A stretch of 64,000 nt of DNA. It comes from Peribacillus frigoritolerans (lineage in GTDB: Bacteria > Bacillota > Bacilli > Bacillales > DSM-1321). The stretch covers positions 4,382,778-4,446,777 of the forward strand of contig NZ_KV440950.1 in assembly GCF_001636405.1 (NCBI RefSeq). The letters run 5' to 3'. The position numbers and the translations under genes are program-made. The first letter of the stretch is position 1, and each line of letters starts with the position of its first letter. Shown here one piece after another: positions 1-64,000 of the stretch. The notes under the pieces were generated by a model, which was given only the letters and a program-made list of their open reading frames with translations, was not told the DNA's origin and searched no databases.

Positions 1-1505
1 AGAAGGGGTGAAAGCAATCGGCATGTGGACTCCAATAATTTCAAACCGAAATTCCGTTTGGAAAACTCATCAATCTCCACTTCCTTGGATACCTTTATAT
101 CTTCCATGTAATCATTCACCAGCTGCTGAGCACTTTCCGTCCGGTAAAGAAATGCATTGACTTCGAAATTCAGGTGAAAGCTTCTCATATCGATATTGGT
201 TGTCCCAATTGATGCCATTTGGTCATCCACTATGATGATTTTACTATGCATAAAGCCTTCATTATATTGAAATATACGAACTCCAGAAGCAAGCAATTCG
301 GGAAAATAAGTTCTCGAAGCATGAAATACGATACGTTTATCGGGGTTCTTCGGGACGAGAAGCCTGACATCCAAACCACTTAAAGCAGCCACCTTCAATG
401 CTTGTAAGATATTGTCATCAGGAACGAAATACGGGGAGGCAATCCAGACGGACTTTTCTGCTGAAGTGATCATCTTAAAAAAAATACTTTTAATGATCGT
501 CCATTCACTATCCGGCCCTCCGCCAATCAATTGAACTCCGCCATATCCGTGATGGTTCGGCATTCCGGGCATGAGGTATTCATCGCTTAAAAAACTATTG
601 TTGGTGCTATAATACCAATCCTGCAGAAATATGAGCTGTAACGTCCTGACCGCTTCCCCCTTTATGATGAGATGCGTATCCCGCCAAGAACCGAATTTCT
701 GGTCTTGTCCCAAATATTCATCCCCTATATTGAGGCCGCCGATGAAACCGACAGAGCCATCTATTACAATTATTTTACGATGGTTGCGAAAGTTGAATTT
801 ATTATTTAATAAAGGGAGATGCAACGGACCAAAGGCCACCATTTCGGCTCCCGCATTCTTCAGTTCATCGATATAAGATCGAGCTAACTTCCAGGAACCA
901 ACCGCATCATAGAGAAAACGGACCTTTACCCCTTCTTTTACTTTTTGTATCAAGATGTCTTTTAGCAGTCCGCCAATGCGGTCATCCCTAACAATATAAT
1001 ATTCTAAATGAATATGATGTCTTGCTTTTTTTAATTCTTCGATGATATTGGAAAATGTCTCCTCACCATTCCGTAAAACCCTGGTTTCGGTCGTAAATGA
1101 TACAGGGCTATTCCCCAGCCTATTTGCAAGAGTGATTAACTGCTGAGGGTGCTCGCCCATTTCCTTAATTCGTTCATTATATCCCGCTTCGCCGTTTATT
1201 TTCACGAAAGTCTGTTTATCCAAAAAGTACTTCTTGCGAAATATCCTATCTTTCCGAAAATTACGGCCAAACAAAAAGTAAAAAATGAAACCGATGAATG
1301 GGAAAGCGCAAAAAATAACAAGCCATGTTATGGTCTGGATGGGATCTCGATTTTCGAGGAAAATGTTGAATCCAATTATCACCAGGAAAATGGTCAAAAT
1401 AAGGCTAGAATAAAAAATCAGCCCGCCATCAACGCCATTTAATAGAAAATGCCAAGTGCTGACCAACATGAGAATAAGCAGACCGATGCCAACTATATTC
1501 TTCAC
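1..1505 (-). CDS. cls: cardiolipin synthase (C-terminal last residues cut by window edge)
   Basis: Transfers a phosphatidyl group between two phosphatidylglycerol molecules to make cardiolipin in the membrane. Read on the minus strand the frame is open from a GTG at 1505 (GGAGGG seven bases ahead) through base 1, giving 501 codons with no stop. Two N-terminal membrane helices (about residues 3-21 and 30-50) and a third stretch ending in a LFGRN motif precede two phospholipase-D signatures: HRKIIVIDG in the middle of the protein and HSKIIIVDD near residue 410. Family members end in RLLSPL or close to it, and the last codons visible here read RLLSPL, so only a residue or two is missing. Next gene downstream cannot be seen. 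The plus-strand frames overlapping it are shadows. Confidence 0.93.
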   Translation of the reverse strand, partial: MKNIVGIGLLILMLVSTWHFLLNGVDGGLIFYSSLILTIFLVIIGFNIFLENRDPIQTITWLVIFCAFPFIGFIFYFLFGRNFRKDRIFRKKYFLDKQTFVKINGEAGYNERIKEMGEHPQQLITLANRLGNSPVSFTTETRVLRNGEETFSNIIEELKKARHHIHLEYYIVRDDRIGGLLKDILIQKVKEGVKVRFLYDAVGSWKLARSYIDELKNAGAEMVAFGPLHLPLLNNKFNFRNHRKIIVIDGSVGFIGGLNIGDEYLGQDQKFGSWRDTHLIIKGEAVRTLQLIFLQDWYYSTNNSFLSDEYLMPGMPNHHGYGGVQLIGGGPDSEWTIIKSIFFKMITSAEKSVWIASPYFVPDDNILQALKVAALSGLDVRLLVPKNPDKRIVFHASRTYFPELLASGVRIFQYNEGFMHSKIIIVDDQMASIGTTNIDMRSFHLNFEVNAFLYRTESAQQLVNDYMEDIKVSKEVEIDEFSKRNFGLKLLESTCRLLSPL

Positions 1506-1554
1506 CTAGACTCCCTCCAATTAACAAACACAGGAACACTAAAAAACCCCCCTT

Positions 1555-1590
1555 AGACGAAAAGGCCGATTTCTACTGAAATCGGCCTCA
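1555..1590 (-). terminator. rho-independent terminator of mecA
   Basis: Perfect 10-bp stem (1563-1572 with 1579-1588, AGGCCGATTT arms) and a 6-base loop, followed on the minus strand by TTTT. It lies between the mecA stop and the cls start, so cls needs its own promoter. Confidence 0.85.
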
Positions 1591-1595
1591 ACAGT

Positions 1596-2264
1596 CTATG
1601 CGAAATATTTATCGACCGTTGTGAATACATCATTTTCGATAACTATCTTTCCGTACTCTTCAAGCATGTGCACCGTTATAGGCGACTCCTGGCTATATTC
1701 CAATAAAAGACTTAGAACATTATCGATTTCTTCCTCATCAATCTCCGCTTCGGAAAATTCGATATAAAGATAATATTTATTCTGATAAACATAAAGTTTA
1801 GTCGTCCAATCATCCAAGCCATGACGTTTGCTTAATGAAATGACATCTTCGAAATCCTCGAAAGTCGTGATGAATTCAATCATGCCATCTTCGAATGTCA
1901 TACCGCTTTCTTCATCTTTACCATGAAAATGTTGATCAAGAAGCGTATCCATCTTGTCTGATACATTCAAATCCCTTAACTTATCATCTGAAAGAGGCAG
2001 CTCGAGTTTCTGACCATCTTTGGCAAGCTGGGCTTTTGTGACCAAAACTTCCAAGCCTTTTTCAAGGGCTTGAACTTGAATCCATAAAGGTCCTTCAATC
2101 ATGAATTCTTCTTCCTGATGCACTTCATCCATCATTTCCCAAAAAAGTTCCTCACTTCGCTCGCGGCTGTACCAAATTTCTTCGCGATCAAAGCCTCTTT
2201 CCTCAATATCTATATAGGAAATATAAAATTTTACTGTATCGTCATTAATGCGTTCGATTTCCAT
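1596..2264 (-). CDS. mecA: adaptor protein MecA
   Basis: Adaptor that brings ComK and other substrates to the ClpC-ClpP protease and so controls competence. The 222-residue product begins MEIERINDDTVKFYISYIDI, the typical substrate-binding N-terminal domain of MecA, followed by an acidic linker around residues 95-125 and a C-terminal ClpC-binding domain. Length agrees with the family (about 218-225). The start has a strong purine-rich ribosome site (AAGGGAGAGGGG). It lies next to spx, as in B. subtilis, but yjbE between them is absent. The 490-base gap upstream holds the spx terminator and otherwise nothing I recognise. Confidence 0.96.
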   Translation of the reverse strand: MEIERINDDTVKFYISYIDIEERGFDREEIWYSRERSEELFWEMMDEVHQEEEFMIEGPLWIQVQALEKGLEVLVTKAQLAKDGQKLELPLSDDKLRDLNVSDKMDTLLDQHFHGKDEESGMTFEDGMIEFITTFEDFEDVISLSKRHGLDDWTTKLYVYQNKYYLYIEFSEAEIDEEEIDNVLSLLLEYSQESPITVHMLEEYGKIVIENDVFTTVDKYFA

Positions 2265-2711
2265 GATTCCCCTCTCCCTTCCTTTCTCATTTTGAAGGGA
2301 TAATAACCCCCAAGCGAAAATTGCTCTTAAAAGCTCTTTACCCGTAAGTGAATACTGTAAATCATGATAGTCATTAAAACAGACTATTTTACATCATTTT
2401 ATGACAAAACCTTGAAGAAGGGAAATAAAAAACATTACTTATCTAAAAAACAATTGTTTGCCTAATATTCCATTCATTCTATAAAAAAATACATCCGCAT
2501 GCAACTATCATAATGCTTTATTAAATTTCACTCTTACTGCCGTCAATGTCATATTATATACATGGCATGATGAGCTGCATTCTTATTTTTTCTTTAAATG
2601 ATGACCGGTTCAAGGGACCTGTTGCAGCTAAGAAACGACCGCTGTCGCCTATCATTCCTGTTATGTTCCCCGTCATTAAGTTAAAAAAATCAGCGGAAAA
2701 TCGGATATGTA

Positions 2712-2747
2712 TAAAGAAAAAGCCCTGCACATTTCCTGGCAGAGCTT
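2712..2747 (-). terminator. terminator of spx
   Basis: Nine-base stem (2720-2728 with 2739-2747, one G-T pair) followed on the minus strand by TTTTTCTTT, just past the spx stop codon. Confidence 0.8.
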
Positions 2748-2758
2748 GAAAGACCTTA

Positions 2759-3154
2759 TTAGTTGACCATACGTTGTGCTTCCCGTAATTGGAAGGTACG
2801 AACTTTACGTGGTAAAAATCGTCTTATCTCATCTTCATTATAACCAACTTGAAGCCGTTTCTCGTCAAGGATAATTGGACGTCTCAACAGTCCAGGATTC
2901 TCCTTGATCAATTTATATAATTCTTGAAGAGGCAGGCTCTCTAAATTTACGTTTAACTTTTGGAAAGTTTTTGACCGTGTTGAAATGATTTCATCGGTTC
3001 CATCTTCTGTCATTCGAAGAATTTCTTTAATCTCATCAATCGTTAACGGTTCTGAAAAAATGTTTCTTTCTTTATATCCAATCTCATGTTCCTCTAACCA
3101 TGCTTTTGCTTTTCTGCATGAAGTACAACTAGGTGATGTATATAATGTTACCAT
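2759..3154 (-). CDS. spx: transcriptional regulator Spx
   Basis: Redox-sensing ArsC-family protein that binds the alpha subunit of RNA polymerase and reprograms transcription during disulfide stress; it is turned over by ClpXP. 131 residues, the standard length. The redox switch C10-x-x-C13 (SPSCTSC) is intact, as is the ArsC-like fold through RPIILDE. The C-terminal end here is REAQRMVN, different from the B. subtilis tail that ClpX recognises. In B. subtilis it is transcribed with yjbC; here yjbC lies 1 kb upstream in the same direction but behind its own terminator and two repeats, so spx must have a separate promoter in 3155-3690. Confidence 0.96.
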
Positions 3155-3697
3155 GCTTACTCACACTCCCTAAATATAGAATCGGTGATCTATGAGGGGA
3201 AATCTACTATTAGTATTCATAAGTACCACTCTAATTTGAAATAATTTTAAATAAGTATTTCATGTTCCTTATTATACACTAATTTTTTTAAAATGAATAC
3301 CCTTTTTGATATTTGAAAAAATCCTTTAAAACTTCCTGTTCAAGCTGTACTATAGCTATTTCATTTTTTTATGTAATACATTAAGACCACATTTTCTAAT
3401 TGAAAAAACATACCTGCCATTCTCATTTAACTCTCAATTCGGCCCACATGATTATTTAATTATCTCGTTATTTTATTTACCCCCAATCCTTGTCAATAAA
3501 CAAGATCATGTTAATATATTTTCTTTAATAAAAAGCAAATTCCTCCTTTTACAAGAAAAACCATTCTTTTAGCACATATATTTCCAAAAGTGAAAAAGGT
3601 AATTCGAAAGAGTCCGCAATAAGGGAGTAATCTACCATCCAAGAAGTTATGGATATTCATTTCCCTGCAGAATATGCCAATAAAATACAGTTAGTCT

Positions 3698-3835
3698 TCA
3701 GTCTAAAAAACGATCCAGTTGATTCCAGAAATCCGCTCCCTTTCCGCCGACTGTCTGCCAAGCCTCCTCGACGCTAGCGTCTGCGGGGTCTTTACTAGCC
3801 AGCATCTCGGCAGGAGTGTCGCATATTTCTTCCAT
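3698..3835 (-). other. 45-codon open frame within repeat copy A1 (doubtful gene)
   Basis: ATG at 3835, TGA at 3698-3700. The frame reads MEEICDTPAEMLASKD and on to FWNQLDRFLD. The neighbouring copy A2 (3929-4037) keeps the same frame, and four of the eight codon differences in the shared core are silent third-position changes (ACT/ACA, CCC/CCT, GTC/GTA, GCT/GCA). No proper ribosome site stands before the ATG. It is more probably part of a dispersed non-coding repeat than a gene, but the substitution pattern deserves a check. Confidence 0.25.
3715..3823. repeat. intergenic palindromic repeat, type A copy 1
   Basis: 109-bp unit nearly identical (about 88 %, no indels, counted by eye) to the unit at 3929-4037. 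Read on the minus strand its GC-rich core (CCCCGCAGACGC, GGCGGAAAGGGAGCGG, AATCAAC) resembles the repeats at 17892-18009 and 23920-24040, so all four appear to belong to one dispersed family. Confidence 0.8.
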
Positions 3836-3928
3836 CCTTTAAGGATTACAGTAAAAACATCAAGGATCACCTAGTCTTAAATTTGATTCGGGTGAGTCTT
3901 GCCTACAGTTTTTTCTTAAAATTTCGTT

Positions 3929-4037
3929 CCAGTTGATTCCAGATACCCGCTCCCTTTCCGCCGACTGTCTGCCATGCCTCCTCTACGCAAGCGTCTGCAG
4001 GGTCTCGACTAGCCAGCATCTCGGCAGGTGTGTCGCA
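3929..4037. repeat. intergenic palindromic repeat, type A copy 2
   Basis: Second copy in the same orientation, 105 bp after copy 1. An open frame of 69 codons that crosses it (3903-4112, minus strand) starts in unrelated sequence without a ribosome site and I do not call it as a gene. Confidence 0.8.
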
Positions 4038-4126
4038 AATTCTCAATATATTGGAGGTTACATCCAATATGACTTTATTGAATATTAACCAAATTATCCT
4101 TTTAAAAAACATGATCTCGACAAACT

Positions 4127-4157
4127 AAAAAGGGCCGGTTAACAACCGGCCCTTTTT
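4127..4157 (-). terminator. terminator of yjbC
   Basis: Strong stem AGGGCCGGTT (4131-4140) with its complement 4144-4153, loop AAC, flanked by A and T runs. It separates yjbC from spx. Confidence 0.88.
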
Positions 4158-4159
4158 AC

Positions 4160-4741
4160 TCAAACTTCCATCTCTTTAAAAATATCGGCTTCCTGACCTG
4201 CATTCAAGCTAAGTACATCATCTACATCTTGATAAGATTTCCCATAAAGATCATCATCTTTGTAAGTATGGATTTCAGAATAAATCTCTTTCATGAAATC
4301 AAATACATCTTCTTCATCAATAGATGGATTTGCCGGCCAATACAAGATTTCCATAGGCGTATTCTCCTTGGTGGCAAGCGATTTTCTGCTGTAGGAAATC
4401 GAAGAGGCGTGCTTGAATCCTTCCCTTTTATAAAATTTCAGCCTTTTAAATGTATCATCATCATTTTCTTGTACTGGTTCTACTTCCAGCAAGATCGTTT
4501 TCTGCTTTTTTTGCAATTTTTGAATTAATTTCCTACCAAGTCCCTGCCCCCTTGATTTCTTTGATACGAAAAGGTAATCAACGAATATAAACTCGTCCCC
4601 TTCCACATATAATAAAACATGGTCGGGACCTTCATCTTTTTTATATATTTCCTGCTTATCTTCTAAAAGAACTTCTATGTGTTCTTTTGACTTCATTTCT
4701 TCAATAGGGAAATACTGGTTTAGCTTTTCATACCAATTCAT
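4160..4741 (-). CDS. yjbC: GNAT-family acetyltransferase YjbC
   Basis: Predicted N-acetyltransferase of unknown substrate; B. subtilis YjbC is a stress-related protein encoded upstream of spx. 193 residues, matching the family. The acetyl-CoA loop is visible as SRGQGLGRKLI (about residues 63-73) after the beta strand DYLFVSK, and a KFYKREGF motif follows. The C-terminal third (ILYWPANPS onward) is an acidic extension typical for YjbC. ATG at 4741 has GAGGAG eight bases ahead. Unlike B. subtilis it is not directly followed by spx. Confidence 0.9.
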   Translation of the reverse strand: MNWYEKLNQYFPIEEMKSKEHIEVLLEDKQEIYKKDEGPDHVLLYVEGDEFIFVDYLFVSKKSRGQGLGRKLIQKLQKKQKTILLEVEPVQENDDDTFKRLKFYKREGFKHASSISYSRKSLATKENTPMEILYWPANPSIDEEDVFDFMKEIYSEIHTYKDDDLYGKSYQDVDDVLSLNAGQEADIFKEMEV

Positions 4742-4837
4742 AATTTAATCTCCTCATTTGCTAGTTTATACTTTCCAGATTTTTTCTTATCCACTACAAT
4801 GGAACTTGAATAGCTTGAAAATATTAGGAGGGTTTTG

Positions 4838-5026
4838 ATGATCAGCTACTTTTTGGACTTTTTTTTAGTCGCCGCTTGCGTTATTGGCATTACGGCTGTG
4901 AATGGCGTTGTGACGAATGGCATCGGCGAAAAATGGTTTGGCGGGAAACGTCACTCTCATATTTTCGATCAATCGAAACGAATTCAGTCAGGGTGGAGTC
5001 AAGTTGGCGGGAATAAAAAGCGGTAA
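4838..5026 (+). CDS. small membrane protein of unknown function
   Basis: 62 residues with one N-terminal hydrophobic helix (about residues 3-24, FLDFFLVAACVIGITAV) and a basic hydrophilic tail ending GGNKKR. AGGAGGG at 4826-4832 stands five bases before the ATG at 4838; an in-frame TTG three bases earlier is less likely. Followed directly by a good bidirectional terminator. I do not recognise the family; it appears to be a genuine single gene divergent from yjbC. Confidence 0.65.
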   Translation: MISYFLDFFLVAACVIGITAVNGVVTNGIGEKWFGGKRHSHIFDQSKRIQSGWSQVGGNKKR

Positions 5027-5035
5027 TTCAGAGAG

Positions 5036-5075
5036 AATTTGGATGACCGGAAGGAACTTCCTAGGTCATCCTTTT
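5036..5075. terminator. bidirectional terminator between two convergent genes
   Basis: GGATGACC and GGTCATCC arms around a small internal GGAA/TTCC hairpin, followed by T7 on the plus strand. Serves the small membrane protein and the convergent gene ending at 5078. Confidence 0.8.
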
Positions 5076-5077
5076 TT

Positions 5078-6256
5078 TCATGGGGTATAGTCTACTCCCT
5101 TTGTATATCGATTTGCTGCATTCCACAATAAGTATTCATCAATACCATTATCATTCAATGCTTTTATTTGGGCTTCCACTTCTTCCTTACCATACCTTTG
5201 GTAATTACCATCACCTAAATATGAGGCAGTAAAATCTTGCAGCCAAGGCCTTGAAGTAGGTGGTGTTTTTAATTCCTTCAGCTTCCCGTTCTCCAATTTC
5301 GCATATTCCTTAACGAGATTATAAGGCTCCAAATCAGGCTTTTCGATACCAAAATAAGATGTCCAGTGGCTCGGATAGATCATCGAGGAAATTACATCAA
5401 CATTCTCAGAGATTTTTGTGAAGTTTTGCCCAATTCCGGGAGCTTCAGGCAATGTAGCAGCATATCCAAAAATATCCACCGAAACTTCGACATCGTATGG
5501 CTCCAGTTGCTTCCTCGCATAACTTACGAAATCCGTAACTGCCTGAACCCTTTTGGCTGTATGACTCATTTTCGCTTCATCATATTCACCGACATCATAT
5601 TTCAAATCATCTTCTTTATTTTCGAATCCTTCGGGAAAACGGACATAGTCAAATTGAATTTCTTTAAAACCCATCTTTGCCGCTTCAATGGCAATACCGA
5701 CATTATAATCCCACACCTCTTTTAAGAATGGGTTAACGAAGGCTTCCCCTCGACCATTCTTCCATACCTTTTCACCATCTAAAAAAGACAACTCAGGTTT
5801 CTCTTTGGCCAAAAGGGAGTCTTTAAAGACGACAACCCTTGCAATCGGATAAATCTGTTTATCCTCAAATTTTTTCAGCATTGCCTTTGGGTTTTTTATG
5901 TAGTCTTTACCAATCCCAGCATATGGAGAGTCGGGATCTTCCGTTTTATACGTTACGTTCCCCTTGTCATCCTTAATGTCAATGACCATCGCATTCAAAT
6001 CGGTTTCATCTACATATTTGATAAGTTCATTCAGTTTATTGCCACCCGCAGCAGGCCCTGTCACATATATTCCGCGTACAGCATCCGGATAGTCGAATTT
6101 CAACCCCGAATCAAAAACAAAACGCGGTACGCTCGCAGGCAATTCTTTATTTTCTAATGCTACCTGCCTGGTTTCGTTCATGCCTTGCGCATGAACTGGC
6201 GGTTGAATCAGGAATATGCACATACCTGTCATCAACCATTTACACATTGGTTTCAT
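5078..6256 (-). CDS. secreted putative glycoside hydrolase (DUF4015)
   Basis: Predicted exported TIM-barrel protein of the putative glycoside hydrolase DUF4015 family, probably acting on a cell-wall or extracellular sugar polymer; no substrate is known to me. 392 residues. A signal peptide covers about residues 1-23 (basic start MKPMCKWLM, hydrophobic core, VHAQ cleavage region). Family landmarks follow in order: VRGIYVTGPAAGG, AMVIDIKDDKGNVTY, FDYVRFPEGF, VSVDIFGYAA and MIYPSHW. The FDYVRFP and DIFGY segments hold the likely catalytic acidic residues. Start chosen at the eighth codon of the open frame because GGGGTGGAG lies just before it. Single gene. Confidence 0.85.
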   Translation of the reverse strand: MKPMCKWLMTGMCIFLIQPPVHAQGMNETRQVALENKELPASVPRFVFDSGLKFDYPDAVRGIYVTGPAAGGNKLNELIKYVDETDLNAMVIDIKDDKGNVTYKTEDPDSPYAGIGKDYIKNPKAMLKKFEDKQIYPIARVVVFKDSLLAKEKPELSFLDGEKVWKNGRGEAFVNPFLKEVWDYNVGIAIEAAKMGFKEIQFDYVRFPEGFENKEDDLKYDVGEYDEAKMSHTAKRVQAVTDFVSYARKQLEPYDVEVSVDIFGYAATLPEAPGIGQNFTKISENVDVISSMIYPSHWTSYFGIEKPDLEPYNLVKEYAKLENGKLKELKTPPTSRPWLQDFTASYLGDGNYQRYGKEEVEAQIKALNDNGIDEYLLWNAANRYTKGVDYTP

Positions 6257-6504
6257 TTTCTCCACCCCATTCGCCATCAGTCATCAATATTCAACAAATA
6301 TAATAAACCCCTTTCTTTAATACCACAAACAATTAACTTTACTCCTATATATGATAAATAATTAAAAAAACTGCTTTACAAATTTTCAGCTTAAGAATAC
6401 GTTCACAATCCTGTATTCCCTTGTGAGTATCCTTCCCTAAAATGGTCTGCTCATTGTGATATATGTTAAACGGTTTGATTTTCCTTGAAGCCTTCATTTC
6501 TTCC

Positions 6505-6560
6505 ATGTCAAAAAAAAGAAACGGAAAATCCTTTCTATTGGCTTGATTTCCGTTTCGATT
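6505..6560 (-). terminator. strong terminator-like hairpin on the minus strand without an obvious gene
   Basis: GAAACGGAAA arms around a roughly 15-base loop, followed on the minus strand by T8. No convincing gene ends here. It lies 250 bases upstream of the secreted hydrolase start and 230 bases upstream of trpS, so it may end a small RNA or act as a leader attenuator. The gap 6257-6792 otherwise shows no gene. Confidence 0.6.
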
Positions 6561-6789
6561 ATACATTTAATATGAATAAATGCTAAAATACAGTATAGTG
6601 GACATTTCGTATTCTCAAAATGGCATCGATACAGGACAAAACGGCCCTCCACAAGATTCAAATGAGCGTTTCCCCACAAAGGAACATGCACATTTCTTTC
6701 AAAGAATGTGGATTCATTTTCTATTTATCCTTACAATAATGAAGAACGAATATCCATTTATCAATAAACGTATTTAGAGGAGTGACTAG

Positions 6790-7779
<990 letters not shown>

Positions 7780-7797
7780 AGGAAGACAATCCTTATC

Positions 7798-7855
7798 GTC
7801 TCAGTGTGTAAACAAAAAGGTTTCGGAATGGTATCATTCCGAAACCTTTTGTTTG
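7798..7855 (+). terminator. terminator of trpS, carrying a CTCAG-type repeat end
   Basis: Sixteen-base stem 7815-7830 with 7835-7850 (GGTTTCGGAAT arms), loop GTAT, then TTTGTTT. The hairpin and its left flank (GTCTCAGTGTGTAAACA) are closely related to hairpins at 18360-18411 and 24309-24360 in the opposite orientation. Confidence 0.88.
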
Positions 7856-7944
7856 TTTGGAGAAATTAACTTCTCTTGATTCTTTCTCACATTTTCACCA
7901 AATATGTCACTCCTCCGCGGGCTCAGGCAAATTTTCAATTGTAC

Positions 7945-7996
7945 ATAAAAAACTGTAGACAGATTCGATTTTCATCAAGTCTGTCTACAGTCTGAG
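7945..7996 (-). terminator. terminator of yjbA
   Basis: Twelve-base perfect stem 7952-7963 with 7980-7991 (ACTGTAGACAGA) followed on the minus strand by T6. Its outer edge CTCAGACTGTA (minus strand) is identical to the left end of the element at 17873. Confidence 0.85.
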
Positions 7997-8025
7997 ACTT
8001 ATCCTCAACGGATCGTCTTTTTTGT

Positions 8026-8784
8026 TCATAAAATCGATGGGCTATCGCCAGCCTCCACTTGCCAAAGCTTTTCAAAAAAAGGCTGCCCCTTCACAAGGTT
8101 TTCACAAAGTTGAAGGTGCTTCTCTGACCAGCCTTCCTTCATTTCTTCATATAACTCAAGCCAAGCTATCTGAAAATCCATTTCTTGAATGCTTTCATAT
8201 TTCTCAGGGGCCCATTCTGTGTACCAATAACGGATTTCAGCAGTGTTTTTCGCCGTGAATAATTGGTCCATGGCCATGAATAGCAATTGCTTAAGCTGTC
8301 TTTCTTTTCTTGTCAAACCGTTCATGAATAAGGGAGACGGCGACAAAATATGATATTCTTTCTCAGATGTAGGTTTTTCAGTAAAGGTGTAATCCATCTC
8401 ATCATGGTTTTCTATCATGTCATAAACAATTTGTTCCTGCCGGGGAATTATTCTGCTTTTCCTAATCGGAATATGATAACCTATCGTATCAACAGCTAAA
8501 ATTCCATTTCCGTCAGTCACGATAAAACAATAGTCAAGCTGAATTCGCTCATGATTTTTCCTTGCATATGCTTTTTGATAAACATCATTCAGCAATGGCT
8601 TAGGTAATTCTGACAAGTCGTTTTCTATGTAGTGGAACAATGTTGATGACACTTTCAACAAAGGAACTTGATCTAGTAGTTCGATCCCGTCATCTTTCCT
8701 CCATTCATGAAAATGACAAATATTATAGCCGTTTTCTTCTCCTTCAAACCAGTTAACCCATACATCATGAAGATATAGCATCAT
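8026..8784 (-). CDS. yjbA: DUF3603 family protein YjbA
   Basis: 252 residues; full-length match by position and sequence character to YjbA (UPF0736/DUF3603), a cytosolic Bacillaceae protein of unknown function. No membrane segment, signal or enzyme motif is visible; it is rich in aromatic and acidic residues. Two consecutive ATG codons follow GTGAGGG, so the start may be one codon later. Neighbours trpS and yjaZ/fabF are the same as in B. subtilis, where the app oligopeptide transporter genes lie between; those are missing here. Confidence 0.88.
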
Positions 8785-8895
8785 TCATCCCTCACTTAAA
8801 CAAATTTCTGTTTGTCAATCAGTATAGGCAGGAACCATACAATTTATTCCTATTCTAGAAAACAGATTAAGAAAAAAAGAACGTATATAATAGCT

Positions 8896-9660
8896 CTATT
8901 TTGATAAGAATTCTTCAGATTGAATAATGAATGATCTTTTCACGGAGAGTTTTTCAAAATTTTTCACCAGGTAATAGCCACTACAGTATCCAAGCATATA
9001 TGGATATCCTTTCGTCCCAAGCAGAAGTACATCATGAAGAGGATCTGTACGTTTTATCGTGTGCTTTTCCTCTAAATGCTTTCTCCAATATTCTCGTAGT
9101 TTATCTTCCTGATATAACTTAGTCCAATTCGCTAAATATTTTGTTCCTAAATATTTTCCCACCGTTCTTTCCGCCAGTCCTTCCATGATCATCGTATCAA
9201 GGAGAGTGAATTCTTTTTGGTCCTTTTTCAAATGATGCAGACGGCAAACATGATGGTATTCATGAATCAACAGGGCCTCCATTTCCTTTTCGGCTATCCC
9301 CTTTCCGTAAAAAAGGAATAGTTTATCTTTAAAGGCCAACCCTGACTTCGTTTCAACTTTTTTATTCCATATCCCTGTAGACATGAGCGGGAAAATATAT
9401 ATGGGAACATCTGGCCCTCCCCATAGCTTCCTATAAGCTGTAAACAAGCTTTGTGTTTTTTCCCATACATCGTTTTCCTGTAAGTCTTCCCATGTGAGTT
9501 TTGTTTTTTGATTCGGCGAATACATGCCATGCTTCAATAAATGATGATAAATCATTTCAGCATCAAGGGTATCGTTGAAAGTGCTTTTAAGTCTTTCCAT
9601 CATCTGGATCGGCCGGTTGAAATCCTTCCTCATCCATTCATTGGTTGAAATGACTCCCAT
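8896..9660 (-). CDS. yjaZ: DUF2268 family putative zinc peptidase YjaZ
   Basis: Predicted zinc-dependent protease of unknown substrate. 254 residues. A HEYHH motif (HExxH type, about residue 134 in ALLIHEYHHVCR) followed some 30 residues later by EGLAER gives the three expected metal ligands, the DUF2268 pattern. Length agrees with B. subtilis YjaZ (about 260). I start at ATG 9660 with GGAGG eleven bases upstream; the GTG four codons earlier overlaps that site. Upstream of it, in the same direction, lies fabF with its own terminator. Confidence 0.86.
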   Translation of the reverse strand: MGVISTNEWMRKDFNRPIQMMERLKSTFNDTLDAEMIYHHLLKHGMYSPNQKTKLTWEDLQENDVWEKTQSLFTAYRKLWGGPDVPIYIFPLMSTGIWNKKVETKSGLAFKDKLFLFYGKGIAEKEMEALLIHEYHHVCRLHHLKKDQKEFTLLDTMIMEGLAERTVGKYLGTKYLANWTKLYQEDKLREYWRKHLEEKHTIKRTDPLHDVLLLGTKGYPYMLGYCSGYYLVKNFEKLSVKRSFIIQSEEFLSK

Positions 9661-9743
9661 TTCCCCATACACCTCCGCTTCTATTGACTATCGTATGATT
9701 TAATGAAGGCGGATGACACAATATATCCCTTTTCACTTCAACC

Positions 9744-9782
9744 TAAAAAAGAGCAGATCCCAAAATGATCTGCTCTTCATTC
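9744..9782 (-). terminator. terminator of fabH-fabF
   Basis: Ten-base stem AGAGCAGATC (9750-9759 with 9767-9776) and T6 on the minus strand, six bases after the fabF stop. Confidence 0.88.
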
Positions 9783-9787
9783 AAAAC

Positions 9788-11026
9788 TTATTGATATTTC
9801 TTGAAAAGAATCGTTGCGTTATGTCCACCGAATCCAAGTGAATTGCTGATGGCTGCATTAATTTCGCCCTTCCTTGCTTGATTCGGGACATAGTCCAAAT
9901 CACACTCAGGGTCTGGTGTTTCAATATTGATGGTTGGAGGCAAAATGCTGTCCCTGATTGCCTGAATCGTGAATATTGCTTCCACACCGCCTGCTGCCCC
10001 TAACATGTGTCCTGTCATTGATTTAGTAGAACTTATCGCAAGTTTATTAGCATGGTCGCCAAAGACTTCTTTGACTGCCATCGTTTCGTATTTGTCATTG
10101 TATGGCGTACTCGTTCCATGGGCATTCACATATTGGATGTCTTCCGGATTCAAACCTGCATCCTCAATTGCAATTTTCATGGCTCTTGCACCGCCTTCTC
10201 CACCTGGTGCCGGAGCGGTAATATGGAAGGCATCTCCAGTTGAGCCATAACCAGCTATTTCAGCATAAATATTGGCTCCTCTATTCAATGCATGTTCAAG
10301 GTCTTCCAGAACGATGATTCCAGCTCCTTCACCTATTACGAAACCATCACGGTTAAGATCGAAAGGACGGCTAGCGGTTTGTGGATCAGGATTTGTCGAT
10401 AAAGCCGTATTTGCACAGAAGCCTGCAACCGACATTTTTGTGATTGGCGCTTCGGCCCCGCCTGTAATCATGACATCGGCATCACCCCGTTGAATGGCTT
10501 TAAACGCATCACCAATTGAATTTGTTCCTGTTGCACAGGCTGTTACCGTACATGAATTGATTCCTTTTGCACCCAGTAAGATAGAAACCTGGCCGGCTGC
10601 CATGTCCGGTATCATCATTGGAACGAAAAATGGGCTAACCCGTTTATATCCCCTGTTTAAAAAGTTTTCATGCTGTGTTTCAAGTGTCTCCAGCCCGCCG
10701 ATACCCGAACCGATCCAGACCCCGACACGTGCAGCATTTTCATCGGTTATTTCCAGCTTGCTATCATTATATGCCATAACGGAAGCTGCAATTGCATAAT
10801 GCGTAAAACGGTCCATTTTGCGAGCTTCTTTACGATTTATATATGTTTCTATATCAAAGTCCTTGATTTCAGCAGCCACTTTAACGGGATATTCTTCAGC
10901 ATTCAAACGAGTTAAAGGCCCTATTCCCGATTTCCCCTCGATTATATTCTTCCATCCAGTTTCTGCATCATTACCAACTGGAGAGATTGCTCCAATACCT
11001 GTTACAACTACACGACGATTAGTCAT
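9788..11026 (-). CDS. fabF: beta-ketoacyl-ACP synthase II
   Basis: Condenses malonyl-ACP with growing acyl-ACP chains in fatty acid elongation. 412 residues. The Cys-His-His triad of the KAS I/II class is present: C164 in VTACATGTN, His in [12 protein letters not shown] and His in [13 protein letters not shown]. The C-terminal [11 protein letters not shown] is canonical. ATG has AAGGAG upstream. It follows fabH by 50 bases in the same direction, forming the fabHA-fabF operon known from Bacillus, governed by the FapR site before fabH. Confidence 0.97.
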
Positions 11027-11076
11027 TGAAAATGGCTCCTTCCTATTTTTAAAGCTCTTACGATTTGTTTCTTCTT

Positions 11077-12012
11077 TTATTTACCCCACCTAAGAGCGAT
11101 CGCTCCCCATGTAAGGCCACCACCAAAACCGACCATGACGATTAAGTCATTGTCCTTTAATCTTCCTGCTTCCATTTCTTCCACAAGGGCCATTGGAATG
11201 GACGCTGATGAAGTATTTCCATATTTATGCACCGTTTTTGTCATTTTTTCAAGCGGGAGACCCAGGCGTTCCCTTGAGGCTTCCATTATGCGTATGTTTG
11301 CTTGATGCGGAACAAGCAGATCCACATCTTCCTTTGTCAAACCAGCTTTGTCCAATACGCCCAGGCTGGATTCCCCCATCTGACGGACAGCAAATTTAAA
11401 TACTTCACGTCCATTCATATGAATGAAATCTCCTTCCTGTAATAAGTGCTTCCCGCCGGTTCCATCTGCGCCTAATTCAAAGGAAAGGACCCCTTTGCCA
11501 TCAGATACAGGTCCAAGTACAGCTGCACCCGCTCCGTCACCAAAAAGGACAGCAGTATTACGGTCTTCCCAATTGGTTACTTTCGAAAGTTTTTCAACAC
11601 CGACAATCAACACATGCTTATATGCACCTGTCTTAATAAATTGCTGTGCCGTGATCATTGCATACATAAATCCGGCACATGCCGCACTTACATCCATTGC
11701 AGCTGCCTTCATCGCTCCCAATTTCTCTTGAATCATGCAAGCGACAGAAGGAAACGACTGATCAGGTGTAACGGTAGCCACAAGAATCATATCTATCTCT
11801 TCAGCCGAAATTTCCGCATTTTTCAATGCAGCCTTTGCGGCTTCATAAGCCATATCTGATGTATCAATATCATCATTTGCAATTCTTCTTTCCTCGATAC
11901 CCGTCCTGGTCCGGATCCACTCGTCAGAAGTGTCCATAATTTTTTCTAAATCCGCATTTGTAACGATTTTGTCGGGTAAGTAGCGGCCAAGCCCTAGTAT
12001 TCCAGCATTCAT
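11077..12012 (-). CDS. fabH: beta-ketoacyl-ACP synthase III
   Basis: Starts fatty acid synthesis by condensing an acyl-CoA primer with malonyl-ACP. 311 residues. The Cys-His-Asn triad is visible: C112 in [12 protein letters not shown], His in PHQANIRIM and Asn in [12 protein letters not shown]. Position next to fabF corresponds to the fabHA paralogue of B. subtilis. First gene of a two-gene operon with a FapR operator in its promoter. Confidence 0.97.
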
Positions 12013-12041
12013 CTTGCCATCCCCTTATATTTTAATGAGTT

Positions 12042-12073
12042 ATTATAATCATCTATTATTACCTGGTACTAAT
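12042..12073 (-). promoter_or_regulatory. fabH promoter with FapR operator
   Basis: On the minus strand the sequence ATTAGTACCAGGTAATA (12057-12073) matches the FapR consensus TTAGTACCTRRTACTAA with few mismatches and keeps the dyad. A TATAAT (12042-12047) lies downstream; the -35 region (12066-12071) falls within the operator. FapR, released by malonyl-CoA, represses fabH-fabF in Bacillus; the match is seen, the regulation is inferred. Confidence 0.8.
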
Positions 12074-12214
12074 TTTATATAAAAAAAGACTTCCTTGCAA
12101 GAGTTAACAATTTGAAAGGCTAAAGAAATCTCTTTCGGAAGTCGGTCAACCGCCTATGCCAGGGGAAATTCAGGGACATACATTATAAATAAAAGGAGTA
12201 AAGGAGGACTCATT

Positions 12215-12436
12215 GTGGACATTTTCAATCGCAACCGCGAAAGAAACCCGGATGATCATTTTTCGAATTTGATGTTTGGCAGGAAACCCGAACCGGAGCA
12301 AGAGGAATCGAAGGTTGATTACTTGCAATTGTTGGCGAGCGTTGAAACATTGATGGGCTTGTACAGTCAATACAAACCGGCCATTGATAAAATCAATCTG
12401 GATCCATTGATTGCCAAGTTCTTGAAAAAAGAATAA
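12215..12436 (+). CDS. small conserved protein at the yjzB position
   Basis: 73 residues, hydrophilic N-terminus rich in Arg, Pro and Glu (FNRNRERNPDDHF, PEPEQEE) and a helical C-terminal half (YLQLLASVETLMGLYSQYKPAIDKI). No enzyme motif. The GTG start has AAAGGAGGA ahead of it. It occupies the place of yjzB between comZ and fabHA in B. subtilis, but I cannot confirm homology by eye. Transcribed away from fabH and convergent with comZ. Confidence 0.7.
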   Translation: MDIFNRNRERNPDDHFSNLMFGRKPEPEQEESKVDYLQLLASVETLMGLYSQYKPAIDKINLDPLIAKFLKKE

Positions 12437-12440
12437 AAAA

Positions 12441-12476
12441 ATTAAGGCTGCCCTTTATCGGGACAGCCTGCCTTTA
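12441..12476. terminator. bidirectional terminator between the yjzB-position gene and comZ
   Basis: AGGCTGCCC and GGGACAGCCT arms with A-rich and T-rich flanks, placed four bases from each stop codon. Confidence 0.8.
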
Positions 12477-12477
12477 A

Positions 12478-12660
12478 TTAACGCTGAGCATCTTGTTTGC
12501 CAAGCTCATAAGCTTCTTGCATTACGCTTTTAAAGAGCTCCATGAATGGCTCTGCCATCTCCATTGAAAATGGAATCCCGCTTGCCTCAAGCTTCGCTTT
12601 AGCCTCTGGGAAGTATTTCATGGCGATTCCCATAAATTCAAGAGTTTTATCTGAACTCAT
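12478..12660 (-). CDS. comZ: late competence protein ComZ
   Basis: 60-residue acidic helical protein matching ComZ, which in B. subtilis is a late-competence gene that reduces comG expression. Sequence features: FMGIAMKYFPEAKAKLEASGIPFSMEMAEPF (given in parts: EFMGIAMKYF, SGIPFSMEMA). Length agrees (about 63). In B. subtilis it follows med in one transcript; here med is absent and yjaV lies directly upstream. Confidence 0.85.
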   Translation of the reverse strand: MSSDKTLEFMGIAMKYFPEAKAKLEASGIPFSMEMAEPFMELFKSVMQEAYELGKQDAQR

Positions 12661-12803
12661 TCGCGTTTCCCCCCAATCTTTTGAATATTCATCAATTGAT
12701 TTGTGATGCCCAAATAAAGCTCAATAATATCATAATTCCACAGAACCCTTTCGTAAAGGGCGCACATATAAAATCATGGATATCTTTTGATGTTCTTCCT
12801 ACC

Positions 12804-12823
12804 CTTGTACATTATAGTACAAG
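12804..12823 (-). promoter_or_regulatory. inverted repeat over a -10-like sequence upstream of comZ
   Basis: CTTGTAC and GTACAAG arms enclose TATAAT on the minus strand, 145 bases before comZ. The dyad could be an operator overlapping a comZ promoter. An AAAA-N5-TTTT half-box of the ComK type (AAAATATTTTTTT) lies 50 bases further upstream at the end of yjaV. No matching -35 is evident. Confidence 0.45.
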
Positions 12824-12882
12824 ACATATAGATTAGAGGCAAATATACCGTTTTGTTCTTCTCAAATAACGAAAATATTTTT

Positions 12883-13716
12883 TTAATCACGCTTTCTCCA
12901 CTTTTTAAGTAAGTTTAATCGTTTATTATGTTTTTTTTGTAATGCAATGCCTTCTTCCGGTTCCATTTTGCATTGCACTTCAAATATTGTTCCTTTATTG
13001 ATTTTAGTTGTTGATTGTTGGGGAGTGAATGAATCCATGCTTTCACCAAATATTAGCTTGGCACATTCATTCCAATGATCATCAATAGAGCTGCACAATT
13101 GGATGTCCCTATCAGAACCTGAGGTTAGCACCGCTTCCAAGGCATTAACAAAATCAGTGATATAGAGAGCATCAAAGGTATATTCGGCAGCAATTGCCGC
13201 TTTGATATCAGACTGCCCAAGCTGATTGATTCCAGCTTCAAAGCTCATGCCTTCCGATTGCCAAGGTCCATAAATCGTCGGTAAAAATATGATTTTTGCG
13301 GAATCGATTTCACGAATCGAGCTTAATATGGAATGGAAAATACTGACATCTTTTTCAATGGGCATGAAAAGAACGAAATTGGGCGTTTCATTCTTGCCAT
13401 TTTTGAATTTCTCAATGAAGGAAACGATTTCGCCTATCAGAAAATCGATTTTCCCCATTTTGCCGCTTTGAATATCGTAGCAAGAGATGAACACCGTGTC
13501 CTCCTGTGAAATATCCAATAATTTAAGTTTATTTATCGGAAAGTATATAAAATTTGAATTCCTTCCTATTTCAAGTTCTTTTTCTTCCATAATATATTGA
13601 TTTGCTTCGGAATCATCCCAATCGATTCCAATTACTTCTTTCCCTTGGTTCAAAAAATATTGAGTCACATAGAATCCCACAAATCGATAAGTGCCAATGA
13701 CAATGTTTGTTTGCAT
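12883..13716 (-). CDS. yjaV: NAD(P)-binding epimerase-like protein YjaV
   Basis: 277 residues, Rossmann-like fold related to sugar-nucleotide epimerases but degenerate: the N-terminal loop reads VIGTYRFVGFYVTQYFL rather than GxxGxxG, and IGIDWDD marks the end of the second strand. FLPTIYGPWQ corresponds to the family's YGP motif. No SxnYxxxK catalytic set is evident, so enzymatic activity is uncertain. Start at ATG 13716 because GAGGAGG lies eight bases before it; the open frame extends 26 codons further. Neighbour of yjaU as in B. subtilis. Confidence 0.82.
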   Translation of the reverse strand: MQTNIVIGTYRFVGFYVTQYFLNQGKEVIGIDWDDSEANQYIMEEKELEIGRNSNFIYFPINKLKLLDISQEDTVFISCYDIQSGKMGKIDFLIGEIVSFIEKFKNGKNETPNFVLFMPIEKDVSIFHSILSSIREIDSAKIIFLPTIYGPWQSEGMSFEAGINQLGQSDIKAAIAAEYTFDALYITDFVNALEAVLTSGSDRDIQLCSSIDDHWNECAKLIFGESMDSFTPQQSTTKINKGTIFEVQCKMEPEEGIALQKKHNKRLNLLKKWRKRD

Positions 13717-13818
13717 AAATACAGCCTCCTCGTATGCCATCAAGCCCACTTCACCCGGCACGTCTAGTTTTTTTAGATGCTGTATCGTATGCAAACTATT
13801 GTAAAAATATATCTCTTC

Positions 13819-14541
13819 TCATAAAATCTCTTCATTCTCATTGAAAAACTTTTGTATTTGATAGGGGATTTTATAACGTTTTTCGGGCAATATATACGTC
13901 AGCTGCAGTTCTGCTTTTCTTGCCAGCTGGATTTGCCGATAAAGGGAGGCTTGCTCTTTCCGTAAGCTTCCAAAAACCTGAATCACTTTCATGGGGATAT
14001 TCTCTGCGATTACTGAATCTTCAGTGTCCAGGATATGCTTCTCACATTCTGCAGGTTCAAGCTCATATGCAGCAGCAACCTCGGACAGCCACTTTTTATA
14101 GAAGAACTTATTTTCCTTTTCTTTCTCCAATTGTGCTTTCAAGGAAAAAACCGGATCAATCAATACGACAGACCGAATTTTATTTCCAAGTTCATTCATT
14201 AACTTTAGGGCAAGAAGTGCGCCTGTCCCCTCTGCCAATATATGAACCCTTTGATTGACTATTTCTTTTTTCATGAAAAGAATATATAGGTTAAGGGAAA
14301 GGTCCAGTGCTTTAGGACTGCCCCAGTTGGCTCCGTGAAAATTGGATGAAAACAGCGTGTATCCGTATTCCTTTAAATATTCCAATATCTGCAGCCTCCC
14401 AGGATGCTGCAGCCAAAAGCTGCTGTCTTTTTCGACAAAATGACTACGGTCTCCAATTACCATTACGGAAAAACCACTGGGCCGCTCTGGATAATAGATG
14501 ATATTCCACTGGTCATCAATTTGAAAAGTTCGTTGTTCCAT
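13819..14541 (-). CDS. yjaU: alpha/beta-hydrolase-fold protein YjaU, nucleophile absent
   Basis: 240 residues of alpha/beta-hydrolase type (VMVIGDRS opening, HILAEGTGALLALKL at the elbow, VVLIDPVFSL after it). At the nucleophile elbow, where active members have GxSxG, the sequence is A-E-G-T-G, so the serine is replaced by glycine. A catalytic role is therefore unlikely unless another residue substitutes. ATG at 14541 is preceded by AAGGAGT. Ends about 100 bases before yjaV, same direction. Matches the YjaU position in B. subtilis. Confidence 0.78.
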   Translation of the reverse strand: MEQRTFQIDDQWNIIYYPERPSGFSVMVIGDRSHFVEKDSSFWLQHPGRLQILEYLKEYGYTLFSSNFHGANWGSPKALDLSLNLYILFMKKEIVNQRVHILAEGTGALLALKLMNELGNKIRSVVLIDPVFSLKAQLEKEKENKFFYKKWLSEVAAAYELEPAECEKHILDTEDSVIAENIPMKVIQVFGSLRKEQASLYRQIQLARKAELQLTYILPEKRYKIPYQIQKFFNENEEIL

Positions 14542-14837
14542 CGTTCTAACTCCTTTAAGGAATATTACTACTACTATATTAATTTATGACGAAAAATAGA
14601 AAGGGTCAGTGGAAACGCCTAACTTCTTATCTTAAATTAACCAAGCAGGGACGATTTTTGCTTTTATTTTCCCCTATAATTTCCTTTTTGAAGTTTTGAA
14701 CCAACTTGTATGCCAAAAAAAATTCTCTTATGATGTAATGTATTGAATAATTTAAAGGTTATTATTAAAAACACGTTTTAACTGTATATTAATTATGGTA
14801 AGATAAAAATGAATGTAGTGGAATGAGGTGAAATTCG

Positions 14838-15029
14838 ATGCGTTATGCTTGGACAATTTTTTGGACATTCTTATTAGTGCATATGACTGTATATGTTGTT
14901 TCTTCCATGATCGGAGTTTCATACGATGCTGCGCAGGGAACTATTTTAGGATTGGCTGCTGCTATCCTTATTCTTATCATCCCTGCTATCTTGCCTGCTG
15001 GGCCAGCTAAAGACTCCCATCAACATTAA
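14838..15029 (+). CDS. yjzD: DUF2929 family membrane protein YjzD
   Basis: 63 residues with two hydrophobic helices (about 4-25 and 33-53) and a hydrophilic His-rich tail. This is the YjzD (DUF2929) pattern and the gene lies at its conserved place beside yjaU. GAGGTGA is found seven bases before the ATG. Function unknown. Confidence 0.85.
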   Translation: MRYAWTIFWTFLLVHMTVYVVSSMIGVSYDAAQGTILGLAAAILILIIPAILPAGPAKDSHQH

Positions 15030-15035
15030 GAAGCA

Positions 15036-15072
15036 AAAGAGGACATCCTTTTTAGGATGTCCTTTTTGTTAT
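15036..15072. terminator. bidirectional terminator between yjzD and clpB
   Basis: AGGACATCCT and AGGATGTCCT stem, A-rich before and T5 after; placed just after yjzD and 45 bases beyond the clpB stop. Confidence 0.85.
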
Positions 15073-15111
15073 ACCATACTTTGCTTACGGGTAAACTGCA
15101 TGGCGACGTTT

Positions 15112-17700
15112 TTATATGAGGACCAATTCATCATGATCATAATCAATCGTGATTCCTTCTTTAAGCTCAACAGTCCCAGCTATGATTTTACGGGCGATTT
15201 TCGTTTCGAGATGCTTTTGGATGAAACGCTTCAGCGGTCTTGCTCCATATACCGGATCATATCCCTGGTCCGCAATGAATTCCTTAGCCGCTTTTGTGAC
15301 GTTGAGGACTATATTTTGTTCAGTTAACCTCACTTGTAATTGATGAACCATTTTATCTACGATTTCAACGATTTCTTGTTTTGTCAGAGGTTTGAATAAA
15401 ACAATATCATCAACTCGATTCAAAAATTCCGGACGGAAATGCCCTCTTAATTCTTTAAAGACCTGATCTTTTATTTCTTCTTCAATGCCACCATCCACCC
15501 GGTTGGATTGCAATAAGAAATGGGAACCGATATTGGAAGTCATGATGATCACCGTATTTTTACAGTTGATTGTTCTGCCTTGGGAGTCTGTTATTCTTCC
15601 ATCATCCAACATTTGCAGTAAAATATTGAAGACTTCCGGATGCGCCTTTTCAATTTCGTCCAATAATATGACCGAGTAGGGGTTTCTCCTAACTGCCTCC
15701 GTAAGCTGGCCGCCTTCCTCAAATCCAACATAACCGGGAGGTGCACCAACAAGTCGGGACACGGAATGTTTCTCCATATATTCCGACATATCAATTCGAA
15801 TCATATGTTCCTCACTATCGAATAATGTTTCTGCCAAAGCTTTTACCAATTCGGTTTTACCGACACCAGTCGGCCCAAGAAAAATGAATGAACCGATTGG
15901 TCTGTTTGGATCTTTTATTCCAGCCCTTGCTCTTAAAACAGCATCGGATACGAGTTCCACCGCTTCTCCTTGACCGATTACGCGTTCATGCAGGATATCT
16001 GATAGGCGAAGCAGCTTCTCCCTTTCACTTTCCACCAGCTTGCTTACCGGAATCCCTGTCCACCTTGCCACAATCGAGGCAATTTCCTCCTCCGTCACTT
16101 CCTGGCGAAGCAATCGTGATTCCTGTTTTTCCTTTTCCAATTCGTCTTCCACTGCTTCCAATTCTTTTTGAAGCTGCGGAATCCTTCCATGCCGAAGTTC
16201 AGCTGCCCGGTTAAGGTCATAGTCATTCTCTGCCTGTTCCAGTTCATGACGCAGTTTCTCAAGCTCTTCACGTTTGTCCTGCACCTTTTGAAGCGCTGAT
16301 TTCTCCATTTGCCACTTTGATTTCATGCTATTCGCTTGATCCTGAAGTTCTGATAGTTCTTTTTGAAGCACTTCCAGCCTTGCTTTGCTTTGAGGGTCGT
16401 CTTCATTTTTCAGGGCCGCTTCTTCAATTTCAAGTTGCATGACTTTTCTCGTGATTTCATCCAACTCGGATGGCATGGAGTCGATTTCCATGCGGATCAT
16501 CGCACAAGCTTCATCCACTAGATCGATCGCTTTATCCGGTAAAAATCGCTCCGTTATATATCGGTTCGAAAGGACAGAGGCTGCAACGATTGCCCGATCA
16601 TGTATCCTGACGCCATGATGAATTTCAAACCGTTCCTTTAATCCCCGCAAAATTGAAATCGTATCTTCAACATCCGGTTCAGGAACCAGAACCTGTTGGA
16701 AACGGCGTTCCAGAGCCGGATCCTTTTCAATATATTGCCGATATTCATCAAGGGTCGTTGCACCGATACAATGCAGCTCACCGCGCGCAAGCATCGGCTT
16801 TAACATATTTCCGGCATCAAGGGCGCCATCCGTTCTTCCTGCACCGACAATTGTATGCAATTCATCAATGAATAAGAGAATTTTTCCATCACTCTTCTTG
16901 ATCTCATTCAACACCGCTTTTAGGCGTTCCTCAAATTCACCTCGGAATTTGGCCCCTGCGACAAGTGCACTCATATCGAGTGAAAAAACGGTCTTATCCT
17001 TTAAACCTTCCGGCACATCCTTCCTGACGATCCTTTGAGCCAACCCCTCGACAATCGCTGTTTTACCTACTCCAGGTTCTCCTATTAAAACAGGATTATT
17101 TTTCGTTTTCCGTGAAAGGATCCGGATGACGTTACGGATTTCCGTATCTCGACCGATTACTGGATCGACCTTACCCGATTTAACCTCAGCAACGAGATCT
17201 CTGCCGTATTTTTTCAGTACTTCATAAGTGCTTTCAGGATTTTGACTAGTCACTCGCTGATTCCCCCTTATATCGCTTATAACCCGTTTTGCTTTATCAT
17301 AATCAATTCCATATGATGAAAATAGCCTGTTTACATTCGTTCTATTGACTTGCAAAGACGCAAGCAGTATATGTTCGACAGATAAGTATTCATCCTCCCA
17401 CATCTGCATTTCCTTTTCGGCAGCCGTCAGGATTTGCTGTAGGGAGGATGACATGTAAACCTGGGAAACACCCCCGCTCACTTCCGGTAATCTATCCAAT
17501 TCCTTATTCAGCTCTATATCAAATAGATTCACCGATTTACCAGATTCCGATAAAATCCTGATTAATAAACTTTCATCCTGCTCCATTAAGGCCTTTAATA
17601 AATGAAGCTCCGTCAGCTCGGGATTCCCTCTTTCATTGGCTAGTTCCTGACCGCCAGTGAATGCCTGTTGGGTTCTCTCCGTCATTTTATTAATATCCAT
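15112..17700 (-). CDS. clpB: ATP-dependent disaggregase ClpB
   Basis: Hsp100 chaperone that pulls proteins out of aggregates together with DnaK. 862 residues. Order of parts: N-terminal double Clp repeat (1-145), first AAA+ domain with GEPGVGKT and LFIDELHT, a coiled-coil middle domain (about 400-530, [11 protein letters not shown] region), second AAA+ domain with [22 protein letters not shown] and the C-terminal GARPLKR. No IGF/IGL loop for ClpP binding, as expected for ClpB. Start at ATG 17700 because GGGAGG lies seven bases upstream. B. subtilis 168 lacks clpB. Controlled by a CtsR site. Confidence 0.97.
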
Positions 17701-17746
17701 CTTGAAACCTCCCATTCATCTATATCATGAACGAATCCCCACTTGG

Positions 17747-17802
17747 TTTGACCAATTTTGACCTTTATATTTTCATTATACTTCTAATTCTCCCCATGTA
17801 AA
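17747..17802 (-). promoter_or_regulatory. clpB promoter with CtsR operator
   Basis: Minus strand TTTACA (17797-17802), 16 bases, TATAAT (17775-17780), then the direct heptad repeat GGTCAAA-ATT-GGTCAAA (17747-17763). The heptad pair with 3-base spacer is exactly the CtsR consensus; CtsR represses clp genes until heat stress. Confidence 0.92.
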
Positions 17803-17891
17803 GGAAAGTTATAAGAAATGCAGTAGTTTGGAAAATAAACGGAAAAAGCCTTTCTTCATATAGAAGAAAGGCTCAGACTGTACAAATTTGG

Positions 17892-18009
17892 ACGTTGATT
17901 GGAACGTAGGGCACTCGCTTTCCGCGGGCGGTCCGGGAGACTTGCGCCTGTGGGGTCTCCCTTGGACTCGCTATTCCCGCAGGAGTCTCGCACACCCGCT
18001 CCAATCGAC
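17892..18009. repeat. GC-rich palindromic intergenic repeat, type B copy 1
   Basis: 118 bp bounded by GTTGATTGGA and TCCAATCGAC, an inverted repeat, with a GC-rich core (CTTTCCGCGGGCGGTCCGGG, GGGGTCTCCCTTGGA, CCCGCAGGAGTCTCGC). Same family as 23920-24040 and, more distantly, 3715-3823 and 3929-4037. Confidence 0.82.
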
Positions 18010-18073
18010 TATGTTTAAAATTTCAGATAGAACTCCTTTTGCCTACAGTCTTTTTTGTTTTAAAATAGAACTA

Positions 18074-18275
18074 TTAAAACTTGAGGTGATGAGGATCCAT
18101 CTTCTTTAAATGAATGGCAGCGAAAGTAAGCATCGCTTGCATCGACAATTTTTCAGGGTCCCCTTAAAGTAGTCCAACGCATACCATGCTTTTCTTTTGC
18201 ATCTGCGAATACACGCTCAATCGTTTCTTTGCGTTGGTTTTACATCTTGATGATGACGCAGATGATCCACTTGGA
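18074..18275 (-). pseudogene. IS1182-family transposase, 3' fragment
   Basis: The minus strand reads DHLRHHQDVK, then after a frameshift NQRKETIERVFADAKEKHG and MRWTTLRG, then after a second frameshift EKLSMQAMLTFAAIHLKKMD before a stop at 18074. The RKETIERVFAD.KEKHGMRWTTLRG block is the C-terminal signature of IS1182-type DDE transposases. Only this last part survives; no catalytic aspartates upstream remain. Confidence 0.85.
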
Positions 18276-18359
18276 CATGGAAAGGTACTAATATGGCTTA
18301 TCATAATGGCTCGAGAGCCCAAATCTCTTATCCTTTGGTCAAAATTTCAAGGGAATTTT

Positions 18360-18435
18360 AAAAGGGGTTCGGAATTTTTTAATTCCGAACCCCTTTTGTC
18401 TACAAACTGAGCCTTTCTTCATATAGAAGAAAGGC
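18360..18435 (-). terminator. double terminator after the ring hydroxylase gene
   Basis: Two hairpins lie downstream of the hydroxylase stop: a palindrome at 18411-18435 (GCCTTTCTTC arms) and a 17-base stem 18360-18376 with 18381-18397 (AAAAGGGGTTCGGAATT arms). The second belongs to the CTCAG-linked hairpin family also seen after trpS and argF. Confidence 0.75.
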
Positions 18436-18484
18436 AGACCCATTTGTAACATGGATACATTCCTTTATGGATGAAACAAAATGG

Positions 18485-19687
18485 TTATGCTTTCACGGCC
18501 GTTTTATTGTAACCATGAAATTCATCGACGAATTGGAAATCCCTATCCGTCCGACCTGCAAGGATCGTATCTCGGAGCAGAATGCCTGCATCGGTCGTAT
18601 TGTGGATGATTTCCCCCCACATTCTTGCACTTGTTTGAACATTAGCCGTACGTGGAATGCGTTCCTCCTGGTATTCCAAAAATGCCTGTTCAATGTCATT
18701 CCCATGCTTATGGAGCATATCAGACAAATAAGCTGCATCTTCTAAAGCCTGGCAAGCGCCTTGTGCCAAGTATTGAAGCATCGGATGTGCCGCATCGCCC
18801 ATAAGCGTAATTCTTCCTTTTGTCCAATTATCAATTGGTAAACGGTCATACATCGGCCAACGGCGTTGTCTTTGAATGAATGAAATCGCATTCTGAACAA
18901 GCTCACAAGTTCCGGCAAATACACGGTCCATTTCTTCCGGTTTTCCCCATTGATCTGTTTTTTCGTTTTCTTCCGTATATTGAGAACTTTTAAAAACCAC
19001 TACTTGGTTATAAAGTTCTCCCCTTCTAACCGGATATTGAACAAGATGAAGGTCTGGCCCAATCCACATGTATACATCATCTAAATCCCCATGGCTCGTA
19101 ACCTCCTCCATCGGAATCGCTCCCCTGTATGCAACATATTGAGAGCAGACCGGCTGATCTTCCACAAAAAGTTTCCGTGCCTTGGACCATAATCCATCGG
19201 CTCCAATGACAGCAGTTCCTGAATGTTGGTACCCGTTGGCAGAAGTAACCGTCACTTCACCTTCATACTCTACTGTCTCAATAATGGTTTGATTCGTGAC
19301 CAGTTCGATATACGGGTTCTTTTCACAGGCTTCAGCCAATACTTTATGCAAATCGGAACGATGCAAAACAACATACGGAGCTCCATATCTTTCTTTATAA
19401 ACATCACCTAAATCCAAAGCGGAAAGCTCTTTTCCGGAAAAGGCGTCCATCAGAACCAATCTTTTTGGAAATACTGCAATATCATTGATTTTATCCATGA
19501 CACCTAAACGCAGCAATACGTTGGTGGCATTTGCTGCAAGCTGAATCCCTGCACCAATTTCCCCAAATTCGGGAGCTTGTTCTAGGACTTTTACATACTG
19601 TTTTGTTTCTGCGATTCCTAAAGCAGTTGCCAATCCGCCAATTCCCCCACCGATAACGATGAATGGTTTTTTTTCTGTGTTCATCAT
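18485..19687 (-). CDS. FAD-dependent ring hydroxylase, probably 3-hydroxybenzoate 6-monooxygenase
   Basis: Class A flavoprotein monooxygenase that would hydroxylate an aromatic acid to gentisate using NAD(P)H and oxygen. 400 residues. GGGIGG (about residues 13-18) binds the FAD ADP part; the DG motif is IGADGLWSKAR and the GD motif LMGDAAHPMLQYLAQGA. The family also contains salicylate hydroxylases; the gentisate dioxygenase upstream makes 3-hydroxybenzoate (or salicylate via 5-hydroxylation) the likely substrate. ATG at 19687 follows AGGGGGA by a few bases; a TTG just upstream and a second ATG just downstream are also possible. It is last in the catabolic cluster, separated from the dioxygenase gene by 123 bases with a cre-like site. 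Confidence 0.85.
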   Translation of the reverse strand: MMNTEKKPFIVIGGGIGGLATALGIAETKQYVKVLEQAPEFGEIGAGIQLAANATNVLLRLGVMDKINDIAVFPKRLVLMDAFSGKELSALDLGDVYKERYGAPYVVLHRSDLHKVLAEACEKNPYIELVTNQTIIETVEYEGEVTVTSANGYQHSGTAVIGADGLWSKARKLFVEDQPVCSQYVAYRGAIPMEEVTSHGDLDDVYMWIGPDLHLVQYPVRRGELYNQVVVFKSSQYTEENEKTDQWGKPEEMDRVFAGTCELVQNAISFIQRQRRWPMYDRLPIDNWTKGRITLMGDAAHPMLQYLAQGACQALEDAAYLSDMLHKHGNDIEQAFLEYQEERIPRTANVQTSARMWGEIIHNTTDAGILLRDTILAGRTDRDFQFVDEFHGYNKTAVKA

Positions 19688-19737
19688 CAATTCCCCCTAT
19701 ATTAGTTGTTTTAGCCAAAGTTGCGGACCACTCTCAC

Positions 19738-19751
19738 GGTAAGCGTTTTCA
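19738..19751 (-). promoter_or_regulatory. cre-like site upstream of the ring hydroxylase
   Basis: Minus strand TGAAAACGCTTACC matches the CcpA consensus TGNAANCGNTNNCA at all fixed positions but the last. It sits 50 bases before the hydroxylase start, consistent with catabolite repression of aromatic acid use. No clear -35/-10 pair is visible beside it. Confidence 0.55.
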
Positions 19752-19810
19752 TTTGAATGACATTCATCTATTCACTAGTATCTTAGCTGAAGATTCCAAA
19801 CCGATTATTT

Positions 19811-20923
19811 TCATACCAAAACAGGCTTGAATTCACTTTCAACCTTTTGGTACCCATTGTTTGTGTCTAATGCTTGTTGCTGTTCCAAATCGAATCTTTC
19901 CATTATTGGTATGTCGTTTACCGAGAATAAGTAAGAATCCGCTTCTGCAACGTGCTCATGCCATGCCCAATTCGGAACGACGAAATAATCTCCCTTGGAC
20001 CAGTCAAAACGCACTCCATTAATGACCGTATATCCTGATCCTTGGTGCACTTGATAAATCGTGGAATGGGTATGGCGATGGGCTTTCGTATGGAAACCTT
20101 TAGGAAGTTTCTGCATCCATGCCCCCATCGTCGGATTGGCCGTCTGGCCATTTGATGGATTGATATATTCCACGGCAAAACCTTCATATGGATCCGGTTC
20201 GAAATTCATCAATCCTTCTATCGCTGCTTTGGTGCCCTTCCACTTGTAGTTGGCAAGCGGTGCCACTTGTGAATAACGGTCGGATACTGGACGAACCATT
20301 CCGCCTTGATAACGGAGCTCTGAAAAATTATCCGGCCGCATAGGCGTTTCAATCCGATCTGGATATGGTTCAAAGAAAGTGCCGCCTATGGAATAGATGG
20401 TTGGGATATCAAGGGCATCCATCCAAATCATTGGTTTTTCCCCAACATGTCCATGACCATGCCATAAGTTTTTGGGCGTGATCAAAAAATCGCCTTCTTC
20501 CATGAAGATCCTTTCTCCCTGCACGATGGAGTAGGCACCTTCACCATCCGTAATGAAACGAAGTGCACTTTGGGAATGACGGTGGGAAGGGGCCACTTCA
20601 CCTGGCAACAGTAGCTGGACCGCTGCATAAAGCGTTTGTGTTGTCGAAGCCCATCCCCAAGGCTGGCGATAAGTAAGGCCAGGGTTTTGAAAATAAATCG
20701 CCCTGCGCTCCCCGCCTCGGTCAGGTGTGAAGATTTCAGCCGCTTCCATCAATTTTTTTGTCAAAAGCTCTTCTTTCCATAAATAAGCATGCGCATGGGG
20801 TTTAGGTTCATGGTCCATCAGAGCGGGAATGGCTTCCCACAGCGGTCCAAGGTTATACTGCTGAATATCCTTTGTAAAATCTTTTACGATTGTACTATTC
20901 ATGTATTCCGATTTTTCAGCCAT
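19811..20923 (-). CDS. gentisate 1,2-dioxygenase
   Basis: Fe(II) ring-cleaving enzyme turning gentisate and oxygen into maleylpyruvate. 370 residues, a bicupin as in other gentisate dioxygenases. First cupin: H114-R-H116-S with QSALRFITDGEGAY and a third ligand in the LWHGHGH stretch (residues 155-159); second cupin: HTKAHRHTHSTIYQV and WAWHEHVAEAD. The N-terminal GPLWEAIPALMDHEP is a hallmark of the family (as in NagI/SdgD). First cupin carries the iron. Upstream in the same direction lies the DinB-fold gene (30-base gap). Confidence 0.93.
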   Translation of the reverse strand: MAEKSEYMNSTIVKDFTKDIQQYNLGPLWEAIPALMDHEPKPHAHAYLWKEELLTKKLMEAAEIFTPDRGGERRAIYFQNPGLTYRQPWGWASTTQTLYAAVQLLLPGEVAPSHRHSQSALRFITDGEGAYSIVQGERIFMEEGDFLITPKNLWHGHGHVGEKPMIWMDALDIPTIYSIGGTFFEPYPDRIETPMRPDNFSELRYQGGMVRPVSDRYSQVAPLANYKWKGTKAAIEGLMNFEPDPYEGFAVEYINPSNGQTANPTMGAWMQKLPKGFHTKAHRHTHSTIYQVHQGSGYTVINGVRFDWSKGDYFVVPNWAWHEHVAEADSYLFSVNDIPIMERFDLEQQQALDTNNGYQKVESEFKPVLV

Positions 20924-20953
20924 ATTAATCCCTACTTTCTTTTTTATCTTGCC

Positions 20954-21445
20954 TCAATGGATTTTAGAAAGATTTCGCTTAATTTGATCATAATGTCCTG
21001 AAACATGCTCATCGATGAAGTGATCGACTATATAAGAAACTGGTTTGTTTCCGAATTTAGCGAAATTCCGGTGTGGTGATTCTTTGGATAGTGTTTCTTC
21101 ATCTAAATTCCCGAGACCGCTCTCCACTTTATATTTAAGCTCCTCCACTTGCTTCATGACATCATCCACAGCAAGTTTGTCAGTATCGGTAACCGCCGCC
21201 AATCGGGCTGGATCTTGCAATCCACGCCCCCATCCGGCTCCAGGCATCGCTATTACAGTTTCCACTTCACCTAACCAATAAGGAATGGCTTCAGCTAAAT
21301 GGGAAAGTATCTGCATGATTGACCATTCATCCTCTGCCGGTTTAAATCGGATCGTTTCTTCCGGTAGGTTTGCCGTTGTCTCAAGAATATGGTCGATGGA
21401 TCGTTGCACTGATTGGATTGATGTCCCGATTTCCTGATAAGCCAT
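20954..21445 (-). CDS. DinB-fold protein, putative thiol-dependent maleylpyruvate isomerase
   Basis: 163 residues of the DinB superfamily, a four-helix fold with a three-histidine metal site. H49 (LSHLAEAIPYW), then H147 and H151 in DEHVSGHYDQI are the expected ligands. The superfamily contains mycothiol-dependent maleylpyruvate isomerase of actinobacteria and bacillithiol transferases of Bacillus. The gene lies between gentisate dioxygenase and fumarylpyruvate hydrolase, exactly where the isomerase step is needed, and no glutathione- or zeta-type isomerase is present. I infer a bacillithiol-dependent isomerase. Start at ATG 21445: GGGAGGGAG precedes it, and it begins one base after the stop of the upstream gene, suggesting translational coupling. 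Confidence 0.75.
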   Translation of the reverse strand: MAYQEIGTSIQSVQRSIDHILETTANLPEETIRFKPAEDEWSIMQILSHLAEAIPYWLGEVETVIAMPGAGWGRGLQDPARLAAVTDTDKLAVDDVMKQVEELKYKVESGLGNLDEETLSKESPHRNFAKFGNKPVSYIVDHFIDEHVSGHYDQIKRNLSKIH

Positions 21446-21446
21446 T

Positions 21447-22394
21447 TTATTCTCCCTCCCCGACACGTCTCACACGGTTTTCAAGATAACCTATTTTGTC
21501 GATTTCGATTTTGACAACGTCACCATCTTTCAAGAACACTTGTGGATCACGGGCTACTCCTACCCCACCCGGTGTTCCTGTTAGTACGATGTCACCTGGT
21601 TCAAGAGTCATTAAGTTCGATAAGAATTCAACTAGATACTTCACATCGAATACGAAGTTGGAAGTATTCGTTTTTTGGCGTTCTTCACCATTTACCGTTA
21701 ATCGGACATTCAAGCCCGATGGATCGGACAGTTCATCGGAAGTGACTAACCAAGGCCCCATTGGAGCACTTCCTTCAACCGTTTTCCCTTGTAGCCACTC
21801 AAGTGTACGCCGTTGGATATCACGGTAAGTGACATCATTCGCAATTGTATAACCAGCTACATAATCAAGAGCATCTTCTTTTGAAACATTACGTGCCCTT
21901 TGTCCGACAACAAAAGCGAATTCCGCTTCATAATCCAGTTGTTCCGAGATTGGGAAAAACGGTATATCATCCTGGGGACCGATAACTGTATTGGCGAACT
22001 TTGCGAATACTACAGGGAATGGCGGCAGTTCACGGCCCATTTCAGCTATGTGTTCACGGTAATTATGGCCGACACAAATAATTTTGCTTGGCTTTTGGAC
22101 AGGGGCCTCAAGCTTTATATTTTCAATTTCATGTACCAATTGATGTCTGAAGGAATCACGATTGTTAATAGCGTAGTCCGCAGCCTTTTGCGCGATGGAA
22201 AGGCTTTCATTCCCTCCCTGTAAAAACTCCTCCATTGTTGCAGGGACATAAGCGTCAGCAATTTGTTCACTGCGAAGTTTCCCTTCGCTTTGAAGTAGCG
22301 CTTGATAGGCATAGTTCAAGTCAACGACTACATTTTCCGGGTAAATTGCACCGATGCGTTTAAATCCTTGACTGCTGAACGTTACTAATTTCAT
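21447..22394 (-). CDS. fumarylacetoacetate hydrolase family protein, probable fumarylpyruvate hydrolase
   Basis: Would split fumarylpyruvate to fumarate and pyruvate, the last step of the gentisate pathway. 315 residues: an N-terminal cap (1-100) and the FAH catalytic fold from KIICVGHNYREH. Metal ligands E156 and E158 (DYEAEFAFVVG) and D187 (IANDVTYRD) are in place; SAPMGPWLVT and LTGTPGGVG complete the family pattern. ATG at 22394 chosen because the ATG two codons earlier directly abuts AAAGGAGA. First gene of the catabolic operon, divergent from the IclR regulator. Confidence 0.88.
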   Translation of the reverse strand: MKLVTFSSQGFKRIGAIYPENVVVDLNYAYQALLQSEGKLRSEQIADAYVPATMEEFLQGGNESLSIAQKAADYAINNRDSFRHQLVHEIENIKLEAPVQKPSKIICVGHNYREHIAEMGRELPPFPVVFAKFANTVIGPQDDIPFFPISEQLDYEAEFAFVVGQRARNVSKEDALDYVAGYTIANDVTYRDIQRRTLEWLQGKTVEGSAPMGPWLVTSDELSDPSGLNVRLTVNGEERQKTNTSNFVFDVKYLVEFLSNLMTLEPGDIVLTGTPGGVGVARDPQVFLKDGDVVKIEIDKIGYLENRVRRVGEGE

Positions 22395-22776
22395 ATTCAT
22401 TCTCCTTTATTAATCTGGATTTTTTTAAAACCTCTTTTTGATGCCAACATCCTAATTATGCTGGGCTCGCTTCGCAAACCAGAATTTGAATGGTTGTACA
22501 CCTTATTAATTTCACTAATAGATAACTTTGTTCACTATTTATATAAATGATAACTTAATTTTCGGAATATTGTCAAGAAAGTATTGCAAATTTTTGTGCA
22601 AATGTTATCATCTACACCATTATCAGTACTGCGGAATCAAAAAGTTCGTTATTCATTTAATAGGAACGTATATTGATAGCTTCAAGCATCCGGCCGTTTT
22701 TCTGCTGATTTTCATGTATATTTTACATATTCTGATATACTAGACCTAAATTAAAACAGATTAGGGAGATTGATTT
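22395..22776. promoter_or_regulatory. divergent control region of the gentisate cluster
   Basis: 382 AT-rich bases between the divergent hydrolase and regulator genes. It must hold both promoters and probably the IclR-type operator. Direct GATAACTT (two copies near 22520 and 22548) and a partial dyad TTCGTTATT...AATAGGAA near 22645 are visible, but I cannot name the operator with confidence. Confidence 0.5.
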
Positions 22777-23535
22777 ATGGAAATCGTAAAATCCGGTTCG
22801 ACGATTCAATCATTACAAATAGGGATGAGCATCATAGATTTACTTGCTTCCCACAGAACTCCTTTAAGATTCTCTGATATTCAGGAATTAACGGAGATAA
22901 CGAAAAGTAACCTCTATAAGTATTTGAATACTTTGACTCAACTAGAGTTACTATATCGCGATAAGACAACCGGTATGTATCACCTTGGGAGCAAATTGAT
23001 TCAATACGGAATGGCAGCGATAGGAAATGAGGATATAACGAGCAGAATAACTCCTTATTTACAGGAAATCAGTCATCATACTTCCTGCACGGTCCTTTTT
23101 TCCGTTTGGACATATGATGGACCAATCACGGCAAAAATATGGAATTCCAATCAAAACTTAAACATTGGGGCACAGTTAGGTACACGACTTCCGCCATCAT
23201 CCTCTTCCGGAAAGGTATTCACTGTATTTCAGGATCCTTCCTTGACGGCGGAATGGATTGAAAAAGATCGTAATGTTACGGGCTCGTTCCTTAATGAAAC
23301 GAATGAATATGATGAAATTCGGACATACAAAATAGCTTTTGCCAAAGAGCCTCTTGTACCATCCGTTTCCTCCATGTCCATTCCGGTTTTTAATTATAAT
23401 TCGGAATTGTTGGGAGCAATCACTGCCGTTGGGTTCACCGAAAACATTCCTGATCATTATGAAGATCCTTTAAGCGTCTATTTAAGGAAAAGCTGTTTGG
23501 AAATCTCGAATATATTCGGTTATTCCGCTGAATAG
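22777..23535 (+). CDS. IclR family transcriptional regulator of the gentisate cluster
   Basis: 252 residues. N-terminal winged helix (residues 8-70: SLQIGMSIIDLLASH, FSDIQELTEITKSNLYKYLNTL) and C-terminal effector-binding domain (from about 80: LQEISHHTSCTVLFSVW, LPPSSSSGKVF, SVSSMSIPVFNYNSELLGAITAVG), the IclR layout at usual length. Divergent from the catabolic genes, so it most likely controls them in response to an aromatic intermediate. ATG with AGGGAG eight bases upstream; terminator follows. Confidence 0.88.
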   Translation: MEIVKSGSTIQSLQIGMSIIDLLASHRTPLRFSDIQELTEITKSNLYKYLNTLTQLELLYRDKTTGMYHLGSKLIQYGMAAIGNEDITSRITPYLQEISHHTSCTVLFSVWTYDGPITAKIWNSNQNLNIGAQLGTRLPPSSSSGKVFTVFQDPSLTAEWIEKDRNVTGSFLNETNEYDEIRTYKIAFAKEPLVPSVSSMSIPVFNYNSELLGAITAVGFTENIPDHYEDPLSVYLRKSCLEISNIFGYSAE

Positions 23536-23540
23536 AAAAA

Positions 23541-23585
23541 AAGCAGGAAGAAGGATGGCGACCATTCCTTTTTCCTGCTTTTTGA
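23541..23585 (+). terminator. terminator shared by the iclR-type gene and yjzC
   Basis: AAAAAGCAGGAA and TTCCTGCTTTTT arms around a 22-base loop; lies between the two convergent genes and can act both ways. Confidence 0.82.
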
Positions 23586-23589
23586 TGTT

Positions 23590-23769
23590 TCATGGCTTTC
23601 GCTTATAGGTCCATATCCGATTATGATTGGATGTTTCAGGAAAAGAATCCCCTGCATCCAGCTTTACCATTTTCGGATTCACTACCGTGCTGCCCGTTTC
23701 ACCGATTTCTACGTATGTCCCATTATTCGGTGCCTTCTGACCTGGCTTAAATTGACGATTTTGCCCCAT
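23590..23769 (-). CDS. yjzC: YjzC family protein
   Basis: 59-residue basic protein (MGQNRQFKPGQKAPNNGTYV... ending IWTYKRKP) of the YjzC/DUF5067-unrelated small family conserved in Bacillaceae beside argF. It contains the GQKAPNNG and GETGSTV motifs that I associate with YjzC. AAGGGGTGA stands five bases before ATG 23769. Function unknown. It preserves the yjzC-argF neighbourhood of B. subtilis although a 500-base repeat block now separates them. Confidence 0.85.
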   Translation of the reverse strand: MGQNRQFKPGQKAPNNGTYVEIGETGSTVVNPKMVKLDAGDSFPETSNHNRIWTYKRKP

Positions 23770-23867
23770 AGATTTCACCCCTTTACATGCTTTCCCTGTT
23801 ATTATTACCAGGTTCCTACCTTTCATGTCAGAAAAATTAGGAACATACAGGAAATTCGGCTGAATTA

Positions 23868-23900
23868 AAAAGCGTCTGTTCTCTGAGCAGACGTCTTTTT
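23868..23900. terminator. hairpin at the left edge of the yjzC-argF repeat block
   Basis: CGTCTG and CAGACG arms with A5 before and T5 after; can terminate in either direction. May be the original terminator of the arginine operon, displaced by insertions. Confidence 0.6.
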
Positions 23901-23919
23901 AAGTTTTTAAAAATTGACC

Positions 23920-24040
23920 GTCGATTGGAACGTAGGGCACTCGCTTTCCGGGGCGGTCCGCCCTCGGCGCCATTGCGACTGCGGAGTCTCCCTTGGACGC
24001 GCTTTTCCCGCAGGAATCTCGAGCACCCGCTCCAATCAAC
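23920..24040. repeat. GC-rich palindromic intergenic repeat, type B copy 2
   Basis: 121 bp bounded by GTCGATTGGA and TCCAATCAAC, same core as 17892-18009. Both copies are followed by a shared tail (CAGTCTTTTTTGTTTTAA, then ATTAAAACT-GAGGT). Confidence 0.82.
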
Positions 24041-24112
24041 TTTGTTTTAACCTGCAGTCTTTTTTGTTTTAATATAGATGGATTAAAACTCGAGGTATAG
24101 AGATGCTTTTCT

Positions 24113-24187
24113 AACCATGGTTCTATTTTAGCGAGATCAATTTGAAATGATTACTTTAAATCAACTGGTACCATAGAACCATTGGTT
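24113..24187. repeat. long imperfect inverted repeat
   Basis: Arms AACCATGGTTCTAT (24113-24126) and ATAGAACCATTGGTT (24173-24187) with a 46-base loop. No T run follows. Lies between repeat B2 and the argF terminator; the rest of 24190-24300 shows nothing I recognise. Confidence 0.5.
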
Positions 24188-24304
24188 TCGTAAAATGAAG
24201 GCAACAATTAGTGTCTTTTTCATTTAATCTTGATGGGAGATATGTTTTAGAGGTAGGGTGCCCAAGTATTGATCCAGTTATTATTCTCTAACTGCTACAG
24301 ATAA

Positions 24305-24362
24305 AATCAAAAAGGTTTCGGAATGAGACCATTCCGAAACCTTTTTTTCTACAAACTGAGTG
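24305..24362 (-). terminator. terminator of the arginine operon, CTCAG-linked hairpin family
   Basis: Sixteen-base stem 24309-24324 with 24331-24346 (GGTTTCGGAAT arms) with T5 on the minus strand, preceded by CTCAGTTTGTAGA. Nearly the reverse of the trpS terminator region at 7800-7850. Confidence 0.85.
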
Positions 24363-24389
24363 ACTGATCTCTGAGGTAAGCTTTTTTGG

Positions 24390-25349
24390 TTAAGACATTA
24401 AGTCCACAAGGACCGCCTTTTGGGCATGAAGGCGATTTCCGGCTTGGTGGAAAACGACGGAATTAGGACCATCGATGACTTCAGCCGTAACCTCTTCCTC
24501 CCGATGTGCAGGCAGGCAATGCATGAATAAATAATCTTCTTTAGCAAGTTTTACTAGCTCACCATTAATTTGATAATCTTTAAAAGCTTCTAAGCGGATA
24601 CCATTCTCGATTTCCTGCCCCATGGAAGTCCAAACATCCGAATAGACGATATCCGCATCCTTTATGGCCTGCGAAGCTGAGGTTGTCACCAAAATTTCAC
24701 TGCCAGTCTCTTCTGCCACTTTTTTAGCATAGGCGACGACCTTTTCATCAGGTTTGTAGGCGTCAGGACACCCAATGGAAAAATCCATTCCCATTTTTGC
24801 ACAGCCTACCATCAATGAATTCGCAACATTATTGCCATCACCGATATAACTCATCTTCAAGCCTTTTAACTGCCCTTTTATCTCGATGATCGTCAAGAAG
24901 TCTGCAAGTACCTGACAAGGATGTGCAAGATCTGTTAACCCATTGATGACTGGGATAGAAGCATTTTCTGACAATTCCAGGATTTTTTCATGCTCGAAGG
25001 TACGAATCATGATGCCATCAATGTATTCAGAAAGAACTTTTGCAGTATCGGAAATCGTTTCACCACGTCCAATTTGCAAGTCATTGCCACTTAGGAACAA
25101 AGCGTGCCCGCCAAGTTGCATCATGCCCACTTCAAAAGAAACACGGGTACGGGTAGACGATTTTTCAAAGATCATCCCCAGCGTTTTCCCTTTTAAAGGC
25201 GTATATTCTTCACCTGCTTGCAATTTGCCTTTAATGGTCTGCGCTAGCTTTAACAAATCTGCAATTGCCGTTGGTGTGGACTCTTTCATGGTCAAAAAAT
25301 CTTTTCCATTTAAAATCTTCGCTTGTGTCGGTGCCGTCATTGAACTCAT
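24390..25349 (-). CDS. argF: ornithine carbamoyltransferase
   Basis: Makes citrulline from ornithine and carbamoyl phosphate. 319 residues. Carbamoyl phosphate site STRTR (EKSSTRTRVSFE), HPCQ (LAHPCQVLADF) and the ornithine site HCLPAHR are intact. ATG 25349 (AAAGGAGTG nine bases upstream) overlaps the carB stop as ATGA, so it is translated as the last gene of argCJBD-carAB-argF. The open frame continues 12 codons upstream inside carB. Confidence 0.97.
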   Translation of the reverse strand: MSSMTAPTQAKILNGKDFLTMKESTPTAIADLLKLAQTIKGKLQAGEEYTPLKGKTLGMIFEKSSTRTRVSFEVGMMQLGGHALFLSGNDLQIGRGETISDTAKVLSEYIDGIMIRTFEHEKILELSENASIPVINGLTDLAHPCQVLADFLTIIEIKGQLKGLKMSYIGDGNNVANSLMVGCAKMGMDFSIGCPDAYKPDEKVVAYAKKVAEETGSEILVTTSASQAIKDADIVYSDVWTSMGQEIENGIRLEAFKDYQINGELVKLAKEDYLFMHCLPAHREEEVTAEVIDGPNSVVFHQAGNRLHAQKAVLVDLMS

Positions 25350-28300
25350 ACGTGTGACACTCCTTTCGAATATGGTATAAGCCATTCCTGAAGAGAGGTA
25401 ACCCCTGGATCGGCATTCTCCACCGATTGCAGATAGGCCTTGAACGTCTCTTCTTCCGTAAAAGCAAGCAGTCGGTATTTCGCTGCAAGTAACCTTAGCT
25501 GCTTATCTTCCTCCGTTGTTCCATATGCCAAAACGACCGCCGCATTTCCTTCATTTAACCATTCATCAAAACCTGAATTCCCCAATGTCAAACCTGCTTC
25601 TTTGATTTGCACTAACAGGTCTTCACTTAATTGAACTGATTCTGATTGATAAACGCCTGTGGTATGATTAGCTTTTTGAGCATGGAACACTTTTGTCAAT
25701 GCTTCATTTACCGTTTCCCCGATGGCGATTCCTTCACCTGTTGATTTCATTTCCGGACCTACCTTCGAATCAAGTCCGCTTAGTGCAAAAGTAGAGAATA
25801 CGGGATATTTGACAACTGCATATGGAATTTCATCCATTAAGCCCGTTTTTTCGAAAGCATTCGACAATGAATATTTCCCAAGCAATATTTTTGTCGCTAT
25901 TTGCACCAAAGCTACATCGGTCACTTTACTGATGATTGGAATTGTTCGACTTGCACGAGGATTCACTTCCAATACGTATACACTATTTCCTTCGATCACG
26001 AATTGGATGTTCATAAGACCTTTATAACCAAGTTCACTAACTAGTTTTTTAGCATAAAGAGTCATTTTATCTTTAATATCATCCGTTAAGGATTGAGCTG
26101 GCAATAAGGCCATGCTATCTCCTGAATGGACGCCTGCTTTTTCTATATGTTCGGCAATGATGGGAATATAAACATCATTTCCATCAGCAATCAAATCGAT
26201 TTCGGCTTCCTTCCCTGGAATATAGGAATCGATCAACACGGGATAGACTAGTGCCGTTCCATTAGCGATTCTATTCAACAAGCTTTCTTTGGAGCCGATG
26301 ATTTCCATTCCCTGGCCGCCAATTACATAGGATGGACGTAAGAGTACCGGAAAGCCGATGGCCTCTGCCCGGGAAATTAATTGTTCTTCTCCATTAGCCA
26401 TTGAACCTGGTACATGGGGGATATCCAGTTTTTGAAGAAGCTGATAAAAACGATCACGATCTTCTAATTGATCAAGCGTGTCGAAGGATGTCCCCAACAA
26501 ATTGACACCGTATTCTTCCAGGCCTTTAGCAAGGTTTATCGCAGTCTGCCCGCCAAATTGGACGATAACATCTTTTATGTCTTCCGCTTCTATCACATTA
26601 AGAACATATTCAAGGGTCAACGGTTCGAAATAAAGGCGATCTGCTGTCGCAAAATCCGTGCTTACCGTTTCCGGATTATTATTGATCATGATCGTTTCAA
26701 CATTTTCATCCTGGAGTGCATAAACACCGTGAACTGAACAGTAATCAAACTCTATTCCCTGCCCGATGCGGATCGGGCCGCTGCCAATCATCAAGACTTT
26801 CTTTTTATCCGTTTTTTGCTGTTCGTTCTCACCAAAATATGTTGAATAGTGATAGTTTGTATGTGATTCGAACTCGGCTGCACATGTATCAACCGTTTTG
26901 TAGACCGCCGTAACACTTAGTGATTTCCTGTGTGCCCTCAACTCCATCTCATTTACTTTCCATACGGAAGCAAGATAGCGGTCTGAAAAGCCCTTTTCCT
27001 TGTATGACTGAAGTTCTTCCCTTGTTACATGATCGATTGCCTTAGCTTCAATCTCCATTTCGCTTTGGATCAATGAAGCAAAGGATTTAAGGAAGAAATA
27101 ATCTATGGCTGTCGCTTCATGAATTTCTTCAATCGTCACGCCTTTTCTGAGCATTTCAAAAATGACAAAGATTCGTTCATCCGATTTTTCGGCAAGCTTT
27201 CCCCAAAGTTCAGGAACGGTTTTATTTTTCAGTGATGATAGCTGCAGCCCAATCGTTTTCAATTCCAAAGAATCGACGGCCTTTTGGACTCCCCCCTCAA
27301 AGCTGCGGTGTAAAGCCATGACTTCACCAGTTGCCTTCATCTGTGTTCCCAATTTGCGGTCGGCGGTCGTGAATTTATCGAATGGCCACCTCGGGAACTT
27401 CACCGCTACATAGTCAAGCGCAGGTTCGAAGCTTGAATATGTGCTTTTCGTTACAGGATTGATGAGCTCCGATAAATCGTAGCCGACAGCGAGCTTTGCC
27501 GCTATGCGGGCTATGGGATAACCTGTTGCTTTTGAGGCTAGTGCCGATGAACGGCTGACGCGCGGGTTCACTTCTATTAAATAATATTGCTTGCTATTCG
27601 GATCAAGTGCAAATTGAATGTTACATCCGCCTATGATCCCTAAAGCAGAGATGATTTTAATGGATGCGGCACGCAGCATCTGAAACTCATCGTCCGATAA
27701 AGTCTGTGATGGTGCCACGACGATCGAATCACCTGTATGGATCCCTACCGGATCGATATTTTCCATATTACAGATAGTGATGCACGTATTGTTGCCATCT
27801 CGCATAACCTCATATTCGACTTCCTTAAAACCAGCTATGCTCCTTTCAATCAAGCATTGTGTAATTGGGCTTTCTTGCAGTCCGCCCCGTACAAGTTCCT
27901 TAAAGGTTTCCGGTGAATCGGCAATACCGCCGCCAGTTCCGCCGAGTGTATAAGCGGGACGAACGATGATGGGGAAACCGATTTTGTCGGCAAAAGCCAG
28001 CGCTTCTTCAAGAGTATGGACAATCGTACTGTCGGGAACGGGTTCACCTATTTCAAACATCAACTCACGGAACAGCTCACGATCCTCCCCTTTTTTGATG
28101 GAGTCGATCGGAGTTCCCAATAATTTGACCTTATATTTTTCAAGTATTCCAGCATCATCCAACTGATAAGCTAGATTCAATCCTGTTTGACCGCCTAATG
28201 TAGCCAGCAGGCCATCCGGCTTTTCTTTGGAAATGATCTTTTCCAGTACATCAACCGTTAAAGGTTCGAAATAAACAGCATCCGCATTCATATCATCAGT

Positions 28301-28465
28301 CATGATCGTTGCCGGATTGTTATTGACCAGTATGACTTTATACCCTTCTTCCTTTAAAGCGAGGCAGGCCTGTGTACCTGCATAATCGAATTCGGCGGCC
28401 TGCCCGATGACAATCGGCCCCGAACCAATCACTAAAATGGTCTGTATCGTGTCGTCCTTAGGCAT
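25346..28465 (-). CDS. carB: carbamoyl-phosphate synthase large chain, arginine-linked
   Basis: Uses bicarbonate, ammonia from CarA and two ATP to make carbamoyl phosphate. 1039 residues, complete: two ATP-grasp halves, each opening with the biotin-carboxylase type loop (IGSGPIVIGQAAEFDYAGTQ; IGSGPIRIGQGIEFDYCSVH), an oligomerisation segment between them, and a C-terminal MGS-like regulatory domain. The location inside the arginine operon identifies it as the arginine-specific enzyme rather than the pyr-operon copy. Start ATG 28465 overlaps the end of carA by eight bases. Confidence 0.97.
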   Translation of the reverse strand: MPKDDTIQTILVIGSGPIVIGQAAEFDYAGTQACLALKEEGYKVILVNNNPATIMTDDMNADAVYFEPLTVDVLEKIISKEKPDGLLATLGGQTGLNLAYQLDDAGILEKYKVKLLGTPIDSIKKGEDRELFRELMFEIGEPVPDSTIVHTLEEALAFADKIGFPIIVRPAYTLGGTGGGIADSPETFKELVRGGLQESPITQCLIERSIAGFKEVEYEVMRDGNNTCITICNMENIDPVGIHTGDSIVVAPSQTLSDDEFQMLRAASIKIISALGIIGGCNIQFALDPNSKQYYLIEVNPRVSRSSALASKATGYPIARIAAKLAVGYDLSELINPVTKSTYSSFEPALDYVAVKFPRWPFDKFTTADRKLGTQMKATGEVMALHRSFEGGVQKAVDSLELKTIGLQLSSLKNKTVPELWGKLAEKSDERIFVIFEMLRKGVTIEEIHEATAIDYFFLKSFASLIQSEMEIEAKAIDHVTREELQSYKEKGFSDRYLASVWKVNEMELRAHRKSLSVTAVYKTVDTCAAEFESHTNYHYSTYFGENEQQKTDKKKVLMIGSGPIRIGQGIEFDYCSVHGVYALQDENVETIMINNNPETVSTDFATADRLYFEPLTLEYVLNVIEAEDIKDVIVQFGGQTAINLAKGLEEYGVNLLGTSFDTLDQLEDRDRFYQLLQKLDIPHVPGSMANGEEQLISRAEAIGFPVLLRPSYVIGGQGMEIIGSKESLLNRIANGTALVYPVLIDSYIPGKEAEIDLIADGNDVYIPIIAEHIEKAGVHSGDSMALLPAQSLTDDIKDKMTLYAKKLVSELGYKGLMNIQFVIEGNSVYVLEVNPRASRTIPIISKVTDVALVQIATKILLGKYSLSNAFEKTGLMDEIPYAVVKYPVFSTFALSGLDSKVGPEMKSTGEGIAIGETVNEALTKVFHAQKANHTTGVYQSESVQLSEDLLVQIKEAGLTLGNSGFDEWLNEGNAAVVLAYGTTEEDKQLRLLAAKYRLLAFTEEETFKAYLQSVENADPGVTSLQEWLIPYSKGVSHV

Positions 28466-29540
28466 AAGCTTTTTCTCTCCCGCTATAATCATTTATCATT
28501 TGTAAAAAGTCTTTGAATAGTAATGAACTCTCGATAGGTCCTGGATTTGCCTCTGGGTGGTACTGGGTAGTGAAGATTGGCAAGTCTTCATGCATGAGTC
28601 CCTCAACCGTGTTATCATTCACGTTTCTGAATCTCACTTGAAGCGATGTTCCTTGCAAGCTCGGTTCATCAACCTCATAACTATGATTCTGCGAACTCAT
28701 ATACACCTGTTTCGTTTTCAAATCCACCACGGGCTGATTCGCACCACGATGTCCAAACAGCATTTTTTTTGTATTTCCACCTAAGGCAAGGGCCGTTAAT
28801 TGATGACCGAGGCAGATGCCCATCGTTGGAAAACTCGTAATGATCTTTTTTATGTTTCCTAAAAGGTATTCAAGCTGTTTTGGATCCCCAGGCCCATTTG
28901 AAAGCAAAATACCATCTGGCTTCAAGTCCTTGATTTGCTCGAATTCCGTATCGAATGGTACGACAGAGACTCGGCAGCCTTGAGCGACCAATGAATCCAA
29001 GATTGATTTTTTATAACCGAAATCCATCATCACAACGTGCTTGCCGCCTTCACCAAATTTCTCGACAACCTTTGTGGATACCTCAGCTACATGTGCTGAT
29101 AAACCATTCAGGCTGGGTACGACAGTGTATTTTTCATCAGCTGTGATGACTGCCTGCATGGAACCTTCCTGTCTTATATTCTTAACGACCGCTCTTGTGT
29201 CCACATGGCTTAAAAGAGGAATGTTCCACTTGTCTAAATATTCACCAATTGAATATTTAGCCTGATAATGGGAATGGCTCATATTTCCTTCATATACAAT
29301 CACACCGGCAACATGCGGCTTTTTACTTTCAAAATCATGTTCATTGATTCCGTAATTTCCGATTAGTGGGTATGTGAAGATGACAATCTGGTCCTTATAT
29401 GAAGGATCTGTCAACACTTCTTGATATCCGGTCATTCCTGTAAAAAAGACAATCTCTCCAGCGATTGTTTTTTCAGTCGATGTAGTCAGCAGTTCCCCTT
29501 CAAAGACGGAACCATTCTCTAAATGTAGATAGCTTTTCAT
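28458..29540 (-). CDS. carA: carbamoyl-phosphate synthase small chain, arginine-linked
   Basis: Glutaminase subunit that delivers ammonia to CarB. 360 residues: N-terminal CPSase domain (YLHLENGSVFEGELL, FFTGMTGYQEVLTDPSY) and C-terminal class I glutamine amidotransferase domain with LSNGPGDP, the nucleophile in GICLGHQLTALALGG and the catalytic His-Glu in QYHPEANPGP. ATG 29540 has AGAGG eight bases upstream. Separated from argD by 81 bases without a clear terminator. Confidence 0.96.
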   Translation of the reverse strand: MKSYLHLENGSVFEGELLTTSTEKTIAGEIVFFTGMTGYQEVLTDPSYKDQIVIFTYPLIGNYGINEHDFESKKPHVAGVIVYEGNMSHSHYQAKYSIGEYLDKWNIPLLSHVDTRAVVKNIRQEGSMQAVITADEKYTVVPSLNGLSAHVAEVSTKVVEKFGEGGKHVVMMDFGYKKSILDSLVAQGCRVSVVPFDTEFEQIKDLKPDGILLSNGPGDPKQLEYLLGNIKKIITSFPTMGICLGHQLTALALGGNTKKMLFGHRGANQPVVDLKTKQVYMSSQNHSYEVDEPSLQGTSLQVRFRNVNDNTVEGLMHEDLPIFTTQYHPEANPGPIESSLLFKDFLQMINDYSGREKAYA

Positions 29541-29621
29541 GATTTTCACCTCTTTAGATGATGTATATTTATATATACAATAGCATAATTATTCATTTTA
29601 TTCTATAAAAATTCAATTAAT

Positions 29622-30773
29622 TTAGACAGTTTGTTTTATTGCCAATACTTTTTTAATTTTATTTATCGCCGTATCGATCTCCGATTCGGAAACAGTCAGG
29701 GATGGAAGTAAACGAAGTACTTTAGGACCTGCACTCAATACAAGTAAGCCCTCTTCTTGCAATTCCATTAAAAACACTTGAACATCTTGTTTACATTCAA
29801 TTCCGACCATCATTCCCAGACCGCGAATCTCTTTCACTTCTTCGATGCCTTTCAATGCTTTTGCCAATTCGCTCTCAAGGTATTCCGCCTTTTTAACGGT
29901 TTCTTTTAAAAACCCTGATTGGAAAATTTCCTTTAATACAGCTTCGGCTGCTGAGACACTAACTGGATTCCCTCCAAAAGTGGATCCATGACTTCCAGGG
30001 TCAAAGAATACAGACAACTCTTCCTTCCCAATCATCGCCCCGATTGGCAGGCCATTTCCCAACCCCTTTGCCGAAGTGATGATGTCCGGCAGGATATTGA
30101 AATGCTGGAATGCAAATGGCTTTCCTGTACGTCCTATCCCAGTCTGAATTTCATCTATGATAAGGAGAGCTCCGTGTTCTTGGCATTTAGTTTGAATCGC
30201 GTCCAGATATGATTGCTGTACAACATGGATGCCGCCTTCTCCTTGAACGATTTCAATCATTACAGCTGCCGTATTTTCATCGATGGCCGCTTTCATGGCA
30301 TCATGATCATTAAATGGAACATATTCGAACGAAGCTAGCATCGGTCCGAAACCAGTCTTGATTTTTTCCTGTCCCGTTGCAGCCATCGTTGCAAACGTAC
30401 GGCCATGGAAAGACTGCTGACACGTGACAATCCTGCTTTTCCCGGTAGCTTTACGTGCTAGTTTGATGGCTGCCTCATTCGCCTCGGCACCGCTGTTGGC
30501 AAAGAACACCTGACTTAAACCAGAGGCATCAGCCAGCATTTTTGCTGTCCGTTCCTGTATGGAACTTTGAAACATGTTCGATACATGCCAATATTTATTA
30601 AGTTGTTCCGTCACGGCCATTTTTACCAACTCATGACAATGTCCAAGATTCAAAACCCCGATTCCGGATGTGAAATCCAGATACTCTTTACCTGTTTCAC
30701 TCGTAATCTTCAATCCTGACGCTTTTCTTGGCTCAATGTCCCACCTAGCGTATGTAGGAAATAAAGAACTCAT
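29622..30773 (-). CDS. argD: acetylornithine aminotransferase
   Basis: PLP enzyme converting N-acetylglutamate semialdehyde to N-acetylornithine. 383 residues. FANSGAEANEAAIKLAR, SFHGRTFATMAATGQ, the DEIQTGIGRTG segment and the PLP lysine in TSAKGLGNGLPIGAMIG are canonical class III features. Start ATG overlaps the argB stop as ATGA, indicating coupled translation. Confidence 0.97.
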   Translation of the reverse strand: MSSLFPTYARWDIEPRKASGLKITSETGKEYLDFTSGIGVLNLGHCHELVKMAVTEQLNKYWHVSNMFQSSIQERTAKMLADASGLSQVFFANSGAEANEAAIKLARKATGKSRIVTCQQSFHGRTFATMAATGQEKIKTGFGPMLASFEYVPFNDHDAMKAAIDENTAAVMIEIVQGEGGIHVVQQSYLDAIQTKCQEHGALLIIDEIQTGIGRTGKPFAFQHFNILPDIITSAKGLGNGLPIGAMIGKEELSVFFDPGSHGSTFGGNPVSVSAAEAVLKEIFQSGFLKETVKKAEYLESELAKALKGIEEVKEIRGLGMMVGIECKQDVQVFLMELQEEGLLVLSAGPKVLRLLPSLTVSESEIDTAINKIKKVLAIKQTV

Positions 30774-31543
30774 TGAAATACCCCTTCTTCCTGAAGAAAT
30801 TTTGTACCGATGAATTGTCCGCCTTGATAAAAATGATCTTTCCCACTAACGATCATCACTTCTTCAATCCCTTTATTCAGCACCGACAAGGCTGTATTGA
30901 CTTTCGGGATCATTCCGCCATGGATACTTCCATCCATGATCAAATTCTTCGTTTCCGTTTCATTCAATTTCTCAATGATCTGCCCATTCTTCAAGACCCC
31001 TTGAACATCGGTCACAAATAAACACATGTCAGCCGATAGTGCCTTAGCTACAGACCCGGCAGCCATATCGGCATTCACATTTAGTTTATTGCCCTCTTCG
31101 GTAGATGAGATGGGCGTCAATACCGGACAATAGCCTTTTTCGAATAAAAGTCCGAATAATTCCGTATTGACTTGTTGTATTTCTCCAACAGCCCCAAGTT
31201 TCTGTTCATCGATATAATCACCTGTGAGAATTCCGCCGTCCGAGCCATTTAAACCGAGTGCCTTGATGCCATGGGCTTCCAATTTATGAACGAGGCTTCG
31301 GTTCGATTTTCCTGCCAGCATAAGTTCCACAATTTCCAGCACTTCTGTGGTCGTTTTTCTTAACCCATCTTCAAATACTGGTTCAATTTCAAATTTTTCA
31401 AGCATTGTATTTATATCAGGTCCGCCCCCATGCACAAAGACAATATGGTATCCGCGGTTTTGTAACTCTTTAATACTATTGAAAAACGACTCCGATAACT
31501 CATTGATGATGCTGCCGCCGCACTTTATGACTAATATGTTCAT
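30770..31543 (-). CDS. argB: acetylglutamate kinase
   Basis: Phosphorylates N-acetylglutamate. 257 residues with VIKCGGSIIN at the N-terminus, VFVHGGGPDIN for the substrate/ATP loop, and VNADMAAGSVAKAL. ATG 31543 is eight bases after AGAGG; a GTG three codons earlier overlaps the ribosome site. The tail HFYQGGQFIGTKFL is the family's C-terminal end. Confidence 0.96.
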   Translation of the reverse strand: MNILVIKCGGSIINELSESFFNSIKELQNRGYHIVFVHGGGPDINTMLEKFEIEPVFEDGLRKTTTEVLEIVELMLAGKSNRSLVHKLEAHGIKALGLNGSDGGILTGDYIDEQKLGAVGEIQQVNTELFGLLFEKGYCPVLTPISSTEEGNKLNVNADMAAGSVAKALSADMCLFVTDVQGVLKNGQIIEKLNETETKNLIMDGSIHGGMIPKVNTALSVLNKGIEEVMIVSGKDHFYQGGQFIGTKFLQEEGVFQ

Positions 31544-31554
31544 ACTTTTCACCT

Positions 31555-32787
31555 CTACGAACGATAGCTTCCGTTTATTTTCACATAATCATAGGTTAAA
31601 TCGCAGCCCCATGCCGTGCCTGATTCATTACCATCTTTCAAATAAACATGAATGATGATACTTTCATTTTCCAAGTATGCTTTGGCTTCTTCCTCAGAAA
31701 ACATAATCGGCTCACCGTCTTTAAGTACGACGATATCACCAAAAACGATCGTTGTTTGATCCGGATTGAATCCCACTCCGCTTCTTCCCATTGCAGCTAT
31801 GATTCGTCCCCAGTTTGCATCCGCTCCAAAAGCTGCCGTTTTCACAAGATTTGAACCGACGATCGTCTTCGCCATCATCTGTGAATCTTGTTTCGTATGC
31901 ATGCCATGAACATTCACTTCTATCAGTTTAGTCGCACCTTCTCCGTCTTTCGCAATTTGTTTGGCGAGGTTTTCGGAAGTTTGTTTTAATAATTCCAGGA
32001 AGATGGACCATTCTGGATGGTCAGGTGTCAAAGGTTCATTGTTCGCTTCTCCATTCGCGAGCACTAACACCATGTCGTTCGTTGAACAGTCGCCATCAAC
32101 CGTGATTTGATTGAATGTATCATTGGTAATCGAGGATAATGCTTGCTGTAAATCATGTGGTTCAATGACGGCATCCGTCGTAATGAAACCTAGCATTGTG
32201 GCCATGTTCGGATGAATCATTCCCGAACCCTTGGCAGCACCGCCCATTTTCACGGTTTTACCGTCGATGATTGTTTCATAACCACAACTCTTCGTTACAA
32301 TATCCGTTGTTAAAATGGCGGTACCGAAAGCTTCAGCAGCTTCAGGTGTATTTTCTGGCTGCAATGCCTCTATGCCGTTTCTTACTTTCTCCATTTCCAT
32401 GAATTCCCCAATGACTCCCGTTGAAGCCACTGCAAATGAATGGTCCTCCAAACCGAACTTTTGAGCCGCAAGCTTCCTCATTTCATTTGCATCTTTTAAA
32501 CCTTGTTCACCTGTACAAGCATTCGCACAAGCACTATTCACTACAATGCCGTGAAGTTTTCCAGTAACGGCAATACTGTCTTTCGTTACATTGATTGGAG
32601 CGGCTTGAACGACATTTTGTGTATAAACGGCCGCGGCTGATGCTGGGACATCGGTATAAATGATGCCAACGTCCTTTTTAGAATAGCGTAATCCTGCATG
32701 GACACCTGACGCTTTGAACCCTTGGGGCATTAAAATGTTTCCTTCTTGAATTTGTTTGATTTCTTCAACTGGCTGTAGTGTATTCAT
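31555..32787 (-). CDS. argJ: bifunctional ornithine acetyltransferase/N-acetylglutamate synthase
   Basis: Recycles the acetyl group from N-acetylornithine to glutamate. 410 residues. The self-cleavage site that creates the alpha and beta chains is visible as GMIHPNMATMLGF, with the Thr of ATML as the catalytic nucleophile. Further landmarks: VVNSACANACTG and GDCSTNDMVLVLANG. GGAGGG precedes ATG. Seventeen bases separate it from argC. Confidence 0.97.
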   Translation of the reverse strand: MNTLQPVEEIKQIQEGNILMPQGFKASGVHAGLRYSKKDVGIIYTDVPASAAAVYTQNVVQAAPINVTKDSIAVTGKLHGIVVNSACANACTGEQGLKDANEMRKLAAQKFGLEDHSFAVASTGVIGEFMEMEKVRNGIEALQPENTPEAAEAFGTAILTTDIVTKSCGYETIIDGKTVKMGGAAKGSGMIHPNMATMLGFITTDAVIEPHDLQQALSSITNDTFNQITVDGDCSTNDMVLVLANGEANNEPLTPDHPEWSIFLELLKQTSENLAKQIAKDGEGATKLIEVNVHGMHTKQDSQMMAKTIVGSNLVKTAAFGADANWGRIIAAMGRSGVGFNPDQTTIVFGDIVVLKDGEPIMFSEEEAKAYLENESIIIHVYLKDGNESGTAWGCDLTYDYVKINGSYRS

Positions 32788-32803
32788 TGGTTCCCTCCAT
32801 AGT

Positions 32804-33841
32804 TTACGGATATAACGGACTGTTCCATAGTCCTGCCGTTTCTTCTAGTCCCATTAATATATTTGCATTTTGAATGGCCTGCCCTGCGGCACCCTTCACT
32901 AAATTATCAATAACCGAAACCACCGTTACCTTACCTGTTCTTTCATCATAATCGACGCCAATGTCGCAAAAGTTCGATCCGTATACCTGTTTCGTGGATG
33001 GAAAGCGATCAAGGGGCTGTACCCGGACAAATGGGTGTCTCTCGTAAACCGTTTCGTACAAATCCTTTAATTCAACATTTGAGGTTTCCCGATTTACCTT
33101 TATATACATCGTTGCCATAATCCCTCTTGTCATTGGGACAAGATGGGTATTGAAGGAAATGGGCTGTAAACCTGATGACCATCGCCCAAGCTGTTGCTCG
33201 ATTTCCGGTATGTGTTGATGTTGATTCACCTTATATATCTTAAAGTTCTCATTCATTTCACTAAAATGGGTGACTGCGGAAGGTGATTTACCCGCTCCTG
33301 AAACCCCGGATTTTGCATCGATGATCACATCGGCATCCGCTCCGGCCAATCCTTCAGTGAATAAAGGGGCGAGACCTAATAGTGATGCGGTTGGGTAGCA
33401 CCCAGGATTTGCAATGATCTTCGCTTTTTTTATAGCTCCGGCATTCCATTCAGCCAATCCGTATACGGCTTTTTCAATAATATGCTGAGGCGCTGCCGGC
33501 TTTTTATACCAGTTTTCGTATTCACCTGGAGTTTGAAGCCTAAGGTCTCCTGATAGGTCGATCACTTTAATGTCGAGGTCAGAAAATTCCGAAATCAATT
33601 GCGATGAAACGCCCGAAGGAGTTGCAAGAAATACAATATCTGATTTTTTTGCAATCGCTTCCGGGTCGATTTCTTCTAATGTATCTTTCATATGCATTAA
33701 ATGTGCATTTTCTTCATATAAATTTCGACCAAATTGGGATGAAGTATGCAATGATTTTATTTTAAATTGCGGATGATTATTCAAAAACCTTATTAGTTCC
33801 ATTCCTCCATAACCCGTTGCACCTACTATTGATACGTTCAT
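32804..33841 (-). CDS. argC: N-acetyl-gamma-glutamyl-phosphate reductase
   Basis: NADPH-dependent reduction of N-acetylglutamyl phosphate to the semialdehyde. 345 residues. NADP loop VGATGYGGMELIRFL at the N-terminus and the catalytic cysteine in IANPGCYPTASLL. ATG 33841 with AGGAG eight bases upstream; the frame is open 12 codons further into the promoter region. First gene of the seven-gene arginine operon. Confidence 0.97.
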   Translation of the reverse strand: MNVSIVGATGYGGMELIRFLNNHPQFKIKSLHTSSQFGRNLYEENAHLMHMKDTLEEIDPEAIAKKSDIVFLATPSGVSSQLISEFSDLDIKVIDLSGDLRLQTPGEYENWYKKPAAPQHIIEKAVYGLAEWNAGAIKKAKIIANPGCYPTASLLGLAPLFTEGLAGADADVIIDAKSGVSGAGKSPSAVTHFSEMNENFKIYKVNQHQHIPEIEQQLGRWSSGLQPISFNTHLVPMTRGIMATMYIKVNRETSNVELKDLYETVYERHPFVRVQPLDRFPSTKQVYGSNFCDIGVDYDERTGKVTVVSVIDNLVKGAAGQAIQNANILMGLEETAGLWNSPLYP

Positions 33842-33891
33842 AAAACCATCTCCTATAATTTCAGGTCCCTCTGTCAATCTTTGATTCTATT

Positions 33892-33937
33892 ATTATAAGA
33901 CTGAATAAAAATAAAATCAAATGTATTTTTATAAAAT
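33892..33937 (-). promoter_or_regulatory. argC promoter with ARG boxes
   Basis: Minus strand TTGATT (33915-33920), 17 bases, TATAAT (33892-33897). Overlapping it are two ARG-box-like 18-mers, 33901-33918 (CTGAATAAAAATAAAATC) and 33920-33937 (AATGTATTTTTATAAAAT), close to the AhrC/ArgR consensus. Arginine-dependent repression is inferred. Confidence 0.85.
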
Positions 33938-33998
33938 TATAAACATAAATTTTAAATGAAATATTATCCAACGAAATTCCTAGAATTATCCAAAGCTG

Positions 33999-34027
33999 TT
34001 GACTACTAGGGTTTTTTCCGTTTAAAT
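33999..34027 (+). promoter_or_regulatory. candidate promoter of the fnr-type gene
   Basis: TTGACT, 17 bases, TTAAAT, about 50 bases before the start codon. A TGTGA-N6-TCACA Fnr box was not found near it. Confidence 0.5.
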
Positions 34028-34075
34028 CAAAGGTAGTAATTGAGTAATGACGGTTTCTGAAAGGTGGTCATATGC

Positions 34076-34766
34076 ATGAATGAATTATCGTTATCCAATC
34101 GGATGCAAGCAATTTTAGATAATAAACAACAAATTAAACATATGGAAAAAGGGCGCTACCTTTTTTCATGAGAGCACCCCAGCAAGTGACTTGTATTACA
34201 TTATAAATGGGAAAGTAGAAGTGAGTAAGGTTGTTCCCGACGGTCGGGAATTAACTATACGCATTAGTTCGGAGAATGATTTGGTTGGGGAGACAGTCTT
34301 ATTTTCTCAAAATCCTAAATATATGATGAATGCAAAAATGATGGAAGATGGTACTGTCGCGGTTATTTCCAAAGAAGCATTAGAAGAAAAAATCGCCTCT
34401 GATAGCCATCTCGCAGTCGAGATGATGACATGGTTATCCGCTCAAAACCGTAAAAATCAGGCTAAATTCCGCGATATGCTCCTGCACGGTAAAAAAGGTG
34501 CATTTTACTCCACCCTCATCCGTTTATCAAATAGCTATGGCACTGAAGCGGAAGACGGCAAAGTTATCAATCTTCCCTTTACAAACCAAGAACTCGCCAA
34601 TTTTTGCGGCACATCCCGCGAAGTAGTCAATCGAATGCTCGCTCAATTAAGGAAAAACAATGTCATCTCCATTAAAAAGGGCCGCATTACGATTCTTGAC
34701 TTTGACTATTTGAAACAGGAAATCGACTGTGAAAACTGTCCAATAGAAATCTGTACAATCGATTGA
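34076..34766 (+). pseudogene. fnr: Fnr-type oxygen-sensing regulator, interrupted by a one-base frameshift
   Basis: Crp/Fnr-family regulator of anaerobic genes. The first 30 codons (MNELSLSNRMQAILDNKQQI... GRYLF) run from ATG 34076 into a stop after a run of six T (34161-34166). Removing one T restores ...GRYLFHESTPASDLYYIINGKVEV and joins the downstream frame, which is intact to 34766: cyclic-nucleotide-type beta barrel, long helix, and winged helix with TNQELANFCGTSREVVNRML. Restored length is 229. The C-terminal C-x2-C-x4-C (CENCPIEIC, residues 218/221/226) and an aspartate in KFRDMLL (133) are the iron-sulfur ligands of the B. subtilis Fnr type. It could be a true mutation, a sequencing error or phase variation. 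Confidence 0.88.
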
Positions 34767-34957
34767 ATCCTTTCCCATAAAAAGCAGCAATACATAAAGC
34801 CTTAATGATCTTAATAATGAATGGAATTTATTTCAGACTAATCCATCCCTAGGACCATTGAATTATTTTCATTACCTGTATCCTAAATAAAAATGCATAA
34901 AAAAAGTATAAACATGGATTTCGCCATTGACCGGCATCAGGTCCTGACAACTATACA

Positions 34958-34994
34958 AAAAAAGGGATGGCATAGCTGCCATCCCTTAATTTTT
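34958..34994 (-). terminator. terminator of moaA
   Basis: AAGGGATGGCA and TGCCATCCCTT arms, loop of four, T7 on the minus strand. The 190 bases between fnr and this hairpin show nothing else. Confidence 0.85.
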
Positions 34995-35006
34995 CATTCG
35001 GACGGA

Positions 35007-36020
35007 TTATCCGCCAATGAATGACATTTCGATTTTTTCCTGTTTCTTCACCGTTCCCGCTGCACGCTCATCCGAATAGCGGTCGTCCCTACGGTCCCAA
35101 AGTGAAATGATGAACCCTGTCAATTCTTCATCGGTCATGTCGGAACGGAGCAATGACTTCAAGTCATGTCCCTTTCCATTAAACAGGCATGTATATAAAC
35201 TTCCATTAGCAGAAAGACGTGCACGAGTACAACTTGAACAAAAAGACTCGGAAACCGAGGTAATGAAGCCTACTTCTGCAGTAGTGCCCTTATAGCGGAA
35301 GCGTTTTGCGACCTCTCCAAAATAATCTTCTTCAACTGGTTCGAGATCGAATTCGGTTTGGAGCATTGCAAGCAGTTCTTTTTTCGTAATGACATTCTTT
35401 AACTGCCAGCCATTTGTATGTCCGACATCCATGAATTCTATATAGCGTAATTGAAGGCCCTCATCTTTACAAAATCGGGCCATCGGCAGGATTTGAGATT
35501 CATTGGTTTCTTTTTTGACTACCATATTCACTTTAACGCCAAGCCCTGCTTCTTTAGCAGCAGAGATGCCTTCAATTACGGGCTTTATGCCGATATCCCT
35601 GCCGTTCATCTTCTTGAAGAGATCGTCATCGAGGCTGTCCAAGCTGATATTCACCCTCTGCAAACCAGCTTCCTTCAAATTTACGGCATGTTTTTTCAAG
35701 AAGACCCCATTCGTGGTCAGTCCAATATCTTCAATACCTTCAATTTTAACGAGATTTGAAATCAGAGTGCTAAGATCTCTTCGGAGTAATGGTTCCCCGC
35801 CAGTCAACCTTAGTTTTTTTACCCCTAAGCCTGCGAAGATTTTAGAAAGCCTTACAATTTCCTCATAAGATAATAGCTCACTTTTAGGCAGGAACTGAAA
35901 ATTCTCGTGAAAAATTTCAGCAGGCATGCAATACTGGCAGCGAAAGTTACAGCGATCTATGACTGAAATCCTTAAATCCCTTAGTGGCCTGTCCAATGAA
36001 TCTTTAATTTGACTGTTCAA
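35007..36020 (-). CDS. moaA: GTP 3',8-cyclase MoaA
   Basis: Radical SAM enzyme for the first step of molybdenum cofactor synthesis. 337 residues. N-terminal cluster CNFRCQYC (C-x3-C-x2-C), the GGEPLLR SAM motif, C-terminal cluster [20 protein letters not shown] and the final Gly-Gly (FIGG) needed for activation. The open frame starts at a TTG seven bases after AGGAG. No other mo genes are nearby; its place next to fnr is consistent with molybdoenzymes of anaerobic nitrate respiration. Confidence 0.96.
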
Positions 36021-36127
36021 TTAACCACTCCTAGCCGAAAGTATTAGAAAAAAACCAGACCATAAAAAGTGGCTCCTTGAATGGGTTCACTTTTTTTGAC
36101 TGGCTTTTCATTTCTATTACAGAGTTA

Positions 36128-36436
36128 TTATTTGATACCTAATGCAATTTTAGCATATCTGGACATTTTGTCTTTCGTCCATGGCGGACTCCAGACTATC
36201 TTCACGTCCGTTTCCTTGACCTCGGGGATATCTTCCAGAACCAATTTAACTTGATCGACGATCGTCCCAGCCATCGGACAGCCCATTGCTGTCAATGTCA
36301 TCGTAACGGTGGTCAGACCTTCCTCATCCATATCCACATCATATACCAAGCCTAAATTAACGATATCTATACCAAGCTCAGGGTCAATGACCTGCTCCAA
36401 AGCTCCAAGAATAATGTCTTTTGTATCTTGATCCAC
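36128..36436 (-). CDS. yitW: metal-sulfur cluster assembly factor YitW (MIP18/DUF59)
   Basis: 102 residues of the MIP18/SufT type, thought to help iron-sulfur cluster delivery. ALEQVIDPELGIDIVNLGLVYDV and MTLTAMGCPMAG (with the conserved cysteine) are the two family motifs. GTG 36436 is favoured because AGGAG lies eight bases before it; a GTG three codons earlier overlaps that site. Neighbour of yitV as in B. subtilis. A weak AAAGTG/CACTTT hairpin near 36065-36110 may end it. Confidence 0.87.
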   Translation of the reverse strand: MDQDTKDIILGALEQVIDPELGIDIVNLGLVYDVDMDEEGLTTVTMTLTAMGCPMAGTIVDQVKLVLEDIPEVKETDVKIVWSPPWTKDKMSRYAKIALGIK

Positions 36437-36524
36437 TTCACTCACTCCTTTTATGGAAAATCTCTAGTTTGTCGCTTTCATCATTATGTCCGTATAAGCA
36501 TCATAACAGATTTCGAGTGAGTAC

Positions 36525-37313
36525 TTAAGCATTTTGCACAGCAGACAGTAAATGTTTCGCGAACCAGTCCGCTGTCTTAAGCACTCCTTCTCTGCTGACC
36601 TTATGCCCAGCCTTAGGGTCAAGGATAAAATCAATTTTTTCATCCGCCTTGCCATACCCTGCTTTGACCCCCTCATAAAAACGGTATGCATGCTGATAAG
36701 GTACAACCGGATCTTTGGCACCATGCCAAAAAAGAAGCGGTCGGTCGCAAAGCTTATCCTGATTTAGACTCAAATCAAATGGCTTGAGCTGTTCAATCAC
36801 TTTCGCAACTTCCTCATCAGTAACAGGGAAATCAACTTTCCTTTTCTTAATCTCCTCCATTTGGAGCTCTGCATACGCGACATATGATGGGTTCCCCATT
36901 AAACTGACTCCGGCGGAAATCCATTCATATGCAGCCAGAGCCCCATTAGTAACTATTCCCCCCATTGAAGTACCTGCCACGCCAATTCTGTCGGGATCAA
37001 TCAATTTTCGGGATAATAAATCATCCTTCAGCAAAGATAAATCCTGGATTGTTTGTAAAACCATTTCCCAAAAACGGGGCATCATTTGAGAATCACTTAA
37101 ACCGGCTTCCCTTTCCCCATGATGAATCACATCGGGTAGAAGGACACGAAACCCCTTTTCAGCCAATAAATAAGCATAGTGCAGATTGTGTTCTTTTGCA
37201 CTTTGAAAACCATGTATAAAAATAATAAGCGGCAATTCCTGATTGAAAGTGGTTTGTTTCCCTAAGTGCAAGACAGGAATTTGTCCAATTAGTTCTTTTT
37301 CAATTATTATCAA
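36525..37313 (-). CDS. yitV: alpha/beta hydrolase (esterase) YitV
   Basis: 262 residues, prolyl-oligopeptidase-like esterase fold. Oxyanion strand IIFIHGFQSAKE, nucleophile elbow VAGTSMGGIVTN (Ser), acid in WHGAKDPVVPY and base in DPKAGHKVS: a complete Ser-Asp-His triad. Start is TTG five bases after GGAGGGG; no ATG competes. Substrate unknown. Precedes yitW and is divergent from yitU. Confidence 0.88.
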   Translation of the reverse strand: MIIIEKELIGQIPVLHLGKQTTFNQELPLIIFIHGFQSAKEHNLHYAYLLAEKGFRVLLPDVIHHGEREAGLSDSQMMPRFWEMVLQTIQDLSLLKDDLLSRKLIDPDRIGVAGTSMGGIVTNGALAAYEWISAGVSLMGNPSYVAYAELQMEEIKKRKVDFPVTDEEVAKVIEQLKPFDLSLNQDKLCDRPLLFWHGAKDPVVPYQHAYRFYEGVKAGYGKADEKIDFILDPKAGHKVSREGVLKTADWFAKHLLSAVQNA

Positions 37314-37529
37314 GTTAACCCCTCCGAATAATTTGTCCCGGTCTTTTCAATCCATTATCAAAATGGAATTAATTACCTTTAAATCTGAGCTTCGCTTTAA
37401 TTATCATAATCCTGAATATAGTAATATCATACAGGAATGCATAAAGAATGAAAAAGATTTACATTTACTTTAAAATAGGCTTAACAATATTTGCATATAA
37501 TGAAATCAAAAAGAACAGAAGGTGTGTAC

Positions 37530-38345
37530 ATGACTGAGAAACATTTAATCGTATTGGATCTTGATGGCACTTTACTTACAGATAACAAAACAATTTCTTC
37601 AAGGACTAAAAAAACACTCCTAAAACTTAAAGAAGATGGACACGAGGTTATGATCGCCACCGGGCGCCCCTTTCGCTCAAGTGAACTTTATTACCGGGAA
37701 CTGGGGCTGACTACACCAATCGTTAATTTCAATGGCGCTTTCGTCCATCACCCATTACATACAAGCTGGGGGGTATACCACTCTCCACTGGATATAAATG
37801 TTGCGAAAGAAATTGTCGAAGCGTGTGATCAGTTTACATATCATAACATCATCGCTGAAGTCCGGGATGAAGTTTATGTCCATTATCATGATGAAAAGTT
37901 GATGAACATGTTCAATCTAGGAAATCCGATCATGAAGACAGGTGATTTACGCAATTACCTTCAGGATTCCCCAACTTCGATGCTGATTCACACAGATAGT
38001 GAATTCGTAGGGCAGATTCGCCAGCATCTATCCGATGTCCATGCAGAATTGGTCGATCACCGCCGCTGGGCAGAGCCTTTTCATATCATCGAAATAATAA
38101 AAAGCGGGTTAAGTAAAGCCGTAGGGCTAAAACGCGTATCCAACTATCTGGAAATTCCTCAAAACAGGATAATCGCTTTCGGTGATGAAGATAATGATTT
38201 GGAAATGCTCGAATATGCGGGAACCGGGGTGGCCATGGGAAATGCGATCTCTCCAGTAAAAACGGTAGCAAATACGACGACATTGACGAATGAAGAAGAT
38301 GGTATAGCCGTCTTCCTCGAAGAAAAATTCAATATGAAAGCCTAA
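37530..38345 (+). CDS. yitU: HAD-superfamily Cof-type phosphatase YitU
   Basis: 271 residues. HAD motif I DLDGTLLTD (D at 10 and 12), motif II IATGRPFR, the lysine in KSGLSKAVGLK and motif IV AFGDEDNDLEML are intact; a C2 cap lies between, giving the Cof/YitU pattern of small sugar-phosphate or FMN phosphatases. ATG 37530 with AGAAGGTG upstream; the frame is open 13 codons earlier without a ribosome site. Confidence 0.9.
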   Translation: MTEKHLIVLDLDGTLLTDNKTISSRTKKTLLKLKEDGHEVMIATGRPFRSSELYYRELGLTTPIVNFNGAFVHHPLHTSWGVYHSPLDINVAKEIVEACDQFTYHNIIAEVRDEVYVHYHDEKLMNMFNLGNPIMKTGDLRNYLQDSPTSMLIHTDSEFVGQIRQHLSDVHAELVDHRRWAEPFHIIEIIKSGLSKAVGLKRVSNYLEIPQNRIIAFGDEDNDLEMLEYAGTGVAMGNAISPVKTVANTTTLTNEEDGIAVFLEEKFNMKA

Positions 38346-38448
38346 TTCGTCATTTTTTACCTTCATAATATTCAACTTTCAAGCCAAACTAATATGGACA
38401 ACAGATCTATTCCGTTGTCGACAACGCTCAGAATCGGAGGAGATAAGA

Positions 38449-38601
38449 ATGGGTAAAAGCAGTAAATCTAAACGATTTGTACAGCAGGGCAAAGAAAGTG
38501 TTGCCAGGCATGCCGAAAAAATCCCTTATCACACTACGTTTGAAGAGGCAGAAAAAGACAGGTTAAGAATTATGTCTGAACAAAGCTATGGTGGCTTCTA
38601 A
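38449..38601 (+). CDS. small basic protein of unknown function
   Basis: 50 residues, MGKSSKSKRFVQQGKESVAR... ending SEQSYGGF. GGAGGAG stands six bases before ATG 38449, and its stop overlaps the start of the next gene (TAATG), which supports real translation. Strongly charged, no membrane segment. Not a family I can name. Confidence 0.75.
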   Translation: MGKSSKSKRFVQQGKESVARHAEKIPYHTTFEEAEKDRLRIMSEQSYGGF

Positions 38602-38792
38602 TGGGAAACAAATTATTCCAAAAGGCTAGGGAATTTGTTGAAGAAGCTCTCCACTCTGAGCATGAAGGTGACCAGCATAAGACAGAGGAAATCGCTAAAA
38701 ACGCTCTTTCATCAGCCTTTGCCAATACGAACGAGGCTGAAAAAGAACAATTGCGAGAACTCCAGCAAGAGCTGGAAAATCACTCTAAATAA
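38600..38792 (+). CDS. DUF3813 family protein (YitR-like)
   Basis: 63 residues, highly helical: MGNKLFQKAREFVEEALHSE and SAFANTNEAEKEQLRELQQELE. The N-terminal pattern matches the DUF3813 proteins that include B. subtilis YitR, and the neighbourhood (yitU, yitT, yitS) agrees. ATG is at 38601, sharing bases with the preceding stop; translation is probably coupled. Confidence 0.72.
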
Positions 38793-38798
38793 TGTGAA

Positions 38799-38832
38799 AG
38801 CCTCCAGGGATTCCTGGAGGCTTACGCTTTGT
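38799..38832. terminator. bidirectional terminator between the YitR-like gene and the KGG gene
   Basis: GCCTCCAGG and CCTGGAGGC arms with loop GATT, convergent gene ends on both sides. Confidence 0.82.
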
Positions 38833-38835
38833 TTT

Positions 38836-39087
38836 TCAATTGTTATTTCGTGCCTTACCGCCTTTTTCACCGATCTCCTTATAAAAATCTTCACCATGGG
38901 AATCAGCAGTGGCTTCCCCGCCCTTTTGTCCAATTTCCTGATAGAATTCCTTATCATGATTATCCGAAGTGGCTTCTCCACCCTTTTGACAATTTCCCGG
39001 TAAAAAATCCTTGTCGTGATTTTTAGAAGTGGCTTCCCCGCCTTTACGGCCTGCTTCCTGCCTGCTCATTTTTTCGTCGTTAGCCAT
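38836..39087 (-). CDS. KGG-repeat stress protein (GsiB-like) with compensated frameshift
   Basis: 83 residues made of about four 20-residue KGG repeats (GRKGGEATSKNHDKDF, GQKGGEATADSHGEDF, GEKGGKARNNN), the hydrophilic, desiccation-type repeat of GsiB. Repeat 1 reads HDKDFLPGNCQKGG instead of the expected HDKDFYREIGQKGG: one extra T in a T6 run (39002-39007) and one lost G near 38989 shift seven codons out of frame and back. AAGGAG precedes ATG 39087 by nine bases. A sigma-B-like promoter lies upstream. Confidence 0.85.
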   Translation of the reverse strand: MANDEKMSRQEAGRKGGEATSKNHDKDFLPGNCQKGGEATSDNHDKEFYQEIGQKGGEATADSHGEDFYKEIGEKGGKARNNN

Positions 39088-39136
39088 TTTAATCACTCCT
39101 TCATAAGATTTTTAAATCGGCGCTACAGTATTAGAA

Positions 39137-39162
39137 TTAGCCGTTTTGTACAGGCAATAAAC
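39137..39162 (-). promoter_or_regulatory. candidate sigma-B promoter of the KGG gene
   Basis: Minus strand GTTTAT (39157-39162), 14 bases, GGCTAA (39137-39142), compared with the general stress consensus GTTTAA-N14-GGGTAT. The predicted stress role of the gene fits. Just upstream an unused AAAGGAGG sequence (39172-39183 region, minus strand) has no start codon after it. Confidence 0.55.
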
Positions 39163-39220
39163 TTAAAACGCCGACCTCCTTTGGTAATAGAAGTGTAATG
39201 GCCTTGATTTTTCATTAATA

Positions 39221-40063
39221 TCATTCCCTGCGGAAAGTCCCAACAATTCCTGACGTTTCTATGATGTTTGTGAATGCGTGTGGATCCACTTCCTTGATGA
39301 TCTTTTCAAGGTCATACAGTTCATACCTTGTTATGACAATCAATAACATTTCCTTAGTTTCGTTAGTGAATGCACCTTTAGCGGGAACCCTTGTAATTCC
39401 GCGAACTAATTTAGCATGGATTGCCTGTTTAAGCTCTTCGCTTTTCTTTGTAATGATCATCGCCGTAAGCTTTTCATGACGTGTATGTATCGCGTCCACG
39501 ACACGGGTCGATGTATAAAGGGTAACAAGTGTATACAAAGCTTTTTCCGGTCCATAAACAGCACCTGCCGTTACAATGATCACGCCATTCAGCAGAAATA
39601 AATAAGTCCCTACAGGTTTATCCTTCTTCCGTGAAAGAAGCATGGCGATAATATCCATTCCGCCAGTCGATGCACCGTATTTCAAGGTGATCCCCACACC
39701 AACTGCAGCTATGACTCCGCCAAATACCGCATTCAATAATATGTCAGGTGACCAGCGTGTAATCGGGATGATTTCCATAAAAAAGGACATCAAGGCAACG
39801 CTGAGGAAACTATAAAAAGTGAAAGACTTTCCTACCTTTCGCCAAGCAATGATCGTTACTGGAATGTTCAATAAAAGCAAGAGAATACCTGTCGATACAT
39901 TAATAGGAGCAAAAGATCCAATCATCCTCGATAGAAGCTGGGCCACTCCGGTAAATCCGCTTGCATATACGTTTGCCGGTATTAGAAAAAAGTTCATTGC
40001 GATGGCATTAAGCAATGCCCCGACCACAACTATGATAATTTTCTTCATTTCACCACTGTACAT
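39221..40063 (-). CDS. yitT: YitT family membrane protein
   Basis: 280 residues: five to six hydrophobic helices in the first 175 residues (KKIIIVVVGALLNAIAMNFF, STGILLLLLNIPVTIIAW, NAVFGGVIAAVGVGITL) including GASTGGMDIIA, then a cytosolic DUF2179 domain (AMIITKK, RGITRVPAKGAF, TNIIETSGIVGTFRR). Function unknown, possibly transport or sensing. ATG 40063 preferred (GGAGG eight bases before); a slightly longer start is possible. Divergent from yitS. Confidence 0.9.
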   Translation of the reverse strand: MYSGEMKKIIIVVVGALLNAIAMNFFLIPANVYASGFTGVAQLLSRMIGSFAPINVSTGILLLLLNIPVTIIAWRKVGKSFTFYSFLSVALMSFFMEIIPITRWSPDILLNAVFGGVIAAVGVGITLKYGASTGGMDIIAMLLSRKKDKPVGTYLFLLNGVIIVTAGAVYGPEKALYTLVTLYTSTRVVDAIHTRHEKLTAMIITKKSEELKQAIHAKLVRGITRVPAKGAFTNETKEMLLIVITRYELYDLEKIIKEVDPHAFTNIIETSGIVGTFRRE

Positions 40064-40135
40064 CCTAAAAACCTCCATTTCACCCTTATTCTATTATCTT
40101 TTTACCCTTAATTATTTATTCTATTTACGTAGAGA

Positions 40136-40163
40136 TTGAATTTTTACCGTTACGTGCTACACT
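40136..40163 (+). promoter_or_regulatory. promoter of yitS
   Basis: TTGAAT, 16 bases, TACACT, about 55 bases before the yitS start. Confidence 0.6.
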
Positions 40164-40219
40164 AAAAAGTAGAGTGACCACTCATTTTCTAAAAATTGTA
40201 AAAAGAAAGCAGGTGTATT

Positions 40220-41086
40220 ATGGCTATCACAATTCTTGCAGATAGTGCATGTGATTTGCCGTTGTCTTTCTATAAGGAAAACAATGTTTCATTAATCCCT
40301 TTACAAGTCCATCTTGACGGGGAAACTTATGAAGATTTACTTACCATTAATTCTCACGAAGTCTATCAGGCGATGCTTGAAGGAAAAGCCCCGAAAACAT
40401 CGCAAGCTTCTCCAGAATACTTTATAGAACTTTTCACACAGTTTGCCAAAGAGAAAAAACAAGGGATATATATCGCCTTTTCCTCTGAGTTATCAGGAAC
40501 ATATCAAACGGCAGTCATGATTCTTAATCAGGTGAAGGAAGAGTACCCTGACCTTGACATTGAAATCGTCAATACGAAATGCGCTTCGATGGGCGTCGGT
40601 TTGATTGTAAAGAAGGCAGCCGATCTGGCAGCAAACGGTGCCACTAAAGAAGAAATCCTGGCTGCCATAGAATTCCAAACCCGGCATATGGAGCATCTAT
40701 TCACTGTAGATAACCTTGAATATCTGGCACGTGGCGGCCGCATCTCCAAGACATCTGCCCTTGTTGGCGGTTTATTAAACATTAAACCGTTATTGCATGT
40801 CGAAGACGGGAAGCTTGTTCCGCTTGAAAAGATACGCGGCAAAAAGAAATTGATCAAACGTGTAATCGAATTAATGCACGAAAGAGGCAAAAACTTAACT
40901 ACCCAAACGATTGCCATCAGTCATGGTGATGATGAAGCAACGGCCCTGGAATGGAAGGAAGCCATCCAAAATGAATTCGGGACGACCGACTTCATGGTCC
41001 ATACAATTGGCTCCGTCATCGGTGCACATGCCGGCCCTGGCACAATTGCCCTCTTCTTCTTAAACGATACCCCTGAGAAATCATAA
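40220..41086 (+). CDS. yitS: DegV family fatty-acid-binding protein YitS
   Basis: 288 residues of the DegV/FakB family, which bind fatty acids and can present them to a FakA kinase. N-terminal ILADSACDLP with the TTT/S-like phosphate region, IYIAFSSELSGTYQTA, TVDNLEYLARGGRIS and the C-terminal GSVIGAHAGPGT that surrounds the carboxylate. Complete. Followed by a 43-codon gene in the same direction. Confidence 0.92.
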   Translation: MAITILADSACDLPLSFYKENNVSLIPLQVHLDGETYEDLLTINSHEVYQAMLEGKAPKTSQASPEYFIELFTQFAKEKKQGIYIAFSSELSGTYQTAVMILNQVKEEYPDLDIEIVNTKCASMGVGLIVKKAADLAANGATKEEILAAIEFQTRHMEHLFTVDNLEYLARGGRISKTSALVGGLLNIKPLLHVEDGKLVPLEKIRGKKKLIKRVIELMHERGKNLTTQTIAISHGDDEATALEWKEAIQNEFGTTDFMVHTIGSVIGAHAGPGTIALFFLNDTPEKS

Positions 41087-41154
41087 ACATACATACTCCC
41101 TTCCATAATTGTGAACAATATATATTGATCAGATAATGGAAGGGAGTTTTCACT

Positions 41155-41286
41155 ATGTCCAAAACAACCGATGACAATAAAAGGCCCAAAGATAACCAAG
41201 CGAGAAATGCTGAAAAAAATATCGCATATCAGGAAAACCTTACTGCAGGTAAGCACTCCTATTCGAAGAAAACGGACCATAAATGA
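41155..41286 (+). CDS. DUF3941 family small protein
   Basis: 43 residues: MSKTTDDNKRPKDNQARNAE then YQENLTAGKHSYSKKTDHK (shown in two parts). Matches the DUF3941 pattern of short, charged Bacillaceae proteins ending in SKKT. GGAAGGGAG is eight bases before the ATG and a terminator follows at once. Function unknown. Confidence 0.8.
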   Translation: MSKTTDDNKRPKDNQARNAEKNIAYQENLTAGKHSYSKKTDHK

Positions 41287-41316
41287 AGCGTGGGGCTTGT
41301 CCCCTCGCTTTTTTAA
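41285..41316 (+). terminator. terminator after the DUF3941 gene
   Basis: AGCGTGGGG and CCCCTCGCT arms, then T6. Confidence 0.8.
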
Positions 41317-41390
41317 TTATCGTTTAGATAGTTGTCTTCCTATCATACTTTCTCTATAATAAAGGAAATAAACCCTGCTGGAGGTAAGTG

Positions 41391-41882
41391 ATGGCAAAGG
41401 AAAATTCATTTGATATTGTTTCGAAAGTAAACTTTTCAGAGGTAACGAATGCAGTTACCATGGCTATGAAGGAAATACAGACACGCTATGATTTTAAAGG
41501 GAGCATAAGCAGCATCACCATTGATAAAGAAGACTTGGTTTTAGTATCCGACGATGAATATAAGCTCGAACAGCTGAAGGATGTTCTCATCAGTAAACTC
41601 ATTAAACGTGACGTACCCGTCAAGAACCTGGATTATGGCAAATTGGAAGGAGCTTCTGGCGGGACCGTTCGCCAACGGGCCAAGTTAATTCAAGGCATCG
41701 ATAAGGAGCAAGCAAAAAAGATCAATACCATCATTAAAAATAGCGGCCTTAAGGTGAAAAGCCAGATCCAGGATGATCAAATCCGGGTTACCGGTAAGAA
41801 CCGGGATGATTTACAAGGAATCATTTCTGCGATTCGTGGCGCTGATCTGTCCATTGATGTACAATTCTTAAATTATCGCTAA
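41391..41882 (+). CDS. YajQ family nucleotide-binding protein
   Basis: 163 residues, full-length YajQ/UPF0234 (B. subtilis YitK), a two-ferredoxin-fold protein that binds nucleotides; some family members bind cyclic di-[35 protein letters not shown] and [22 protein letters not shown] are the family blocks. ATG 41391 has GGAGG six bases before it. Single gene with terminator. Confidence 0.93.
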
Positions 41883-41883
41883 G

Positions 41884-41920
41884 TATGAAGGCCTCACCTG
41901 CTTTGGGTGGGCCTTTTTTC
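41884..41920 (+). terminator. terminator of the yajQ-type gene
   Basis: AAGGCCTCACC and GGGTGGGCCTT arms followed by T6. Confidence 0.82.
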
Positions 41921-41924
41921 ATTT

Positions 41925-41952
41925 GTTTCAACTGTTTCAACTGTTTCAACTG
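41925..41952. repeat. three tandem copies of a 9-base unit
   Basis: TTTCAACTG repeated three times between the yajQ-type terminator and the SDR gene. Too short to call more than a microsatellite-like repeat. Confidence 0.7.
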
Positions 41953-42139
41953 CCCCCATCAGCGCTCATCCTCCTCTTTTTCTTATGAATCGCCTTCATG
42001 GAACATGGAAAGACTAGTCATGTTCCCTTCAGTTAAAACACATAAACCAAAATTTTTATGGGTATTTTTTCCATGTTTTCTTTTTCCTAAAAGAAGGAAT
42101 AGAAAAAGCGTAGATCATTAAATGGGAGGCGTTTATATC

Positions 42140-43015
42140 TTGACTACTCAAAACCAAAATCAGAACAAACAAGGATTTCCACCTCAACATCAGCAGCATC
42201 AACCTGGATTGGAAACAAAAATGGAACCGAACCCTGATTCAGTTAATGCTGCCTACAAAGGAAGCGGCAAATTAATAGGTAAAACGGCAATCATAACGGG
42301 AGGAGACAGCGGCATCGGAAAATCAGTTGCCATTTACTACGCTAAAGAAGGAGCGAATGTGACAGTTGCATACTTGGATGAACACGAGGATGCCAAAGCG
42401 ACAAAAGAATTGATCGAAAAAGAAGGCCAGAAATGTTTACTCATTTCCGGTGATATCGGTGATGAAGCCTTCTGCCAGGAAGTCGTCAAAAAAACGGTTG
42501 ATGAATTTGGCGGTTTGGACATTCTAGTCAACAACGCCGGAGAACAGCATGTGCAGACAAGTATCCTGGACATTTCAGCTGAACAATTGGAAAAAACGTT
42601 CCGCACGAATATTTTCTCGATGTTCCACTTAACTAAAGCTGCATTGAAGCACTTAAAAAAAGGAAGCAGCATCATTAATACAACCTCTATCACAGCCTAT
42701 CAGGGCAACCCAAAACTAATCGATTACTCTTCAACTAAAGGTGCAATACTTGCATTTACAAGAGCCCTGTCGAACTCCATTTCAAAAGATGGCATCCGAG
42801 TGAATGGTGTTGCGCCTGGACCGATCTGGACACCGTTGATTCCTGCCTCATTCGGCGAGGAGGATGTTGCCAAATTCGGACAGGATACTCCAATGGGCCG
42901 TGCAGGTCAGCCTGAGGAATTGGCACCAGCCTATGTATATTTGGCAAGTGATGATTCATCATATGTCAGCGGACAAGTCATCCATGTAAACGGCGGGACC
43001 GTTGTTAACGGATAA
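42140..43015 (+). CDS. SDR family oxidoreductase (general-stress YhxC/YdaD type)
   Basis: 291 residues. An unusual Gln-rich hydrophilic leader (NQNQNKQGFPPQHQQHQPG) precedes the Rossmann domain: TGGDSGIGKSV cofactor loop, NNAG, the catalytic set Ser (TTSITAYQG), Tyr-x-x-x-Lys (YSSTKGA) and PGPIWTPLIP. This leader-plus-SDR layout is that of YhxC/YdaD, sigma-B-linked proteins. TTG 42140 is taken as the start because GGGAGG precedes it by eight to ten bases; the ATG at 42122 overlaps that ribosome site. Confidence 0.88.
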   Translation: MTTQNQNQNKQGFPPQHQQHQPGLETKMEPNPDSVNAAYKGSGKLIGKTAIITGGDSGIGKSVAIYYAKEGANVTVAYLDEHEDAKATKELIEKEGQKCLLISGDIGDEAFCQEVVKKTVDEFGGLDILVNNAGEQHVQTSILDISAEQLEKTFRTNIFSMFHLTKAALKHLKKGSSIINTTSITAYQGNPKLIDYSSTKGAILAFTRALSNSISKDGIRVNGVAPGPIWTPLIPASFGEEDVAKFGQDTPMGRAGQPEELAPAYVYLASDDSSYVSGQVIHVNGGTVVNG

Positions 43016-43023
43016 GGCCTTAC

Positions 43024-43078
43024 CTTTTTTCCAAAAGCAGTGGATTTCATAAATTGAAATCCACTGCTTTTACTCTTT
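43024..43078 (+). terminator. terminator of the SDR gene
   Basis: AAAGCAGTGGATTTCA with complementary arm, loop of five, T-rich end. Confidence 0.8.
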
Positions 43079-43136
43079 CAGGCAGGATATTTCCGGTTAA
43101 CGCGGAATTTATGACTTGGAAGGAGTGGAGTCATTT

Positions 43137-43925
43137 TTGAAAAATATTGTAGATCCATGGTTCACCGTTCAGGGATTGGACTCAAAAACGTTTGCAATCA
43201 GTGAATATGGTCATTGGGAGAAAGTTCATTCCTTTTTATTACTTGGTGAGACCCGGGCTGCGTTAATCGACACAGGATTAGGCATCGATTCGATTAAGCG
43301 GATTACAGACCAGCTTACCGATCTTCCGATCATCGTCCTGACCACACACGTTCATGCGGATCATATTGGCGGTCACGGTGATTATGAAACGATTTATGTT
43401 CATGGTGATGATGCCAATTGGCTGATTAACGGCATTGAAGGTTTGCCCTTGGAACAAATAAGAAAGAACATGGCCCGGGATATCACATTACCCATTCCCG
43501 ATTCATTCAATCCTGATACATACAAGCCATACCAGGGGTACCCCGATAGGCTTTTATCGGATGGGGACACGATTGATCTTGGAAACCGAAGTTTAAGCAT
43601 TTATCATACACCTGGTCATTCGCCTGGCCACATTTCAATTTTGGATGATGAAACAGGTTATTTATTTACTGGCGACCTGCTTTATTCAGATACTCCCGTT
43701 TATGCATTTTATCCCTCGACAAACCCTGAAGACCTTGTTAATTCGTTAGAAAAAATCGCAAAGATCAAGGCAGTCTCCAAAATCTATGGCGGTCACAACC
43801 AACTAGGCCTCGAACCAAAGATCCTTGAAGAAGTCCTTGCAGCCATTCAATATCTTAAAGAGAATCATTTGGTCAGACACGGAACGGGTGTACATGCATT
43901 CAAAAGTTTCAGCGTACATTTCTAG
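43137..43925 (+). CDS. metallo-beta-lactamase fold hydrolase
   Basis: 262 residues. Zinc ligands in THVHADHIGGHGDY (HxHxDH), the second His in HTPGHSPGHIS, Asp in FTGDLLY and the last His in IYGGHNQLG. Resembles glyoxalase II/AHL-lactonase-type members, but the substrate cannot be told. Start TTG 43137 follows a GGAG at proper spacing; the frame opens seven codons earlier at another TTG that lies within the ribosome site. Confidence 0.85.
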   Translation: MKNIVDPWFTVQGLDSKTFAISEYGHWEKVHSFLLLGETRAALIDTGLGIDSIKRITDQLTDLPIIVLTTHVHADHIGGHGDYETIYVHGDDANWLINGIEGLPLEQIRKNMARDITLPIPDSFNPDTYKPYQGYPDRLLSDGDTIDLGNRSLSIYHTPGHSPGHISILDDETGYLFTGDLLYSDTPVYAFYPSTNPEDLVNSLEKIAKIKAVSKIYGGHNQLGLEPKILEEVLAAIQYLKENHLVRHGTGVHAFKSFSVHF

Positions 43926-43927
43926 AT

Positions 43928-43960
43928 AAAAAAGGCATTGCTTTTACGCAATGCCCTCTC
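43928..43960. terminator. bidirectional terminator between the hydrolase and the LacI gene
   Basis: GGCATTGC and GCAATGCC arms, A6 before; lies between two convergent gene ends. Confidence 0.78.
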
Positions 43961-43962
43961 GT

Positions 43963-45006
43963 TCAATAAGTCATGGCCATTGCACCTTGCTTGATCGATC
44001 TGCAGGAATGCCTTTCCACGAAATGATGTGGAATGATGGTCCCGGCAGGAGCATCTCCAGTCTGCAGCATATGAATGATGCCCTTAGCGGCCTGATATCC
44101 CAAATCAAAAATATTAATATCTACGGAGGTCAGGGCTGGTAATGACAGTTCAGAGAAAAGAACGTTATTGAAGCTGACGATTGACATTTCTTCAGGAGTG
44201 CGCACGCCCATTTCGCGAAGTGAATGCACGATGCCAAGTGCCATGAGATCATCACTGACCACCAAAGCGGTAGGTGGTTCATCGATGGATAGTAACCTTT
44301 TTGCAGCGGCTTGTCCCCCTTCATGCAAAAAATCTTCATGCAGGGTATATTCCATCCTTCGATCGATTCCAGCCCTCTCCAATGCCCGTTCATATCCTGA
44401 TAAGCGATCAATGGTCATCATGAGGGATTCATCCCCTCCGATGAATCCAACCCTTTCATGTCCTAGCTTTATGAGGTAATCCGTTGCCTGTTCGGCAGCC
44501 AAGACATTATCGTTATCAACATATGTTATCTCCTCGATGTAATCATAGGGTTTCCCAATGATCACAAATGGAAAATCCCTTTCCCTCAAATAGGTCAGAA
44601 TGTGATCGTTCATCCTTGAATACATCAGGATTATTCCATCCACCATCCCCCCCTGCACCATATTAACTACTCCTTCGTAGATTTCATCTTCTGTTTTTCC
44701 CGTGCTTAACAACAGGGAATAATGGTTTTCCTGAGCTCCCTCACTTAGACCCTGGAGGATCGTAGGAAAAAAGGGATTTTGATAATAATCATTTGACGAA
44801 CTTGGCATTACCAAGCCAATGATCCTGGTCGATTGATTGGCAAGACTACGTGCAATGAAGTTTGGATGGTATCCTAATTTAGTCATCGCCTTACGTACCC
44901 TTACCTTTGTTTTTTCACTTATTCGAGGATTATTTGCAATCACTCGAGAAACTGTTGAAGGAGCAACATTCGCTAGCTGTGCCACATCTTTTATTGTGAT
45001 GGCCAT
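43963..45006 (-). CDS. LacI family regulator of the maltodextrin locus
   Basis: 347 residues. N-terminal helix-turn-helix and hinge (ITIKDVAQLANVAPSTVSRVI, then NPRISEKTKVRVRKAM) and a periplasmic-binding-like effector domain (IIGLVMPSS onward). Typical MalR/MdxR. ATG 45006 chosen (GAGGGG six bases upstream). It lies downstream of three maltodextrin genes in the same direction, so it probably senses maltose-type sugar and represses them; its operator was not identified. Confidence 0.85.
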   Translation of the reverse strand: MAITIKDVAQLANVAPSTVSRVIANNPRISEKTKVRVRKAMTKLGYHPNFIARSLANQSTRIIGLVMPSSSNDYYQNPFFPTILQGLSEGAQENHYSLLLSTGKTEDEIYEGVVNMVQGGMVDGIILMYSRMNDHILTYLRERDFPFVIIGKPYDYIEEITYVDNDNVLAAEQATDYLIKLGHERVGFIGGDESLMMTIDRLSGYERALERAGIDRRMEYTLHEDFLHEGGQAAAKRLLSIDEPPTALVVSDDLMALGIVHSLREMGVRTPEEMSIVSFNNVLFSELSLPALTSVDINIFDLGYQAAKGIIHMLQTGDAPAGTIIPHHFVERHSCRSIKQGAMAMTY

Positions 45007-45214
45007 GCATTTCCCCTCTCCTTTCTTAGCCTTTATTGACTTCATTTAAAAAAGGTGAATACCAATAAACACTTCTCTAATATTTGTTTTATATTTATAC
45101 ATTTTGTATGTATTCATAATACACTCAGTTCAATAGTTATATCCATACTTTTTTTAATGTTTGTTTAATTTTTCAGAAAATACTCACTTTTCCGTTTTTT
45201 TTCATCTGGATTTA

Positions 45215-45256
45215 AAATTCAAAAAGAAGCTGATGGATGATCAGCTTCTTGAAAAA
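45215..45256 (-). terminator. terminator of the oligoglucosidase gene
   Basis: Perfect eleven-base stem AAGAAGCTGAT (45224-45234 with 45240-45250), T5 on the minus strand. It isolates the LacI gene, whose promoter must be in 45010-45215. Confidence 0.85.
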
Positions 45257-45335
45257 CGACAGGTCTATCGGAAATTAAGAAGTCAGACGACTAACTACAT
45301 AGGTTTTAGGCTAATTTCCAATCAAGTCCATAGAA

Positions 45336-46985
45336 TCAATAACGATAAATCCTCGTTTCATATGGACGTAAGTCAATAAGGGGCACCTCAGGACAATCCT
45401 CATAATTAGCAAGCAAAAGTTCCATTTCCCCCCAATAAGAAAGGTCGATTTGATGGTGATTCATACTAAAGTTACATACTACCATAACTGAATTATCATT
45501 CATGTTTCTTGTATAAATATAAAGTTCAGGATGATCTTCCCATAATAACTCATATTCCCCATAAACAAGGACCTGATGTTTTTTTCGAAGTTCAATCATC
45601 TTTTTATAAAAATGATAAATGGATGACGGGTCATTTTTCTGCTGTTCTACATTAATGGCGCGATAATTTGGATTAACCCTCATCCAAGGGGTTCCATGAG
45701 TGAATCCGCCATTTTCAAGATCATTCCATTGCATCGGTGTTCGTGAATTATCACGGCCGCTATGCCATATAATGTTCATGATCTCATCATGAGGCCGACC
45801 TTTCGAGGTCTCTATCCTATAAAAGTTTTTCATTCCGACATCATCATAATCATCAATCGAATCAAATTGGACATTTGTCATGCCAATTTCCTGACCTTGA
45901 TAAATAAAAGGTGTCCCTTGCATGAAAAAGTAAAGGGCCCCTATCATTTTTGCGCTTTCCAACCAATATTGATGATCATTTCCCCAGGTGGATACACTTC
46001 TCGGCTGGTCATGATTTTCAAAAAACAAAGCATTCCATCCTTTGTTTTTCAGCCCCTTTTGCCATTTGGTCATCGTTCGCTTTAACCCTTGAACATCAAC
46101 AGCGTGATTCTGTCCCCTATTCCAAAGACCAAGATGTTCAAATTGAAAGATCATATTGAACTTCCCATTCGATTCCCCGACCCATTCTTCCGCCTGCTCT
46201 ATCCTGACGCCATTGGCCTCACCGACGGTCATGATATCATACTTAGAGAAAGTCTCTTCTTTCAACTCCTGAAGGTAATCCAGAATCCCATCCTGATTGG
46301 TATGCATTTCAAACGCAGGTACATACTGATGCCAATATGGATTGGGCATATCCGGAAGGCCTTCACGCTTATGAATATGCGTGATTGCATCAATCCGGAA
46401 GCCATCGATTCCCTTATCGAGCCACCAATTGACCATTTCATATAACGCCTTTCGCACATCAGTGTTTTTCCAGTTTAAGTCTGGCTGCTTTTCGGCAAAT
46501 AGATGTAAATAGTATTGATTGGTCCTTTCATCGAATTTCCAGGCACTTCCGGAAAAAATGCTTTCCCAATTATTAGGCTCACGGCCGTCCTGCCCATCCC
46601 TCCAAATATACCAATCCCGTTTCGGATTATCGCGGGAAGAACGTGACTCGACGAACCAGGGGTGCTCATCACTTGTATGATTCAAAACAAGGTCGAGTAT
46701 CACCTTCATCCCACGCCCGTGAACATCTTTCAATAACAGATCAATATCTTCGATTGAACCGAATTCATCGGAAACTGCTTGATAATCACTAATATCATAG
46801 CCATTATCCGCATTGGGCGATTTATAAAAAGGACAAATCCAAATGACATCTATCCCTAATTCCTGCAGATAGTCGAGCTTTGAAATCAAACCTTTTATGT
46901 CTCCGACCCCATCACCATTACTATCCATGAAACTGCGCGGGTAAATTTGATAACAAACCGCTTCTTTCCACCAGGTCTTATTCAT
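45336..46985 (-). CDS. malL: oligo-1,6-glucosidase / alpha-glucosidase (GH13)
   Basis: Cytosolic enzyme splitting isomaltose, maltose and short dextrins to glucose. 549 residues. GH13 conserved regions: DLVLNHTSDEHPWF, nucleophile D199 in GFRIDAITH, acid/base E256 in TVGEANGV, and FFENHDQPR. The short QPDLNWKNTDVR segment is that of the GH13_31 group (MalL). Family length about 560. No signal peptide. ATG 46985 has GGGAGG seven bases before it. Confidence 0.93.
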   Translation of the reverse strand: MNKTWWKEAVCYQIYPRSFMDSNGDGVGDIKGLISKLDYLQELGIDVIWICPFYKSPNADNGYDISDYQAVSDEFGSIEDIDLLLKDVHGRGMKVILDLVLNHTSDEHPWFVESRSSRDNPKRDWYIWRDGQDGREPNNWESIFSGSAWKFDERTNQYYLHLFAEKQPDLNWKNTDVRKALYEMVNWWLDKGIDGFRIDAITHIHKREGLPDMPNPYWHQYVPAFEMHTNQDGILDYLQELKEETFSKYDIMTVGEANGVRIEQAEEWVGESNGKFNMIFQFEHLGLWNRGQNHAVDVQGLKRTMTKWQKGLKNKGWNALFFENHDQPRSVSTWGNDHQYWLESAKMIGALYFFMQGTPFIYQGQEIGMTNVQFDSIDDYDDVGMKNFYRIETSKGRPHDEIMNIIWHSGRDNSRTPMQWNDLENGGFTHGTPWMRVNPNYRAINVEQQKNDPSSIYHFYKKMIELRKKHQVLVYGEYELLWEDHPELYIYTRNMNDNSVMVVCNFSMNHHQIDLSYWGEMELLLANYEDCPEVPLIDLRPYETRIYRY

Positions 46986-47064
46986 GCTGTAACCTCCCGA
47001 TCCTGTTTTCCACAAAGCCTTAGGGACAATGTTTGGCGGTTACCGACAATCGAGAGGTATATGA

Positions 47065-48600
47065 TTATTTTGGTTGATTCCGTTTTGAACGTTTAATAAC
47101 CAAAGCAATGAATATACCAAAAATGAGAAGAACCAATCCTATGACTAACAGGTAAGGAATATTAATAATCGACTTAGGTGACAGCGTATAGACTTCAGTC
47201 GTCTCCCTGTCGATTACGATAGAGTAGCTGTTGTCCTTACTGCGGACCAGATCCCCATTCAGCATACCTCTCAACTCTTTATTGCTTTCAAGTTCCTTAT
47301 CATCAAGGTTTATCGTTTGAGTTTCAGTCGTATTGTTCATGGCGACGACGATCGTTTCATCACCATACACACGCTTGAATACCGAAGCCCCGCCTTCTTC
47401 ATATAAAAGCTCCATATCCCCTTTTACCAATGCTGGGTACATGTCTCTGAAATCAGAAAGCTTCGTTATATATTCCACCAATTCCTGTTCTGTCTTAAAA
47501 TTCATCAACTTATGATTATCCGGGGCAATATCGCCATTTAAGGCAATTTCCGATCCATAAAATACGACAGGCACCCCTGGCATCGTATACAGATACGACA
47601 GAGCCATTCTCCATCTGGAGCCTGGATTTTCGTTATGATCGGCTGCATCCTTTGTAAAACGGGGCATTCCCTGTGTGTCCATGAACAATGCCTGATGGGC
47701 ATTGCCCCCTAATTCATCTTCGCTTTTCGCAAACGCATTAAAAACAGGTTTCAATTCCTTATCGGGCGCAGCAAATGCTTCACGTAGCTCAGCATTCTGC
47801 GGATAAGCCATAAAAGCATCGATACCCGTCTCCTTGTAGCTTGAGATCAATTCCGCATCACCTTGAACATCGCCGATTGTATAGAAATTTGATTTTTCAG
47901 ATTTGACTGCATCCACAAATTCCTTCCAAAAATCTTTTGCTACGTATTGGACTTTATTTATACGGTATCCATCAATATCAGTTTCCGTTATCCACCATTT
48001 GGCAGCGTCAAGTAAATATTTCCTTGTTTCCTCATTATCTTGATTCAAATCGGGAAGACCATCAACCCACCCTGTTTCCAAATCCGTTTGGCTACCGTCC
48101 TTGGAAATCTTTTTTTCTTCATGGAACCAATCTTGTTTTTTTGGATCGGTCAGCCACGCGGATTCAGGCCCCACATTATTTGCTTGAAAATCAATGATCA
48201 CCTTCATATCGCGTTTATGTGCCTCATTCACGAGTTTTTTAAACTCTTCCATTGTCCCATAGTGTTTATCCGTTTTATAAAAATCGGCCACCCAATCGCC
48301 ATGATAGCCATTTGCATCATTAGCGAAAATCGGTGAAAGGATGATAGCGGTATAACCCATATCTTTTAAATAATTCAGTTTCTTCGTGACACCTTCGAAA
48401 TCCCCGCCATTGAACGTGGAAGGGTCATTCACGTTCGCATCTCCATTATTTTGGGTATCCCCATCGAAAAATCTGTCGACCAATAATGAATATACGATTT
48501 CATCCTTCCAAGTTCGTTGTTCTTTTTCAGCTGCTCCTACTGGAATGGCGTAAAAAAGAAGCAGCGGAATTAAAGCGAGTGATAACGCCCTTTTTCTCAT
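47065..48600 (-). CDS. membrane-anchored alpha-amylase relative with degenerate active site
   Basis: 511 residues: signal peptide (1-23, ending VGA), GH13 barrel, C-terminal beta domain, one transmembrane helix (about 480-503) and a basic tail (KRSKRNQPK), so it is anchored outside the cell. All four GH13 motifs have lost their key residues: region I DFQANN (His142 to Asn), region II GYRINKVQYV (nucleophile Asp215 to Asn, final His lost), region III IGDVQGD (Glu244 to Asp), region IV MDTQGMPRF in place of DNHDMPRF (catalytic Asp311 to Gly). The rest is well preserved and the frame is intact. I infer a non-catalytic starch or dextrin binder. Lies between the solute-binding protein and malL genes. 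Confidence 0.85.
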   Translation of the reverse strand: MRKRALSLALIPLLLFYAIPVGAAEKEQRTWKDEIVYSLLVDRFFDGDTQNNGDANVNDPSTFNGGDFEGVTKKLNYLKDMGYTAIILSPIFANDANGYHGDWVADFYKTDKHYGTMEEFKKLVNEAHKRDMKVIIDFQANNVGPESAWLTDPKKQDWFHEEKKISKDGSQTDLETGWVDGLPDLNQDNEETRKYLLDAAKWWITETDIDGYRINKVQYVAKDFWKEFVDAVKSEKSNFYTIGDVQGDAELISSYKETGIDAFMAYPQNAELREAFAAPDKELKPVFNAFAKSEDELGGNAHQALFMDTQGMPRFTKDAADHNENPGSRWRMALSYLYTMPGVPVVFYGSEIALNGDIAPDNHKLMNFKTEQELVEYITKLSDFRDMYPALVKGDMELLYEEGGASVFKRVYGDETIVVAMNNTTETQTINLDDKELESNKELRGMLNGDLVRSKDNSYSIVIDRETTEVYTLSPKSIINIPYLLVIGLVLLIFGIFIALVIKRSKRNQPK

Positions 48601-48750
48601 ATCCGTTCTCCTCCTAGCTATCTCTTTACGCCTTTAAGATTAGCCTTTTGACCCCTTAACGTCAAATCCAATTTATAAAAAACTTTACACTTAAGGGACA
48701 AACTGGGGATACTGGTTATGGTTACTGAATTGGAAAAGAGCCGAACACGG

Positions 48751-50001
48751 TTAACGTTCTTTTTTTATCTTCTTGACCGCTTTATCCAAAGCCCTTTTTG
48801 GTTTTGCTTTTTGAGTGGTCATTTCATCCATGGCTGAATTCATCGGTCCCCATACTTTATTCATTTCCGGAATATTCGGCACTGGTTCAGCGTATTGTAA
48901 TTGTATGCTTAAGGCTTGTGCCCTTTCATTTTCTTTGATTGCGGCTTTGTTTTTAATTGATTTATTAGGTGGGATTTCCCCTGTTAAATCAAAACGCTTC
49001 ATTGCATTATCATCATTAGTCAAATATTCAACTAACTTCGTAGACCAATAAGGGTGTTTTGTGAATGCTGTTACATGCCAGCCTTTGATTTCCATGAACG
49101 TTTTCATTGGCTGACCATTGGGCAATTCTGGCATGGGGGCAATTCCTGTATCCTTTCGCTCGGTAAATGAGTTCCCGTCACTCATGATAGAAGCCAATTT
49201 CCCTTGTAAAAACAACTTCTCGATTCCTGCCTTGCCGCCTTTAGGAATCAAACCCGCCCTATACCATTTTTGGATGTACGCAGCCCCTTTTATGGAACCC
49301 TTATTATTCAAACCAATGTCGGAAGGGTCTAACTTTCCATTCTTATCTTTAAATATATAACCTCCCATTCCAGCCATTACTCCATACGAATCATGGAAAT
49401 CATTCCACTTGGCATAGTAACCATGCACGTTACGCTTTCTTAATTCCTTCGTCATTTTATAAAGGTCATTCATCGTCTCGGGAGCCTTAGCCATCAATTT
49501 TTTATTATAAATGAAGACGGAGGTGGTTACGGACTTTGGCAATCCAAAAACCTTATCTTGATACATCTCCCCCCTAATTGAAGGTTCAATGAATGCATTC
49601 AATACCTCATCTTTCACCTTCACTTCCTGAATTAAGCCTTCCTTCACGATTTGCCCGACTTTCTCATGGGAAAAAGTTACGACATCCGGTGCCTTTCCAT
49701 TTCCGATTGGCCCATCTCGACGAAGTCGTTCATACATCCCGGTAGCCATTTCAAGCTCTTCATGCTCAACTTTGATTCCATATTCTTTTTCAAAGGCTTC
49801 AATCACCGGCTTTAGGGCCTCCGCTTTACCTTCTTCCTCCCAAATGATCAATTTTTCCGGCTTCGCTTCATTGCTGGCTTCGTCTTCTTTTTTCTTATCT
49901 TCTTTCACTGCTTTATTTTCTAAATCTGAACTGGATCCGCAAGCACTTACACTAACAATCAATAATATGGACATGAACAAATGAAAAATCAGCTTCTTCA
50001 C
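48751..50001 (-). CDS. maltodextrin ABC transporter solute-binding lipoprotein
   Basis: 416 residues of the family 1 (MalE/MdxE) binding proteins. Signal peptide with lipobox VSAC (Cys about residue 21), a charged Lys/Glu linker, then the LIIWEEEGKAEALKPVIEAFEKEYGI core. The permease genes mdxF and mdxG, normally next to it, and the maltose phosphorylase gene are not in the window, so its partners must be elsewhere. GTG 50001 is chosen (AGGAG seven bases before); an ATG two codons upstream nearly abuts the ribosome site. Confidence 0.88.
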   Translation of the reverse strand: MKKLIFHLFMSILLIVSVSACGSSSDLENKAVKEDKKKEDEASNEAKPEKLIIWEEEGKAEALKPVIEAFEKEYGIKVEHEELEMATGMYERLRRDGPIGNGKAPDVVTFSHEKVGQIVKEGLIQEVKVKDEVLNAFIEPSIRGEMYQDKVFGLPKSVTTSVFIYNKKLMAKAPETMNDLYKMTKELRKRNVHGYYAKWNDFHDSYGVMAGMGGYIFKDKNGKLDPSDIGLNNKGSIKGAAYIQKWYRAGLIPKGGKAGIEKLFLQGKLASIMSDGNSFTERKDTGIAPMPELPNGQPMKTFMEIKGWHVTAFTKHPYWSTKLVEYLTNDDNAMKRFDLTGEIPPNKSIKNKAAIKENERAQALSIQLQYAEPVPNIPEMNKVWGPMNSAMDEMTTQKAKPKRALDKAVKKIKKER

Positions 50002-50095
50002 TTTCATTCTCCTTTTTGCAATGTTTATTCTATCATGTCCAAAAGCACCAAATAATACTGTTTTTCAGTTCAGTACTTCAAATAAAGCCAATTGA

Positions 50096-50109
50096 TGAAA
50101 GCGATACCA
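50096..50109 (+). promoter_or_regulatory. cre site between the binding protein and neopullulanase genes
   Basis: TGAAAGCGATACCA fits the CcpA consensus TGNAANCGNTNNCA at every fixed position. It lies in the 361-base divergent gap, so it can repress both genes when glucose is present. The remaining gap (50110-50362) contains a TTGGGTATATAACCAA dyad that may be a further operator. Confidence 0.72.
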
Positions 50110-50278
50110 AAGCTATTGTTATCATTATATGAACGGCTTCGATTTTTACAACATTTTCCTTGGCGTATTTATTTCCTTGTAGTAATGAACAATTTTTGTT
50201 ATTTTTTAGTTAATAAGTGCTTCTTTCAATTGAAATTGGGTATATAACCAAAATGAAAAAGCACTTTACCTGGCTTAG

Positions 50279-52114
<1,836 letters not shown>

Positions 52115-52115
52115 G

Positions 52116-52157
52116 CAAATGGAAACGGGGCGTTGATAATCATCCGCCCCGTTTTTT
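52116..52157. terminator. bidirectional terminator between neopullulanase and asnO
   Basis: AACGGGGCG and CGCCCCGTTTTTTTC arms around TTGATAATCATC, then T7 on the plus strand. Confidence 0.82.
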
Positions 52158-54005
52158 TCACTCGATTATTTGGATGTCATATTCTTTGAACCATACATGG
52201 GTCTGTGCCAAATGCGCGAGCAATTGTGGCCCTGACATCAATTGGCCGAACCATGGCACTTTAAAAGCCGCACCCTTGGAATCCACTATATCGGTTAGCT
52301 TCTGTTTATCGAAAAATTCATGCAGGATCGAATTATTATCCGTCAGTAAGTCTTTCAACCACGCCTGCACACTGTCTGTATATATAGGGTTATGGGTTTT
52401 GGGATATGGACTTTTTTTACGATACAATACTTCATCCGGTAATAGCCCCTCCAAAGCCTTCCTGAGAATACCCTTTTCACGGTTGCCTTCCATTTTCATT
52501 TCCCAAGGAATGTTCCATGCATATTCAACAAGGCGATGATCGGCAAATGGCACGCGCACCTCTAGACTTGCCCCCATACTCATCCGGTCCTTCCGGTCAA
52601 GGAGCGTCGTCATGAACCATAATAAATTCACATAGAAAAGCTCTCTCCGCTTTGCCGCTATACCGCTTTCCCCTTCCAATTTAGGCGTTTCGGCAAGGGT
52701 GGCCAAATAAGCTTCCTGGGCATATTCCTCCAGCTTCAATTTCTCGCGCCATCCCGTTTTCAATAAAGATACCCGCTCATCCGTAGATCTCATCCATGGA
52801 AAACCAGCACGATTCAAATCATCCTCACGGTGAAACCAAGGATAACCTCCAAAAATTTCGTCCGCACATTCGCCGGACAGGCCTACGACAAAATCCCGCT
52901 TGATTTCCTTACAAAACCAAAGTAAAGAAGAATCGACATCCGCCATGCCTGGGAGGTCCCTTACAAGGACAGCTTCCGTTAAATAATTTGTCAGCTGCTC
53001 TTGAGAGATGACCGATGAATGGTGAACCGTGTTAAAACTATCCGACATCTTTTTAATCCAATACCCATCGGAGTTTGGCTGAAAATCATTTGCCTTGAAA
53101 TAACGCTCATTATCCTCATAATCAATGGAATACGTATGAAGCTGGCCTTTCCCTTCTTTTTGATAGGCATTTGCAGCAATGGCCGTAATTGCGCTTGAGT
53201 CAAGCCCTCCTGATAAGAAGGTACAAAGCGGAACATCAGATACAAGTTGCCGCGTCACTGCATCTTCGACAAGGAAGCGAACCTTCTCGGCCGTCTCGTC
53301 AAGCGTATCCCGATGTTCTTCGCTTTTCACATTCCAATATCTCCAAATCCGGAGGCCTTTCCTTGATAAAGTAAGCGCATGGGCAGGTCTTAATTCCTGG
53401 ATATCATGAAATACGCCTGAACCTGGCTTCCGGGATGGACCAACACCAAAAACTTCAGACAACCCTTCGCGGTCAATCTCCGTTTTAACATCCGGATGGG
53501 CCAGAATCGCCTTCAGCTCCGATCCGAAAATGAACCCGCCGTCCCTTTCCGCATAAAAGAATGGTTTTACCCCCATGCGATCTCTTCCGACGAATAATTT
53601 CTGTTCCTTTTCATCCCAAATCGCAAACGCAAAAATCCCATTGAACAAGTCAATGCATTTTTCTTTCCATTCTATATAAGAAGTTAGCAAAACTTCTGTA
53701 TCAGAATGACCGTTAAAGGAATATCCTTTTAATAATAGCTGTTTACGAATATCCTCGGTGTTATATAGCTCACCATTATAACAAAGCGTATATCTGCCGT
53801 TTTCATGATTTTTCGTCATCGGCTGTTTTCCGCCTTCCGCATCGACAACCGTTAACCGTTTATGACCAAAGGCAACATGGGCTTCGCTCCAAACATTATC
53901 TTCGTCAGGCCCCCGCTTTGCCAACGTTTTTGTCATGTTTTCCAGCGTTTTCGTTTTTGTCCGTAAATCTTTTTGAAAATGCACCCAGCCTGTTATCCCA
54001 CACAT
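52158..54005 (-). CDS. asnO: asparagine synthase (glutamine-hydrolysing), AsnO type
   Basis: Makes asparagine from aspartate, glutamine and ATP. 615 residues, as AsnO of B. subtilis (614), the paralogue needed for sporulation. Class II glutaminase domain starting at the catalytic C2 (MCGITGWVHF), with RGPDEDN and YNGELYN; synthetase domain with the ATP loop FLSGGLDSSAI and GLSGECADEIFGGYP. ATG 54005 is fixed by the need for Cys at position 2; AAAGGA lies eleven bases before. Its place next to yisN-yisL is the same as yisO. Confidence 0.93.
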   Translation of the reverse strand: MCGITGWVHFQKDLRTKTKTLENMTKTLAKRGPDEDNVWSEAHVAFGHKRLTVVDAEGGKQPMTKNHENGRYTLCYNGELYNTEDIRKQLLLKGYSFNGHSDTEVLLTSYIEWKEKCIDLFNGIFAFAIWDEKEQKLFVGRDRMGVKPFFYAERDGGFIFGSELKAILAHPDVKTEIDREGLSEVFGVGPSRKPGSGVFHDIQELRPAHALTLSRKGLRIWRYWNVKSEEHRDTLDETAEKVRFLVEDAVTRQLVSDVPLCTFLSGGLDSSAITAIAANAYQKEGKGQLHTYSIDYEDNERYFKANDFQPNSDGYWIKKMSDSFNTVHHSSVISQEQLTNYLTEAVLVRDLPGMADVDSSLLWFCKEIKRDFVVGLSGECADEIFGGYPWFHREDDLNRAGFPWMRSTDERVSLLKTGWREKLKLEEYAQEAYLATLAETPKLEGESGIAAKRRELFYVNLLWFMTTLLDRKDRMSMGASLEVRVPFADHRLVEYAWNIPWEMKMEGNREKGILRKALEGLLPDEVLYRKKSPYPKTHNPIYTDSVQAWLKDLLTDNNSILHEFFDKQKLTDIVDSKGAAFKVPWFGQLMSGPQLLAHLAQTHVWFKEYDIQIIE

Positions 54006-54006
54006 T

Positions 54007-54171
54007 TTACACTTCATCCTTTCTATCCGGACTATCAAAAATATATTGGCTCCCTGTCTTAAAAAGATTTACAGTCCCTAAGTATCGCTCAGCATCATTC
54101 CGTAGGGCCACCTGCCAACAACGCCCGGCGTCGTTAATGAATTGTTGAGCAAAGCATCCCGTGTTAAACAT
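54007..54171 (-). other. possible 54-codon upstream reading frame before asnO
   Basis: ATG 54171 to TAA 54007, stopping one base before the asnO ATG (TAAAATG). The product would start MFNTGCFAQQFINDAGRCWQ and end IFDSPDRKDEV. No good ribosome site precedes the ATG. Could be a leader peptide coupled to asnO or chance; the 120 bases between it and yisN hold only AT-rich promoter-like sequence. Confidence 0.3.
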
Positions 54172-54289
54172 AGCCTATGCAAAGACGGAAAGATGGTTAT
54201 TTGTCCATAATATTTTAAAATATACAGTTATATTTTCATTGGATTTTGACTAAAAAGTAGGTGAGGATTCCACTATTGGAGGTATATGT

Positions 54290-54856
54290 ATGAGTCAGCA
54301 ACAACGAACTAAGTTAATGAATAGGCAAACAAGAGCTTTTACCGAAGGAACAGTGGAAAATATCAATCAACAATGGATTTTTTTCGATGATGAAACAGAT
54401 GAGGCCTGCTCCATTGAAGACCACGTTAACAGCATCATCGAAGTGTACAGGGGCGGGCGCTGGCAGCAAGGAGTAATTGAAGAAGAGGGAAAGATCCTGC
54501 TTCATCGGGAAATCACCTTCTTAAGGGAAAATGAGCCCATTCGGATACGCAAAAAACTGCTCTACTCTTTTGAACGTTTATTGGAAGAATTGAACGATGA
54601 TTCCTTTTTCCAATTTGTAACGACATTGAATTCACTTGATTTTTCTATTTATGATTGTATATATAGCTATAACCAGCTCACTTTTTTAAGGGCCGTCCCA
54701 AACCAGTCCGGCGTGAATTTCTTCACCTTTGATAACGAGAGCCAAATTTGTCTCGTTCAGCACCATTTTTCTTACGGGAAAAAGGATCATGATCGTTTTG
54801 AATTCACCCTGAACACCGGAAAAAGGATCGTCATTGAGAAAGTGAATTCACAATAA
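54290..54856 (+). CDS. yisN: DUF2777 family protein (YisN-like)
   Basis: 188 residues, soluble, acidic. QRTKLMNRQTRAFTEGTVEN opening, then WIFFDDETDEACSIEDHV; the C-terminal half has a beta-rich character (VNFFTFDNESQICLVQHHF). Position between asnO and yisL corresponds to yisN, whose family is DUF2777 of unknown function. GGAGG precedes the ATG by nine bases. Divergent from asnO. Confidence 0.75.
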   Translation: MSQQQRTKLMNRQTRAFTEGTVENINQQWIFFDDETDEACSIEDHVNSIIEVYRGGRWQQGVIEEEGKILLHREITFLRENEPIRIRKKLLYSFERLLEELNDDSFFQFVTTLNSLDFSIYDCIYSYNQLTFLRAVPNQSGVNFFTFDNESQICLVQHHFSYGKKDHDRFEFTLNTGKRIVIEKVNSQ

Positions 54857-54867
54857 CGGGTAAAAGA

Positions 54868-54906
54868 AAACGGGTAAATGAGATTTCCTCATTTACCCGT
54901 CTTTAA
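54868..54906. terminator. bidirectional terminator between yisN and yisL
   Basis: ACGGGTAAATGAG and CTCATTTACCCGT arms with a five-base loop. Confidence 0.85.
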
Positions 54907-54913
54907 TTCTGTA

Positions 54914-55258
54914 TTAAAAAAAGTCCATTCCTTGTGGCAGTGAAAATCCTAAATAAAGGACGAATACAAGCGCTACGATGAACAATATCCACATGGCACC
55001 TGTGCTTTTTCTTTTTTTCGTACGGACCAGCACCATTTCCATCGCCGCAATCACGATGATTCCAACGATCATTTTTACTGCGTAAGCACCAAAATCAGTG
55101 ATCAGCATGCCGCCAGTAAGAAAAATCAATAGATAGAACAACCGTGTTATCATATGTAGCATTTTCGCTTTCGGGTTTGCACCTTTAAGCATCGAATATG
55201 TGACAAAGAAAAGAATGATTCCGATAACCCAAGCTGTAATATGCATATGTGTAGTCAT
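54914..55258 (-). CDS. yisL: DUF1516 family membrane protein YisL
   Basis: 114 residues with four hydrophobic helices ([66 protein letters not shown]), the YisL (DUF1516/UPF0344) layout. Function unknown. ATG 55258 has GAGGGGG seven bases before it; the frame opens nine codons earlier. Confidence 0.9.
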
Positions 55259-55363
55259 TTTTTTGCCCCCTCGTTCAGTTTCCATTTCATCATATCATAG
55301 GCTTTTACAAAAAAACAAAACTAAGTATCCACCTAAAGGGTAAAACCAACAATTTAATGAACA

Positions 55364-56572
55364 TCATTTACATTTCTTCTTAACTGGTCCCTCCCTGCGC
55401 ATGACCGGCTTTTTACCATACGTAAAAAAACGCCATATATATTCAACCGGTCCGTATTCATAAAGGCCCATCCACAATAAGGAAAGCAGGATTTGCAGGC
55501 AAAACAGGGCTATTAGAAAAACAAATCCTGTCGTATATGAGACTGATCCATATAAACCAAGGCCATATGAATAAAAAATGCCCGTACATACCATCGATTG
55601 GAACAAGTAATTGCTCATCGACATCCTTCCGATATACGAAAGCGGATGTAACAGGCGGGAAGCCCCTGCACGTTCCGCCAAAAGCGTGATTGCCGTGATA
55701 TAAAAAATCGTAAGTAACGGTCCTCCCAAATAATCCTGGACGAATATCGTTCCAAAATGGTATACCGTCACATATGGCAGCATCTTAATTGACATGCCCA
55801 ATAGCAAGCTTACAATCGATATCGCTTTCAATTGTCGTTTATATTGGGTTGGATTTTGGAGAAAGCCTTGTTTTGCCACGCCTGCTCCCATTAAAAAAAA
55901 CGGAAAAATCGATAAAAAAAGGATAATGGCATTTAAAGGGTTGTTCACCATATACCAATCCAACGCCCTTTGACTCATCAGTTCTGTAAATGTACCAGAT
56001 TGATAAACTTCCAAAGACTGTTTCATCATCGCCGAATCAGTCGTGATCGCCATCCCTTCCTTATCAAAAGTGCCCATTATAAGAAATAGAGAACCCAATA
56101 TTGCAAAAGGCAGGACATAACAAACCGAGCCAAGCAGAATTAAATTCCGGCCCTTCATCTTATAAAAAAACAAAAGTGCAAACCCAAATACAGCATAATT
56201 AATGAGGATGTCCCCATGCCAGATGAAGAAAGCATGAATACAGCCCAGTATCAGCAGGAAACTTAGCCTTTTCATATATAGTAACGGAAATGAAATACCC
56301 TTTTCTTCACTCCTTACTGCCAAAATGATTGCCCCGAAACCGAACAGAAAGGCAAATAACGGATAAAAGCTGGCCTGTGCGACTATATCACTGAATCTGT
56401 ACAAAATCCCATCCCATCCTCCTGCCCACCTCTTTGCACCATCTATGTACAAGAGCGGGGAGTGGAAAGAAGGCATATTCACTAAAAAAATCCCTAAAAT
56501 GGCTAATCCACGTAAAATATCGATGTTTACGATCCGTTTACTTTCCTGCAATGGTACCATTGCGCCCTTCAT
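55364..56572 (-). CDS. DUF418 family membrane protein (YeiB-like)
   Basis: 402 residues, about ten hydrophobic helices. N-terminal heparan-acetyltransferase-like motif NIDILRGLAILGIFLVN and C-terminal DUF418 domain (LGKK-like PLSYIGRMSMSNYLFQS, WMGLYEYGPVEYIWRFFTYG). Members are suggested to be acyltransferases or transporters; the role is not known. ATG 56572 with AGAGGGTG five bases before. Thirty bases downstream of the MFS gene in the same direction, so likely one operon. Confidence 0.87.
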   Translation of the reverse strand: MKGAMVPLQESKRIVNIDILRGLAILGIFLVNMPSFHSPLLYIDGAKRWAGGWDGILYRFSDIVAQASFYPLFAFLFGFGAIILAVRSEEKGISFPLLYMKRLSFLLILGCIHAFFIWHGDILINYAVFGFALLFFYKMKGRNLILLGSVCYVLPFAILGSLFLIMGTFDKEGMAITTDSAMMKQSLEVYQSGTFTELMSQRALDWYMVNNPLNAIILFLSIFPFFLMGAGVAKQGFLQNPTQYKRQLKAISIVSLLLGMSIKMLPYVTVYHFGTIFVQDYLGGPLLTIFYITAITLLAERAGASRLLHPLSYIGRMSMSNYLFQSMVCTGIFYSYGLGLYGSVSYTTGFVFLIALFCLQILLSLLWMGLYEYGPVEYIWRFFTYGKKPVMRREGPVKKKCK

Positions 56573-56601
56573 AGGTACACCCTCTTTCATTCATATCTTT
56601 T

Positions 56602-57876
56602 CTATATCTCCATTGCATCACCTTTAACTTTCGTGACCGCTTTGTGCTTTTTTATCAGTATGACAAACAAGCTGCCCAATAAGCAAAAGATTCCTGCAAG
56701 GAAGAATGCCCATGTATAGGAGTTGAATATTTTGAAGATAAGCCCTCCACCGTACGCCGCCACTGCTGCACCCACCTGATGGGCCGCGAATATCCACCCG
56801 TATACGATCCCGCTTTTCTCCATGCCAAATACTTGCCTTGAAATGCTTATGGTCGGAGGAACGGTCGCTATCCAATCCAAGCCATAGAAAACGGAAAAGA
56901 TAATCAATAGACCGATAGAACCTTCATTTAATGCAAAAGGAAGTAATACGAGGGAAGCACCCCTTAGAGCGTAATACCAAAACAACAGCCAACGGTTATC
57001 AAAACGATCTGATAGCCATCCGGATACAGTCGTACCAATCAAATCAAAGATTCCCATGAAAGATAGCAGTGATGCTGCCGTCACAACCGGTAAACCAAAA
57101 CTAATGCAGTAAGAAATGAAATGTGTCCCGATCAACCCGCTCGTTGAAAGTCCGCATATAAAAAAGCTACCTGCCAATAACCAGAATTCCTTCACTTTCA
57201 CAGCTTCAATCAACGATTGAAAAGCCATGGCGATGGGATTCTTATTTTGGACTGTAACAGCCTCCTGCTTTTCCTCTTCCAATCCATATGGAAGAGTGCC
57301 GACTTCCTTCGGATTGTTTTTCATGAATAAAAGGATGATTGCCAGCATGATCAAGCTAAGGACCAAAATTAATCCAATCGCCCCTCTCCACGAATAACTC
57401 TCAATGATGATGGCTAAAACCGGAAGTAAAATGAGCTGGCCCGTGGCCGTACTTGCCGTAAGTATCCCGACCGCCAGCCCCCGCCTCTTCTCGAACCAAC
57501 GATTTGCCACATATGGGCTCAATACCGTTAAAAACACTCCAGAACCCAATCCAATGATAATTCCCCAAATTAAAATGAGCTGCCACTCATGCTGCATGAA
57601 AAAAGTGAGGAGAATCCCTGCCAATAAAGTGGACATGGCCGATACCATCATTTTCTTCAACCCAAGCACTTCAATTAGGGCGGCCATGAACGGACCCGAT
57701 AATCCATAAAGAAAAAGACTTATGGCAAAGGCTAAAGAAATGACGGACCGGTCCCACCCGAACTCATTTTCAAATGGTACGATGAATACTCCCGATGATG
57801 ACCTAACGATACCGGCTACAATAATCGAGAAGAATGTTATGATTAAAATAACCCAGCTATAATGAATACGTTTCAA
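56602..57876 (-). CDS. MFS transporter, monocarboxylate/oxalate-formate-like
   Basis: 424 residues, twelve predicted membrane helices with a central loop near residues 195-215. RSSSGVFIVPFENEFGWDRS, the loop-2/3 region GLKKMM and NRWFEKRRGLAVGI are typical for the OFA/monocarboxylate branch of the major facilitator superfamily. Substrate unknown, probably a small organic acid. TTG 57876 is favoured since GGGGGAG lies four bases before it. Confidence 0.86.
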   Translation of the reverse strand: MKRIHYSWVILIITFFSIIVAGIVRSSSGVFIVPFENEFGWDRSVISLAFAISLFLYGLSGPFMAALIEVLGLKKMMVSAMSTLLAGILLTFFMQHEWQLILIWGIIIGLGSGVFLTVLSPYVANRWFEKRRGLAVGILTASTATGQLILLPVLAIIIESYSWRGAIGLILVLSLIMLAIILLFMKNNPKEVGTLPYGLEEEKQEAVTVQNKNPIAMAFQSLIEAVKVKEFWLLAGSFFICGLSTSGLIGTHFISYCISFGLPVVTAASLLSFMGIFDLIGTTVSGWLSDRFDNRWLLFWYYALRGASLVLLPFALNEGSIGLLIIFSVFYGLDWIATVPPTISISRQVFGMEKSGIVYGWIFAAHQVGAAVAAYGGGLIFKIFNSYTWAFFLAGIFCLLGSLFVILIKKHKAVTKVKGDAMEI

Positions 57877-58124
57877 TGCTCTCCCCCACAATCCAAAACT
57901 GTTAAAATCAACATAATGAAAAAAGAAAAATTATAATAATTTGAAATATTTTATAATAGTAACACTTTATCTTTAAACAGGAAGCTTTTTATCGAAACAA
58001 ATTCCAATGTTCCTGAATGACCTTCTTCCCTTATCCAACAATGGCATGAGTTACTGCGGCTATTTACGAATGGAAACATATCAGTGTCCACCTCAGGAAA
58101 CCGTTTTAAACGGCAACAGAAAAA

Positions 58125-58156
58125 AACGCTGATCATTTCTGAACAGCGTTAGCGAA
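58125..58156 (-). terminator. terminator of the acyl-CoA synthetase gene
   Basis: AACGCTG and CAGCGTT arms with an eleven-base loop and a T-rich end on the minus strand, three bases after the stop. Confidence 0.72.
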
Positions 58157-58158
58157 CT

Positions 58159-59751
58159 TCAATTAACGAATCTGCCTGTTTTCCCCTTAGATTCCCAATA
58201 ATCATTACGAAGATGGATTTTTTGTATTTTCCCCGATGCCGTTTTTGGAAGCTCATCGACGAACGACACACTGGTAACTGATTTAAAATGAGCTAATTTT
58301 TCCCGTGTGAAGGCCTTTATATCATCCTCCGTTAATTCCACGCCCATTTTTGGCACGACGAAGGCATGCGGTGTCTCTCCCCACTTTTCATGTGGAACGG
58401 CAATGACTGCCGCTTCAAGAATGTCCGGATGTTCGTAGAGTATTCCTTCCACTTCTATTGAAGAGATATTTTCTCCGCCACTAATGATTATATCCTTTTT
58501 GCGGTCTACTATATCCACATTCCCGTTTTCATCGATTGTGGCCATATCCCCTGTATGCAGCCATCCATTTATCAGTGTCCGGCTGGTCGCTTCTTCATTT
58601 TTCCAATAACCTAACATCACTCCATGGCTGCGGACGATAAGCTCGCCGATATCCACGCCATCATGGGCAACTTCCTCACCATCGCCATGGATAACCTTTA
58701 CCTCACTGCCTATGATGGGATATCCGGCTTTCGCCTTCATTCTGTATTTTTCTTTTTCCGGAAGATCATCGAATTCAGAACGAATCAGCGATATCAGACT
58801 GACAGGTGTTGATTCAGTCATTCCGTAAATTTGAATGAACTCCCAGCCTAACTCTTTTTCCACCCTTGTAACGAATGCAGGAGGCGGAGCGGAGCCTGCA
58901 ACGACGATTCGGACATCCTGCTCGATATTCGGAACATTCCGTTCATAATATTGGAACAGTGAATTCAGAACCGTCGGTGCCATATGCATGATGGAAACCT
59001 TATGCTTTTGCAGTGCATCAAATATCATTTCTGGGCTGGTTTTCCTCAAACAAACTTGAGTGGCACCATTTGCCGTATAATAAAATGGCGCCCCCCACCC
59101 ATTCACGTGGAACATCGGCAGTACGTGCAAATATGTATCGCGGTCATTGACCCTGAAATGATGCATCGCACCCAGGGCATGTAAATAGTTGTTGCGGTGA
59201 GTCAGCATCACCCCTTTGGGATTTCCTGTGGTCCCGCTCGTATAAAGAAGGCTCGAAACATCATTTTCATCCACTGACTCCCGGTTAAAGCACTTGTTAT
59301 CATAACGTTCCAGCCAATGGTTGTAATCGGTTTCATTTATCTCTTCATCTTTATAATGAACGATTATGTGCTCCACCGATTCAAGTTCGTCCTTGACAGG
59401 GGAAATAAGATGATACAATTCCCGATCTACGAAAAGGACCTTGGACTCGCTATGGTTCAAAATGAAAACATAATCTGCAGGCTTCAAACGGATATTCAAG
59501 GGAACGATTACTCCCCCAATTTGAAATACCCCATAAAAGCCTTCAAGCATTTCAATTGAGTTAGGTGCCAAATATGCCACCTTGTCACCCTTTTTGACAC
59601 CGAGATCCCTTAAACCATTTGAAAGCTGGTTTACACGGCCATTCAGCTCTAAGTATGTTAAAACCTTGTCATCTCCAATGATGGCTTTCTTATCTCCATA
59701 TAGTAAGGCTGCTCGATCTAAGAAATGCGATAATACTAATGGTACATTCAT
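58159..59751 (-). CDS. long-chain acyl-CoA synthetase family protein
   Basis: AMP-forming ligase that activates a fatty acid to acyl-CoA. 530 residues. Adenylate loop LLYTSGTTGNPKGVMLTH, IQIYGMTESTP, GWLHTGDMATID, DRKKDIIISGGENISSIEVE and the C-terminal lysine in PKTASGKIQK are complete. Such medium-length ligases (similar to YngI/LcfB-type) act in fatty acid or branched acid degradation; exact substrate unclear. GAGGTGAGG precedes ATG. Divergent from gerPA and upstream of the MFS gene. Confidence 0.9.
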   Translation of the reverse strand: MNVPLVLSHFLDRAALLYGDKKAIIGDDKVLTYLELNGRVNQLSNGLRDLGVKKGDKVAYLAPNSIEMLEGFYGVFQIGGVIVPLNIRLKPADYVFILNHSESKVLFVDRELYHLISPVKDELESVEHIIVHYKDEEINETDYNHWLERYDNKCFNRESVDENDVSSLLYTSGTTGNPKGVMLTHRNNYLHALGAMHHFRVNDRDTYLHVLPMFHVNGWGAPFYYTANGATQVCLRKTSPEMIFDALQKHKVSIMHMAPTVLNSLFQYYERNVPNIEQDVRIVVAGSAPPPAFVTRVEKELGWEFIQIYGMTESTPVSLISLIRSEFDDLPEKEKYRMKAKAGYPIIGSEVKVIHGDGEEVAHDGVDIGELIVRSHGVMLGYWKNEEATSRTLINGWLHTGDMATIDENGNVDIVDRKKDIIISGGENISSIEVEGILYEHPDILEAAVIAVPHEKWGETPHAFVVPKMGVELTEDDIKAFTREKLAHFKSVTSVSFVDELPKTASGKIQKIHLRNDYWESKGKTGRFVN

Positions 59752-59869
59752 TTCCTCACCTCTAGTTTTATTTGAAAATTCTGAATTAGCATTATATTAC
59801 CATATCTGTTTCCAACATTCCAACAATATCAGCCGTTGTTATATAACAATATATTAATAGGCAGATGAA

Positions 59870-59898
59870 TCACATCAATCATGAGTCAACATACAATA
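59870..59898 (+). promoter_or_regulatory. candidate sigma-K promoter of the gerP operon
   Basis: CATACAATA (59890-59898) fits the sigma-K -10 consensus CATANNNTA, with TCAC 16 bases upstream at the -35 place. gerP is known to be made in the mother cell under sigma K (and GerE) in B. subtilis and B. cereus. Confidence 0.65.
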
Positions 59899-59974
59899 CA
59901 TTGAAACTCCCTTCAGTGATAGGCTCATGGCCTTAAATCCAGGGGAAAACCAGAATAAAAAAAGGGTGATTTTC

Positions 59975-60196
59975 TTGCCGGCCATCGTAGGAATCGTTCA
60001 AGTCATCAACGTCGGTAGCAGTGGAATTGTCCATATTGGTGACGTCTTTAAAATTAATCCATATTCCACCTCAAAAACGTTTGCAGGTGCTGGCTCGTTT
60101 AATACGGGTGAATCCATATCCCTTTATAATGCCTATAGCACCACGAATACAAATGATACTGATGGTGTTGATCAGCCACTGGTCCTAAATCTCTAA
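59975..60196 (+). CDS. gerPA: spore germination protein GerPA
   Basis: One of six spore coat proteins that let germinants pass through the coat to their receptors. 73 residues starting MPAIVGIVQVINVGSSGIVH; the same MPAI-G-VQV opening is found in GerPF. Contains INPYSTSKTFAGAGSFNTG and DGVDQPLV. TTG 59975 (AGGGTGA five bases before) is the start that gives this conserved N-terminus; the open frame continues 16 codons upstream. Confidence 0.93.
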   Translation: MPAIVGIVQVINVGSSGIVHIGDVFKINPYSTSKTFAGAGSFNTGESISLYNAYSTTNTNDTDGVDQPLVLNL

Positions 60197-60217
60197 TGTT
60201 TTAAGAAAGGAGTCAGC

Positions 60218-60424
60218 ATGATCTTCAATATTCACCAGACCATACAAATCAATATGATAAAAATTGAAAGCATCGCCAATTCATCCGTTTTTCAAATAGG
60301 CAGTGCAGGGGTGATTAAGCCATATTCCACATTGGCCAATACCGGTGGATTCACAGAGCCTGCTCCCGAAATTGAAGCCGATGTAACCCCATTAGCCAGT
60401 TTCGTCCCATTTACGCCCTCCTAG
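60218..60424 (+). CDS. gerPB: spore germination protein GerPB
   Basis: 68 residues; MIFNIHQTIQINMIKIESIANSSVFQ is the GerPB opening (shown here only as IHQTIQINMIKIESI), then GSAGVIKPYS and a Pro/Ala-rich tail. Second gene of the gerP operon, 21 bases after gerPA, GGAG five bases before the ATG. Confidence 0.92.
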   Translation: MIFNIHQTIQINMIKIESIANSSVFQIGSAGVIKPYSTLANTGGFTEPAPEIEADVTPLASFVPFTPS

Positions 60425-60506
60425 TTCATAGGCATTCACCTACATCCTACTTTTTCATATACTGTCTTATATGAAATCAACTTATTGTGAAGGTGGGTGT
60501 TGAATC

Positions 60507-61118
60507 GTGAATCAGGATCTCTATTCATATTCCATACAAATGCAGCGTTTTCTTGAAGCCCAGGATAAACGGATCATGAAACTTGAACACGAACTCAAAC
60601 GCCTGACAGATGAACTTGCCGAGCTGAAAAATAAACCGCCAATCCATGTAGATAAAATTGAATATAAATTCGATCAGTTAAAAGTCGAATCTTTAGATGG
60701 AACATTGAATATCGGTTTAAATCCAACTGACCTTAACAACATTGATGAATTTGCCGTCAACAACCAACCCATTCAACCTGCACCTAACCTATTTCCAGGA
60801 AGGGAAATCGTCGTCCAGGAAATTCACAATGATATACTTTCTGACTTGGAAAATATGATTCACGATGCGGAAAACCAACTGAAAACATCATTGGAACCCT
60901 CATATCATGACTTCATTAAACAGGACGTCGAACGCCAGCTTCATCAACGTATCAATATGTATTTCGATAATCTTTCTTACGCGGAACGTGCACCGCAGCA
61001 ACGGGATAATGTCAAGGAAAAGATCAGGGAGAAGGTGAAATCCGATATTCAAACTGCATTATTCCAATTCATTACCCATTCACAAGCCGAGACAGGAGGA
61101 AATCCAAATGGAGTTTAA
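60507..61118 (+). CDS. gerPC: spore germination protein GerPC
   Basis: 203 residues with an N-terminal coiled coil (about 8-45, EAQDKRIMKLEHELKRLTDE), a short beta segment KIEYKFDQLKVESLDGTLNIGL and a long charged helical C-terminal half. This is the GerPC layout. Start is GTG 60507 after GGTGGG. Its last eleven bases overlap gerPD, indicating coupled translation. Confidence 0.92.
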   Translation: MNQDLYSYSIQMQRFLEAQDKRIMKLEHELKRLTDELAELKNKPPIHVDKIEYKFDQLKVESLDGTLNIGLNPTDLNNIDEFAVNNQPIQPAPNLFPGREIVVQEIHNDILSDLENMIHDAENQLKTSLEPSYHDFIKQDVERQLHQRINMYFDNLSYAERAPQQRDNVKEKIREKVKSDIQTALFQFITHSQAETGGNPNGV

Positions 61119-61287
61119 TGTAACCAATCACCAGCTTTGTGTAGGAGATATTAAAATTACCGGTGTATCAAGCTCTGCTTTATTTCTCATAGGGGATGTA
61201 CAAACGGTCCAACTATCCTCAGCATTCGATACCCCGCCGGAATCCCTTATCATAGGGCCATTCGTGCCGCTTTCTCCAGAAGGATAA
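61108..61287 (+). CDS. gerPD: spore germination protein GerPD
   Basis: 59 residues: begins MEFNVTNHQLCVGDIKITGV, continues SSSALFLIGDVQTVQLSSAF and ends GPFVPLSPEG. The pattern and position are those of GerPD. GGAGG lies ten bases before ATG 61108, inside the end of gerPC. Confidence 0.92.
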   Translation: MEFNVTNHQLCVGDIKITGVSSSALFLIGDVQTVQLSSAFDTPPESLIIGPFVPLSPEG

Positions 61288-61292
61288 AAAAT

Positions 61293-61700
61293 ATGTTTTC
61301 AAGAATATCAAAAGTAAAATCTATAGTATCAGACACGGTATCGTTCAGCTCCGCCATGCAAATCGGGGATACCTCATATATTGACGGGAATTCCCTGGCT
61401 TTAGCCGTTCAAAAGAAAAGTGAAACTTTCCACTCAGTCGATATTCATTTCGAAGACTATGACATTTTTAAGAAACCATTTTATATCCCAAGATTGAATG
61501 AACCAGTCATATCAAGTTTTTCAAATCCGAATCCCTTCATACGGGTCGGCAATATCAATATAATCGGGGTATCGGCCTCATCTGTGGTTGGTGTGGGGAA
61601 CGTAGGCCATGCACGTATGGAATCAAGAGTGAAGCATATTCGGGAAGTGCCTAAAGAAAACGAAGAGACGCCAATCGAGGATTCAACCAACAACACTTAA
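61293..61700 (+). CDS. gerPE: spore germination protein GerPE
   Basis: 135 residues. SFSSAMQIGDTSYIDGNSLALAVQ and the later NINIIGVSASSVVGVGNV are GerPE features; the tail is polar (EVPKENEETPIEDSTNNT). Starts five bases after gerPD with AGAAGGA as ribosome site. Confidence 0.92.
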   Translation: MFSRISKVKSIVSDTVSFSSAMQIGDTSYIDGNSLALAVQKKSETFHSVDIHFEDYDIFKKPFYIPRLNEPVISSFSNPNPFIRVGNINIIGVSASSVVGVGNVGHARMESRVKHIREVPKENEETPIEDSTNNT

Positions 61701-61721
61701 ACTTTTAAAGGAGGGGTTCAT

Positions 61722-61940
61722 ATGCCTGCCATTATCGGCCCGGTCCAAGTATTTAATGTCGCGCAAGGAAACCTGTTATTCGGTGATTGCGCCGTCATTT
61801 CCCCTAAGTCTTCCTCCAAATCGGTTACTGGATCCGGTTCAGGGAACACGGCTGCAATCGTCTTTACGGCCAATGGCCTGAATGGAAGCAATGTCCTGGA
61901 TATCAATGGTGTTGACCAGCCCATTACAGGGAATAATTAG
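61722..61940 (+). CDS. gerPF: spore germination protein GerPF
   Basis: 72 residues, MPAIIGPVQVFNVAQGNLLF then SPKSSSKSVTGSGSGNT and NGVDQPITGNN, paralogous to GerPA. AAAGGAGGGG stands before the ATG. Last gene of gerPABCDEF, complete as in B. subtilis. Confidence 0.94.
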   Translation: MPAIIGPVQVFNVAQGNLLFGDCAVISPKSSSKSVTGSGSGNTAAIVFTANGLNGSNVLDINGVDQPITGNN

Positions 61941-61942
61941 TC

Positions 61943-61980
61943 AAAGAAAAAAGCCTCCCATCTCCAGGGAGGCTTTTAAT
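61943..61980. terminator. bidirectional terminator between gerPF and trpB
   Basis: AAAAGCCTCCC and GGGAGGCTTTT arms with a seven-base loop. Confidence 0.88.
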
Positions 61981-61986
61981 TTCGAC

Positions 61987-63150
61987 CTATTTTTCTAACA
62001 TGTTAAATACTTGCTCGACATCTTTGTCTCCCCTGCCTGATAAATTAACGATCAGTATATCATCCCTTGTTAACTCTTTAGCGAGCTTCATGGCGTGAGC
62101 TAGGGCATGTGAGCTTTCGAGAGCCGGAATGATTCCCTCTGTTTTGGATAATACCTGAAAAGCCTCAAGAGCTTCTTCCCCTTTTACCGTCACATACTCC
62201 GCTCGTCCGCTTTCTTTCAAAAAACTATGCTCGGGCCCCACGCTCGGGTAATCCAAACCTGCAGCTATAGAGAATGTCGGTTTTGGTTCTCCTTGTTCAT
62301 CCACTAACGTCAAACTTTTGAATCCATGCAATACTGCCGGGACACCTTGCGAAATACTTGGGGCTTCAATTGGCTCTACACCAATTAAACGGACATTATC
62401 TTCATCAATATAATGAGCAAAAGCACCGATCGCATTACTTCCCCCTCCTGCACAAGCAATGATCGCAGTTGGCAGTTTTCCTTCCTTTTCAAGGATTTGG
62501 CGTTTTGATTCTTCACTTATGATTGATTGGAAATGTTTAACGATCGTTGGATATGGGTGTGGCCCCACTGCTGAACCAAGCAAGTAGAAAGTATTTTCAT
62601 AGTTTTGCACCAAGTCATTCAATGCCTCATCAACAGCATCCTTCAATCGACCCTGTCCCTTTTCGACCGCTACGACTTTTGCCCCCAGCAATTCCATCCG
62701 AAAGACATTCAATGCCTGCCTCTCCGTATCCAGCTTACCCATATAGATCACACACTCCATGCCAAACATCGCACATGCTGTCGCAGTCGCCACACCATGC
62801 TGTCCTGCTCCTGTTTCTGCGATGATGCGTTTAGCACCCCTTCGTTTAGCGAGCAGGATTTGTCCGATCGCATTATTAATTTTATGAGCACCTGTATGAT
62901 TCAGATCTTCACGCTTCAAGTATATTTTTGCCCCGCCAACCTTTTCCGTTAAATTCTTTGCAAGTGTTAACGGGTTTTCGCGTCCGACATATTCTTTCAG
63001 ATAATATCGGAACTCCTCAATGAATTCCGGGTCATCCTTATATTTCAGGAATTCCGTTTCTAAAATATCCATAACTTCCTGAAGTTCACCCGGTATAAAG
63101 CTTCCACCGAACTCACCAAAGTATCCCTTGCTCTTGATCTCACTCGTCAT
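61987..63150 (-). CDS. trpB: tryptophan synthase beta chain, solitary
   Basis: PLP enzyme joining indole and serine to tryptophan. 387 residues, classic TrpB1 type: [14 protein letters not shown] opening, PLP lysine in [42 protein letters not shown]. No trpA or other trp gene is next to it, so it is either an extra copy that uses free indole or the only trpB displaced from its operon. AAAGGAG lies about eleven bases before ATG. Own promoter and terminator. Confidence 0.94.
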
Positions 63151-63189
63151 ACTCTTCTCTACTCCTTTAAAAAGGTATTTTTCTCAACT

Positions 63190-63219
63190 AGTATATAGTA
63201 AGCATTTACACTTTTTCAA
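63190..63219 (-). promoter_or_regulatory. promoter of trpB
   Basis: Minus strand TTGAAA (63214-63219), 18 bases, TATACT (63190-63195); a TATATA register gives 16. No T-box or TRAP-type GAG/UAG repeats were seen in the 40-base leader. Confidence 0.6.
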
Positions 63220-63236
63220 ACTATTCTGTTTATTTA

Positions 63237-63276
63237 ACCAAAAAGAAGCGTCCCACATCAATGGGACACTCCTTCT
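63237..63276 (-). terminator. terminator of addA
   Basis: GTGTCCCA and TGGGACGC arms with loop TTGATG, extended by AGGAG/CTTCT pairing, then T5 on the minus strand. Confidence 0.8.
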
Positions 63277-63279
63277 CTC

Positions 63280-64000
63280 TTATACTTCCAATAAATGCGA
63301 GCCGTCAAAGAAAAACAAGTAACGGCCGGTTACCTTCTTATTCATTATTCCTTCAACAGCCCTCGTATAAAGCTGAAGCTGCATCTGGTATCGATCGGCA
63401 AGAATCCCTTTAGCCCCTTCGTACCCGCTTGCAAAACGGCCGGTGATCGTATCCGTTTTATAGTCGAGAAGCACAAGACCTTGTTCATCCTCAAAGATAC
63501 AATCAATCACCCCTTGGATAAGGACTTCTTCATCTCCAGCTGTCCAATCGCTGTAAGCTTCCTTTGCAGGCAGCGACATCGTAAATGGCACTTCACGGCG
63601 AATGCTTTGGGCCCTCTGCATTCTTTTGCCGATTTCACTATCGAAGAAATCGACGATCGTCTCCGGATCCACAGCTTCTTTCTGTTCCTCCGTCAACAGC
63701 TCACGTTGAATCAGATCAATGATCAGTTGCTGAATCGATTGAATGGTAATCTCTTTAGATAAATCAATATGCTGCATGACTAAATGTGTAATCGTACCCC
63801 TTTCAGCAGGAGTCAGTGACTTTTCTTGCATGAAAGTCGGCCGCTTCGTGATAGGCCGCTTAAATTTACGCAACAGCTCTGTGGAGCTTTGCTCGTCCTT
63901 GAGTTCATATTGACGTTTTAATTCAGAAACGGATTGCTTGGAACGATACACCGTCGCCTCATGCTCGGGGTACTCCCATTCCAGCTGTTCCTTGATATCA
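63280..64000 (-). CDS. addA: ATP-dependent helicase/nuclease subunit A, C-terminal part
   Basis: AddA with AddB resects double-strand breaks, the Gram-positive counterpart of RecBCD. About 240 C-terminal residues are visible; the frame runs off the right edge (the codons at the edge read DIKEQLEWEYPEHEATVYRSK). The RecB-type nuclease domain is here: ERGTITHLVMQHI, the metal-binding Asp in GVIDCIFED and the DYKTD motif (LVLLDYKTDTI). The helicase motifs lie outside the window. Neighbourhood with gerP is conserved from B. subtilis. Confidence 0.93.
   Translation of the reverse strand, partial: DIKEQLEWEYPEHEATVYRSKQSVSELKRQYELKDEQSSTELLRKFKRPITKRPTFMQEKSLTPAERGTITHLVMQHIDLSKEITIQSIQQLIIDLIQRELLTEEQKEAVDPETIVDFFDSEIGKRMQRAQSIRREVPFTMSLPAKEAYSDWTAGDEEVLIQGVIDCIFEDEQGLVLLDYKTDTITGRFASGYEGAKGILADRYQMQLQLYTRAVEGIMNKKVTGRYLFFFDGSHLLEV

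Follow-up and report, generated by a model that had tools for sequence, protein, structure and literature searches.

A DinB-fold protein of the BagL clade as the probable maleylpyruvate isomerase of a gentisate operon in Peribacillus frigoritolerans

The window, a stretch of 64,000 nucleotides from the genome of Peribacillus frigoritolerans, carries a ring hydroxylase, a gentisate dioxygenase, a hydrolase and a DinB-fold protein, the gene set that the original prediction had named. All four genes are present as open reading frames on the minus strand, and their products match the expected families. Together with a divergent regulator gene and a promoter-like site, the features are as follows:

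21447..22394, minus strand: FAA-family hydrolase assigned as fumarylpyruvate hydrolase, bagK-like, first gene of the putative operon (PF01557, 251.4 bits)
20954..21445, minus strand: DinB-fold protein of 163 aa, predicted maleylpyruvate isomerase of BagL type (PF12867, DinB_2, 39.6 bits)
19811..20923, minus strand: gentisate 1,2-dioxygenase (bicupin), bagI-like (TIGR02272, 317.5 bits, E 8e-95, cut-off of 442.1 not reached)
18485..19690, minus strand: FAD hydroxylase of the 3-hydroxybenzoate 6-monooxygenase type, bagX-like (NF006021, 414.6 bits, E 4e-124, cut-off of 459 not reached)
22777..23535, plus strand: divergent regulator of IclR/PcaR type (PF09339 and PF01614; TIGR02431, 68.7 bits, under cut-off)
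22547..22576, minus strand: promoter-like candidate site upstream of the operon (11 of 12 consensus bases, spacer of 18)

Judging from their spacing, the four genes would form a single operon read as one transcript, and the IclR/PcaR-type regulator probably controls it. The promoter scan returned 15 sites overall against a mean of 13.5 in shuffled sequence, that is, no excess, and the site listed above is therefore a candidate only. The hydrolase frame spans 21447-22400, and its second ATG, at 22394, where the original prediction also placed the end of the region, is the better start because an AGGAG lies 7 nt ahead of it. For the DinB gene, the frame as called opens with GTG at 21466; we prefer the ATG at 21445, since the resulting 163 aa match the length of most close homologues. 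This ATG comes 1 nt after the stop codon of the hydrolase gene (TAA, 21449-21447), so that the two genes are adjacent and do not overlap. The hydroxylase frame opens with TTG at 19690, followed by ATG codons at 19687 and 19684. The top NCBIfam match of the hydrolase reaches 212.3 bits against a cut-off of 500, on a model for another reaction. As the NCBIfam scores of the hydroxylase, the dioxygenase and the hydrolase all fall under the curated cut-offs, we infer their exact substrates from the gene set as a whole.

The closest homologues of the DinB protein that carry a name come from Peribacillus. Using a profile built from seven relatives (from Paenibacillus, Brevibacillus and Ammoniphilus loci), we retrieved P0148, a protein of Paenibacillus sp. 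NyZ101 with the UniRef name 'Cysteine dependent-maleylpyruvate isomerase', which we take to be BagL. P0148 also matches Pfam DinB_2, and the window protein is 43% identical to it (66% positives) over the full length (161 aligned columns). The genes of strain NyZ101 are reportedly called bagKLIX; the isomerase is said to use L-cysteine, cysteinylglycine or glutathione as cofactor, with a Km for L-cysteine of around 15 mM. In the nag nomenclature, as given in a section of PMC6379261, K denotes fumarylpyruvate hydrolase, L maleylpyruvate isomerase, I gentisate dioxygenase and X 3-hydroxybenzoate 6-monooxygenase. Read with these letters, the NyZ101 operon would have the same gene order as the window. 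We built a maximum-likelihood tree from DinB proteins of gentisate loci, less one 95-aa fragment, and host paralogues, with neither mycothiol enzymes of actinobacteria nor Bst proteins of B. subtilis among its taxa. It unites all 24 gentisate-locus proteins, P0148 being one of them, in a single group (support 96/98) that is separate from the 17 paralogues. The order among these paralogues is unsure, because several have very long branches. The host genome (G000) gives 20 DinB_2 matches in all; one paralogue, at G000:C1:4290564-4291011, is matched in two neighbouring frames and is thus probably an interrupted gene.

The window protein is modelled as a DinB four-helix fold made of one helical bundle (pLDDT 95.7). 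The three-His site that had been proposed for it holds up in alignment, with H49, H147 and H151 invariant in 47/47 aligned family members. Within the clade itself, W41, H49, E52, G73, R74, R81, A84, V85, H142, H147, H151, Q154 and R157 are invariant in all 25 aligned members. A simple match to the string G-R...R-L succeeds for 22 of the 25 isomerase-clade members and for none of 18 host paralogues. An earlier form of the motif, W-G-R, had missed five far members, two of which carry F-G-R, as does the fused protein of L090 (see below). Three far members (L089, L091 and L092) fit no simple string, and the aligned G73, R74 and R81 are kept in them, as in 25/25. Compared with the PDB by itself, the window protein had no match at E <= 0.001; a profile search at E <= 1 retrieved 2rd9 at E 0.0023, along with two sequences of CadR at E 0.79 and 0.89.

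The linkage of the DinB gene to the hydrolase gene, also part of the original prediction, extends far beyond the window. A pattern scan of one genome per species (84,980 species), with a reach confined to relatives holding either of two peptide patterns, gave 55 loci; these are not independent, as ten belong to close kin of the host and a single genome contributes three. In all 55 loci the hydrolase gene is the immediate upstream neighbour of the DinB gene (at most 93 bases between matches), a recurrence which argues that the pairing is not due to chance. The dioxygenase gene follows downstream in 53 of them (gap of at most 303), so that both neighbours flank the DinB gene in 53/55, and the hydroxylase gene falls within the examined stretch in 33, some loci ending at contig ends. 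In L024 and L037 the hydrolase-DinB pair stands without a neighbouring dioxygenase gene, and their genomes carry one on another contig. The arrangement is kept in records named as Bacillaceae genera, Paenibacillus, Alicyclobacillus and Staphylococcus. Two records named Staphylococcus equorum (L017 and L026) hold the complete operon, including hydroxylase and regulator. The record titled Arthrobacter beigongshangensis (L023, genome G018) carries a Bacillota-type gentisate cluster together with a bshC match, and its name or assembly is therefore probably wrong.

In seven further stretches (L086-L092), the gene order is altered and the trio lies together or within a few kilobases, with the DinB gene in some of them about 3.4 kb from the hydrolase gene. 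In one (L090:4264-5598, minus strand, genome G254), hydrolase and DinB protein share one continuous reading frame of 445 aa; this reflects either a genuine gene fusion or a misassembly, the genome being a draft. That the partnership is retained through reordering, and perhaps fusion, argues for a shared task of the two proteins. At L088:4114-5423 (minus strand, genome G414), the match to the hydrolase covers only 240 residues and the DinB frame starts with a piece resembling the hydrolase C terminus, so that this hydrolase copy may be interrupted.

We also quantified co-occurrence across 398 sampled genomes of the host's class, counting the DinB clade at E <= 1e-15 (at most nine candidates scored per genome) and dioxygenase homologues at E <= 1e-60. 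The DinB clade occurs in 18 genomes and the dioxygenase in 23: in 18/18 of those with the DinB clade versus 5/380 of those without. The 18 dioxygenases accompanied by the DinB protein score at least 514 bits and the other five less than 500, although this dividing line was drawn post hoc. Among 299 genomes of the phylum, the host was the only match, and no carrier belonged to another class.

Taken together, the identity to P0148, the common tree group and the conserved linkage strongly support the proposal that the DinB-fold protein is the missing isomerase. We estimate at roughly 93% the probability that the operon serves the breakdown of 3-hydroxybenzoate via gentisate and that the DinB-fold protein is its maleylpyruvate isomerase, a member of the BagL clade, an assignment made by sequence comparison. 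It would close a pathway gap in the Peribacillus genome. Moreover, many entries now called 'DinB family protein' in Bacillus relatives, Paenibacillus, Brevibacillus, Alicyclobacillus and Staphylococcus equorum could be renamed maleylpyruvate isomerase.

As to the mechanism, a low-molecular-weight thiol would be activated by a metal bound at H49, H147 and H151 and would add to the cis double bond of maleylpyruvate. Rotation about the resulting single bond and departure of the thiol would then yield fumarylpyruvate, to be passed to the hydrolase. The invariant R74, R81 and R157 are likely to hold the carboxylates of the substrate. We infer isomerase activity in P. frigoritolerans, as well as the metal, the roles of the arginines and the thiol used in the cell.

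Which thiol this might be is a question that the assignment raises and that can be put to the test, with cysteine and bacillithiol as the contenders. One variant of the main reading, whose confidence overlaps with that of the main reading itself, holds that the natural thiol is bacillithiol and that L-cysteine is its stand-in in vitro; we put this at somewhat under even odds. Bacillithiol is a possible cofactor as far as gene content goes: bshC, taken alone as a proxy marker for bacillithiol synthesis, was found in 49/49 cluster-carrying genomes examined, those from Paenibacillus among them (the host's genome and the genomes behind 48 of the 55 loci). Within the class sample, bshC is present in 18/18 carriers (Fisher p 0.037 for co-occurrence with the DinB clade, related genomes being counted as independent). 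However, 333 of all 398 genomes have bshC, and its co-occurrence therefore hardly discriminates between thiols. The DinB-fold transferases of B. subtilis use bacillithiol and do not use cysteine or coenzyme A, according to part of PMC5815605. Against bacillithiol, the title of the report on the NyZ101 enzyme describes it as L-cysteine-dependent (Liu and Zhou 2012, J Bacteriol 194:3987; cited in PMC8562490 and PMC4879640). The titles and abstract openings of the papers found on bacillithiol with maleylpyruvate isomerase or gentisate contained no proposal of a bacillithiol-dependent maleylpyruvate isomerase. We tentatively suggest, without giving it the better part of our confidence, that the BagL-type family depends on bacillithiol across Bacilli, that the L-cysteine label reflects the thiols used in assays, and that the invariant R74, R81 and R157 replace the second domain of the mycothiol enzyme. 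If so, bacillithiol would join glutathione, mycothiol and cysteine as a thiol of the gentisate pathway.

Some gentisate pathways are known to hydrolyse maleylpyruvate directly. It is conceivable that the hydrolase of the window does so too and that the DinB protein acts on reactive intermediates as a detoxifying S-transferase; the many DinB-fold genes of the host speak for this rival reading. Also in line with it, five of the 398 genomes (G068, G220, G303, G419 and G428; loci L093-L097) carry a dioxygenase-like gene next to a hydrolase-like one and lack this DinB protein, of which we found no match nearby, nor anywhere in these genomes at E <= 1e-15. These clusters are the main sign, and suggest, that the DinB isomerase is not always needed. 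Their dioxygenase homologues are 48-51% identical to that of the window. Their hydrolases resemble that of the window only remotely (35.8-44.6% identity over 214-229 residues), which counts against the rival reading for the window, and the clusters may belong to another ring-cleavage pathway, possibly one of direct hydrolysis or with another substrate. Second copies of this DinB-less cluster type were seen at L098, L099 and L052:3040-5006. In L095 there is, in addition, a thioesterase-like gene (50.1 bits, under cut-off, in a family scan of eight proteins), and by eye we noted genes resembling those of acyl-CoA enzymes. Since the DinB gene is tied to the hydrolase of the window's own kind in every one of the 55 loci, and the DinB protein groups with a named maleylpyruvate isomerase, we regard direct hydrolysis with a detoxifying transferase as highly improbable. 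That the DinB gene is a bystander placed in the operon by chance, for which the abundance of such genes in the host genome might speak, we consider next to impossible given the linkage across genera, the fused frame in L090 and the residue string which the host paralogues lack.

The DinB-fold protein can be set against several known types of enzyme. The mycothiol-dependent maleylpyruvate isomerase of Corynebacterium glutamicum (PDB 2nsf, 2nsg) has a chain of 240 aa, versus 163 aa here; its alignment to the window protein covers residues 2-155 of 2nsf, and the window protein has nothing left for the second domain. The metal site differs as well, being His-Glu-His in the mycothiol enzyme, while the putative site of the window protein is His-His-His. 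We therefore rejected the mycothiol-type (MDMPI) label, as the window protein has neither a match to MDMPI_N (PF11716) at E <= 0.001 nor a C-terminal second domain. Seven other clade members scanned for MDMPI_N gave three weak matches, one of them above cut-off (L089, 29 bits versus 24.2). The carrier genomes give MDMPI_N matches in 30 of 49 cases (26 above cut-off, maximum 40.6 bits); we take these as probable cross-hits to other DinB-fold proteins, since the control Bacillus subtilis matches too and the host's match falls in the very gene with its top DinB_2 score. An isomerase of the GST (zeta) type elsewhere in the genome was likewise rejected: TIGR01262 (maiA) matches neither the window protein nor any of the 49 genomes. 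From the bacillithiol S-transferase BstA/YfiT and its relatives, the window protein is set apart by a score of only 20.8 bits on NF009807, against a cut-off of 160, and by the G-R...R-L string that marks the isomerase clade and not the paralogues.

The nearest known system is BagL of Paenibacillus sp. NyZ101. The original prediction had presented the DinB protein as a low-GC Firmicute solution to the isomerase step; this very probably holds for the present operon, but it is not new, as the NyZ101 homologue of the same clade was named earlier and a DinB-type isomerase in low-GC Gram-positives has thus been in print since 2012, for Paenibacillus. Although BagL and the window protein are only 43% identical and come from different hosts, Paenibacillus and Peribacillus, they share their Pfam family, their site residues and their group in the tree.
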